Shown one piece after another: positions 1 through 41,453 of a stretch of 41,453 nt of DNA. The position numbers were made by a program, and so were the translations under genes. The notes beneath the pieces are model-generated. The model saw only the letters and a program-made list of their open reading frames with translations, was not told the origin of the DNA and ran no database searches. Within the stretch, counting starts at the first letter, position 1. Each line of letters starts with the position of its first letter. Source of the stretch: Actinomycetes bacterium (GTDB taxonomy: Bacteria; Actinomycetota; Coriobacteriia; Anaerosomatales; Anaerosomataceae); NCBI GenBank assembly GCA_021373175.1, contig JAJFTE010000105.1, forward strand, positions 1-41,453, read 5' to 3'.

Positions 1-304
1 TGAGATGCTTCGCCGTGCCCTCTATCTGCGACACGAGTTGCTCGACGACACCTTCCTTGCGTGCGCGAAGGCCCGCGACATCCACGCGCGCGACGGTCGC
101 GTTCAGGCCGAAGGTGGCGGCCGCACGGGTATCGGCAACGATGTGCGCCGAGCGTAGGATGGTCTTGGTCGGGATGCAGCCCCGGTTCAGGCACGTCCCG
201 CCAAGACGATCGCGCTCGACAAGAACCACCTCGGCACCGAGCCGTGCCGCTTCGAAAGCCGCCGAGTAGCCCCCGGGTCCCCCGCCCAGAACGATGATCC
301 GCAT
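1..304 (-). CDS. lpdA: Dihydrolipoamide dehydrogenase-like flavoprotein, N-terminal part (3' end outside window)
   Basis: Class I pyridine-nucleotide-disulfide oxidoreductase. The first residues, MRIIVLGGGPGGYSAAFEAA, form the FAD dinucleotide-binding fold, and GGTCLNRGCIPTK at about residues 38-50 carries the CxxxxC redox disulfide typical of dihydrolipoyl dehydrogenases. Only about 101 codons are present because the gene runs off the left edge. The ATG at 304 has a good Shine-Dalgarno (GGGAGGT, 6 nt spacing). The family oxidises lipoyl groups of 2-oxoacid dehydrogenase or glycine-cleavage complexes with NAD+. Related members (mercuric or soluble transhydrogenase-like enzymes) share these motifs, so the exact substrate cannot be decided without the C-terminal half and the neighbours to the left. 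Confidence 0.82.
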   Translation of the reverse strand, partial: MRIIVLGGGPGGYSAAFEAARLGAEVVLVERDRLGGTCLNRGCIPTKTILRSAHIVADTRAAATFGLNATVARVDVAGLRARKEGVVEQLVSQIEGTAKHL

Positions 305-341
305 GTCAGACCTCCCTGGTACGGTGCGTTTGTGTCCAGTC

Positions 342-347
342 ATTGTA
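342..347 (-). promoter_or_regulatory. -10 element for the flavoprotein gene
   Basis: On the minus strand GGTACAATGACT contains TACAAT, 37 nt upstream of the ATG at 304. No convincing -35 box is seen at 16-18 nt, so this is a moderate prediction. Confidence 0.4.
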
Positions 348-444
348 CCATCGCCCGCTTACCTGCCTGACCGCTGCGATCGTGCCTTTTGTCGGCGCAT
401 CTGCCCGCTGGTCAGAATAGTGTCGGTCAGGCGAGCACGTGAGC

Positions 445-462
445 TTGTGACACCGTTCACAA
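445..462. promoter_or_regulatory. Perfect CRP/FNR-family palindrome
   Basis: TTGTGACACCGTTCACAA is a perfect 6-6-6 inverted repeat containing TGTGA-N6-TCACA, the consensus half-site arrangement of CRP and actinobacterial Crp/GlxR regulators. It lies in the divergent intergenic region, 86 nt upstream of the PAS-GGDEF start at 548 and about 100 nt upstream of the flavoprotein -10 element on the other strand, so it could regulate either gene. No CRP gene is in the window. Confidence 0.55.
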
Positions 463-547
463 TGCATAAAGAGCGACTGCCGGGGTGCCGATATCGTTAT
501 CGGATGACCGAATCATCGAGATGGACTTCGGCGAAGAAGGTGCGTCG

Positions 548-1958
548 ATGAAGGGCTCTGAACGTATCGGCTTTGAGCGCGGACCGCGGCTGTTCCTGGC
601 GGCGTGCGCCGCAGTCTTCATCTTCCTCATCGCCTGGACGATGGCGTGCACGGCCGTCTCGAACGGCAGCACAAATGTTCTTGGCATCACGCTTAGCTCG
701 AGCCTCACCTCCCTCCTGATGCGACTCGCGTTCGCGGGACTCTTCCTGAGCGCGGCATGGTACACGCAGCGCAAGCTTGACGCCAATATCCAGACGACTC
801 GCGCCTTGCCCATGAGCGGTACAAGCTTGAGCTCGTCTATGACAACAATCCCGACGCCATACTCGTCATCACGAGCGAATTCACGGTGCAGTACGCGAAT
901 CACAAGGCCGAGGAACTCACCGGCATCGAGACCGCCGGCATCATCGGCCGCCGCTGCCACGAAGCGATCCTCGGAATTGACACCGCGTGCGACGCGTGCC
1001 GGGTGGATACCGTGCTGCGCGCAGGGGAACCCACCATCGCTGTGAAGCACGAGATGACCACCACCGGGCGCGAGCACTGGCTTGAGACGATGTGGTACCC
1101 GGTCTTCGCGGACGGCGGCGCCGTCGAATCCGTGGTGGAGATCTCCAAAGACATCAGCGACGTAAAGAAGGCGGAGTTCGCTATGCGGACCCGGACGACG
1201 TCTGCGGGATGCGCGTGCTTGAGCTCGTCGACGCCGACAGCGCAGATATCGCGACCGAGCGGCTGCGGACGACCATCCGTGACCGTCGCCCCTCGGAGCC
1301 CACAGAAGTGCGCTTCATCCGCAGGAACGGCTCGCGTATCGACCTGCAGATCGCCGCAACGCCGCTCATGTACCACGGACGACCTGCGGTTCAAGCTGTG
1401 GCGCACGACATCACCGAACGCAAGCGCTCCGAGGACACGATCCGCAAGATGGCGTACTACGACATGCTGACCGGGCTTCCCAACCGTGCCTTGTTCGACG
1501 ATCGCCTCGCCGTCGCCATCGGGCACGCCGAACGCGAGGAGACGGGCTTCGCGGTCATGTTCATGGACATGAACGACTTCAAGGCTGTGAACGACACGCT
1601 CGGACATGCCGTCGGCGACGCCTTACTCTCGGAAGTGGCCCATCGGCTGCAAATGGCCGTTCGCCGAAGCGACACTGTCGCCCGTCTCGGCGGCGACGAG
1701 TTCACGGTCCTGCTGCCAAAGGTCAATTCGCGCCAGGCAGCCGCGCTGATCGCACGCAAGATGACGCGAACGATGGAAGAGCCGGTGCCCACGGACGGGG
1801 GCCCTGTCCCGATTGACCTGAGTATCGGAATCGCATTCTACCCGGCCGACGGGCGCTCGTTCAGCGAGCTCATGTACGCTGCCGACATGGCGATGTACGC
1901 CTCAAAAAGCGAGGGAACACCGTTCCGCTTCGCCGATTCGGCCACGACGGTGCCCTAG
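548..1958 (+). pseudogene. Membrane PAS-PAS-GGDEF diguanylate cyclase, interrupted by a frameshift and an internal deletion
   Basis: Three consecutive reading frames together spell one sensor cyclase. Frame 1 starts at ATG 548 and gives about 85 residues with two hydrophobic segments (around residues 15-35 and 55-75). The frame then shifts near 805-812; one added base in cttgccc would give ALAHERYKLEL and restore continuity. The second frame encodes a PAS domain (DNNPDAILVI) with a Cys-containing stretch (C..C near 958-1010). At about 1170-1185 the text jumps from DVKKAE, the end of PAS1, to YADPDDVCG, the middle of a second PAS, so roughly half of PAS2 is missing and the frame changes again. 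The C-terminus is an intact GGDEF domain with the RRSD inhibitory site five residues before GGDEF. This could be a true pseudogene or, for the first break, an assembly error. Confidence 0.7.
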
Positions 1959-2329
1959 GACCGGAGCTCTTCCTCGGTCACGACCTCGGTCTTGATCATT
2001 CGAACAAGCGCGGCAAGCGCCTCGAAGACGTGATCGCGGATATCCCCGCCCACGAGCACGTACATGATGTCATCACCGATAGCGAGCGTTCCCTCGTTGA
2101 CCCAGGCCTTCACGTGGGTGACGCCCTCCATAAGGCGCGCGCTCTCGACCAGCTCGGCCAATCTGTCGCGATCGACGCTCAAGATCATGCCGGTCACCGG
2201 ACGGCCATCGCGCGACGTGCGCCGCACGATACCGTTGTGTGCCAGGAACATGCCGGTACCGGCGATGTCGCCCGACTTGACCTCGGCGAGCCATGCGTCA
2301 AGCGAAGGCCGCACGCGATCCTGATCCAT
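1955..2329 (-). CDS. moaE: MoaE-like molybdopterin synthase large subunit (coriobacterial subtype)
   Basis: A 124-aa protein in which KAWVNEGTLAIGDDIMYVLVGG, then R-x-H-V-F-E-A-L, then a late MIKTEVVTEEEL match the core strands and conserved HR..AFEA...K region of MoaE, the catalytic subunit that adds two sulfurs to cPMP to form molybdopterin. The canonical C-terminal PIWK motif is altered, as in the short MoaE-like proteins of Coriobacteriia. The start at 2329 has a strong GGGAGGTG Shine-Dalgarno, and the stop overlaps the convergent GGDEF stop by 4 nt. No other Moco gene is adjacent, so the assignment rests on sequence pattern only. Confidence 0.68.
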   Translation of the reverse strand: MDQDRVRPSLDAWLAEVKSGDIAGTGMFLAHNGIVRRTSRDGRPVTGMILSVDRDRLAELVESARLMEGVTHVKAWVNEGTLAIGDDIMYVLVGGDIRDHVFEALAALVRMIKTEVVTEEELRS

Positions 2330-2362
2330 ACGACACCTCCCGCGTCCCGGCGACCTGCCGGG

Positions 2363-2368
2363 ATTATA
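2363..2368 (-). promoter_or_regulatory. -10 element (TATAAT) for moaE
   Basis: A perfect TATAAT on the minus strand, 33 nt upstream of the moaE ATG. The -35 region at 17 nt spacing (GTTCAG) is weak. The element sits right after the stop of the metallophosphoesterase gene, so moaE probably has its own transcript. Confidence 0.5.
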
Positions 2369-2395
2369 CTCCGGACGCCGGAATGCTGAACGCGG

Positions 2396-3175
2396 CTAGC
2401 TTGCTCGAAGCGCCCGGCCGAGCGAGTCCGGCAGCCCGACGGCGGACATAGCCGCCACCTCGGCGTCGAGATCGTACGCCACCCGGTGCGTCACCGTCCC
2501 AAGCCACACGCCGGTGGAGCCTATGCAGGAAGCGAACGGGTCACCGATAGCCTCGACCTCGTCGCGGTTGCCAACCACGAGCTCCATCCAACACGCGCGC
2601 GGGTCGCCGTCTTTCGGCTTGCCCACCGAGCCGCTGCTGACGTAGTGGATGCCTGATGGCAACGGCCGGTGGTACGGCACGTGCACGTGTCCCACGCAGA
2701 CCACGTCCGCCGACGCCTCACGTGCGAGGCGTTCCAGCAAGGCGTCTGTCCGGTCCGGCAGCAGATACTCGTTCACGCGGCGGGGACTGCCATGGCACAG
2801 GAGCACGCGCGCGCCCTCGTGCTCCAGCCGGATCTGGGTTGGAAGGCCGGCCAACCACACCGCATCCTCATCGCTCACCGCCGCGACGGTGAAGTCGTAC
2901 GACGCCTGGCCGTCGGCTCTGGCCTGCTCGGTGGCGTAGTAGCATCCGCAGCTGCCCAGACGCCCGCCGATGCCGCGGTCGTAGTTGCCCTGAACGACCG
3001 GGTCACCGCTTGCGCGAACGCGGGCTATGACAGCGGCCGGGGCGGCACCGTAGCCGACCAGGTCGCCCAAACAGTAGCGCTCGGCGACACCCTCGCTGCG
3101 CACGTCGTCGTAGACGGCTTCCAGCGCACCGGCGTTAGCATGGATATCCGAATAAAGCGCGATGTGTCGCGCCAT
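2396..3175 (-). CDS. Calcineurin-like metallophosphoesterase
   Basis: About 259 aa. The N-terminus MARHIALYSDIHANAGALEA carries the D-x-H metal motif. GDLVGYG, GNYD, CHGSP and GHVHVPY follow in the standard order of the MPE fold, giving two-metal coordination. The family includes YfcE/MJ0936-type phosphodiesterases and diadenosine tetraphosphatase-like enzymes; the natural substrate cannot be told from sequence. A longer reading from 3226 exists, but the ATG at 3175 has AGGAGG at 5 nt and begins exactly at the conserved strand, so that start is chosen. It lies downstream of the methionine operon in the same direction, with a TAGAAT -10 element between. Confidence 0.85.
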   Translation of the reverse strand: MARHIALYSDIHANAGALEAVYDDVRSEGVAERYCLGDLVGYGAAPAAVIARVRASGDPVVQGNYDRGIGGRLGSCGCYYATEQARADGQASYDFTVAAVSDEDAVWLAGLPTQIRLEHEGARVLLCHGSPRRVNEYLLPDRTDALLERLAREASADVVCVGHVHVPYHRPLPSGIHYVSSGSVGKPKDGDPRACWMELVVGNRDEVEAIGDPFASCIGSTGVWLGTVTHRVAYDLDAEVAAMSAVGLPDSLGRALRAS

Positions 3176-3224
3176 GAACGCCTCCTGCCGGTCGCCGATC
3201 CTTAGAGCTGGCATGGCTAGAAGC

Positions 3225-3230
3225 ATTCTA
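3225..3230 (-). promoter_or_regulatory. -10 element (TAGAAT) for the metallophosphoesterase
   Basis: TAGAAT on the minus strand lies between the metF stop and the phosphoesterase start. The -35 match is weak. It suggests separate transcription from the T-box operon. Confidence 0.35.
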
Positions 3231-3241
3231 CCGCATTTGCC

Positions 3242-4114
3242 CTATCCCAACCCGGCGCCTGCGATGATCCGTGGAACCGCCTCATCAAGGCCGAGGGTCA
3301 TCAGATGCACGCCATCAGCGATCTCGCGCGCGGCGCGCACCTGCTCAGTCGCAAGCGCGATGGCTTCCGCGGCGGGATCGCCGGCCCGCTTGATGCGGCT
3401 GCCGATCTTCTCCGGCACCATCAGACCGGCGAGCCGCTCGTTGATGAAGTCAACGGCCCGGGCGCTGCGCAGCACCAGCACGCCGGCGATGATCTTCGCG
3501 CCGAGCGGCCGCAATGCCGTTACCGCACGCTCGAGCTTGCTGACATCGAAGATCGCCTGCGTCTGAAAGAAGCGCGCACCGGCCTCCACCTTGCGGGTTG
3601 CGCGAAGCAGCTGCATGTCCCACGGCTCCGCCTCGGGGAACATGGCCGCGCCGAGAAAGAAGTCCGTCCCCCCTTTGAGCGGGCGTCCGATCATGTCGTG
3701 CCCCGCGTTCATCCCGGCCGCGACGCCGAGCAGCTGCGTCGAGTCCAGGTCGAACACCCCTTTGGTCTGCGGATGGTCGCCGCCGCGGGGGTCGTCGCCG
3801 GTGACCATGAGCACGTTTTCAAGCCCGAGCGTCCATGCGGCGAGAAGGTCGGACTGCAGTGCAAGCCGGTTCCTGTCACGGCACGTCTGCTGGAAGATGG
3901 GTTCGAAGCCCATCTCGAGCGCCACACGCGACGCGGCCAGGCTCGACAGGTGGAGCGAGGCGCCCTGATTGTCGGTGATGTTGATCGCGTGGCAGTGCGG
4001 CCCGATCGTCTCGATCGAGCGCCGCATGGCTGCCAGATCCGTACCGAGCGGGGGCGCGATCTCGCCGGTGATGACGAACTCGCCGCGCTCGAGCGCGTCA
4101 CGAAACCGGCTCAC
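3242..4114 (-). CDS. metF: Methylenetetrahydrofolate reductase, catalytic subunit
   Basis: A 290-aa TIM-barrel MTHFR (FAD flavoprotein) that reduces CH2-THF to CH3-THF. Landmarks are VITGEIAPPLGTD with the catalytic Glu at the first strand, INITDNQGA, QQTCRDRNRLALQ, NVLMVTGDDPR and FFQTQAIFD, all typical of MetF. The GTG at 4114 overlaps the metV stop as GTGA, showing translational coupling; an upstream ATG extension would read back through metV and is rejected. The pairing with MetV is the acetogen-type MetVF complex, in which MetV passes electrons from ferredoxin or another partner instead of MetF using NAD(P)H alone. It is the last gene of the T-box operon and supplies the methyl group for the MetH homologue. 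Confidence 0.93.
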   Translation of the reverse strand: MSRFRDALERGEFVITGEIAPPLGTDLAAMRRSIETIGPHCHAINITDNQGASLHLSSLAASRVALEMGFEPIFQQTCRDRNRLALQSDLLAAWTLGLENVLMVTGDDPRGGDHPQTKGVFDLDSTQLLGVAAGMNAGHDMIGRPLKGGTDFFLGAAMFPEAEPWDMQLLRATRKVEAGARFFQTQAIFDVSKLERAVTALRPLGAKIIAGVLVLRSARAVDFINERLAGLMVPEKIGSRIKRAGDPAAEAIALATEQVRAAREIADGVHLMTLGLDEAVPRIIAGAGLG

Positions 4115-4779
4115 CGGACACCGCCCTTCTTCGACTCGCGGAGGTTGACCGAGCCCGGCTTGAGTTTCTTGGAGTAGTCTTTGGGCGGCAGCACACCCAT
4201 CGGACCGCGGCCCTGCTCGGCAAGCCGTCGCTGGATGCGCACGTGCGTGCACTCACGATTGGTGAGCACCTCGCACATGCCGTTCCACATGCCCCCGCAG
4301 GGACCGTTCAGCAGGCCCTTGGGGCACGTCGTCACCGGACAGATGCCAGCGGTCTTGTCCAGCACGCAGTCGCCGCACATCTGGCAACGCTCCTCGAACA
4401 CTCCGTGTCGAACCACGTTGCCCAGAAAGACCGACTCGAGGCCAGGCAAGACGGGCTTGCTCACGGCGTCGGCCACCGTCTGCACGCCGGCCCCGCATGA
4501 GAGCACGAGCACTGCATCGGCGGCCTGAAGGTCGCCATAGTGCTTGCGCGTCTCAAGCTTGGTGCCGCCCGAATGGCACGTCACCTCGCCCACGGCCCAA
4601 CCAGTCACCGAGAAGCCCGCCTGCTCGAGGGCTGTCTTCGCCTGCAGAACCTCCTTCTCGCCGCCGGTGCCGGCAACCGTCGCGCACTGCCCACAGCCCA
4701 TGATGAAGACCCGCTCGGCACCCACCTCGGCAAGATTGTCTTTGATGCGTCCCCAGTCGCGGGGCCGTGTGATAATCAT
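4111..4779 (-). CDS. metV: MetV, iron-sulfur/zinc-cluster partner of MetF
   Basis: A 222-aa protein of the MTHFR C-terminal domain family. It is Cys-rich: CGQC near residue 29, a central CHSGG, then CQMCGDCVLD, CPVTTCPKG and GPCGGMWNGMCEV, the signature of MetV/RnfC2-associated proteins of acetogens. In MetVF-type reductases this subunit is needed for activity and probably relays electrons. The start is placed at ATG 4779, which has GGAGG 8 nt upstream, rather than the 17-codon longer version. It is translationally coupled to metF downstream and follows the methionine synthase gene by 22 nt. Confidence 0.9.
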   Translation of the reverse strand: MIITRPRDWGRIKDNLAEVGAERVFIMGCGQCATVAGTGGEKEVLQAKTALEQAGFSVTGWAVGEVTCHSGGTKLETRKHYGDLQAADAVLVLSCGAGVQTVADAVSKPVLPGLESVFLGNVVRHGVFEERCQMCGDCVLDKTAGICPVTTCPKGLLNGPCGGMWNGMCEVLTNRECTHVRIQRRLAEQGRGPMGVLPPKDYSKKLKPGSVNLRESKKGGVR

Positions 4780-4801
4780 CGCTCGTTCCTCCGAACGGGT
4801 G

Positions 4802-7216
4802 CTAACCCTGCTGTATCGCCTCTCTGACAACGTTCACACAACCCGGCGCATCCGCCGAGTAACCAGCGCCGATCGACGCCGCATATTCGGCGGTCACGAC
4901 CGCACCGCCGACGAACACCGGAACGCCGGCGGCAACCGTGACCGCCTTGACGGACGCTTCCATCGCAGGAAGCGTGGTCGTCATGAGCGCCGAGAGACAC
5001 ACGGCGTCGGCCGCCCGGGCCGCCTCGGCGAACCGCTCGGCTGGCACGTCGACCCCGAGGTCATTCACGTCGAAGCCTTGGCTTTCGAGCATCGAGATGC
5101 AGATGTCCTTGCCGATGCTGTGGATGTCGCCCTTCACGGTGCCGAACGCCACGCGCGCTGCGGTCGGGCTCGAACCCTCGGGCAGATGCGCTTTCGCGCG
5201 CCCGACGGCGGCTTTCATCGCCTCGGCGGCAGCGATCAACTGCGGCAAGAAGACCTCGCCCCGGCCGTAACCGTCGCCAAGGCGCTGGATGGCCGGCGTG
5301 AGCACGTCGCCGATCACGGCGCCGGGCTCCATGCCGCCTACGATGAGCTCCTCGACCAGCACGGGCGCGCCATCCGCATCGCCATGCGAGATCGCACGTG
5401 CAAGGCGCTCCCTGACCGTCGCGGCGGCGTCGAGGAACGCGGTCGCGTCAGTCGCCCGCGAGGCCGTGACACCGGCGACGGGAGCGCAGGCCGCGGCGCG
5501 CGCGATCCAGCGCTCGGCCTGCGGGTCGCGCCCCAGGAGCACACCAGTTGCAGCCACGGCGCGCATCGCCTCGGCATCCGAGGGGTTCACGATCGCCGCG
5601 TCGATGCCGGCGCCGACCGCCATCGCAAGGTAGGCGGCATTAAGCGCGGGGCGCGCCGGAAGCCCATGGCTCACGTTGCTCACGCCAAGCACCGTCGCCA
5701 GTCCGCGACCCGCCGAGACCTCGCGCACCGCTGCAAGCGTCGTGGCGGCCGCATGCGGATCCGAAGCCGCGGTGAGCACCAGACAATCCACGACGAGGTC
5801 GCTGTCCGAGAGACCTTCAGCGTGAGCCCGCTCGCGCACGCGGTCCACGATCGCGAGCCGGCCCTCGACGCTCGGCGGGATGCCGTCATCGTCAAGCGCC
5901 AGCACCACCACGGCCGCGCCATAACGCGCGACGAGCGGAAGGATGGCCGCGAGCGATTCCTCGCCGCCGTTCACCGAGTTCACAAGCGCGCGCCCCGGGT
6001 ACACCTTGAGCGCCGGTTCCAGCGCCGCCGGATCCGTGTTGTCGAGCACCAGCGGCGCTTCGACGAGCCCCACAAGCGCGCTCACAGCGGCCGGGAAGAC
6101 CCGCACGGCGTCCACGCCGGCAGCGCCCACGTTCACGTCTAGCAGATGAGCGCCCGCATCCTGCTGCTCGATGGCGTACTGGCGCACGACCGCCATCGAG
6201 CCCTCGCGCAACGACTGCGCAAGCGCCTTCTTGCCGGTGGGGTTGATTCGCTCACCGATGATCGCCAGCGGGAGCCCCGCGCCCAGACGCGCGATACCGC
6301 GCGGACCGGCCAGCACAACGCCGGCGAGCCCCACTCGGCCCTGGGGCACCCGGCGCTCCTTCGCGAAGTCGCTGATGGCGCCGGTGAACGCCGGTGTCGA
6401 GCCGCAGCACGAGCCCACGACCGAAGCGCCCGCGTCCACGAACCGCGCGGCATACTCGCCGAGCTCATCCGGCGTGCCCGGGAACACCGTCACGCCGTCG
6501 AGGAGCCTCGGCAGGCCCGCGTTCGGCTGCACGATGATCGGCAGCGACGTCGCCGAGGCCATCTGCTCCACCAGCGGCAGCATCTGCTCGGGCCCGAGGC
6601 CGCAGTTCATGCCCACCGCCGACGCACCGGCGGCCTGAAGGATGACCGCGGCAGTCACGGGATCGGTGCCGGAAAGCTCCATACGCCCCGAAAGGCCGAA
6701 CGACACCGTCACCATCACGGGCAGCTCGCACGCCTCGCGCGCGGCCAACACGGCGCAGCGTGCCTCGGCGATATCGGTCATCGTCTCGATGAGGATCGCG
6801 TCGGGGCCTGCCGAGGCAAGCGCCGCCACCTGCTCGGCGAAAAAGCCGTACACCTCATCGAAGGTCGCGCTCCCCAGCGGCTCCATCACAAGTCCGGTGG
6901 GCCCCACATCGGCGAGCACGTGTAGCGCGCCGCTGTTGCGTGCGATCCGGACGGCGGCAGCGTTGAACGCTCCCACCATGTCGGCCAGCCCGTACTCGGC
7001 AAGCTTGGGTCGCGTCCCGCCGAATGTGTTGGTGGTGACGCAATCCGCACCGGCGGTGACGTAGTCGCGGTGAATCTGCTCCACCACATCGGGCGCAGTG
7101 AGATTGAGCTGCTCGTTGCACTGCTCGGGAGGGATGCCCGCGCGCTGCAGCATCGTGCCCATCGCGCCGTCGACGACAAGCACCTCTACGCCGAGACGGC
7201 GAGCGATATCAGGCAT
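4802..7216 (-). CDS. metH: Cobalamin-dependent methionine synthase core (Hcy + CH3-THF + B12 domains, no reactivation domain)
   Basis: 804 aa. Residues 1-290 are the homocysteine S-methyltransferase barrel, with zinc Cys in GMNCGLGP (C205) and GSCCGSTP (C270/C271). Residues 320-560 are the pterin-binding barrel (GERINPTGKK, LLDVNVG). Residues 600-680 are the B12 helical cap and 685-804 the Rossmann B12 domain with D697-x-H699-x-x-G702 (KGDIHSIGKD), giving base-off/His-on binding. The C-terminal AdoMet reactivation domain of E. coli MetH is absent, as in many anaerobes, so reductive reactivation needs another protein (for example RamA/ferredoxin-like), not seen here. ATG 7216 is preferred because AGGGAAGG lies 9 nt upstream; ATG 7225 abuts that same sequence. 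Confidence 0.93.
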   Translation of the reverse strand: MPDIARRLGVEVLVVDGAMGTMLQRAGIPPEQCNEQLNLTAPDVVEQIHRDYVTAGADCVTTNTFGGTRPKLAEYGLADMVGAFNAAAVRIARNSGALHVLADVGPTGLVMEPLGSATFDEVYGFFAEQVAALASAGPDAILIETMTDIAEARCAVLAAREACELPVMVTVSFGLSGRMELSGTDPVTAAVILQAAGASAVGMNCGLGPEQMLPLVEQMASATSLPIIVQPNAGLPRLLDGVTVFPGTPDELGEYAARFVDAGASVVGSCCGSTPAFTGAISDFAKERRVPQGRVGLAGVVLAGPRGIARLGAGLPLAIIGERINPTGKKALAQSLREGSMAVVRQYAIEQQDAGAHLLDVNVGAAGVDAVRVFPAAVSALVGLVEAPLVLDNTDPAALEPALKVYPGRALVNSVNGGEESLAAILPLVARYGAAVVVLALDDDGIPPSVEGRLAIVDRVRERAHAEGLSDSDLVVDCLVLTAASDPHAAATTLAAVREVSAGRGLATVLGVSNVSHGLPARPALNAAYLAMAVGAGIDAAIVNPSDAEAMRAVAATGVLLGRDPQAERWIARAAACAPVAGVTASRATDATAFLDAAATVRERLARAISHGDADGAPVLVEELIVGGMEPGAVIGDVLTPAIQRLGDGYGRGEVFLPQLIAAAEAMKAAVGRAKAHLPEGSSPTAARVAFGTVKGDIHSIGKDICISMLESQGFDVNDLGVDVPAERFAEAARAADAVCLSALMTTTLPAMEASVKAVTVAAGVPVFVGGAVVTAEYAASIGAGYSADAPGCVNVVREAIQQG

Positions 7217-7424
7217 CGGCGTCATCCTTCCCTGTCGCCTCGGAAGCGAGGCTCGCGATGTAGCGGCTCACGAACAAGAATCCGGTTGAATACACTATCG
7301 CGAAGAACATGCCCATCTGAAGTGCCGCGCCAGGGCCGAGCGTCGCCCAGAACTCGGCGAGTTCGCCGACCGCCGCACCCCAGACGACAGTCCCGATGAC
7401 ACCGGCCAACGCAAGCCGCGGCAC
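7209..7424 (-). CDS. Small two-helix membrane protein of the methionine operon, unknown function
   Basis: 71 aa starting at GTG 7424 with GAGGAGGA 5 nt upstream. Two hydrophobic segments (about residues 4-24 and 34-58) are followed by a charged, Asp/Lys-rich tail. The stop lies inside the start region of the MetH gene (8-nt overlap with ATG 7216), so it is co-translated. I do not recognise a family. Its fixed place between the DUF39/NIL-ferredoxin pair and MetH suggests a role in sulfide or electron delivery or membrane tethering, but this is only context. No Cys or His that could bind metal or sulfur is present. Confidence 0.72.
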   Translation of the reverse strand: MPRLALAGVIGTVVWGAAVGELAEFWATLGPGAALQMGMFFAIVYSTGFLFVSRYIASLASEATGKDDADA

Positions 7425-7457
7425 GTCTTCCTCCTCATCAACCCGATCGTGAAGCGG

Positions 7458-7865
7458 TCAGAACGAGAGCGTGACGGCCCTCCTCGGACAGGCTACCACG
7501 CACGCTTCGCAGTAGACGCACTTCTCCTTATCGAAGAGCAACGCTCCCGTCTCGGCGTCCATCATGAGCGCGGCGGGCCGGCATACCGCCGTGCACAGGC
7601 CGCAGAGCACGCAGGCGTCCTCGTGAAGCTTGATGTCGGTCGCGGCGGGCTGGACGGTGATGCCCTCGGCCTCGAGGAACGCGACACCGGCGTCGAAGGA
7701 CTCTCTCGGGCCGGTGATCTCCAGCAGCATGCGGCCTTCCTGGCCCGGCTGGATCTGCGCGCGCAAGATGTTCGGCGTGAGATCGTAGTCCTTCACGAGG
7801 TGATACGTGATCGGCTTCGTCGCCCGGTTCGGGGGAAACGTCAGGTCGAATCGTTTGCGGGGCAT
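7458..7865 (-). CDS. NIL-domain / 2[4Fe-4S] ferredoxin of the homocysteine pathway
   Basis: 135 aa. Residues about 15-85 form a NIL domain (ITYHLVKDYDLTPNILRAQI), the ferredoxin-like fold found at the end of MetN and thought to bind methionine or related ligands. The C-terminal third has two clusters, CVLCGLCTAVC and CVYCEACVVACP, for two [4Fe-4S] centres. In methanogens the orthologous pair (DUF39 + NIL-Fer, MA1821/MA1822 type) is required for sulfide-dependent homocysteine synthesis. ATG 7865 follows the DUF39 TAA by one base, and GGAGG 9 nt upstream supports it over the 7-codon longer start. The NIL domain could sense methionine, giving a second control level beside the T-box. Confidence 0.9.
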   Translation of the reverse strand: MPRKRFDLTFPPNRATKPITYHLVKDYDLTPNILRAQIQPGQEGRMLLEITGPRESFDAGVAFLEAEGITVQPAATDIKLHEDACVLCGLCTAVCRPAALMMDAETGALLFDKEKCVYCEACVVACPRRAVTLSF

Positions 7866-7866
7866 C

Positions 7867-9039
7867 TTAGTTCGCCTCCTCGGCACGGATCTCGAGCGGC
7901 TTGGTGGACTGGGAGCCGGGTTGCGGCAAGAGCTGCAGCGGCTGGGTGAGCGTGAAGCCCTGCTCGGTGATCCAGGTCTTGAGCTCGCTTGCGATACGTC
8001 GGGCCTTGCTGAGCGATGAGATCGGACCGGTCTGCACGCGCTTGCCGTCTATCTCGATCTCGCCGCTCCTGAGCTGCGCGTACGTGACGTGGCCGAGCGA
8101 CGGGCGGCTGCGCCGCGCCACGCCGTAGTCGACGATCGTGGCCGTGAGGTCGGCGTCGGTGAGCGCGAGCGTCTCGGCGATGTCCTCGTCGAGCACCGGG
8201 ATCGGCACGCCAATGCCCATGAACGCCGAGGCGCCATACCCCGTGAACGTGGCCGCCGAGAAGAACTCGGGGCTCGCCTGCTTGAGGTCGCCGATGACCG
8301 CGAGCGTGCCGGCCGGCCCCACCGGGACACCGTGCTCGTCGCGGCTCTGGTTCGGGTTGTGCTGCGTGCCTTCCCAGGCGACGTAGCCGGGCGCGCCGGC
8401 GACGAAGATCCTGCTCCCCACACCAATAGTCCGGTATGTCGGATCGTTCAGCAGCGGTGAGAGCGCCCCCGCCGAGCAGAACGTCGCGTTACCCAGGTGC
8501 GGCAAGAGCGTGCCGAGGTACGTATGGATCGTGCGATCGGACGTGTTCACCGCCACGGCGTAGTTCTGATACGCGTTGCGCGGGTTGAAGAAGTACGCCT
8601 GATTGAGGTCGTCAATTGTGACCCAGGTGTCGATCTCCGTACGCGGGTAGCAGTCGGTGCCCGCGCTCCACGCCCGCAGCCGCACGGCCCTACCTCGCAG
8701 CAGGTCCTCGATGACGTGGGCTCCGCCGTACTCGATGCCCTTCGTGCGGCTTGGCTGCGTGACGCCCAGGTACGTGTCCACAGCCGCCAGCCCGCCGTAA
8801 GCGTCGACATCGTTGAGCGTGATCTGGCCCATGCGGATCGGGGGATCAGAATGCCCGAAGTTGAGCACAACACCTGAGGAGCACATCGGACCGAACGTGC
8901 CCGTGGTCACGACGTCCACCTTCCTGGCGGCCGCCTTGAGGCCTTCGTCAGCAGCGAGCGAACCGAACTCCTCGGCCGTCATGACCACCGCCTCACCCGA
9001 TGCGATGCGCGCGTTGATCTCGTCCCATGTCTTTGCCAC
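7867..9039 (-). CDS. DUF39-family homocysteine biosynthesis protein
   Basis: 390 aa from GTG 9039 (VAKTWDEINARIASGEAVVM), with GGAGG 8 nt upstream; the longer reading would translate the T-box leader. The family (COG1900) builds homocysteine from aspartate semialdehyde and a sulfur donor, bypassing O-acyl-homoserine. Two conserved Cys are in place: C53 in TGTFGPMCSSG and C130 in SAGTDCYPR, which match by position the pair reported (from memory) as essential in the Methanosarcina enzyme. Other landmarks are GGLAAVDTYLG and FVAGAPGYVAWEGTQHNP. It is the first gene of the operon, directly after the leader terminator, and is followed by its NIL-ferredoxin partner. Confidence 0.92.
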   Translation of the reverse strand: MAKTWDEINARIASGEAVVMTAEEFGSLAADEGLKAAARKVDVVTTGTFGPMCSSGVVLNFGHSDPPIRMGQITLNDVDAYGGLAAVDTYLGVTQPSRTKGIEYGGAHVIEDLLRGRAVRLRAWSAGTDCYPRTEIDTWVTIDDLNQAYFFNPRNAYQNYAVAVNTSDRTIHTYLGTLLPHLGNATFCSAGALSPLLNDPTYRTIGVGSRIFVAGAPGYVAWEGTQHNPNQSRDEHGVPVGPAGTLAVIGDLKQASPEFFSAATFTGYGASAFMGIGVPIPVLDEDIAETLALTDADLTATIVDYGVARRSRPSLGHVTYAQLRSGEIEIDGKRVQTGPISSLSKARRIASELKTWITEQGFTLTQPLQLLPQPGSQSTKPLEIRAEEAN

Positions 9040-9060
9040 ACCTACCACCTCCAGCAATAA

Positions 9061-9105
9061 CAAAACGCCCCCGCCCCGGACTGTCATGTCAGGGCGAGAG
9101 GCGTC
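9061..9105 (-). terminator. T-box leader terminator hairpin
   Basis: On the minus strand GACGCC..CTCGCCC..TGAC pairs with GTC..GGGGCG..GGGGCG, followed by TTTTGTT. It lies just after the T-box antiterminator and 22 nt before the DUF39 start, which is the expected place for transcription attenuation. Confidence 0.8.
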
Positions 9106-9400
9106 GTATGCCTTCGCGGTACCACCCGACTTCGCCGCTTTCGCGGCCTCATCTCGAGCACGGGACCGGTGGTGGTTTCCGCTCGACGGGCAGGAGTGAT
9201 TCGCCGAGGGGGTCCGATGCTCAATCAGCCTACGATAACGGGGGCTTCCGTCCGGCATTACTCCGCGTGTGCGTTTCCTCCGGATGCCTCAGGGGCCATG
9301 TTCCGCGGGTTCTCGGTCGCCGGTTCTCAGCTGTTCTCCGGCTCTCTGCAAGACCTGTCGTCCGCGTACTCATCCCCATCAAGGGCTGTGCTATAGGTTT
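9061..9400 (-). promoter_or_regulatory. Class I T-box riboswitch leader, most likely methionine-specific
   Basis: Read on the minus strand. Stem I opens with GATGGGG then ATGAGTA, and its descending side is CCGCG-GAACATGG-CCCC (9292-9308), so CGCGG and GGGG helices flank a specifier loop containing ATG (9297-9299). AGAGAGCCGG and GCTGAGAACCGGC follow as distal stem I. The hallmark antiterminator T-box GGGTGGTACCGCG is at 9115-9127, and a terminator hairpin ends the leader. The acceptor-pairing bases are UGGU, which demand discriminator A73, as in tRNA-Met. The alternative register CAU (His) would need a C73 partner (UGGG), so Met is favoured. Uncharged tRNA-Met would turn on the homocysteine/methionine operon. 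Confidence 0.88.
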
Positions 9401-9406
9401 CATCGC

Positions 9407-9435
9407 AGTCTAGTGAGCGACGAGGCCGCTGTCAA
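9407..9435 (-). promoter_or_regulatory. Sigma-70 promoter of the T-box methionine operon
   Basis: TTGACA (9430-9435) and TAGACT (9407-9412) on the minus strand are separated by exactly 17 nt. The predicted transcript starts near 9400, some 20 nt before stem I of the T-box. The promoter overlaps the intergenic end of the Nudix gene. Confidence 0.85.
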
Positions 9436-9442
9436 TCTCGGC

Positions 9443-9871
9443 TCAGAGCATGGCGAGCGCATCAGCGACGATCGCGTCGTGGTCGAACGCGAGCGCCGGT
9501 AGCGCGTCGATCGGGAACCAACGGGCCTCCTCGGCATCGTCTCCGCCGAGCACGGGCGGCGCTTCGCCCTCGATCTCCCCCACGTACGCTGCCGAGACGG
9601 TCCACCCGCGCGGGTCGCGTCCGCGGTCGCCGTACACGCCCACGAGCGCGAGCGGGCCAGTGTACTCGAGCCCGGTTTCCTCGGCGAGTTCGCGCCGCGC
9701 CGCGTCCTGCGGAGGCTCGAAAGGTTCGATGAAGCCACCGGGGAGCGCCCACGCGCCCTGGTACGGCGTGCGCCCGCGGCGGATGAGCAGCACTTCGCGG
9801 CCACCGGGACCTCGCCTGATGATCACGCTATCGCCGCTCATCGCGGGCCTGGGATACGTTTGCTCCTCCAT
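9443..9871 (-). CDS. Nudix hydrolase
   Basis: 142 aa. The full Nudix box GGFIEPFEPPQDAARRELAE continuing to ETGLE (GX5EX7REUXEEXGU) is at about residues 45-67, so the Mg-dependent pyrophosphohydrolase site is complete. WALPGGF and WFPIDALP resemble ADP-ribose pyrophosphatase and NrtR-like Nudix domains, but there is no C-terminal winged helix, so this is an enzyme and not a regulator. Substrate unknown: ADP-ribose or another nucleoside diphosphate derivative is likely. The ATG follows a TAGATT -10 box by six bases with no Shine-Dalgarno, so a leaderless mRNA is predicted. Confidence 0.88.
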   Translation of the reverse strand: MEEQTYPRPAMSGDSVIIRRGPGGREVLLIRRGRTPYQGAWALPGGFIEPFEPPQDAARRELAEETGLEYTGPLALVGVYGDRGRDPRGWTVSAAYVGEIEGEAPPVLGGDDAEEARWFPIDALPALAFDHDAIVADALAML

Positions 9872-9877
9872 GTCCCC

Positions 9878-9883
9878 AATCTA
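9878..9883 (-). promoter_or_regulatory. -10 element giving a leaderless Nudix mRNA
   Basis: TAGATT-N6-ATG on the minus strand places the transcription start at the A of the start codon. No ribosome-binding site is present between them. Confidence 0.5.
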
Positions 9884-9952
9884 CCCGAAGTGGTGATATT
9901 CGCCACACGGTGCCAGGTGTATCCTGTTCCGACACGCTTGCGAGGGGGATCT

Positions 9953-10918
9953 GTGAAGCTCAATCCACTGCGTTGGTCGCACAAAGTCAAGCTCATCGTC
10001 GCCTTCGCGGTCCTCTACGTGGTGTGGGGCTCGACGTATCTCGGCATCCGCATCGGACTGCAGGCCGATCTGCCGCCGACGCTCTTCGCCGGAGTGCGCC
10101 TATTCTCGGCCGCGATCATCTTGCTCGCGTTCGCGCGCTGGCGCGGATCGAGCCTCCGCATCCCGTGGGACGAGTACCGCGTGGTGGGGACGGTCGGGCT
10201 CTTCCTGCTCGTCGGCGGCATGTACTTCACCTTCCTCTCCGAGCGAACCATCCCCTCGGGTCTGGCCGCGCTCATCGTCGCGCTACTGCCTCTGTGGACC
10301 GCAGTGGCCGAGTCCCTGCTGCCGGGCATGGAGCGGCCATCGGCGCGCGGCGTGCTCGGGCTCGTGCTGGGCTTCTCCGGCCTCGGCATTCTCATGGCGC
10401 CACGCCTCGTTGGCCTGCACGGCACCCGCGCGGAGCTCATCGCCATCGGCATCCAGGTGCTCGGCACGTGGCTGTGGACCTTCGGCTCCATCTACTCTAA
10501 GCGCAACCCGGTGAAGACCGACGCGCTCGTCGCGACCGGCTACGAGATGGGCACCGCGGGAGTCGTCCTGCTCGGCATCGGGACCGTGCTCGGTGAGTGG
10601 CCGAAGTTCGTGCTCACGCCCGACGGCATCGGCGCGATCGTGTACCTGAGCGTCATGGGTTCGTGCGTGGCGTTCACCGCGTTCGTGTGGCTGCTCCGCA
10701 ACGCGCCAGCCTCGAAGGTCATGACGTACGCGTACGTGAACCCGGTCATCGCGGTCTTCCTCGGCTGGCTCGTGCTTCGCGAGCCGGTCGACGCCTGGGT
10801 GGCTGCCGGAATGACCGTGATCGTTGCCGGCGTGGCGCTCACAACGAGTGCCCCGACGCGCCCCCCGAAAATCCCCCACGCGGAGCCGGATCCGGAGAGC
10901 ATCCCGATCGAAGCCTAG
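9953..10918 (+). CDS. EamA/DMT-superfamily transporter
   Basis: 321 aa with ten predicted transmembrane helices in two EamA repeats (about residues 12-140 and 165-300). The first repeat contains YVVWGSTYLGIRIGL, typical of RhtA/YedA-type drug/metabolite exporters, and the second ends in AVFLGWLVLREP, the conserved LGEP-like motif. The GTG at 9953 is chosen because GAGGGGG precedes it by about 4-5 nt; the longer reading has no hydrophobic or conserved content. It diverges from the Nudix gene. A substrate (amino acids, metabolites) cannot be inferred. Confidence 0.85.
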   Translation: MKLNPLRWSHKVKLIVAFAVLYVVWGSTYLGIRIGLQADLPPTLFAGVRLFSAAIILLAFARWRGSSLRIPWDEYRVVGTVGLFLLVGGMYFTFLSERTIPSGLAALIVALLPLWTAVAESLLPGMERPSARGVLGLVLGFSGLGILMAPRLVGLHGTRAELIAIGIQVLGTWLWTFGSIYSKRNPVKTDALVATGYEMGTAGVVLLGIGTVLGEWPKFVLTPDGIGAIVYLSVMGSCVAFTAFVWLLRNAPASKVMTYAYVNPVIAVFLGWLVLREPVDAWVAAGMTVIVAGVALTTSAPTRPPKIPHAEPDPESIPIEA

Positions 10919-11032
10919 CGGCCTGTCAGCAACTGCACGCGTTCTTCACATCACGCTCACCGCTGCTGCACACCTGCCGGACATACTCATTCTTGTACAC
11001 AAACAAGCAACTCCCCGGAAGGAGTCCTCACA

Positions 11033-11326
11033 ATGGGCTACGGACGTCTTGGATACGGAGCAGGCCATATGATCGACGGCGGCTTCGGGTTCGGCGGCAT
11101 GATCTTCGGTTTCTTCCTCTTCGCACTCGTGGTCGCTCTCATCATCTGGTTCGTGGTTGGTCGCAAGCACGGCATGCGCCACGCCGCGATGTACAACCAG
11201 ATGCAGGACAACGTCCCCACGACCAGTGCCGAAGACACAGCTCTAGCGATTGCTCGCGAACGCCTGGCCAAGGGCGAGATCGATGCCGAGCAGTACAACG
11301 CGATCGTGACTGCACTGAAGGGCTAA
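11033..11326 (+). CDS. SHOCT-domain small membrane protein
   Basis: 97 aa. A Gly/Phe-rich N-terminus (residues 1-20) leads to one membrane helix (about 22-44, MIFGFFLFALVVALIIWFVV), a basic patch (GRKHGMRH) and a C-terminal SHOCT motif ALAIARERLAKGEIDAEQYN. SHOCT motifs are short oligomerisation modules often at the end of small membrane proteins. AAGGAG lies 8 nt before the ATG. It stands alone, so its role is unknown. Confidence 0.8.
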   Translation: MGYGRLGYGAGHMIDGGFGFGGMIFGFFLFALVVALIIWFVVGRKHGMRHAAMYNQMQDNVPTTSAEDTALAIARERLAKGEIDAEQYNAIVTALKG

Positions 11327-11629
11327 CGACACACATTCCCCCTCCCTCCCTCCTTGTTTTCGGAGAAGGCTCAACCCCCTCAGAGCCTCCTCCAACCCCC
11401 TCCCTCGCGGCGGCCCGGGGCACCTCACCCCGGGCTGTCGTACGTCATGGAGGCGAGGCTCCGTCCCAGGGCGAGCCGGTTAACACCGGACATCACTTTG
11501 CGGACAGCAGCCGCAGCGTCAGGACCACAGGTGCGCCACCTGCAGGGCATGCTGGGAGAGGGTCAAGGTTAGTACCCGCCCGTGCGGACTGTACCATGAG
11601 TTCTGGCCATGTGGACCCCGAATGCGTCC
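11327..11629. other. Gene-free region with a perfect stem-loop
   Basis: About 300 bases without a convincing gene. 11413-11435 is a perfect 8-bp hairpin (GCCCGGGG-N7-CCCCGGGC) without a T-run on either strand. Beyond it, 11450-11580 contains several short self-complementary blocks (for example CCGGTTAACACCGG at 11479-11492 and GGTGCGCCACC). It looks like structured RNA or an island boundary, but no known RNA family fits convincingly. Confidence 0.4.
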
Positions 11630-12304
11630 TCAAACGGAGCGACCAAGCAACGCACGTCGCAGGCCCTCCGTCACGAGAGCACCAAGCAGCGAGACCGTGC
11701 TCACGATGCTGACGGCAATCACTGAAACAACGATCAGCGTGACCAGGCCAAAAGGATCATGAGGGATGGCTCGGATGCGCAGGACGAGCGCAGCCATGAT
11801 GCCAACGCCCAGCATCGACGTCAGCCCATGACGCAGGAGGGGTGCGCGGCTCGTCATAGCGAGACGAAGCGCACCCGCAGCGAGCAACGTGAGCGATGCA
11901 GAAATGCCCACTACGCCAACCAGCGGCACTTGGTTGGTCACGTAATAGACATCCACCGGCCACACCTCGACCAGAAGTATAAGAGACGACATCGCGAAGA
12001 CTCCTGCGACGCAGTTTGCGGCGAATGAGAACTTGTCCCGTCTCAGCACCGCACCCCGCGTCCCAAGTAAGACGAGCGGGACAACACCATTCGCCGTGCG
12101 CCCGACGAGAAGGAGCACTCCATTTGTAGCGGTGGAGCAGAGTACCGCAATCAAGAACCCCACAAGCGCGGAAACCCACACCCACAACCACATGGACTCA
12201 CCAGAGTCCAGCCAGGACCATTTCGCATCAACGCGCGCGGGATTTGGCGCTGGGTTGCGGAGACCCTCCTTCACAGTGATCCTCGCTTTCGTCGCAATAC
12301 GCAT
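11630..12304 (-). CDS. Hypothetical multi-pass membrane protein of the Rhs island (possible immunity protein)
   Basis: About 224 aa if started at ATG 12304; GTG 12274 and ATG 12193 are alternatives and none has a strong Shine-Dalgarno. About five or six hydrophobic helices (WLWVWVSALVGFLIAVL, VPLVGVVGISASLTLLAAGAL and later ones) are followed by a basic C-terminus. I recognise no family. It lies immediately downstream of the toxin-44-like Rhs tip, the usual place for a cognate immunity gene, but membrane immunity to this cytoplasmic-type domain is speculative. Its base composition is visibly lower in GC than flanking core genes. Confidence 0.55.
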   Translation of the reverse strand: MRIATKARITVKEGLRNPAPNPARVDAKWSWLDSGESMWLWVWVSALVGFLIAVLCSTATNGVLLLVGRTANGVVPLVLLGTRGAVLRRDKFSFAANCVAGVFAMSSLILLVEVWPVDVYYVTNQVPLVGVVGISASLTLLAAGALRLAMTSRAPLLRHGLTSMLGVGIMAALVLRIRAIPHDPFGLVTLIVVSVIAVSIVSTVSLLGALVTEGLRRALLGRSV

Positions 12305-12314
12305 CCCGGAACCA

Positions 12315-13148
12315 TCATGCAAGCCACACTCTGAGTGTCGCGTGACCGGGGTAGATGAATCGATCAACTTGAGACGACGAACGATTGACGTAGCCGAAGT
12401 CACCGAACGCATAGTATCCGCGGGCAATTTCGCGTTGATCCTGAATCTCATTTGAGCCCGCTCGCAGAGTCAGGTGAGTAACACCGTTTACGACGGCACT
12501 TCCTCTCTTTAGTTCAGCGAGAGAGAAACCCGCTGCATGACCCACCTAACCGAAGTGGATGTTCCCAAACGCTTCCATCGAGATCCGCGTCGCAAAGAAC
12601 CCGAAGGATGATGAGAACCTCCATTTTGACGGAGCACACAATTTGAGATCCCACGCACCGTTCGGACGTACCGCATTTACAAACCATCCATAGAAGGCTG
12701 CCCGTGACAACGATCTCTTCTGGCGAATGGTTCTTCCCGCATTCACTCGCAGAACCTTCACAAAGTACTGGGTCTGGTTCCCAAGGTCGGGCACGAACTC
12801 ATGTGCGTAGAGCCCGCTCGGATCGACCTTCCCCGCCGGGTCGCCGCCGCAGTACTGGTACGCGCTCTCCTCGTCGAAGAGGTAGCTCAATGAGAGCGTC
12901 GTGCCGTCGCTGCGCTCGGAGGCGGTGCGCTCGAGCAAGAGCCCGTCGTAGGTGAAGGTCGAGGTGGTCGTGAGGCTCCCTTGCGTCGTGACGGTCCTCA
13001 CGCGCTGGCCGGTCGCGTCGTAGGCGAAGGCGGCCGTGGTCGAGGCGTTCGGGTCCGCGTAGGAGGTGAGGCGGCCAGCCACGTAGGTGTAGGTGACCGA
13101 GCTCTCTCCCGAGCGCTTCGCGCTCGTACGAGTGCCCTCGGCCCGCCC
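12315..13148 (-). pseudogene. Rhs-core fragment with toxin-44-like C-terminal domain, broken by an in-frame stop
   Basis: One open frame begins right after a stop at 13151. It reads Rhs YD-repeat core (VTYTYVAGRLTSYADPNAS, FAYDATGQRVRTV), then YQYCGGDPAGKVDPSGLY, the highly conserved Rhs core end that marks the start of the variable tip. The tip has W-F-x-N-x-V-x-P-x-G-A-W-D-L-K and EAFGNIHFG, resembling the Bacterial toxin 44 domain (W.F..v.pgg.wDyK ... FGNfnyG). A TAG at 12546-12548 then interrupts it, and the same frame continues VGHAAGFSLAEL and YYAFGDFG, again matching toxin 44. The 5' core and secretion parts are missing. It is a dead, displaced toxin tip unless the stop is read through. 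Confidence 0.72.
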
Positions 13149-13174
13149 TCACAAGCAGCGCACAAGCACCCGCC

Positions 13175-13540
13175 CTAGCGGACTACCCACTCGTAGAGGA
13201 ACGCCGAGCCGATTTGTGCCAAGACAATGACGCCTATTCGTGCAACGAGCGCGAAGATCACCCACCACAGACCGAGCCTCGCCCGTCGAGCCAGCACTAC
13301 ATCAACCCACGCTGCCGTGAGAGCAACCCCCGTGGCGTACCCGAACATTCCGCCGGGACCGATGCCGTACGCGACAAGACGATCCGAGTCGTCGTAGCCA
13401 TAGGTGACGGCCCGCGGGCCCGCGGGCGTGCCCTGGCTCTCGCGGCGCCCGCGCGAGTCGAATCCGAACACCGCGGTCGTCCTGGTGCCGGAGCGGAGCG
13501 CCGCGAGGCGGTTCCCCTCGGCATAGACGCGCGTCGTCTG
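13175..13540 (-). pseudogene. Second Rhs-core fragment fused to a membrane segment
   Basis: It starts directly after the stop of the lipoprotein gene with Rhs text (RVYAEGNRLAALRSGT, FGFDSRGRRESQGTP, AVTYGYDDSDRLVAYG). After VAYG the sequence changes abruptly to GPGGMFGYATGVALTAAW and two hydrophobic helices ending at EWVVR. No start codon or promoter belongs to the Rhs part. It looks like an earlier Rhs tip left behind by recombination, joined to the end of a small membrane protein that may once have been an immunity gene. Confidence 0.62.
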
Positions 13541-13541
13541 T

Positions 13542-14444
13542 CTATGGTTGTGCCAACCAGAGCGTGGAGTCGCGAAGCTCCACGTCCATGCTGACCCACC
13601 CATCATCCGTGCTGCCAACTCTGTCTTGCATCATTAGGGCGTCACGTTTCGTTGTCATGAAGACCCGGATGATCTGAAAAACCGTCGCATCCCCCAGACT
13701 GTCGGGACACACCACGTCAACGGATCCGTATCCGTAAGCATCGGCGTCATCCGAGACAGCTGACTGCCCAAGGTACCCCTCAATCACAGCTCGCTTTCCG
13801 CCACTCGTGAAGTCCAGCAGAGGGGCAACTTCAGCCGTTCTGGTACTGCGCTTCAGTAGGTCACCTGAGCGCAGATCGATACCTGGCGGATAGTCGTCGG
13901 GTGTCCGGCTCTCAACAAGCCGTTCGCCGTAGTCCAGCCGATCAACGAATATAGTCTGCTCGTTCGTCAGGTGAAACTCGGCTCGGAGGAATCGACCTCC
14001 AGGCTCGTCGAACGGGCTGCTTAGTAGATCAGAGAACTTGACGTCCCGCCCTCTCCACGTCACCGCTGTGTGTTCGTCTATCACTGCGGGAACAGCTCGG
14101 AAGCGGACCAAGTCCCCAGCGCTTCCTGGCACGATAACCGTCACCAAGAACCGGGACTCACCGAGATCGTACGCCGACCCTGAAAGGTATCCATCGATGC
14201 GAATCGCACCACCGTCCCGTATTTCGAGCCACTCGTTGTGGGTCCCCTGGCCGACGCCAAGAACTTGGCGCATCGACTCGACGCTCCTCCTCACACCGCC
14301 AATTGGCACAAACTGCGTGGGTCTCAATCCTGATCCTGGCAGCTGGGCGGCGGGGAGCGACGGCTTGATTGCGCAGCCTGATGCCATGGATAGCATGGTT
14401 GCACCCAATACAAGCAACGCCGAGAAAGTTATGTTCTTGCGCAT
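13542..14444 (-). CDS. Putative lipoprotein with duplicated domain
   Basis: 300 aa. MRKNITFSALLVLGATMLSM followed by ASGC is a signal peptide with a slightly atypical lipobox and Cys near residue 24. ATG 14444 has GGAGG 5 nt upstream. The mature part seems to contain the same unit twice: IRIDGYLSGSAYDLGESRF..IVPGSAGDLVRF near the first third and VIEGYLGQSAVSDDADAY..VVCPDSLGDATVF near the end. Each is followed by a short strand pair (AEFHLTNEQTIFVDR; MDVELRDSTLWLA). The function is unknown. Its position between Rhs remnants suggests a passenger or immunity gene of the toxin locus. Confidence 0.68.
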   Translation of the reverse strand: MRKNITFSALLVLGATMLSMASGCAIKPSLPAAQLPGSGLRPTQFVPIGGVRRSVESMRQVLGVGQGTHNEWLEIRDGGAIRIDGYLSGSAYDLGESRFLVTVIVPGSAGDLVRFRAVPAVIDEHTAVTWRGRDVKFSDLLSSPFDEPGGRFLRAEFHLTNEQTIFVDRLDYGERLVESRTPDDYPPGIDLRSGDLLKRSTRTAEVAPLLDFTSGGKRAVIEGYLGQSAVSDDADAYGYGSVDVVCPDSLGDATVFQIIRVFMTTKRDALMMQDRVGSTDDGWVSMDVELRDSTLWLAQP

Positions 14445-14510
14445 CCTGACCTCCAAAATCACGCGACGACCGCTAGAGAATCGACATGGGCGAGTAGCTG
14501 CGGGCGTCGT

Positions 14511-14960
14511 TCATCGCCCGGAGAACTTATTACTCTTCCACACGCCCCAGAAATAGCGTCCGACATGGCCGCCCGGAGCCCAGAATCCGACCAGGTAGCG
14601 GACATGGGCTCTTGTAATCCAGTACGTGCTATAAGTGTTGCTCACGAATGATGATCCCTTGTCAGCGACCATATAGTACTTCCCGTTCTTAGGCACAGGG
14701 GTATTCCGATTCGAGGCCTTGAGCGTGGCACTATACGTCCAGCCACTAGGCTTTCTCACCTTGATGATCACAGCATCTGGCCCGCCAACTCCGCCCTCCA
14801 TCGAAGAGAAGGGGTCACCGTTGTCGAGCAGCTTGTAGGTGACTTGAAGAGACAACTTACCAGCCTTGAGCACCCACTTCATCGTGATTTTCGCCGAGAT
14901 GGTCGTTCCGACTCCATTGTCTCCGAACCAACCGACGTACGTCGCCTTCTCAGTGTATGT
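14511..14960 (-). pseudogene. Truncated gene of unknown function cut by the IS element
   Basis: About 149 codons remain, ending in HVGRYFWGVWKSNKF. The native 5' part is lost: at 14961 the reading continues into the IS terminal repeat (PTPT from the GTTGGAGTT repeats), so the ATG at 15077 is inside IS DNA and is not the real start. The remaining text is beta-rich and aromatic (TISAKITMKWVLKAGKLSL, GVGGPDAVIIKVRKPSGW), suggesting an extracellular beta-sandwich or an Rhs/toxin tip. I do not recognise a family. Confidence 0.55.
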
Positions 14961-14990
14961 TGGAGTTGGAGTTGACCCGTTTCTGTTGAC
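14961..14990 (+). repeat. IS left terminal inverted repeat
   Basis: TGGAGTTGGAGTTGACCCG, continuing as TTTCTGTTGAC, mirrors the right end, which reads TGGAGTTGGAGTTGGACTTG and then CCCCGTTCCTGTCAAC on the minus strand. The outer 14 bases are identical; the right copy carries a few extra bases in the middle. Confidence 0.75.
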
Positions 14991-15036
14991 GCCTTTTAGT
15001 GGGAGGGTGCGGAGCACCCGCTCGAAAGGAGCCAAC

Positions 15037-15338
15037 ATGCCAGGATCACCGTCGACGAGATACCCGGAGGAGTTCAAGCGCGAAGCGGTGCGCCTCTATC
15101 GCTCAGGCGAGCACGGCGGCATCGACCGGACGGCCAAGGCGATCGGGGCCGGCCACATGGCGCTCCGGCGCTGGGTGCACCAGGCCGAGATCGACTCAGG
15201 CAGGCCGAGGGGCTCACCACCGAGGAGAAGGCCGAGCTCGCCCGCCTGAGACGCGAGAACGCGGTCCTCAAAGAAGAGCGCGAGATCCTCAAGAAGGCAG
15301 CGGCTTTCTTCGTCCGGGAGACCGATCGAACCAGATGA
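15037..15338 (+). pseudogene. IS3-family OrfA (helix-turn-helix), frameshifted
   Basis: Starts at ATG 15037 (AAGGAG 5 nt upstream) with [20 protein letters not shown], the transposase_8 HTH. Near 15199-15204 the frame breaks. One added C (ggcaggcc to ggccaggcc) would give [16 protein letters not shown] and continue into the expected leucine-zipper region [19 protein letters not shown], stopping at 15336-15338 in an ATGA overlap with orfB. As given, the protein ends early at 15249. Since IS3 transposase needs OrfA or an OrfAB fusion, this copy may be inactive, or the break may be an assembly error. Confidence 0.78.
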
Positions 15339-16207
15339 GGTACGGGTTCATCGATCAGGAGAGAGCACACCACGCAGTCTCCCGGCTCACCCGTGCGCTC
15401 GGTGTGACGCGCGCGGCCTACTACGCGTACAAGCGGCGCGGTCCGAGCGCGCGCAGGATCCATGACGACGCGCTCAAGGACTGGATCGAGTACTTCTTCG
15501 AGCAGTCCCGCCGCATCTACGGCGCCCCTCGCATCCACGCCGACCTCACGCTCGGGCTCGGGGTCGCGGTCGGGCGCAAGCGTGTCGCGCGCCTCATGCG
15601 GGAACTCGATCTGACCGGGGTGTCGAAGTCGCGCAACAAACGCCCCGCCCCCAAGCTGCCACCCGAGTGCGAGGCGGCGCCGGATCTCGTCCGGAGGGTC
15701 TTTGCCGCCGACGCGCCGAACCGTCTGTGGTCCGCGGACATCACCTACCTTCGCACGCACGAGGGCTGGCTCTACCTGGCGCTCGTCATGGACGTGTGCT
15801 CGCGCCGGATCGTCGGGTGGTCGATGGCTGCGACGCTCCACGCTGAGATCGTCGTCGACGCGGTCGTGATGGCGCTCACCCGCCGCGAGCCGCCTCCGGG
15901 ACTCATCCATCACTCGGACCGGGGGTCGCAGTACCGCTCGCTGCTCTTCGGCCGCACGCTCGCCGGCAGCGGCATCGCTGCATCGATGGGATCACGTGGC
16001 GACGCATATGACAACGCCGTCACCGAGAGCATCATGTCCACGATCAAAGCGGAACTCGTCGAACGGGAGGTATTCGGCTCGAAGGACCTCGCCAGGCTCG
16101 CGGTCTTCGACTACATCGAGTGCTTCTACAACCCGCAGCGCCGACACTCCACGCTCGGGTACTTGAGTCCGATCGAATTCGAGGAGAAGATGTGGTCGGC
16201 GGCCTGA
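15335..16207 (+). CDS. IS3-family OrfB transposase (DDE integrase core)
   Basis: 290 aa. HTH_21 region ([21 protein letters not shown]), then the rve catalytic core with WSADITYL (first Asp), [10 protein letters not shown] (second Asp) and [15 protein letters not shown] (Glu), ending [18 protein letters not shown]. All catalytic residues are present. ATG 15335 overlaps the orfA stop as ATGA, so production is by coupling or by a programmed shift making OrfAB. It belongs to the IS3 family; the subgroup is not assigned. Confidence 0.93.
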
Positions 16208-16230
16208 CGCCGTCTATCACTTGGACGTGT

Positions 16231-16264
16231 TGACAGGAACGGGGCAAGTCCAACTCCAACTCCA
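16231..16264 (-). repeat. IS right terminal inverted repeat
   Basis: Complement of the left end: minus-strand reading TGGAGTTGGAGTTG is followed by an inner block CCCCGTTCCTGTCAA. It lies 23 nt after the orfB stop and interrupts the Rhs gene at 16265. Confidence 0.75.
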
Positions 16265-17256
16265 AACTTCACGAGGCTGCGGTTCTGACCGGTCGTGGAA
16301 TCGTAGTAGCCGCACCGAAGCTCGGTCGATGAGTTGTAGTTCGTGGTGGGGTACGCGCTCGAGACGTAGGTGTCGAGGGAGGACACCGCGCTCAAGGTGG
16401 GGTCGATCATCACCGGGTAGGCGCGCGCCGGGTCGGTGAGCCACGCCCGGGGAACCGAATAGCTCACGTAGGCGCCGCCCGAGACCGGCTCGACGCTCAT
16501 GGTGGCGTCGCCGCAATAGGCGGGGTCACCGGCCGCATTCTCGCCCGAGTCGAAGACGGAGAGACCCCCGAGCCCGAAGACGGGCTTTCCGGTGTCTTTC
16601 TCGCAGAGCACCCAGCCGACCGACGCGTCGCCGCGCAGGGCGAGGTCCCCGGCATCGAGGAAGAACCGGTAGGAGTCCGGAGCATCGGCGCTCGCAAGGA
16701 CGATCGTCTCCTTCACGCCGTCGTCCTGCGCCTCGTACACGAGGTTCGCGTCGTGCGCGACGCCCGCGTAGCGAGCGAAGGAGCCGAAGGTGAGCGGACG
16801 CTCCTCGGTCGCGGCGAGCATGTCGAGGCCGACGGTGTGCCCCGACGCGGTCACGCGCACAGGGGCATCGCCTGAGGACTCCGAGCCGAAGGAGGCGACG
16901 ACCGGTGCCGAGCGGGTCCGCATGCTGCCGGGGACGACGGTATCGCTCACGAGCGTGGTGTCGATGTCGACCCACGCGCCCGAGGCGTCCTTGTGGTGGA
17001 TCGGCGCCTCGGAGACGACCGCGGTGATGCGCCCGTCGGGCAGACGGTACTGCTTCGAGTTCTCGGTGCGCAGAGCGGTGTCTTCGACCGCGCCTGCCGG
17101 GACGCCGTTCGCATCGGACGCGGGGACGGTCTCGGGGGACACCTCCTCAGCGAAGGCCACGGCGGGAAGTGCGGTCAAGAGCGGAGTGGCGACCAAGACG
17201 AACGCGAGCAGGGCCGAGATCGAGCGTGTTCTTCGTGCGAGTCCGGCGCCGGTCAT
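16265..17256 (-). pseudogene. Secreted Rhs/DNRLRE-type protein, 5' part only, cut by the IS
   Basis: ATG 17256 (GGGGGT 7 nt upstream) begins a Sec signal peptide (ARRTRSISALLAFVLVATPL ... AVAFAEE). The mature N-terminus has the module common in actinobacterial secreted Rhs proteins: YRLPDGRITAVVSEAPIHHK, DASGAWVDIDTTLV, then YPVMIDPTLS and a DNRLRE-like repeat (DTYVSSAYPTTNYNSSTELR, followed by VKFGV). At 16265 the IS end replaces the rest, so the frame ends inside IS sequence at 16126. The missing middle would hold the Rhs repeats; two displaced tip fragments lie beyond the IS. Confidence 0.8.
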
Positions 17257-17299
17257 CAAGCGACCCCCTTTTGCGAGATGACCCTATCCCCTCGCGACG

Positions 17300-17328
17300 A
17301 CTATCGGTCGTGACCTCCGTTACGTCAA
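17300..17328 (-). promoter_or_regulatory. Promoter of the Rhs-type gene
   Basis: TTGACG (17323-17328) and GATAGT (17300-17305) on the minus strand are separated by 17 nt. The -35 box lies within an inverted repeat CGTTA-CGTCAA-TAACG (17318-17333), a possible operator. Confidence 0.6.
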
Positions 17329-17474
17329 TAACGATTTGACAAACGGCCGGCCTGTGATGCGCGACACACCTCCGCGGCGGCCCCGGAAGAGGGCGCCCCT
17401 GCCTGTCATTTGGGCCGCAACGCGGTATGCTCACAGCAACGCCCAGGCGAGTCCGGCCGCCGCCGAGGAGCCAC

Positions 17475-19247
17475 GTGAACACCGACCTTCTTCGCTCGCT
17501 CCGTTTCATGCGTCGCTACCGAACCGTGGCGGTGACTGCGGTCGTGGCCGTCCTCGCTGCCTCGGCAGCGGACCTCGTCGCGCCACAGCTCCTGCGCCAT
17601 ATCGTCGACCAGGGCATAACCGCAGGTCACACGAATGTCATCGCCTCAGATGCTCTCTGGCTGGTCATGGTCGCCACCGTAGGAGGCATCGCGCAGTTCC
17701 TGCAGGGCTACCTGTCGGGCAAGGCGAGTCACGGGGCCGCCTACGACATGCGTGAGGCGATCTTCGAGCGTCTCCAGACGCTCTCGTTCTCCTACCACGA
17801 CCGCGTTCAGACCGGTCAGCTCATCACCCGCGTGACATCCGATGTGGACCTGGTGCGAGATTTCGTGGGGGGCGGGCTCGTGCAGGCAATCGCGGCGGCG
17901 ATCCTGCTCGTGGGCGCGGTCGTGCTCGTGACCCTCATGAACTGGCAGCTCGCACTGGTCGCGTTCACCGCCATCCCGCTCACGATCTTCGTGCTCGTTC
18001 GCTTCGTCTCCGGGCTAAGCCCAATGTACCGCAGCTTCCAGCAGCGCCTCGCGGCGCTCAACTCAGTCCTGCAAGAGAACGTTGCCGGCATCCGGGTGGT
18101 CAAAGCGTTCGCGCGCGAGCCGTACGAGGCCGAGCGGTACCGCGCAGCTAACGAGTCACTGCTCGATCAGGGCCTGCAGGTGCGCCGAAACGTCGCGAAC
18201 GCCTTCCCGCTGCTCTTTAGCGTCGGGAACCTCGGCGTGGCGCTCGTGGTGTGGGTAGGCGCGGTCAAGGTCGCGCACGGCACGCTCACCGTCGGCGAAC
18301 TCGTCGCGTTCACCAGCTACCTCATGATCCTGCTGCAGCCGCTCTTCATCCTCGGCTTCGGCGCGCAGACGATCGCGCGGGCGGGCGCCTCGGCAACGCG
18401 GCTCTTCGAGGTCCTCGACGCCGAGACCGACGTTCCCGAGCGACCCGGCGCCATCGTGCTGACCGGTGCCGAAGGTCGCGTGGAGTTCCGCGACGTGCAC
18501 CTGCGCTACCCGGGCTCCGATGCCGAGACACTCGCAGGGGTGTCTTTTGTGGTCGAACCCGGCACGACGGTCGCGCTCGTCGGCTCCACCGGTTCGGGCA
18601 AGACATCGGTCGTGAACCTCGTGCCGCGCTTCTACGACGTTACCGGAGGGGCCGTGCTCCTCGACGGTCACGACGTCCGCGACATCACCCTCGCATCGCT
18701 TCGGGGTGTCATCGGCGTCGTCATGCAAGACAGCGTGCTCTTCTCGGGCACCATTGCCCAGAACATCGCGTACGGCAAGCCGGAGGCAACACGCGAGGCG
18801 ATTCGGCAGGCCGCCGAGGCGGCGCAGGCGGACGCGTTCGTCATGCAGCTGCCCGAGGGCTACGACACGCGTGTGGGCGAGCGCGGCATCCGCCTCTCCG
18901 GCGGTCAGCGCCAGCGGATCGCGATCGCGAGGGCGCTCCTCATCGACCCGCGCGTGCTCATCATGGACGACTCCACCTCTTCAGTAGACGCCGAGACGGA
19001 GGCTGCGCTGCGGGTGAGCCTCGACCTGCTCATCGGCGGACGGACAACGTTCATCGTGGCGCAGCGCCTTTCCACCGTGAAGCGTGCCGACACCATCCTC
19101 GTGATCGAGGACGGCACGATCGCGGCGCGCGGCACGCACGAGGAGTTGCTGGCCACGAGTTGCGTCTACGCCGAGATCGCCGCAAGCCAGCTTGCAGGCG
19201 GAGAAGAGATCGAACGACCCGGCGCGTGCGACCTGGAGGGCGAGTAG
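17475..19247 (+). CDS. ABC exporter half-transporter with degenerate ATPase site (heterodimer subunit 1)
   Basis: 590 aa. Six-helix exporter domain (about 1-310) plus nucleotide-binding domain. Walker A GSTGSGKTS (370-378), Q-loop VMQDSVLF and LSGGQRQR (474-481) are normal. The catalytic Glu after Walker B is Asp (LIMDDSTS, D499) and the H-loop His is Gln (VAQRLST, Q530). Those are the two substitutions seen in the degenerate subunit of TM287/288- and LmrCD-type exporters. The start is GTG 17475 behind GAGGAG, not the upstream ATG. It lies 2 nt before its partner gene. The substrate is unknown (drug, lipid or peptide). Confidence 0.9.
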   Translation: MNTDLLRSLRFMRRYRTVAVTAVVAVLAASAADLVAPQLLRHIVDQGITAGHTNVIASDALWLVMVATVGGIAQFLQGYLSGKASHGAAYDMREAIFERLQTLSFSYHDRVQTGQLITRVTSDVDLVRDFVGGGLVQAIAAAILLVGAVVLVTLMNWQLALVAFTAIPLTIFVLVRFVSGLSPMYRSFQQRLAALNSVLQENVAGIRVVKAFAREPYEAERYRAANESLLDQGLQVRRNVANAFPLLFSVGNLGVALVVWVGAVKVAHGTLTVGELVAFTSYLMILLQPLFILGFGAQTIARAGASATRLFEVLDAETDVPERPGAIVLTGAEGRVEFRDVHLRYPGSDAETLAGVSFVVEPGTTVALVGSTGSGKTSVVNLVPRFYDVTGGAVLLDGHDVRDITLASLRGVIGVVMQDSVLFSGTIAQNIAYGKPEATREAIRQAAEAAQADAFVMQLPEGYDTRVGERGIRLSGGQRQRIAIARALLIDPRVLIMDDSTSSVDAETEAALRVSLDLLIGGRTTFIVAQRLSTVKRADTILVIEDGTIAARGTHEELLATSCVYAEIAASQLAGGEEIERPGACDLEGE

Positions 19248-19249
19248 CC

Positions 19250-21046
19250 ATGGCGCGCGGAACCGGATCGCTCACCTCGCTCGCCAAGCGCGACCGCGCC
19301 CGCAACGCACGCGCGTCGGCACTGCGACTGCTCGGCTACCTCAAGCCGCACCGTCACGGCGTGACCGTCGCCACGATGTGGCTCGCGCTCTCGTCGCTCA
19401 ACACCGCCGCGTCGCCGGCCATCACCGGCTGGATCGTGGACACCGCTCTTGCCGGCGCCAAGGCGGGCGGACAGACAGCGGGGCTCGCGGTCCCCATCGT
19501 CGCGCTCTTCGCGTCCACGTTCGTGGGCTGGTACTCCCAGCGCATGCAGATCCTCCTTCTCGGCACGGTCGGGCAAAAAGCGCTCTTCACACTGCGCGAG
19601 CAGGTCTTCGGTAAGGTCCAGGACCTTTCGGTGGCGTTCTTCGAAACCGCCGAGTCGGGCGACATCATGAGCCGCCTGATCAACGACATCGAGCAGGTGA
19701 ACTCGTTCCTCACGCAGGGATTCCGCCGCGTGCTCGGCGCGCTTCTCGGCTTCGTAGCGACACTCGTGGGCATGTTGCTCGTGAACTGGCGGCTTGCGCT
19801 GGTGACGCTCCTCGTGGTGCCGTTCATGTACGTGGCGAGCGCGCTGTTCGGCTCACTTGCCCGGCGGGTCTTCAAGCGTCGGCAGGAGACGATCGGCGAC
19901 GTCTCGGCGAGCCTTGCCGAAGACCTCGCCGGCATCCGTGTGGCGCAGGCGTTCGTCCGCACGGGACGCAACCGCGACGAATTCGCCGAACGCAACGCCA
20001 CCAACCGCGACGCGAACGTCGCGGCGTCGGCTGTCTCGGCGGCGTTCCCGCCCGTGCTCGCGGTCATCTCGGCGGCTTCGACGGCGCTCGTGGCGGGTTA
20101 TGGCGGCTACCTCGCGGCAGGTGGCGTGGTCACCGTGGGCGTGGTGGTCGCGTTCTTCGGCTACTCGCGCTCGTTCTTCAACGCCGTGAGCCAACTGTCG
20201 AGTCTGTGGGCCGAGACGCAATCGGCGCTCGCGGGCGGCGAGCGCGTCTTCGACCTGCTCGACACGCCGCCCGAGGTCACCGACGCCCCCGACGCGACCG
20301 ACGTTGGCCGTCTCCGGGGCGAGGTCGCGTTCGAGAACGTGCGCTTCTCGTACAGCACGGGCCCGGTCGTGATCGACGGCATCGACCTTCACGTGGAGGC
20401 AGGCACCACGCTCGCCATCGTCGGACCAACCGGTGCCGGCAAGAGCACGCTCATCAACCTCCTCGCCCGCTTCTACGACCCCACCGAGGGCCGCGTGCTC
20501 GTGGATGGTCACGACCTGCGGACGCTCACGCTCGCGTCGTTCCGCCGGAACCTCGGCGTGGTCCTCCAGGACCCGTTCCTGTTCTCGGGCACCATTGCCG
20601 AGAACATCCGCTACGGCAGGCTGGAGGCGACCGATGCCGACGTTCGCGCGGCCGCTGAGGCCTCACGCGCGACGACCTTCATCGACCGGCTGGCCGACGG
20701 GTTCGACACGCCCGTTGGCGAGCGCGGCGTGCTGCTCTCGACCGGCCAGCGGCAGCTCATCGCGTTCGCGCGAGCGGTCCTGGCCGACCCTGCGATCCTG
20801 GTGCTCGACGAGGCGACCTCCTCGGTCGACACGCGGACTGAGCTCCTCATCCAGGAGGCGCTGGAGACGATCTTGCGCGGACGCACCGCGCTCGTCATCG
20901 CGCATCGCCTGTCCACGGTCCGTGACGCCGATAGGATCGTCGTCGTCGATGATGGGCGCATCGTCGAAGACGGCGCGTACGAGGCGCTCCTCGCTCAAGG
21001 CGGGCTCTTCGCCCGGCTGCATGCGGCGCAATTCGCGGGCGCCTGA
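19250..21046 (+). CDS. ABC exporter half-transporter with catalytic ATPase site (heterodimer subunit 2)
   Basis: 598 aa with six transmembrane helices (about 35-320) and an NBD. Walker A GPTGAGKST (392-400), Walker B LVLDEATS with catalytic E521, H-loop IAHRLST with H552. Its signature is LSTGQRQ (496-502), where the second Gly position of LSGGQ is Thr. This altered signature faces the degenerate Walker B/H-loop of the partner, so all three defects fall in one composite ATP site and the other site is fully consensus. ATG 19250 follows the partner stop, with GGAGGG 9 nt upstream. Confidence 0.92.
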   Translation: MARGTGSLTSLAKRDRARNARASALRLLGYLKPHRHGVTVATMWLALSSLNTAASPAITGWIVDTALAGAKAGGQTAGLAVPIVALFASTFVGWYSQRMQILLLGTVGQKALFTLREQVFGKVQDLSVAFFETAESGDIMSRLINDIEQVNSFLTQGFRRVLGALLGFVATLVGMLLVNWRLALVTLLVVPFMYVASALFGSLARRVFKRRQETIGDVSASLAEDLAGIRVAQAFVRTGRNRDEFAERNATNRDANVAASAVSAAFPPVLAVISAASTALVAGYGGYLAAGGVVTVGVVVAFFGYSRSFFNAVSQLSSLWAETQSALAGGERVFDLLDTPPEVTDAPDATDVGRLRGEVAFENVRFSYSTGPVVIDGIDLHVEAGTTLAIVGPTGAGKSTLINLLARFYDPTEGRVLVDGHDLRTLTLASFRRNLGVVLQDPFLFSGTIAENIRYGRLEATDADVRAAAEASRATTFIDRLADGFDTPVGERGVLLSTGQRQLIAFARAVLADPAILVLDEATSSVDTRTELLIQEALETILRGRTALVIAHRLSTVRDADRIVVVDDGRIVEDGAYEALLAQGGLFARLHAAQFAGA

Positions 21047-21172
21047 ACACCCGCTACGGGATTCGCTCAGTACGGCACGATCGCCGACGAACTCGCCTCA
21101 GCCGTCGTGGCGACCATCGCGGGCATCGGGTTCGTCTCGGTCGTGTTCTTCAAGACGCGCAAGGACCGCTGA
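21047..21172 (+). other. Possible small membrane peptide without a standard start
   Basis: In the frame directly after the ABC exporter stop, 41 codons read to TGA at 21172. They include QYGTIADELASAVVATIAGI, a hydrophobic stretch and a KTRKDR tail, a plausible single-helix membrane peptide. No ATG exists and the only GTG (21107) lies inside the helix. It could be a remnant, or a small gene with a damaged start. It is convergent with ligD (stop at 21175). Confidence 0.3.
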
Positions 21173-21174
21173 GG

Positions 21175-23637
21175 CTAGAGCAGGCCGAGCGCGTTGCGCA
21201 CCCGCTCGTCGAGCGGTCTCCGCGAGCGCTCGTACTCCGCCCACGGATCCTCGCGCAAGGCGGCGACCCGCCTCGGCACGCTCCTGATGGTGTAGGCATC
21301 GGAGCGCACTCCGGCTTCGACCTCGTCCCAACGCACGGGCACGGACACCGTTGCGCCGGGTTTCGCGCGTGACGAATAGGCGGCTACCGCGGTCGCGCCG
21401 CGGGAGTTGCGAACATAGTCGATGAACACCCTGCCTTGCCGGTGCGCCTTGAGCGGATTGGTCGTGAAACGCGCCGGATCTGCGGCCGCCACGGCCTCGC
21501 AGAACGTTCGCGCGACTTCCTTCACGGATTCCCAATCCCCGTCGCGCACGATCGGGGTCACGACGTGAAGCCCCTTACTGCCGGTCGTCTTGGCAAAGGC
21601 GGCAAGTCCGATGCCCTCAAGGCCGTCTCTGATGAGAAGCGCCGCGTCGGTGACGGTCTTCCATACCACGCCCGGTCCGGGATCCAGATCGATGACGATG
21701 CGGTCCGGACGCTCGACGTCGTCGGCGAGCGCGCCCCAGGTGTGGATCTCCAGTACGCCGAGCTGCACGAGCCCAATGACATCTTCAATAGTGTCAGCGA
21801 GCGCGTAGTTTACGATGCCGTCTTCATGTTGCACCGGCACGGTCCTGAGACCGACCCTGAAGCCCTGCGTCGCTTCCTTCTGGTAGAAGCACGCTTGTTC
21901 CGTCCCATGGGGACACCGGACCAGAACGAGCGGGCGGTCACGAAGCTCCGGGAGGAGCTGGCCGGCCACACGCTCGTAGTAGCGTGCGAGCTCGCGCTTG
22001 GAGACGCCGATCCCATGGAAGAGCACCTTGTCAGGATGGGTCAGAACCACGCCGGCGACTTCAGCGTCGCCTGGTGGCAGTTCCTTGCGTACCTCGGACG
22101 GGGGTTTGTCCTCGCGCACGCCGATGAACGACGCCTGCCTGAGATGCCCCGACGGCGTCCACTCGGCGAACTCGACTTCCACGACGACCTCGGGGCGCAC
22201 CCAGCGCACGCCCGAGGCCTCACGCGCGGGCACCTCGGCGACCGGCGACACATCGACCGCGAGCGCGTCGAGGCGCCGCTGGAGCGCGCCACCCTCCTTG
22301 GCCGAGAAGCCCGTCCCCGCTCGTCCGGCGTAGGCGAGCGCTCCGCTCGGCCCATTAGCCGCGAGCACGAGCGCGCCGATGCCCGCGGCTCCGGACGTCG
22401 GCCGCGTGTAGCCGACCACGACGAACTCCTGCCGCAGGCGGCATTTGTGTTTGCGCCAGTCGCGCCAGCGCCCCGAGCGGTACGGCGAATCCGCACGCTT
22501 GCTGACGGCGCCTTCGAGCGCGAACGCGCACGTCTGCCGGTGGAACTCGGCGCCGCCGCCACGCACGTGATCGAGGAAGCGCACCCTGCCCGTTGCACCT
22601 GATAGGATCGTGCCGAGGAGCGCCTTGCGGTCCTCGAGCACGCACGCGCGCAGGTCGAACCCTCGAGCGTACGGCACGTCGAAGGCGAAGTACGTGACGT
22701 TCGCGGCGGCGCCGAGCCTGAGCTCCGCCTGCAGCGCCCCGAACCCCGAGCGGCCGTCGGGCAAGAGCGCCACGACCTCACCGTCGAGCCAGGCGTCCGT
22801 GAGACCGAGCGCGCGCACGTCAGGCACGAGCGCCGAGAACCGCTCGGTCCAGTCCGCGCCGCTGCGCGTGAAGAACCGCACGTCATCGCCGCGCACACGG
22901 CAGAGTGCTCGGTAGCCGTCGAGCTTGATCTCGTGGAGCCAGCCATTGCCGCTCGGAGGCGTGTCGACCGCTATGGCGAGCATCGGGGCGATCGTCTCCG
23001 GCGAGGGAGCGGCGACCGCCCCCGGTAACGCGGACGGGTCGTCGTCTACCTTCGACCCCGAGGCCGCGCGTGCGCCGGCGGCGATCTCGTCCATCGTCCG
23101 GCCGGTGGCTACCGAGCGGTCCATGTCGAGCACGTCGCCCTCGGCAAGCGGGCGCACGAACCCGTCGCGCTCCTTGATCAGCAGCCAGTTCTTGTCCTTC
23201 TCGCCTGCGCGCGGCTTCATGCGGACGAGCACGAAAGCGCCGTTGAGCTTCTCTCCCGAGAGCCGCACCTTGAGGTCGCCCTTCGCGTACCCCTCGGCCG
23301 AATCGTTGATCGGCTCCCACGTACCGCGGTCCCAGAGCATCACGGTCCCGCCACCGTACTCACCGACAGGGATCGTGCCTTCGAATCCACCGTACTCGAG
23401 CGGATGGTCCTCCACCTGGACGGCGAGCCGCTTCTGCGAGGTGTCGAGGCTCGGGCCCTTCGGCACTGCCCACGACCGCAAGACGCCGTCCATTTCAAGC
23501 CTGAAGTCGTAGTGCAACCTGGAAGCCGCATGCTTCTGCACGACGAAGACCGGCAGGGGGGTCTCAGCCACGACTCCGCCGACAGGCTCAGACGTGCGGT
23601 CGAAGCGCCGCTTCTCGCGGTATTGCTCGAGCGGCAT
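21175..23637 (-). CDS. ligD: LigD, multifunctional NHEJ ATP-dependent DNA ligase
   Basis: 820 aa in the order phosphoesterase, ligase, polymerase. The PE domain (about 30-160) has KHAASRLHYDFRLEMDG with H36, H42, D44 and R46. The ligase domain (about 215-510) has the adenylation motif EIKLDGYR (K238), DGEVV and EGAVSK. The polymerase/primase domain (about 525-820) has LTHPDKVLF and the catalytic DLD in RIVIDLDPGPG (D650, D652). LigD repairs double-strand breaks with Ku. The ATG at 23637 lies 3 nt after the ku stop, with GGGGGAG upstream, so the two are one operon. Confidence 0.95.
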   Translation of the reverse strand: MPLEQYREKRRFDRTSEPVGGVVAETPLPVFVVQKHAASRLHYDFRLEMDGVLRSWAVPKGPSLDTSQKRLAVQVEDHPLEYGGFEGTIPVGEYGGGTVMLWDRGTWEPINDSAEGYAKGDLKVRLSGEKLNGAFVLVRMKPRAGEKDKNWLLIKERDGFVRPLAEGDVLDMDRSVATGRTMDEIAAGARAASGSKVDDDPSALPGAVAAPSPETIAPMLAIAVDTPPSGNGWLHEIKLDGYRALCRVRGDDVRFFTRSGADWTERFSALVPDVRALGLTDAWLDGEVVALLPDGRSGFGALQAELRLGAAANVTYFAFDVPYARGFDLRACVLEDRKALLGTILSGATGRVRFLDHVRGGGAEFHRQTCAFALEGAVSKRADSPYRSGRWRDWRKHKCRLRQEFVVVGYTRPTSGAAGIGALVLAANGPSGALAYAGRAGTGFSAKEGGALQRRLDALAVDVSPVAEVPAREASGVRWVRPEVVVEVEFAEWTPSGHLRQASFIGVREDKPPSEVRKELPPGDAEVAGVVLTHPDKVLFHGIGVSKRELARYYERVAGQLLPELRDRPLVLVRCPHGTEQACFYQKEATQGFRVGLRTVPVQHEDGIVNYALADTIEDVIGLVQLGVLEIHTWGALADDVERPDRIVIDLDPGPGVVWKTVTDAALLIRDGLEGIGLAAFAKTTGSKGLHVVTPIVRDGDWESVKEVARTFCEAVAAADPARFTTNPLKAHRQGRVFIDYVRNSRGATAVAAYSSRAKPGATVSVPVRWDEVEAGVRSDAYTIRSVPRRVAALREDPWAEYERSRRPLDERVRNALGLL

Positions 23638-23640
23638 CGG

Positions 23641-24450
23641 CTACGCTCCCCCTGCGGCCTTGCGCTCGTCGAGGCTGCGCTTCAGCAGCGACATGATGTC
23701 GACCACCTCGCCTGCAGCCGGCCGCTCCTCGGGTTCGGGCGGCGCGAGCACCTCTCCTGTCTCGACCTTGCGCTTGATGAGCGCGAGCAGCTCCTCACGA
23801 TACGTGTCGTGGTACGCGGACGGGTTCCATGGCCCGGTCATCGCCTCTACGAGCTGGGAGGCGAGGTCCATCTCGGCGTCGGTGACGCCAAGCTTGGCCA
23901 GGTCGCTCCCGGGCAGATCGAGGTCGGCGGCGTCGCGGATCTCGTGCGGGAACCGCAGCACGTCGAGCACGAGCGCATCGTCCGCTGGAAGAAGCGCCGC
24001 GAGATGCTGACGGGTGCGGATAACGATGCTCGCAACGCCCACATAGCCGGTCTTCGCGAGTGTGTCGCGCAAGATGGCGTATGGCTTGCGGGCTGCCTTG
24101 CTCGACGGCGCGAGGTAGTACGGGTGGTCGTAGTAGAGCATCGAGATCTCCTCGGCGCGCACCATCGCGAGCACGTCGACCGTCCGGGTGGCTTCGACGT
24201 CTGCCGCGCGGAAGTCCTCGTCGGTCACGACCACGTAGCGCCCGGGCTCGTACTCGTACCCCTTGACGACGTCCTCCCAGGGCACCTCTTCGCCGGTGGC
24301 GCCGTTCACGCGCTCCTGCCGGATGGGCGCCATGTCGCGCCCATCGAGCAGGTGAAACGCGAGGTCGTTTCGCTCCTCGGCCGGAAAGAGGGCGACCGGG
24401 ATGGTCACCAGGCCGAAGCTGATGTCGCCCTTCCAGATGCTGCGAGCCAT
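23641..24450 (-). CDS. ku: Ku, NHEJ DNA-end-binding protein
   Basis: 269 aa of typical bacterial Ku length. MARSIWKGDISFGLVTIPVA is the hallmark N-terminus, followed by the ring-core text VPWEDVVKGYEYEPGRYVVV, YYDHPYYLAP and LPADDALVLDVLRFPHEI. The C-terminus has the conserved LLALIKRKVETGE and a Pro/Glu-rich, then basic, tail (SLLKRSLDERKAAGGA). It binds DNA ends as a homodimer and recruits LigD, which is encoded immediately downstream. AAGGAG lies 6 nt before the ATG. Confidence 0.95.
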   Translation of the reverse strand: MARSIWKGDISFGLVTIPVALFPAEERNDLAFHLLDGRDMAPIRQERVNGATGEEVPWEDVVKGYEYEPGRYVVVTDEDFRAADVEATRTVDVLAMVRAEEISMLYYDHPYYLAPSSKAARKPYAILRDTLAKTGYVGVASIVIRTRQHLAALLPADDALVLDVLRFPHEIRDAADLDLPGSDLAKLGVTDAEMDLASQLVEAMTGPWNPSAYHDTYREELLALIKRKVETGEVLAPPEPEERPAAGEVVDIMSLLKRSLDERKAAGGA

Positions 24451-24514
24451 GCGCGCTCCTTGAGTTCGGCTGCCGCTCGCAAAGGAGATACCCCCGCCAC
24501 GGCGCCCACAAGCG

Positions 24515-25696
24515 CTAGACGAGGAGAAGCCGCATCACGCCGAAGCCCGGGTCGACCCGCAGGCCCGTTGCCTTCGCCGCTTCCTCATCGAAGCCTGTCG
24601 CCCCCGAACGCTCGACGCCCGCGCCTGCGAGCACGAACGGGACGGCTTCGCCAACGTGCGTCTTGAGCGCGATGGGCGTGGGGTGGTCGGGCATGCAGAG
24701 CACGCGGATCTCGCCCTCGTAGTCGCGAACACGCGAAATCACCATGCGGTCGATGTCTTCGATCGCTCCGATCTTGCCCCCGATGCTGCCGGCGTGGCCC
24801 TCTTCATCCGGCGACTCGACGTGGATGACCACCAAATCGTGGTTCTCAAGCGCCGCCAAACCGCCCTCGGCTTGCGCGACGTAGTTGTTGTCGGCGCCGT
24901 CAGAGACTCCCTGAATATCGAGCCGATCGATGTCGAGCAGGACCGCAAGTCCGTTCAACAGGTCTACACCTGAGGTCATAGCAGCGCTCACCCCGAACGT
25001 CTCCGAGAACGAACGCAGCCCTTGCGGCGCGACTCCCGGCCAGAACGGCCAGATGTCGGTCGCCGGCAGACCGCCGGCCTGTTCTCGGGCGCGATTCGCT
25101 GCCGACCGCGCCAGAACCTCGCGGGCGCGCTCCATGAACTCGAGCAGGATCGCACTCCCGACACCTCTGGGCACCTGCCCGGCGATTGGCTTGTCCGAGA
25201 TGTCATGGGGTGGCGTGTATTGGGAATCTACGAGCTCGTTGTGGCCCTTCACGACGAGAATGTGCCGATACGCGACGCCGGGATACAACGTGAACGTGTC
25301 GTCGCCAAGCGTTTCGGCAAGCTCCGCGACGATCGCGCGCGATTCGGGAGTGGTGATGTGCCCGCACGCGTACGAGGCCATCCGCCCCTCGGCGATGTTC
25401 ACGAGGTTCATGCGCAACGCCACTTCGTCCGGCGCAAGCGTGATCCCCATACTCGCCGCTTCGATGGCGCCGCGCCCCACGTAGCTCTCGATGGGGTCAT
25501 AGCCGAGGATGGCCGTGCACGCCGCCGACGAGGACGGCTCGGCACCCTCAGGGACCGTCTGTGCGAGTCCGACGCGTCCAGCGAATGCCAACGCATCCAG
25601 GTTCGGCGTGTTCGCGGAGGCGAGCGTCGTGCGCCCACCAAGCTCCGGCAGGGGCCAGCCAGCAGCTCCGTCAAGGATCACCACGACATACTTCAT
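24515..25696 (-). CDS. apgM: Cofactor-independent phosphoglycerate mutase, archaeal type
   Basis: 393 aa. MKYVVVILDGAAGWPLPELG opens the alkaline-phosphatase-like fold. SSSAACTAILGYDP holds the phosphoserine region, and VIHVESPDEEGHAG, IEDIDRMV and MPDHPTPIALKTH supply metal-binding Asp/His. This is the aPGAM family converting 3- and 2-phosphoglycerate in glycolysis/gluconeogenesis, distinct in size from the roughly 510-aa GpmI. Some relatives belong to homoserine-kinase-like ThrB2 proteins, and threonine synthase lies nearby, so that alternative should be kept in mind. ATG 25696 has GGAGG 5 nt upstream; the five-codon longer start does not. Confidence 0.85.
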   Translation of the reverse strand: MKYVVVILDGAAGWPLPELGGRTTLASANTPNLDALAFAGRVGLAQTVPEGAEPSSSAACTAILGYDPIESYVGRGAIEAASMGITLAPDEVALRMNLVNIAEGRMASYACGHITTPESRAIVAELAETLGDDTFTLYPGVAYRHILVVKGHNELVDSQYTPPHDISDKPIAGQVPRGVGSAILLEFMERAREVLARSAANRAREQAGGLPATDIWPFWPGVAPQGLRSFSETFGVSAAMTSGVDLLNGLAVLLDIDRLDIQGVSDGADNNYVAQAEGGLAALENHDLVVIHVESPDEEGHAGSIGGKIGAIEDIDRMVISRVRDYEGEIRVLCMPDHPTPIALKTHVGEAVPFVLAGAGVERSGATGFDEEAAKATGLRVDPGFGVMRLLLV

Positions 25697-25761
25697 CCGG
25701 ACCTCCAACACATGGGGCGACGTGCATGAGGTTACCAGACCGGCCGGGCTCGTGGCGGACG

Positions 25762-27165
25762 TCAGCCCGCGTCGTCTGAAGGAGTGAACTCTCCAGTCAG
25801 GTCATCGTCAAGCAGATGCGCCTCGGCCGGTGGCGCGCCGCGCAAGATGAGGTAGCCGCCGAGCCCCGCGATGACCGACGTCATGAGGATTGCGAGCTTC
25901 GCCTCGGATTGCAGGACGCCGGACCGGAACGCGAGCCCGCTGATGAAAAGCGACATCGTGAAGCCGATTCCGCCGAGCCATCCCGCTCCGTAGATCTGTC
26001 GCCAGGTGACGCCCTTCGGTAGCTCCGCAAGTTTGAGCTTCACCGAAAGCCATGTCGATCCCGTGATGCCGATCTGCTTGCCTAGCACGAGGCCGCAGAA
26101 GATGCCGAGCGAGACGGGCTCGAGCACAAGCTTCGGCAGGTCGAGGCTGAGCAGCACGACGTCGGCGTTTGCTAACGCGAACAGCGGCAGGATGACGAAG
26201 GTCGTCAGCGGGAGCAGTGCGTGTTCCATGCGCTGGAGCGGCGCCTGGATCCAACGTGCATGCGCCTGGAGTTCCTGAGCGGCATGTTGCTGGTCAGGGG
26301 TCTGCAAGACGTGGTCACCCGGAACGTCCTTGTCGGCGATCTCGTCGATCTTGCGCCGAGCCCACGCTACGAATTCCATCGGTTGGATACGAGACGTCGC
26401 GGGGATGGTGAACGCGACCAGGACGCCTGCGATGGTCGCGTGAACACCTGAGTTGAGGAAGCAGAACCACACGGCGGTTGCGACGAAGAGATATGGCAGG
26501 GGCGATTCGATCCGCATCACGTTGAACAGCACGAGCACCAAGAGCAGGCCAAGACCGATGAGGAGCCAGCCCCAGAAGATCTGCGACGTGTAGAAGATCG
26601 CGATGACGAGGATGGCTCCTAGGTCATCAGCGATCGCCAGTGCCGAGAGGAAGACTTTGAGATTCGTCGGGATACGGCTACCAAGCAACGCGAGCACGCC
26701 TAGGGCGAAGGCGATGTCCGTCGCCATCGGAATACCCCAGCCACCAGCTCCCGCTCCCCCTCTGTTCACGACCGAGTAGATAAGCGCAGGAGCGATCATG
26801 CCCCCGAGCGCAGCGAAGATCGGCAGTGCGGCCTTCCTCAGGGTCGAGAGCTCCCCTACGAGTACTTCGCGCTTGATCTCGAGGCCCACGACGAAGAAGA
26901 AGAGCGCCATCAGTCCGTCATCGATCCAGTGGAGCGCGGACTGGCGTAGAGCGAACGTGCCGAACGAGAACCCGATCTCCGTGTCCCAGAAGCTGACGAA
27001 CCCCTCGTGAAACGCGGTGTTGGCGAGCACAAGCGCAGCGACGGTAGCAGCCAGAAGAACCAGCGACCCGGAGACCTCGAGGTGGAGGAACTCGTCATAG
27101 CCATCGCGCACTCTGGCGTGAAGGTTGCGCAGGCCACGCCTGGCGCGCCTCACAGAACCACTCAC
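25762..27165 (-). CDS. nhaA: NhaA-type Na+/H+ antiporter
   Basis: 467 aa, longer than E. coli NhaA (388) because of an N-terminal cytoplasmic extension and a soluble insert near residues 280-320. Helices carry FFFVVGLEIKREV, PMATDIAFALG (D150) and ALAIADDLGAI (D180-D181), corresponding to the ion-binding Asp of E. coli D133, D163 and D164. TMSLFISGLAF is also conserved. It exports Na+ or Li+ using the proton gradient. The start is GTG 27165 with AAGGAG upstream. The transcript has a roughly 100-nt leader with two strong stem-loops. Confidence 0.95.
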   Translation of the reverse strand: MSGSVRRARRGLRNLHARVRDGYDEFLHLEVSGSLVLLAATVAALVLANTAFHEGFVSFWDTEIGFSFGTFALRQSALHWIDDGLMALFFFVVGLEIKREVLVGELSTLRKAALPIFAALGGMIAPALIYSVVNRGGAGAGGWGIPMATDIAFALGVLALLGSRIPTNLKVFLSALAIADDLGAILVIAIFYTSQIFWGWLLIGLGLLLVLVLFNVMRIESPLPYLFVATAVWFCFLNSGVHATIAGVLVAFTIPATSRIQPMEFVAWARRKIDEIADKDVPGDHVLQTPDQQHAAQELQAHARWIQAPLQRMEHALLPLTTFVILPLFALANADVVLLSLDLPKLVLEPVSLGIFCGLVLGKQIGITGSTWLSVKLKLAELPKGVTWRQIYGAGWLGGIGFTMSLFISGLAFRSGVLQSEAKLAILMTSVIAGLGGYLILRGAPPAEAHLLDDDLTGEFTPSDDAG

Positions 27166-27199
27166 TTCGGCTCCTTCGGGGAGTGTGCGTTCTCAACCT

Positions 27200-27261
27200 G
27201 ACGCGCGAGCGACAACGCTACCCCGCGCGTCATTTCGGTACGGATGCAACCTGAAGCATCC
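27200..27261 (-). promoter_or_regulatory. Structured 5' leader of nhaA
   Basis: Two stem-loops occur between promoter and start codon. GGATGC-N8-GCATCC is at 27242-27261. A long two-part stem has GACGCGCG paired with CGCGCGTC (27200-27207/27224-27231) and an inner AGCG/CGCT (27208-27211/27216-27219). There is no T-run after them, so translational control is more likely than attenuation. The lithium/sodium riboswitch classes known to precede nhaA cannot be matched by eye. Confidence 0.5.
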
Positions 27262-27267
27262 CTCGGG

Positions 27268-27296
27268 ACTATACCCGGTCACCAGAGGCAGACCAA
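27268..27296 (-). promoter_or_regulatory. Sigma-70 promoter of nhaA
   Basis: TTGGTC (27291-27296) and TATAGT (27268-27273) on the minus strand, 17-nt spacer, just downstream of the ATP-grasp gene stop. Confidence 0.65.
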
Positions 27297-27304
27297 CAGC
27301 GGCT

Positions 27305-28351
27305 CTACAGCGTCGCCATCTGAACGTTGCTGAAGTTGCGCCGATAGTGCGCCGCGTACTCGACCTTGCGCTCGAGCGCGTCAAGGACGCCGTTGGCGAA
27401 GTTCACCTTCTCGAACTTCTGCGCGCTGCCCAGGCCGCCGGGCGAGAAGACGTTGATCTCCATGAGCTTTTCGCCCACGATATCGAGTCCCACGAGGAAC
27501 ATCCCGTCAGCTACAAGCTTCGGCCGCACGATCTCGGCGACGCGCAGCTCAGCTTCCGAGATGTTCGCCTGAGCGATGGTGCCACCGGCGTGCACGTTGC
27601 TCCTGATGTCGTCGCCCTGGCGGGCCCGCCGGAATGCCGCGTACTTGCCTTTGTAGCGCAGCGGCTGGCCGTTCATCATGAACAGGCGGATGTCACCTTC
27701 CTCGGCGGCCTCAAGGTACTCCTGGCAGATGACGTAGCCGTCTCTGGTGAGCGCCTCCACCATCTGATTGAGGTTCTTGGTCGACGCGTGATCCACCATG
27801 AACACGCCGCTTCCCCCTGAGCCCTGCAGCGGCTTGAGCACAGCGCGACCGTCCTGCTCCCGCACGAACGCCTTGATCTCGTCGCGATCGCGCGTGATGA
27901 GCGTCCGGGGGCGCACCTCTTCGGGGAAGAGTTGAAAATACATCTTGTTCATGGCCTTCGCCAAGCCGTTCGGATCGTTCAGCACGATGACGCCGTTGCG
28001 CATGGCGATGCGGCCGAACTCGATGCCGGCGCTCTGTGCCCACGGACGAGTGCCGACCTCCTCGGCAGGATTGCTGCGGAGCATGAGCACGTCGAGGTCG
28101 TCGACGGTGATGCGCTCTACCTTCGCCTTCGGTCCCCGAACGCCCGCAAGGTACGCGCTACCCGAGGCGTACTTCTGCCCCGGAGCGTGGCGTGCACGCG
28201 CCTTGATCTTCTCGTCAGGGTCGTAGGCGAAGTCCCCCGCCGAGAGGACCCATGCCTCGTGACCGCGGTTGATAGCGGCGACGGCCAGGCGGGTGGTGGT
28301 GTACCCCGCCTCTTCGGTTGCGATGTCGTTGACCATAAAGCCGATGCGCAC
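27305..28351 (-). CDS. Glutathione-synthetase-like ATP-grasp ligase
   Basis: 348 aa. MRIGFMVNDIATEEAGYTT begins a GshB-like N-domain. The ATP-grasp fold follows, with RTLITRDRDEIKAFV, the Gly-rich loop VLKPLQGSGGSGVFMV, EGDIRLFMMNG and the metal/ATP motif LVGLDIVGEKLMEINVFSPGG. It forms an amide bond between a carboxylate and an amine through an acyl phosphate; the actual substrates are unknown. GTG 28351 has GAGGG 7 nt upstream and its own TTGTCA/TAGTCT promoter. The next gene upstream is an N-formylglutamate amidohydrolase-like protein, a pairing seen in other bacteria, often with a QEGLA-motif peptidase that is missing here. Confidence 0.82.
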   Translation of the reverse strand: MRIGFMVNDIATEEAGYTTTRLAVAAINRGHEAWVLSAGDFAYDPDEKIKARARHAPGQKYASGSAYLAGVRGPKAKVERITVDDLDVLMLRSNPAEEVGTRPWAQSAGIEFGRIAMRNGVIVLNDPNGLAKAMNKMYFQLFPEEVRPRTLITRDRDEIKAFVREQDGRAVLKPLQGSGGSGVFMVDHASTKNLNQMVEALTRDGYVICQEYLEAAEEGDIRLFMMNGQPLRYKGKYAAFRRARQGDDIRSNVHAGGTIAQANISEAELRVAEIVRPKLVADGMFLVGLDIVGEKLMEINVFSPGGLGSAQKFEKVNFANGVLDALERKVEYAAHYRRNFSNVQMATL

Positions 28352-28393
28352 GGCGTGCCCTCACGTCTCTTCGGATGGATTCATGGCCGCTCA

Positions 28394-28422
28394 AGACTAG
28401 CCAGCGGCAGGGGCTCTGACAA
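28394..28422 (-). promoter_or_regulatory. Sigma-70 promoter of the ATP-grasp gene
   Basis: TTGTCA (28417-28422), 17-nt spacer, TAGTCT (28394-28399) on the minus strand. Confidence 0.7.
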
Positions 28423-28472
28423 GCCATTTCACCACACAGATACAAAGAATCCACACCACCTCCCATGCGCGG

Positions 28473-29246
28473 TCACGCCGATGCGAGCGAAGCCTCCAAG
28501 AGTGCCGGAGCGACGAGTCCCAACGCGCGGGCGATGCGATCGCAGGCGGCTCGGTCGAGCTCTCCGGTCCACTCGTCCATGTAGGTCTTCTTGAACTCGA
28601 TCGCGAGCACGCACGCGTCGCCGCGAAAGGTCTCCTCCGCCCAGTGAGCGAAGTGTCCGCCTTTGAACCTGACGTTCTCACGAACATCCGCCTCCGGCAT
28701 CGCAACGCGCATCCTATCCACGAACGCATCAGCAACGCTCCCCCATCGCACCCGGTCGAGATGCCCCGTGCCGAGGTTGACGTCGGGATTCTCCTCCTGT
28801 GCGGCAGGCGGTTCGCTCGCACCGTCGCGCCGGTGATTGTACGAGTGCAGGTCGAGCACGAGCGCGATTCCGTGCCGCGCGATCACGTCCGCGAGCACCG
28901 CGCCCAGCCGGACGTAGAAGTCGTCGTACAGGCCGAGCGACGCCGCTGCGGCCGATTCCGGCAGCGCCTCACGCCACACCGGGAGTCCCCACGCGTCCTC
29001 CGGCGCCCGGTACACGGCGCGCTCGCGCGGCCGGTTGCAGTCCACCTCGAAGCGCGAGCGGTTCACAACCACGCGTGAGGGTGCGCAGCCGGTCCACGCG
29101 GCGGTGTACGGGTCCTCCTCGCGCAATCGATCTCGGTCCGAGAGTCTGGAGATGGCGGCAAGGTCAGGCCGCAACTCGTGGCCACCGTGCAGTGCGACCG
29201 CGACGAGCGGGCCTGCCCCTCGAGTGAATGTCGCGAACTCGCGCAC
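28473..29246 (-). CDS. N-formylglutamate amidohydrolase-like protein
   Basis: 257 aa. VALHGGHELRP (metal His), an RLREEDPYT region, VNRSRFEVDCNRPRE, LVLDLHSYNHRRDG and a late VLAIEFKKTYMDEWTG match the FGase/HutG-like metallo-amidohydrolase family, with metal-binding His and Glu in the expected order. Family members cleave N-formyl- or N-acyl-glutamate-type amides; there are no histidine-utilisation genes nearby, so a hut role is unlikely. The start is GTG 29246, with GGGAGG 6 nt upstream; the longer ATG reading covers the promoter region of the divergent thrC. Confidence 0.8.
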   Translation of the reverse strand: MREFATFTRGAGPLVAVALHGGHELRPDLAAISRLSDRDRLREEDPYTAAWTGCAPSRVVVNRSRFEVDCNRPRERAVYRAPEDAWGLPVWREALPESAAAASLGLYDDFYVRLGAVLADVIARHGIALVLDLHSYNHRRDGASEPPAAQEENPDVNLGTGHLDRVRWGSVADAFVDRMRVAMPEADVRENVRFKGGHFAHWAEETFRGDACVLAIEFKKTYMDEWTGELDRAACDRIARALGLVAPALLEASLASA

Positions 29247-29301
29247 GGACCGCCTCCCATCTTGGGGTCGCTTAGATTCTCGCACACCGGCGCTCCTCTG
29301 G

Positions 29302-29307
29302 TACCAT
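29302..29307 (+). promoter_or_regulatory. -10 element giving a leaderless thrC mRNA
   Basis: TACCAT-N6-ATG. The predicted transcription start is the A of ATG 29314, and no Shine-Dalgarno is present. The -35 region is weak. Confidence 0.5.
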
Positions 29308-29313
29308 GCACGC

Positions 29314-30876
29314 ATGGAAGCCAGACGCTACCGGGATACTCGCGGACTCGACACGACCCGCCCCGTGTTCAGCGACGCCGTCGTCAAAGGTATCGCGCGC
29401 GGCGGTGGCCTGTACGTGCCCGAGACGCTCCCGGCGCTTGAACTCGGCGAGATCCTCGCGCTTGCGGACGAGCCGTATCCGAAGCGCGCGGCGATCATCT
29501 TCGAGCGCTTCGGCGTGGACCTGCCTGCCGGGCGCATCGAGGAGCTCATGTATCTCGCGTACGGCGAGAACTTCGACGACGGGCGTATCGCGCCCATCGA
29601 GGAGGTCGTCGCGGGCATGCATGTGCTCGAACTGTGGCACGGCCCAACCTCGGCGTTCAAGGACATGGCGCTGCAGTGCATGCCGCTGTTCTTCTCGGAA
29701 GGAATCGCGCGCAAGCAGGCGCGCGGAGAGCTCACCGACGACTACCTCGTGCTCGTGGCGACCTCGGGCGACACCGGCAAGGCCGCGCTCGAAGGGTTCG
29801 CCGACCGCGACCACACGCGCATCGCCGTCTTCTATCCCGCCGAGGGGGTCTCGGACATCCAGCGCTCGCAGATGGTCACCCAGCGTGGCGGGAACGTGAG
29901 CGTCTTCGGCGTTCGCGGCAATTTCGACGACTGCCAGAACGCCGTGAAGGCCGCATTCAACGACGAGGCCTTCAACGCCGAACTTCGCGAGCGCCACGCG
30001 CTCAAGCTCTCCTCGGCGAACTCGATCAACTGGGGCCGGCTGCTGCCGCAGATCGCGTACTACGTGAGCGCGTACGCCGACATGGTCGCGAGCGGCGGGG
30101 TTGCGCCCGGCGACGAGATCGACGTGTGCGTGCCCACCGGCAACTTCGGCAACATCCTCGCCGCATACTATGCGAAGCGCATGGGCGTGCCGCTCGGCAG
30201 GCTGCTGTGCGCGAGCAACGAGAACAACGTCCTCGCCGATTTCATCGCCACCGGCACGTACGATATCTCCGCCCGCACGTTCGTCACCACGCCGAGTCCG
30301 AGCATGGACATCCTCGTGAGTTCCAACCTGGAGCGGCTGCTCTTCGAGCTCGCCGACGCCGGACGCGTCCGCGACTGGATGGCGTCGCTTGCTGCCGAAG
30401 GCCGCTTCCGGGTGGACCGCGAGACCTTCCGCCGCATGCGCGAGCACTTCATCGGCGACTGGGTCACCAACGACGAGTCCCTCGGCGTGATCGCGCGCAT
30501 CTTCGATGAGACCGGCTACCTGATGGACCCCCACACCGCTGTGGCGTGGGAAGTGGCCGAACGCCTGCGCGACGCGAACCCCGTGCTCGTGGTCTCGACG
30601 GCCCACTGGGCGAAGTTCGGCGGCGACGTCTACAAGGCGCTCACCGGCCTGCTCTACGACGACCCGTTGCCCAAGGACGCCGCAGCGCTCTCCGGCGTCG
30701 AGCTTCTGCGCAGGGTGCGGGAGCTTGCGGGGGGTGCCAACATCCCGAAGGCGCTCGCCGAGCTGGATGTCGCCGAGCAGCGCTTCACAGCCGTCGTCGA
30801 CGCCGGCAAGGACGGCGTGGAGAACGCGCTGCGGGAGTGGCTCGGCGAGCGCGCGGTGAGGCAGCAGCCCCTCTAA
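29314..30876 (+). CDS. thrC: Threonine synthase
   Basis: 520 aa. The N-terminal Thr_synth_N text RYRDTRGLDTTRPVFSDAVV and GLYVPETLP precede the PLP domain. The PLP lysine is K116 in LWHGPTSAFKDMALQ. VATSGDTGKAAL, SSANSINWGRLLPQ and VCVPTGNFGNILAAYYAKRM bind cofactor phosphate and substrate. It converts O-phosphohomoserine to threonine. This is the longer (fold type II, about 490-520 aa) subgroup. The ATG is preceded by a -10 element at 6 nt and no Shine-Dalgarno. It diverges from the amidohydrolase gene and is followed 38 nt later by a small gene with the same leaderless layout. Confidence 0.95.
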   Translation: MEARRYRDTRGLDTTRPVFSDAVVKGIARGGGLYVPETLPALELGEILALADEPYPKRAAIIFERFGVDLPAGRIEELMYLAYGENFDDGRIAPIEEVVAGMHVLELWHGPTSAFKDMALQCMPLFFSEGIARKQARGELTDDYLVLVATSGDTGKAALEGFADRDHTRIAVFYPAEGVSDIQRSQMVTQRGGNVSVFGVRGNFDDCQNAVKAAFNDEAFNAELRERHALKLSSANSINWGRLLPQIAYYVSAYADMVASGGVAPGDEIDVCVPTGNFGNILAAYYAKRMGVPLGRLLCASNENNVLADFIATGTYDISARTFVTTPSPSMDILVSSNLERLLFELADAGRVRDWMASLAAEGRFRVDRETFRRMREHFIGDWVTNDESLGVIARIFDETGYLMDPHTAVAWEVAERLRDANPVLVVSTAHWAKFGGDVYKALTGLLYDDPLPKDAAALSGVELLRRVRELAGGANIPKALAELDVAEQRFTAVVDAGKDGVENALREWLGERAVRQQPL

Positions 30877-30902
30877 GCGCGGCAACCGGCGTCGCATTCC
30901 GG

Positions 30903-30908
30903 TATCAT
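30903..30908 (+). promoter_or_regulatory. -10 element giving a leaderless mRNA for the 80-aa gene
   Basis: TATCAT-GCCCCC-ATG, the same 6-nt arrangement as at thrC and the Nudix gene. Confidence 0.5.
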
Positions 30909-30914
30909 GCCCCC

Positions 30915-31157
30915 ATGCCTTCAACAGACGACCACGAGACGCTCCAGCGTCTCATCGACACGCTGTATGCCGAGCAGACCCGTGTGCGCCGCCTCGAATT
31001 CATCGTGCGCGCCGAGCTCGCCGACCTGGCCGGGGACGTTCTCGACGTCATAACGCTGCTGCCGCCCGGCGTCTACTCACGTGACAAGCTCTGCGACCAG
31101 CTCAACTCGGCCATCACCGCGCACGGCTGGGGACGCAGCCTGGGCACCGTGGAGTGA
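30915..31157 (+). CDS. Small hypothetical protein, 80 aa
   Basis: MPSTDDHETLQRLIDTLYAE begins a mostly helical, amphipathic protein (LEFIVRAELADLAGDVLDVI) followed by LLPPGVYSRDKLCDQLNSAI. It has no signal or membrane helix and one Cys. GC pattern and codon periodicity fit the core genes, so it is likely real. I do not recognise a family; the heptad-like spacing suggests dimerisation. It lies between thrC and the multiheme cytochrome gene. Confidence 0.65.
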   Translation: MPSTDDHETLQRLIDTLYAEQTRVRRLEFIVRAELADLAGDVLDVITLLPPGVYSRDKLCDQLNSAITAHGWGRSLGTVE

Positions 31158-31220
31158 GCGCGTGATTCGCGAGCGTGAAGTGGCATGAACTGGCGGACGA
31201 AACCAGCCGCTGGGGGATTC

Positions 31221-32033
31221 ATGTCCGAGAAGCCACACCGCAGCACGCCCACCCGGCTTGTCGTCTGGCTGGTTGTCGGCGTCGTGGCCGTCGCGCTGCT
31301 CATCGGTGCGATGGTGTACACCGAACAGCCGGCGTTCTGCCAGGTCTGCCACGAGATGCAGCCGTACTATGACGCCTGGACCGCAGGTGCGCACCCCGAC
31401 GTATCGTGTGTGGACTGCCACGTCGCCCCGGGGCTTACCGCTCACTTCTTGCACAAGTTCGTGGCGCTCAAGGAGGTCTGGGACCACGTCACGACCAAAC
31501 CGGCCTTCCCCTCTTTATCGGTCGTCGTCCCGGACGCGCGGTGCACGGTGTGCCACAACACGGTGAACGTGGACATCGGCAGCGGCCTCACGCACGCCGA
31601 GCACGCCAAGAAGCTCGCGTGCCAGCAGTGTCACGCGAGTGCGGGGCATCGCATCACGTTCGCCTCCCTCGGTGCGGCCGGCATCTTGCGCGCCGGATCG
31701 CAGCCGAGCGGAGCGCTGGTGGTGGGCGAGTCGCTCCCCGCCGCGGGAGCGCACACCGTCCTCATCGGCCATAAGACGGTCGTCTGCTCAAACTGCCACG
31801 ACATGGCCCAGGCGGCATGCTCGATGTGCCACCGGCCGCCGGCCGACCATTTCGGTGCCGACTGCAAAGCGTGCCACAAGCCCTCGATAGCGTTCAAAGA
31901 CGCCGTCTTCAATCATCCGCGTGTGGGCGAGCACAGCTACCGAAGCTTCCCCTGTGGTGACTGCCATCCCAACGGATACGCGAACGCGACGTGCGTGAAG
32001 TGCCACAAGAACGGGGCGCCGACGGGAGACTAA
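31221..32033 (+). CDS. Membrane-anchored nine-heme cytochrome c (NapC/NrfH-like N-terminus)
   Basis: 270 aa from ATG 31221 (31185 is a possible alternative; neither Shine-Dalgarno is decisive). One N-terminal helix (VVWLVVGVVAVALLIGAMVY) anchors the protein outside the membrane. Nine CxxCH heme motifs follow: CQVCH, CVDCH, CTVCH, CQQCH, CSNCH, CSMCH, CKACH, CGDCH, CVKCH. The first two, with QPAFCQVCHEMQPYYDAW and the spacing to CVDCH, resemble NapC/NrfH quinol dehydrogenases; the rest resemble multiheme shuttles. The likely role is electron transfer from the quinone pool to an extracellular acceptor or partner. No reductase or heme-lyase gene is adjacent. Confidence 0.9.
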   Translation: MSEKPHRSTPTRLVVWLVVGVVAVALLIGAMVYTEQPAFCQVCHEMQPYYDAWTAGAHPDVSCVDCHVAPGLTAHFLHKFVALKEVWDHVTTKPAFPSLSVVVPDARCTVCHNTVNVDIGSGLTHAEHAKKLACQQCHASAGHRITFASLGAAGILRAGSQPSGALVVGESLPAAGAHTVLIGHKTVVCSNCHDMAQAACSMCHRPPADHFGADCKACHKPSIAFKDAVFNHPRVGEHSYRSFPCGDCHPNGYANATCVKCHKNGAPTGD

Positions 32034-32063
32034 CGCCTCTTGTGTAGACGATTGGCGCCCCGT
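32011..32063 (+). repeat. Perfect 10-bp inverted repeat at the cytochrome gene end
   Basis: ACGGGGCGCC (32011-32020) and GGCGCCCCGT (32054-32063) with a 33-nt loop that contains the cytochrome stop codon. It has no T-run and may be an mRNA 3' stabilising structure or a processing site. Confidence 0.5.
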
Positions 32064-32121
32064 GCGGTACGGTCGTGGAAGCGAACGTGAGCAGTTCGCG
32101 CCAGACGAGAGGATGCGTCGC

Positions 32122-32382
32122 GTGTCAGCCCTCAGCGAGTGGATCGGGCGGCTGTTTCCGGGCACGCCGCCCAAAGACACCGAGCGGCACGGCCCTGAGT
32201 ACGTCCTCACGAAGCATGCCGGCCGACTCATGCAGATCAAGGGTGTGATGTCGATCGGCATCGGCAAGGATGACGATGGGCGCCCCGCTATCGTGATCGG
32301 CGTCTCCTCAGGCACCCCGGATGCCGTGGGCCAGCTCCCGGATTCCATCGAGGGCGTGCCAGTCGTCAAGCGGAGCTCTTAG
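32122..32382 (+). CDS. Small hypothetical protein with a beta-strand GVxSIGIG core
   Basis: About 86 aa if started at GTG 32122, which has GAGAGG 9 nt upstream (ATG 32113 is also possible but abuts that site). The C-terminal half, LMQIKGVMSIGIGKDDDGRP followed by AIVIGVS, is the short beta-hairpin motif found in many small or protease-associated proteins (nVvGvGvG.k.dgrp.ivV). No signal peptide. The stop overlaps the stop of the convergent Cys-rich gene by 2 nt. Function unknown. Confidence 0.6.
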   Translation: MSALSEWIGRLFPGTPPKDTERHGPEYVLTKHAGRLMQIKGVMSIGIGKDDDGRPAIVIGVSSGTPDAVGQLPDSIEGVPVVKRSS

Positions 32383-32609
32383 CACCATTCGGACGCGCTC
32401 ACCAGCTCCATCAGCGGATCCGGCCCGTTCGGGAGCAGTTCCACGGGCACGTTTGCATAACCCCGCGACGCGGCCACGGCATACCGTGCACACTCGTTCC
32501 AGCCACCCCGGCAATACGCGCGGCGATACCGCAAACCGACGTGTGGAAGCGGGCCAAGCGCCGTTGTGAAGACCGGACAGGTCGCGGCGTACTTGCAGAG
32601 ACTAGCCAT
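32379..32609 (-). CDS. Small Cys-rich protein, 76 aa
   Basis: MASLCKYAATCPVFTTALGP, later YRRAYCRGGWNECARY, then VPVELLPNG. Spaced Cys at residues 5, 11, 33, 40 and 76 suggest a metal or [Fe-S] site of the C-x5-C..C-x6-C type seen in small proteins of other anaerobes, though I cannot name the family with certainty. ATG 32609 has GAGGGA 8 nt upstream; the longer 175-aa reading has no conserved content and a different composition. Together with its convergent neighbour it sits beside the multiheme cytochrome. Confidence 0.68.
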   Translation of the reverse strand: MASLCKYAATCPVFTTALGPLPHVGLRYRRAYCRGGWNECARYAVAASRGYANVPVELLPNGPDPLMELVSASEWC

Positions 32610-32791
32610 CGCGTATTCCCTCGTCTTCGTACCGCCAGGTGCTGCTTTGCTACCGTTTATCTCGGCATTCGGGCAGCCTGACCTGAAGCGCAGCCGACAA
32701 ACGGTCAGCAATGCGCGTTGTGCAGGCGGTCGCATTATGTCGCAGAACATCGTGGCGGCGTGACGAGGCCGTGCGTATCGTGAGCGAGTAG

Positions 32792-32799
32792 GTGTACAC
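32792..32799. promoter_or_regulatory. GTGTACAC palindrome upstream of the MFS gene
   Basis: A perfect 8-bp palindrome overlapping a TACACT -10-like hexamer, 92 nt before the MFS start. A possible operator; no regulator gene is adjacent. Confidence 0.3.
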
Positions 32800-32832
32800 T
32801 CGCGTCTCGGGGCTGTCTTCTCGGCACGAATC

Positions 32833-32862
32833 AACGCCACCTCTTCCGACGGAGGCGGCGTT
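32833..32862 (+). promoter_or_regulatory. Stem-loop in the MFS gene leader
   Basis: AACGCC-A-CCTC and GAGG-C-GGCGTT form a stem with one mismatch and an 8-nt loop, followed by TGTGTT, 28 nt before the ATG. It resembles a weak attenuator. Confidence 0.4.
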
Positions 32863-32890
32863 GTGTTCCTGAACACGAAGGACCACCGCG

Positions 32891-34237
32891 ATGAGCCAAG
32901 CGCCAACCCACGAAGACGACCACTTCCCCATCGAGCCGCCGACGGATTCCGCGACTCGTGAGGCAGACACTGTTGGCGCGCCGCAAGGGATGCTGCGGCG
33001 CTTCAGGACGTTCGAATCCTTCAGGCACCGCGACTTCAGGCTGTTCTTCTCCGGCGCGCTCGTCTCCAGTGTCGGCACGTGGATGCAGACGACCGCCCTC
33101 GGCTGGCTCGTGTACGACCTGACCAAGCATTCGGGCTCGATCGGCCTGGTGAACTTCCTGGCCGGAGTGCCCATCTTCGTTCTCATCATCTTCACCGGAG
33201 CCCTCGCCGATCGCACCGACAGGCAGCGGCTTCTCATCGTCACGCAGGTGGTGCTCATGCTGCAGGCGGTGGCGTTCGCGCTGCTGGCAGCCAGGGGAAA
33301 CATCAGCATGGCCTGGATCTACGGACTCAGTCTCGCAGGCGGCGTGGCCAGCGCCTTCATGTCGCCGGCATGGCAGGCGATGACACCGGACCTCGTGCCC
33401 CGGGAGCTGCTGATGAATGCCATCGCGCTCTCGAGCGCCCAGTTCAACGCGGCGCGCCTCATCGGCCCAGTGGCGGCAGCGATGGTGGTCGCCCTGTTCA
33501 GCCACTCGAAGAGCTCCGGCGTGACCGAGGTGTTCTGGGTGAACGCCGCGAGCTATCTGTTCGTGATCTGGGCGCTCGCGGTCATCCATCCGCACCAGCA
33601 CATCGTGCCCAAACGAAGTGGAGTCTCACCCTGGGGCGCGCTTGCCGCCGGCCTTACGTACGCCCGCGAGCACCGTCGCGTCCGGATGCATCTGCTCACG
33701 GCGATGATGATCACGATCTTCGGTATGCCGTTTGCCACGCTGTTGCCGGCGATAGCCACCAAGCTGCTGCACTTGGGAGTCTCAGGATACTCCGGTCTGA
33801 TGGCCGCCAACGGTCTCGGCGCGCTCGTCGGCGCGCTTGGCGTCGCAAGCATCTCGGCAAACGTCAGACGGGAAGCGGTCATCCGCACCGCGCTGATCGT
33901 GATGCCGCTTGCCGCGACCGTGCTCGCGCTCTCAAAGACGACGGCACTCTCGATGGGCGCGCTGGTCGTTATGGGTGCGGCGTTCCTCACGACGGTCTCA
34001 AGCGTCAACACGAACCTGCAGACCGCCGTGCCGCCCGAGATCAGAGCACGGGTGATGTCGCTGTTCGTGCTGTCCTTCATGGGCATGATGCCATTCGGCG
34101 CGCTGCTCTTCGGCTGGCTGGGCGATCTGATCGGTGCTGAGGGAGCGATACTGGCAGGTGCGTCTGTGCTGTTGGCATACGCGGTATTCCTCACCGCGAA
34201 ACCCGCACTGCTCTGCGACCAGATCACTGGTTGCTAA
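32891..34237 (+). CDS. MFS exporter (EntS/MFS_3-like)
   Basis: 448 aa. After a roughly 45-residue hydrophilic tail come 12 transmembrane helices. FRHRDFRLFFSGALVSSVGT and WMQTTALGWLVYDLT at helix 1, GALADRTDRQRLL (motif A) and SPAWQAMTPDLVPRE at the 4/5 region are the signature of MFS_3 proteins such as the enterobactin exporter EntS. Substrate unknown. The ATG lies downstream of a stem-loop leader and lacks a strong Shine-Dalgarno. The 3' end overlaps the convergent aldo-keto reductase by 14 nt. Confidence 0.88.
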   Translation: MSQAPTHEDDHFPIEPPTDSATREADTVGAPQGMLRRFRTFESFRHRDFRLFFSGALVSSVGTWMQTTALGWLVYDLTKHSGSIGLVNFLAGVPIFVLIIFTGALADRTDRQRLLIVTQVVLMLQAVAFALLAARGNISMAWIYGLSLAGGVASAFMSPAWQAMTPDLVPRELLMNAIALSSAQFNAARLIGPVAAAMVVALFSHSKSSGVTEVFWVNAASYLFVIWALAVIHPHQHIVPKRSGVSPWGALAAGLTYAREHRRVRMHLLTAMMITIFGMPFATLLPAIATKLLHLGVSGYSGLMAANGLGALVGALGVASISANVRREAVIRTALIVMPLAATVLALSKTTALSMGALVVMGAAFLTTVSSVNTNLQTAVPPEIRARVMSLFVLSFMGMMPFGALLFGWLGDLIGAEGAILAGASVLLAYAVFLTAKPALLCDQITGC

Positions 34238-35189
34238 GAGCCGCCGTACCGATCTCTTCGACGATGATTCGATCGATCTCGGCTCTCGCGGCGTCGTCAA
34301 GCGCGAAACCCTCGACACCCGCGGTAGCATCGAGCTGTTCGGGCCTGCGTGCGCCCCACAACGCGATCGTCATTCCGGGTTGATCAAGCACCCAGCGGAT
34401 AGCGAGGTGTATGACCCGCCGGCCGTACGTCTCCCGTGCGAACGCATCCAGCCGCTCGACTGCCGAGAGGTGCCGCGCATACTCGGCACCGTGGAACATC
34501 GAGCCCCGACGCGCGTGGTCGCTCGACTCATGACCCGGCTGCATAGCGCCGGACAGCAGGCCGCGTGCGAGCGGGCTGTACGCAAGCGTCATGAGCCCGC
34601 GCGCGCGGCAGAACGGTACCACGTCGCTGTCGGCCGAGCGCTCGAACAGGTTGTAGCGGAACTGAGCGGCGTCGAGCCGTCCTCCCTGAGAGAACGCCGC
34701 CATCTGTGAGGCCGTGTAGTTACAGACGCCTACCGCACGCACAAGCCCCTCCTCCACAAGCATGCTCAGCGCCGCCGCCGTCCGGTCGAGATCGACGGTC
34801 TCGTCGGGCCAGTGCACCTGGTACAGGTCGATGTAGTCGGTGCGGAGGCGCGCAAGAGAGGCGACGACCTCTTCGCGTATTCGGCCCGGCGAGGAGTCAC
34901 GCCAGGGTTCGTGACGTGAGTCCCACGACAGGCCAAGCTTCGTGGCGATGACGACGTCCGCGCGGTTCCCGCGACGCTCGAGCACATCGCCCACGAGTTC
35001 CTCGGAGAGCCCGAAACCGTACACCGGTGCGGTGTCGATGATGTCGATACCACGATCGAGCGCGCGCGCTATGGTAGCCCGCGCGGCGTCCTCATCGGCG
35101 CCGCCCCACTGCCAGCCGCCCATCGACCACGTGCCGAGCGCGATACGCGAGACATCTCTTCCAAGAGCAGGTAACCACACTCGGTCCAT
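34224..35189 (-). CDS. Aldo-keto reductase
   Basis: 321 aa. The catalytic tetrad is visible: D and Y in IDIIDTAPVYGFG, K in VIATKLG and H in DLYQVHWPDE. The NADPH-binding end has GARRPEQLD. It reduces aldehydes or ketones; the subfamily resembles YghZ/general AKR proteins. ATG 35189 has AGGAG 8 nt upstream and begins at the conserved VWLPALGRDVSRIALGTW. A TAGAAT -10 box seven bases before ATG 35210 could also yield a leaderless version seven residues longer. Confidence 0.9.
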   Translation of the reverse strand: MDRVWLPALGRDVSRIALGTWSMGGWQWGGADEDAARATIARALDRGIDIIDTAPVYGFGLSEELVGDVLERRGNRADVVIATKLGLSWDSRHEPWRDSSPGRIREEVVASLARLRTDYIDLYQVHWPDETVDLDRTAAALSMLVEEGLVRAVGVCNYTASQMAAFSQGGRLDAAQFRYNLFERSADSDVVPFCRARGLMTLAYSPLARGLLSGAMQPGHESSDHARRGSMFHGAEYARHLSAVERLDAFARETYGRRVIHLAIRWVLDQPGMTIALWGARRPEQLDATAGVEGFALDDAARAEIDRIIVEEIGTAALSNQ

Positions 35190-35217
35190 CAGAGCTTCTC
35201 CTGTCGCCATACTCCCA

Positions 35218-35223
35218 ATTCTA
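35218..35223 (-). promoter_or_regulatory. -10 element (TAGAAT) of the aldo-keto reductase
   Basis: TAGAAT-N7-ATG(35210) on the minus strand. It gives either a leaderless transcript or a 21-nt leader to ATG 35189. The -35 region is weak. Confidence 0.5.
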
Positions 35224-35373
35224 CCCACTGTTGGCACGCTCGTTGCTCACAGATTCCCGAGCAGAGCGACCCGCTCCATCCCTCCCCCCTCGGACGCGGG
35301 GGCGCCGCTCGAACGGAACGGGGCGCGTCCCCCCACGCACCTCGTTTGTTTTCCGGGAGACTCCTGGAAACAC

Positions 35374-35405
35374 GAACGACCCGCCTTCCCCCGGGCGGGT
35401 CGTTC
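35374..35405 (-). terminator. Rho-independent terminator after pstB
   Basis: A perfect 12-bp stem, GAACGACCCGCC / GGCGGGTCGTTC, with an 8-nt loop, 20 nt after the pstB stop. The minus strand continues GTGTTTCC. On the plus strand it is followed by ACTTTTCTT, but no plus-strand gene ends here. Confidence 0.75.
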
Positions 35406-35424
35406 ACTTTTCTTACCGGGAATA

Positions 35425-36258
35425 CTAGCCGAATCGGCCCGTGATATACGACTCTGTGCGCTTGTCGTTCGGGTTGGTGAACATGCGTTTCGTGTCGCCC
35501 ACCTCAACGAGATGTGCGGGCTGGTCCATCGACTCGCGCAGCATGAACGCGGTCTGGTCCGAGATGCGTGCGGCCTGCTGCATGTTGTGCGTGACGATCA
35601 CGATCGTGACCCTGTCCTTCAGCTCGGCGATGGTGTCTTCGATCTGCTGGGTGGAGATCGGGTCCAGCGCCGAGGCGGGTTCGTCCATCAGCAGCACCTC
35701 CGGCCTGGTCGCGAGCGCACGCGCGATGCACAGTCGCTGTTGCTGGCCGCCGGAGAGCTCGAACGCGTGCTTCTTGAGGTGGTTTTGGACCTCCTCCCAC
35801 AGCGCGGCGTCCCGAAGCGCGTCCTCGATGATCGCGTCGAGTTCCTCACGCTTCCGGATGCCTTGCGTGCGGGGTCCGAACGCCACGTTGTCGTAGATCG
35901 ACATCGGGAACGGGTTAGGGCGCTGAAAGACCTGCCCGACGCGCATCCGAAGATCCACCGGGTCGATGCTCTTCTGATAGATGTCGAGACCGTCAAGCGT
36001 GATCGTACCGCCCACGCGCACGTTCCCGATCTCATCGTTCATCCGATTGAAACAGCGCAGCAGCGTGGACTTGCCGCACCCCGACGGGCCGATGAGCGCC
36101 GTGACCGCTCGGCTCGGCACAAGCATGTCCACGCCCGCGATGACCGTCTCGTTGCCGTAGGCCACGGAGACGTCCGTGAGCGAGAAGCTGCCCGAGATCT
36201 CCTCGGCACCCTCCGCATATGTGCGAGACCTACCGGTCCCGCTGAACGGCGCCTCCAT
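35425..36258 (-). CDS. pstB: Phosphate ABC transporter ATP-binding protein
   Basis: 277 aa from ATG 36258, which has GAGGAGG 5 nt upstream; ATG 36285 and 36291 are possible longer starts overlapping the pstA stop. Walker [10 protein letters not shown], signature [16 protein letters not shown], Walker [14 protein letters not shown] and H-loop THNMQQA are complete. The text [18 protein letters not shown] is diagnostic of PstB. It powers high-affinity phosphate import with PstSCA. It is the last gene before a strong terminator. Confidence 0.96.
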
Positions 36259-36284
36259 CGCGACCTCCTCGAGTACCGCTGACA

Positions 36285-37154
36285 TCACCATTTGACCTTC
36301 CTTCTTTGGACCGAACGCCACGCTGCCGCGATCATGCTGACGACGCTGACGCCGGCGACCAGAACGAATGCCGTACCCCACGTGATCTCGGGGGGCACGT
36401 TGGGAACCTGTGTGGCAAGCACGTACAGATGGTACGGGAGCGACATATACTGCGAGAAGACCGAGTTCGGAAGCGTTGGCAGGAAGAACGCCGCGCCTGT
36501 CACCAGGATAGGTGCCGTCTCGCCAGCCGCGCGCGAAAGGCCGAGGATGGAACCCGTGACGATACCGGGGGCCGCTGCGGGCAAGACGACCTTGTAGATC
36601 GCCCGCCACCGGGTGGCGCCGAGTGCGAGCGCCGCCTGCCGCAGGTCCGTGGGAACCTGCCGAAGCGCCTCCTCAGTGGAGGTGATCACGACCGGCAGCG
36701 TGAGGCACGTGAGCGTGAGCGCCGAGGCAAGAAGCGACTTGCCGAAGTGCATGAGCAGCACGAACACGGCAAGCCCGAACAGGCCGTAGACGATCGACGG
36801 CACGCCTGCCATGTTCGCGATCGACAGCCGCACGATACGTGTGAGCAGGTTTCTCGGCGCGTACTCGGCAAGGTAGATGCCCGCCATGATCCCGAGGGGG
36901 AGCACAAGCACGGCCGTGAGCGCCACGAGCATGAGCGTGCCCACGATGACCGGGAAGATCCCTCCGGCGCGCATACCCATGCCGGGCTTCGAGAACAAGA
37001 AGTCGAGACTGATGCCGGGTAGCCCGGCCGCGACGATCTTGCCGAGCACGAACAACGCCGTCCCGATGACGAGTGCCACGCACGCGCCGGTGACGACCTT
37101 CATGATCGCCTCGACGAGGCGGGCCCTGCGGGCTCTGGTGGGTCTTACGCTCAT
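36285..37154 (-). CDS. pstA: Phosphate ABC transporter permease PstA
   Basis: 289 aa with six membrane helices. [40 protein letters not shown] and [18 protein letters not shown], followed by the EAA-loop [20 protein letters not shown] (contact to PstB), are PstA features. ATG 37154 overlaps the pstC stop (ATGA), so the longer reading through pstC is rejected. A glycine in [15 protein letters not shown] is typical of the family. Confidence 0.95.
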
Positions 37155-38080
37155 CGGCGCCACCGCTTTCGCTGGCGCTCGAGCACGAGGTCGGCCGCCA
37201 GGTTGATGACGAAGGTGATGCCGAAGAGCACAAGCCCCACACTGAAGAGCACCGAGTAGTGCAAGCCGCCGAAGACGACTTCGCCCATCTCGGCGGCGAT
37301 CGTGCCGGTCATCGTGCGCACCGACTCGAAGATGTTCGTTGGGATGACAGCGGCGTTGCCGGTGAGCATGAGGACGGCCATGGTCTCGCCAATCGCCCGC
37401 CCGAGACCGAGCATGACGCCGGCGAAGATGCCCGAACTCGCCGATGGGACAACGACCTTGTACGCCGTCTGCCACCGCGTGTTACCAAGCGCGAGCGATC
37501 CTTGCCGCAGCGCGTCCGGCACCGCGTGCAGCGCATCTTCCGAGATGGAGATGACCGTGGGCAGGCTCATGACGCCGAGCACGAGGCCGCCAGTGAGCGC
37601 AGTCATGCCCGAGGTCAGGCCAAACGCCGTCTTCACCCACGGAATAAGCACGGCCACGCCCAGAAAGCCGTAGACCACGGAGGGCACCGCCGCCATGAAC
37701 TCGATGACCGTCTTGGTGACCTCCTTGAGCCACCCTGCTGAGAACTCGGAGATGTAGACCGCGGCACCGATTCCCACAGGCACAAAGACCACGAGCGCTA
37801 CGCCGGTGACCATGAGCGACCCAATGATGAGGGGGAGGAATCCGAAGATCTTAGGCGTGCCGGTGGGAAACCACTTCGTGCCAGTCAGCATCGTGCCGAG
37901 TCCAACCTCGGCAATCGACCTTCTGGCCTCAACGAACAAGAAGACCGCGATCGCGAGAAGAATCACAATCGACAGTAGACCTGCCGCGTATATGAGAACA
38001 CGGACAACGCTCTCGGCCGCACGACGTCGTGTCGTACGGCCGAGGCGCTGTCCCGCCGTCTCGGTGGGAGTCACCTTCAT
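37151..38080 (-). CDS. pstC: Phosphate ABC transporter permease PstC
   Basis: 309 aa with six helices. The Gly-rich block GTPKIFGFLPLIIGSLMVTG, EFMAAVPSVVYGFLGVAVLI and SEDALHAVPDALRQGSLALG (EAA loop), with RAIGETMAVLMLTGN, identify PstC. The start at 38080 is 15 nt after the pstS stop, with only a weak AGGACG upstream, and is translationally coupled to pstA through an ATGA overlap. Confidence 0.95.
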   Translation of the reverse strand: MKVTPTETAGQRLGRTTRRRAAESVVRVLIYAAGLLSIVILLAIAVFLFVEARRSIAEVGLGTMLTGTKWFPTGTPKIFGFLPLIIGSLMVTGVALVVFVPVGIGAAVYISEFSAGWLKEVTKTVIEFMAAVPSVVYGFLGVAVLIPWVKTAFGLTSGMTALTGGLVLGVMSLPTVISISEDALHAVPDALRQGSLALGNTRWQTAYKVVVPSASSGIFAGVMLGLGRAIGETMAVLMLTGNAAVIPTNIFESVRTMTGTIAAEMGEVVFGGLHYSVLFSVGLVLFGITFVINLAADLVLERQRKRWRR

Positions 38081-38095
38081 CGCATGTCGGCCGTC

Positions 38096-38977
38096 CTACT
38101 GGACCGGCACGAAACCCTCGTCCTCAACGATTTTCTGACCCTCGGCGCCGAGGATCCAGTCGAGGTACGCCTTCATCACACCGGTCACCTCGCCGTTGCT
38201 GTACATGTACAGGCCACGGCTGATCTTGTAGGTGCCGTCGAGCACGCTGTCAACGGAGGCTGCAACTCCCTCCACCTTCAGGATCTTGATCTTGGCCGAG
38301 GTGTAGCCCACGCCCACGTAGCCGATGGCAGCGTCGTTGGCAACGGTCTCGTCCACGATCGCCTGGTTGGACGGCAGGAGCTTAGCGCTTGACGCGTAGT
38401 TCTTGTCCGTGCCGACAACAGCCTCCTTGAAGTACTCGTACGTGCCGGAGGAGGAGTCGCGGGACAGGACCACGATCGCTTTGTCGGAACCGCCAACCTC
38501 TTTCCAGTTCTTGATCTCGCCCCGGTAGATCTTGCCGATTTGCTCGATCGTGAGCCCCTCGACCGGGTTCGCCGGGTTCACGATGACGGCGATGCCGTCA
38601 CGCGCCACGGTGTGCTCGACCGGGTTGACGCCGTTAGCCTTTGCCTGGTCGATTTCTTCTTGCTTCATCTCACGGGATGCATCGGCGAAATCGATGGTCT
38701 TGTTGATCAGCGAGGCGATACCGGTTCCGGAACCGCCACCCTTGACCGAGATCATAACGCCCGGGTTCTCTTCCATGAACTTCTGCGACCACGCCGTCGC
38801 GACGTTCACAAGCGTATCGGAACCCTCGACATTGATCGTGCCGGTCAGCTGGGGCGCGGCCGGCGTTTCCGTGGTGCTCGTCGACGTAGTGTCCGACGCC
38901 GTCGTACCGCAACCAGCGAGCCCGACCGCGCCGAGCGCGAGCGCTGCGATCAGACCGAACGCAACAAGCTTCTTCAC
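38096..38977 (-). CDS. pstS: Phosphate-binding lipoprotein PstS
   Basis: 293 aa from GTG 38977 (GAGGAGAGGG upstream). A lipoprotein signal (VKKLVAFGLIAALALGAVGL then AGC) with Cys near residue 23 is followed by a Ser/Thr linker. The periplasmic-binding fold follows, with INVEGSDTLVNVATAW, VKGGGSGTGIASLI, LSRDSSSGTYEYF and GYVGVGYTS, which supply the phosphate-binding Ser/Arg/Thr contacts. It delivers phosphate to PstCAB and contributes to PhoR signalling. A longer TTG/ATG reading exists but lacks signal-peptide logic. Confidence 0.95.
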   Translation of the reverse strand: MKKLVAFGLIAALALGAVGLAGCGTTASDTTSTSTTETPAAPQLTGTINVEGSDTLVNVATAWSQKFMEENPGVMISVKGGGSGTGIASLINKTIDFADASREMKQEEIDQAKANGVNPVEHTVARDGIAVIVNPANPVEGLTIEQIGKIYRGEIKNWKEVGGSDKAIVVLSRDSSSGTYEYFKEAVVGTDKNYASSAKLLPSNQAIVDETVANDAAIGYVGVGYTSAKIKILKVEGVAASVDSVLDGTYKISRGLYMYSNGEVTGVMKAYLDWILGAEGQKIVEDEGFVPVQ

Positions 38978-39077
38978 GTTGCTGATCCCTCTCCTCGTAT
39001 CGGATAGACGCATGCCCGGCAACGTCTGCCGGACACGTCCATCGTAGGCAGCGACAGCGCCCGAGTGGTTGCACGCT

Positions 39078-39116
39078 CGTTAAAACAAGGGGACCTGGCG
39101 TAAAACAACTGTTAAA
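39078..39116. promoter_or_regulatory. Candidate Pho box between pstS and the response regulator
   Basis: AT-rich island in GC-rich DNA. On the minus strand TTAACA-N5-TTTACG has the 11-bp spacing of PhoB/PhoP half-sites, and a further TTTTAACG lies about two turns on. The repeats TTGTTTTA occur twice, 20 nt apart. The site could serve the divergent pst and phoBR-like transcripts. Confidence 0.55.
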
Positions 39117-39184
39117 TCCATTTGAATCTGGGAACGAGCCCGTCATGATGTGCGCATCGTCACCGCGCACCCACCGGAGGAAAC

Positions 39185-39886
39185 GTGTCCAAGATCCTTA
39201 TCGTCGAAGACGACCCGATCATCCGCCAGACCGTGGAGTACGCGCTGCGCTGCGCCGGGTTTGAGACGCTCGCTGCAGCGGACGGCATCCAGGGCCTTCA
39301 GCTGGCTGCCCAGCAGCTGCCCGACCTCATCCTGCTCGACCTCCTGCTGCCAGGCATCGACGGGTACGCGTTCGCCGAGCAGCTGCGAGCCAAGGACAAG
39401 GACGTCGCGATCATCATGGTCACCGCGCTTGGCCAGGAGCGCGACAAGGTCCGTGGCCTCGACTCGGGCGCCGATGACTACATTACCAAACCGTTCTCGG
39501 TCGAGGAACTGCTCGCACGCGTCCGGGCGAACCTGCGACGCGTCCGCGAGCGGCAGGTCCTGACGGATGAGAAGGTCATCGAGACCGGTGATTTGGCGAT
39601 CGAGCCCGCGCAGGTGCGGGTCACGGTCGCGGGCAAGCCGGCTCGCCTTCGCCTGAAGGAGTTCCAGCTGCTTGTGGCGCTGGCATCCAACCCTGGCCTG
39701 CTCATGTCGCGCCAGCGCCTCGCAAGCGAGGTCTGGGGCTACGACTTCCTCCCCTCGTCGCGCACGATCGACGTGCACATCCGCCGGTTGCGGCAGGCGA
39801 TCGAGGACCCCTCGGCATTTGTGTACATCCACACGGTGCACGGCGTGGGCTACCGGTTCGAACCAACACCGAAGGCAGCGTCATGA
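39185..39886 (+). CDS. PhoB/PhoP-type response regulator
   Basis: 233 aa. The receiver domain (1-120) has acidic pocket EDD, phosphoacceptor Asp in LILLDLLLPG (about residue 53), Thr in MVTALG and Lys in ITKPF. The OmpR-type winged helix (about 135-228) has LRLKEFQLLVALASNPG, RTIDVHIRRLRQAIED and VHGVGYRF. GTG 39185 follows GGAGG by 4 nt. It is translationally coupled to the kinase gene and diverges from pstS, so it is the likely phosphate-starvation regulator binding the Pho box. Confidence 0.92.
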   Translation: MSKILIVEDDPIIRQTVEYALRCAGFETLAAADGIQGLQLAAQQLPDLILLDLLLPGIDGYAFAEQLRAKDKDVAIIMVTALGQERDKVRGLDSGADDYITKPFSVEELLARVRANLRRVRERQVLTDEKVIETGDLAIEPAQVRVTVAGKPARLRLKEFQLLVALASNPGLLMSRQRLASEVWGYDFLPSSRTIDVHIRRLRQAIEDPSAFVYIHTVHGVGYRFEPTPKAAS

Positions 39887-41453
39887 GACCTCGCACGCGA
39901 TGGCTCGACTCCTATCGGCTGCGGCTGATCCTCGGCTATGTACTGGTCGTAAGCGTGCTCGCCGGCGCCTGGGCATGGAGCCTCTTCGGCCCGCTCACCA
40001 ACGCCGTCATCCAGCAGCAGCAGGCACACCTGCAGAGCGTGGCGCAGGCCGGCGTGCTCGTCATCGCACGTGCGCCGGGCGTCCCCGAGCAGACCGTCCG
40101 CGAGCTGGTGGCACGCACCGACCTGCGGATGACGCTTGTGGCAGCGGACGGTACCGTGCTCGCCGACAGTGCCGAGAACCCCTCGGCGATGGGAAACCAC
40201 GCCAACCGCCCGGAGATCATCGCCGCGCTCGCCGGAAGCGTTGGCCGAGACGTGCGGCGCTCGGCCACGCAGGGTGTCGAGCAGATGTACGTCGCCGTAC
40301 CCGCGACGTACGAGGGGCAGCGCGCGGCGCTCAGGGTCTCGGAGTCGCTCGCTAAGATCCGCCAGCTGTCCGCCAACGCGCGCGAGACGGGGTTGCTGCT
40401 GCTGGGACTCTCCGTCGCGCTCGCGCTCGCGCTGGCCGCGCGCGCCGCGACACGCACCGCACGGCCGGTCGAGCGCCTCGCGGACGCCGCATGCGCCATG
40501 GCGGCCGGCGACCTGGCCACCGGGGTGCCCGCCGAGACCGGCGCGCTCGAGCCGCTCTCGGCGGCGCTCGGCGAGTTGCGCACGCAGCTGCGCTCCCGCA
40601 TTGGCGAGCTCGAGTCCGAGCAGCGCAACCTGCGCACGGTGCTCGATGGCCTCACCGACGCCGTGCTCCTGCTCGATGGCCGGCAGGTGCGGCTCGTCAA
40701 CCGCGCAGCCGCCACGATGTTTCGCACCGCGTTGCCCGAGATGCGCGGACGCGCCATCGACGACGCCGGGCTTCCGGCGTCGCTCGTCTCGGTCATCACG
40801 GATGCGCTCAACGTGCCGACCACCACCGTTTGCGAGATCGGTCCCGATCCGCTGCAACGGTACCTTCGCGTGACCGTCGTGCCGCTTGACCCTGCCGAGG
40901 GAGCCACGCGGCACCTCGTCGTCGTAGCCGACGCCACCGCCCGCATGCGCCTCGACCGCGTGCGTCGCGACTTCGTGGCGAACGCATCGCACGAGCTCAA
41001 GACGCCGACCACCGGCATCCTGCTGCTGTCGGAGTCCGCCGCTCACGCCGCCTCCGAGGGCGACACACAGCAAGCGCTCGCGTTTCTCGGCCAGATCGAA
41101 GCCGAGGCGGCCCGGCTCCGGCAGCTGGTGCTCGACCTGCTGGACCTCTCCCGGCTGGAGAGCGCGCCCGACCCTTCGAGCGTCACCGACATGCGTCACG
41201 CCATCGACCTGTCGCTGGCGGCGCACGGAAGAGCCGCGCGCGCCAAAGGGCTTGGGCTGACCGCCGACTTCTCGGCCGTTGAAGGGCGTGACGTCTACGT
41301 GCGCGGCGACGGAACCGACATCGCGATCGCGCTCGACAACCTGCTTGCCAACGCGATCGCGTACACCGAGACCGGCTCCGTACAGGTCACGCTCGAAGCC
41401 GCCGAGGACTCCGTCACCTTCTCGGTCGCCGACACCGGCATCGGGATCCCGGC
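39883..41453 (+). CDS. PhoR-type sensor histidine kinase (3' end outside window)
   Basis: ATG 39883 overlaps the regulator stop (ATGA); 523 codons are present before the window edge. The N-terminal helix (RLILGYVLVVSVLAGAWAWS) leads to a roughly 110-residue extracytoplasmic sensor (ADGTVLADSAENPSAMGNHA ... YVAVPATYEGQRAALRV). A second helix, HAMP (RPVERLADAACAMAAGDLAT), a PAS domain (DGLTDAVLLLDGRQVRLVNR) and HisKA with phospho-His in RRDFVANASHELKTPTTGI follow. HATPase N-box LLANAIAYTE and G1 DTGIGIP are visible. It resembles PhoR and senses phosphate status with PstSCAB. Confidence 0.92.
   Translation, partial: MRPRTRWLDSYRLRLILGYVLVVSVLAGAWAWSLFGPLTNAVIQQQQAHLQSVAQAGVLVIARAPGVPEQTVRELVARTDLRMTLVAADGTVLADSAENPSAMGNHANRPEIIAALAGSVGRDVRRSATQGVEQMYVAVPATYEGQRAALRVSESLAKIRQLSANARETGLLLLGLSVALALALAARAATRTARPVERLADAACAMAAGDLATGVPAETGALEPLSAALGELRTQLRSRIGELESEQRNLRTVLDGLTDAVLLLDGRQVRLVNRAAATMFRTALPEMRGRAIDDAGLPASLVSVITDALNVPTTTVCEIGPDPLQRYLRVTVVPLDPAEGATRHLVVVADATARMRLDRVRRDFVANASHELKTPTTGILLLSESAAHAASEGDTQQALAFLGQIEAEAARLRQLVLDLLDLSRLESAPDPSSVTDMRHAIDLSLAAHGRAARAKGLGLTADFSAVEGRDVYVRGDGTDIAIALDNLLANAIAYTETGSVQVTLEAAEDSVTFSVADTGIGIP

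Follow-up and report, generated by a model that had tools for sequence, protein, structure and literature searches.

The window, by which we mean the whole analysed stretch of 41,453 nucleotides, carries on its minus strand a promoter, a structured leader and genes for a DUF39-type protein (HcyBio), a NIL-domain ferredoxin (NIL-Fd), a small membrane protein, a MetH core, MetV and MetF (Table 1). The original prediction had described this promoter, leader and six-gene order from the sequence, and all of them were recovered in place by pattern scan, RF00230 and Pfam models. The operon promoter lies directly beyond a NUDIX-like gene situated upstream of it, and HcyBio starts at a GTG (9039) that lies 3' of the leader. 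The overlaps described between the small gene and metH and, at GTGA, between metV and metF proved real, and the other intergenic gaps within the operon were 1, 33 and 22 nt. Adjacent and overlapping in this way, metV and metF show the layout of a MetVF-type methylenetetrahydrofolate reductase. The MetH protein contained the homocysteine, pterin, B12 cap and B12 domains; it is classified as a core rather than a full-length enzyme because the reactivation domain (PF02965) is absent, as had been claimed. Indeed, no PF02965 match above the cut-off occurred in any of the 69 genomes of the order that we surveyed.

Table 1. Features of the methionine locus in the window (positions counted from the first nucleotide of the window).
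Feature	Position	Strand	Basis or location
Sigma-70-type promoter, TTGACA-17-TAGACT	9407..9435	minus	pattern scan
T-box leader (stem I, stem II, IIA/B, insert, stem III, antiterminator)	9087..9391	minus	RF00230
Specifier codon AUG (Met) in GAAC-AUG-GCC	9297..9299	minus	leader alignment
Lineage-specific insert helix between IIA/B and stem III	9156..9222	minus	covariation
T-box bulge UGGU, complement of tRNA 3' ACCA	9121..9124	minus	leader alignment
Intrinsic terminator, mutually exclusive with antiterminator	9062..9105	minus	fold and covariation
DUF39/HcyBio (COG1900 type), predicted homocysteine-forming sulfur incorporation	7867..9039	minus	PF01837, 492 bits
NIL-domain ferredoxin, two 4Fe-4S motifs	7458..7865	minus	PF09383, 59 bits, and Fer4 models
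Small membrane protein, 71 aa	7209..7424	minus	between NIL-Fd and metH
MetH core (homocysteine, pterin and B12 domains)	4802..7219	minus	PF02574, PF00809, PF02607, PF02310
MetV (DUF5981), MetF partner	4111..4779	minus	PF12225, 101 bits
MetF, methylenetetrahydrofolate reductase	3242..4114	minus	PF02219, 118 bits
Metallophosphoesterase, possible seventh gene of the transcript	2396..3178	minus	PF12850, 69 bits

First, we analyzed the leader. An Rfam scan of the whole window at gathering thresholds returned no match, and the T-box emerged at a lowered threshold, where the leader aligned to model positions 1-219 of RF00230, its full length, with 72 bits and an E-value of 9.9e-16. The default scan missed it because this score falls under the Rfam gathering score of 93; the ileS and ilvD T-boxes of the same genome, both with gene-matching specifiers, also remained below 93 (80 and 91 bits between them). 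An alignment of 28 leaders from relatives within the order revealed that the AGUA of stem I (S-turn AGUA/GAA) and GGGUGGUACC in the T-box sequence were invariant and that the GAAC-AUG-GCC specifier loop was identical in all 28. Over the 41 pairs of stem I, stem II, IIA/B and the terminator, 98.3% of cells were paired; 11 of these pairs had changed on both sides, whereas shuffles gave 5.5 and slid controls 1-4. The terminator helix was 98.7% paired, with three pairs changed on both sides, and folded at -28.1 kcal/mol (z -4.9), and the antiterminator helices, which share bases with the terminator, were 94-100% paired. Judged by its anatomy and covariation, the operon leader is a canonical transcription-terminating class I T-box despite its sub-threshold score.

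Second, the specifier pointed to methionine. AUG was present in all 32 genome loci where the specifier was readable, and the register in which it was read was checked on four other T-boxes of the same genome, in front of trpE (UGG), ilvD (CUC), ileS (AUC) and pheS (UUC), each of which matched its own gene. Given the invariant AUG and these matching registers, sensing of tRNA-Met by the leader, which the original prediction had offered as an interpretation, appears well founded. The CAU tRNAs detected in the source genome, the initiator type included, end in ACCA, which fits the UGGU bulge. Since any CAU tRNA fits an AUG specifier, and the metICFE leader of Staphylococcus aureus prefers tRNA-fMet (PMC3771891), it is a real though minor possibility that the leader senses the initiator rather than the elongator tRNA and would couple methionine synthesis to translation initiation; however, no feature of the leader points specifically to the initiator.

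The locus has two further elements of note. The insert helix of the leader had 10 of its 17 pairs changed on both sides, compared with 4.1 in shuffles, and carries a conserved ACCACC, the complement of GGUGG in the T-box; in the alignment, the leaders of loci L034 and L039 are without it. Relatives of the small membrane protein measure approximately 107-136 aa and are predicted to span the membrane with three helices (for example, L012:1890-2246). Compared with these, the copy in the window is missing about 42 residues, in frame, close to the N-terminus, and is therefore a shortened copy of a family of about 110 aa. A model of the three-helix protein reached a pLDDT of 87.5. The distribution of this gene was patchy, with approximately half of the operons of the order carrying one, and Pfam offered no family for it; identities suggested by MFS_1 and DUF models were rejected, their weak scores looking like hydrophobic background. 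One could imagine that the insert helix is an added regulatory domain that masks GGUGG until uncharged tRNA-Met arrives, and that the three-helix protein is a new DUF39/MetH accessory acting, for instance, in membrane docking or electron delivery to ferredoxin steps, but we consider this joint proposal quite doubtful.

Regarding transcription, a scan for one promoter type between positions 2300 and 10000 found a single promoter-like site (9435-9407), compared with 0.4 expected, and this TTGACA promoter was kept ahead of 26 of the 28 aligned leaders. No terminator-like site above chance was observed inside the operon. We infer that the six genes form one transcript from the TTGACA promoter. It is improbable that there are instead two transcripts, one holding only DUF39 and NIL-Fd under the T-box and another holding metH and metVF, driven from a promoter of its own ahead of metH. 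Such a division would suit some relatives, in which gaps of several hundred nucleotides contain nothing but the optional small gene, and locus L031, in which metVF is not beside metH; in the window, however, neighbouring genes overlap or lie within 33 nt of each other, and the scan for the one promoter type found no promoter-like site in the gaps. The single transcript may on the contrary be longer than first drawn. The metallophosphoesterase gene follows metF on the same strand after about 63 nt, and since no terminator-like site was found in this gap, transcription may continue beyond 3242 into it; the gene also lies directly 3' of metF in 8 of 24 relatives, which again suggests an extended transcript. 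The metallophosphoesterase gene and a MoaE-like gene (together 1955-3178, minus) stay near metF in many relatives and have no evident role in methionine synthesis.

We then considered how widely this arrangement occurs. Among 298 sampled genomes of the class, DUF39 occurred in 47, all of them within the order of the window (most likely Anaerosomatales, OPB41); the 69 genomes surveyed from this order comprised these 47 and 22 without DUF39. DUF39 was preceded by a T-box in 42 of the 45 genomes whose upstream DNA was assessable; G135 and G147, in which only gene fragments were available, were left out of this count. The three without a T-box were G043 (L038), G065 (L115) and G105 (L040). Locus L040 has apparent leader remnants, GATGCCGGACGGATGCCC and GTCGGGCGGG, which look like the outcome of a deletion of the central part. 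The comparison of gene order proposed with the original prediction was also favorable: among named relatives (Coriobacteriia, Anaerosomatales and Actinobacteria metagenome-assembled genomes, plus EMTCatB1), the order HcyBio-NILFd-MetH-MetV-MetF was conserved in 24 of 25 assessable loci, the sole exception being L031, with metH but without metVF alongside. A cultivated relative, Parvivirga hydrogeniphila Es71-Z0120, is able to grow in medium lacking yeast extract (PMC9686372). A Met T-box in front of other genes was also sought in the relatives lacking DUF39 and rejected, because the 13 long T-boxes retrieved from these genomes precede ilvD, trpE or, in G059, another gene; none of the 13 had a readable AUG specifier. 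On this genomic evidence, pairing of the T-box with the DUF39 operon is the rule within the lineage and not a one-off. The combination had been called unusual, which is an overstatement within the lineage itself.

HcyBio matched the whole PF01837 domain, far above the cut-off of 26.2 bits. Its cysteines C53 and C130 were invariant in 39 homologues and, from their near-equal numbering, probably correspond to the two conserved cysteines of MA1821, Cys54 and Cys131, of which Cys54 is essential (PMC12068725). A search of PDB sequences found no relative of DUF39, and none of MetV. The structure model of HcyBio (window 7870-9039) was confident (pLDDT 92), and it had no Foldseek match among solved structures at an E-value of 0.001 or better; a second structure comparison gave Z scores no higher than 3.1, over about 60-75 residues. 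Thus, no close solved fold was detected for the modelled protein, which does not make the fold new. For the ferredoxin, the NIL domain has been described as methionine-binding (PMC12068725), and by analogy feedback by methionine at the protein level may supplement the RNA switch.

The genomic context of the pathway agreed with the DUF39 route. In Desulfovibrio vulgaris, methionine is made without homoserine as an intermediate, and its synthesis depends genetically on DUF39, NIL-Fd, COG2122 and a reactivase of the DUF4445 type (PMC5764234). The source genome encodes COG2122 off the operon, as well as one RamA-like (RACo-like, DUF4445) protein unlinked to it. The claim that the operon encodes a whole sulfide-to-methionine route was therefore overstated. 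In relatives, COG2122 lies roughly 10-20 kb downstream of DUF39. In the source genome it is on contig C80 (L176, G000:C80), whose end appears to continue the dihydrolipoamide dehydrogenase (lpd) gene that is cut at the left edge of the window (2-343, minus); this join, if right, would put COG2122 about 3 kb outside the window.

An O-acylhomoserine sulfhydrylase that would make the DUF39 pair redundant had been named as evidence that would count against the proposal. Neither this enzyme (as a full-length PF01053 protein) nor MetX was found in the source genome, an absence that is not absolute since the draft is 98.9% complete in 144 contigs; its PF01053 matches were weak and partial (32.5 bits or less), compared with 410-510 bits for the real enzymes in relatives. 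A hidden classical homocysteine route was accordingly rejected. Across the 69 genomes, COG2122 tracked DUF39, being present in 43 of 47 genomes with DUF39 versus 5 of 22 without it (p = 2e-8, kinship ignored). Full-length PF01053 enzymes were rarer with DUF39 (20 of 47 versus 17 of 22, p = 0.01; at completeness of at least 90%, 15 of 37 versus 13 of 15, p = 0.005; kinship ignored in both), and their presence in those 20 relatives indicates that in part of the order another route exists beside the DUF39 operon. By analogy, these co-occurrence patterns match the D. vulgaris genetics. Finally, the acetyl-CoA synthase CdhC was not detected in the source genome, which makes MetVF likelier to supply methyl groups for methionine than to serve acetogenesis, and the latter use was rejected on this ground.

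The components of this system have counterparts elsewhere. In Firmicutes, T-boxes with a Met specifier have been described (PMC2494555, PMC3771891, PMC3766115), and a survey of Actinobacteria in 2005 reported T-boxes only as translational elements at ileS, with no RNA element at methionine operons (PMC1262725). The leader described here shares with the T-boxes of S. aureus metICFE-mdh and of Lactobacillales methionine genes the S-turn motifs, AUG specifier, UGGU, antiterminator/terminator pair and association with methionine genes (PMC3771891, PMC2494555), whereas it differs from them in its actinobacterial host, in the DUF39 route in place of cystathionine or MetE genes, and in the extra conserved helix. 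Similarly, DUF39, NIL-Fd, COG2122, a MetH without reactivation domain accompanied by DUF4445, and the lack of a classical route recall the Desulfovibrio/Methanosarcina pathway (PMC5764234); however, the locus numbers in D. vulgaris Miyazaki are far apart, whereas here DUF39 and NIL-Fd share an operon with MetH-MetVF under a T-box. As in acetogen MetVF, MetV (DUF5981) adjoins MetF, but CdhC was not detected here.

Among 30 DUF39 loci scanned outside the order, none had an adjoining T-box, and 15 had a SAM-I riboswitch just upstream of DUF39 (Firmicutes and Nitrospirae: L045, L050, L058, L059, L061, L064, L067, L071, L075, L078, L079, L081, L086, L087 and L090). These loci share the DUF39-NIL-Fd pair with the window, but no MetV homologue was found nearby. 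Four of them (L071, L079, L081 and L090) also have MetH downstream, so an RNA-switched sulfide-to-methionine operon is not unique to the order. Our searches of the open literature turned up no report of DUF39/COG1900 paired with a T-box, but older T-box surveys may hold an earlier notice. The novelty therefore lies in the Met T-box, in the presence of MetVF genes and in an actinobacterial host, the component parts being already known. That DUF39 makes another thiol, for example of the coenzyme M type, with the MetH genes as mere neighbours, is highly improbable: COG1900 does include MMP16, the Methanosarcina coenzyme M synthase (PMC12068725), and TIGR03287 (methanogenesis marker 16/coenzyme M synthase) matches HcyBio at 129 bits, but this score is far under the cut-off of 364, the gene is joined to those for NIL-Fd, MetH, MetV and MetF in nearly all assessable loci, it follows an AUG T-box in the window and SAM riboswitches at loci of other lineages, and the classical homocysteine route was not seen in the source genome.

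Thus, the locus is very probably a tRNA-Met T-box-controlled methionine biosynthesis operon that uses the DUF39 route in an anaerobic actinobacterium. In the model that we infer, tRNA binding would control termination of a single transcript, and expression and pathway flux would respond to methionine. RNA polymerase would start at the TTGACA promoter and transcribe the class I T-box leader. Under methionine shortage, uncharged tRNA-Met would bind the leader at two sites, the CAU anticodon pairing with the AUG specifier and the 3' ACCA with the UGGU bulge; the antiterminator would then form on the tRNA-bound leader and the six genes would be read, whereas with charged tRNA-Met the terminator would form. 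DUF39 and NIL-Fd, aided by the unlinked COG2122, would convert aspartate semialdehyde and a reduced sulfur donor into homocysteine with no homoserine involved. MetVF would make methyl-tetrahydrofolate, the MetH core would move the methyl group via cobalamin, and the unlinked RamA-like protein would probably reactivate the cobalamin.

In this model, conversion of sulfide to homocysteine by DUF39 would be the methionine route for much of a subsurface anaerobic actinobacterial order, and annotators would need no longer label these bacteria methionine auxotrophs. Our results also extend classical T-boxes at methionine genes into Actinomycetota. Since unrelated RNA sensors, the SAM-I riboswitch and the Met T-box, have been placed ahead of the same enzyme in different lineages, the DUF39 loci may provide a natural test of whether it is better to sense SAM or the charging of tRNA-Met.
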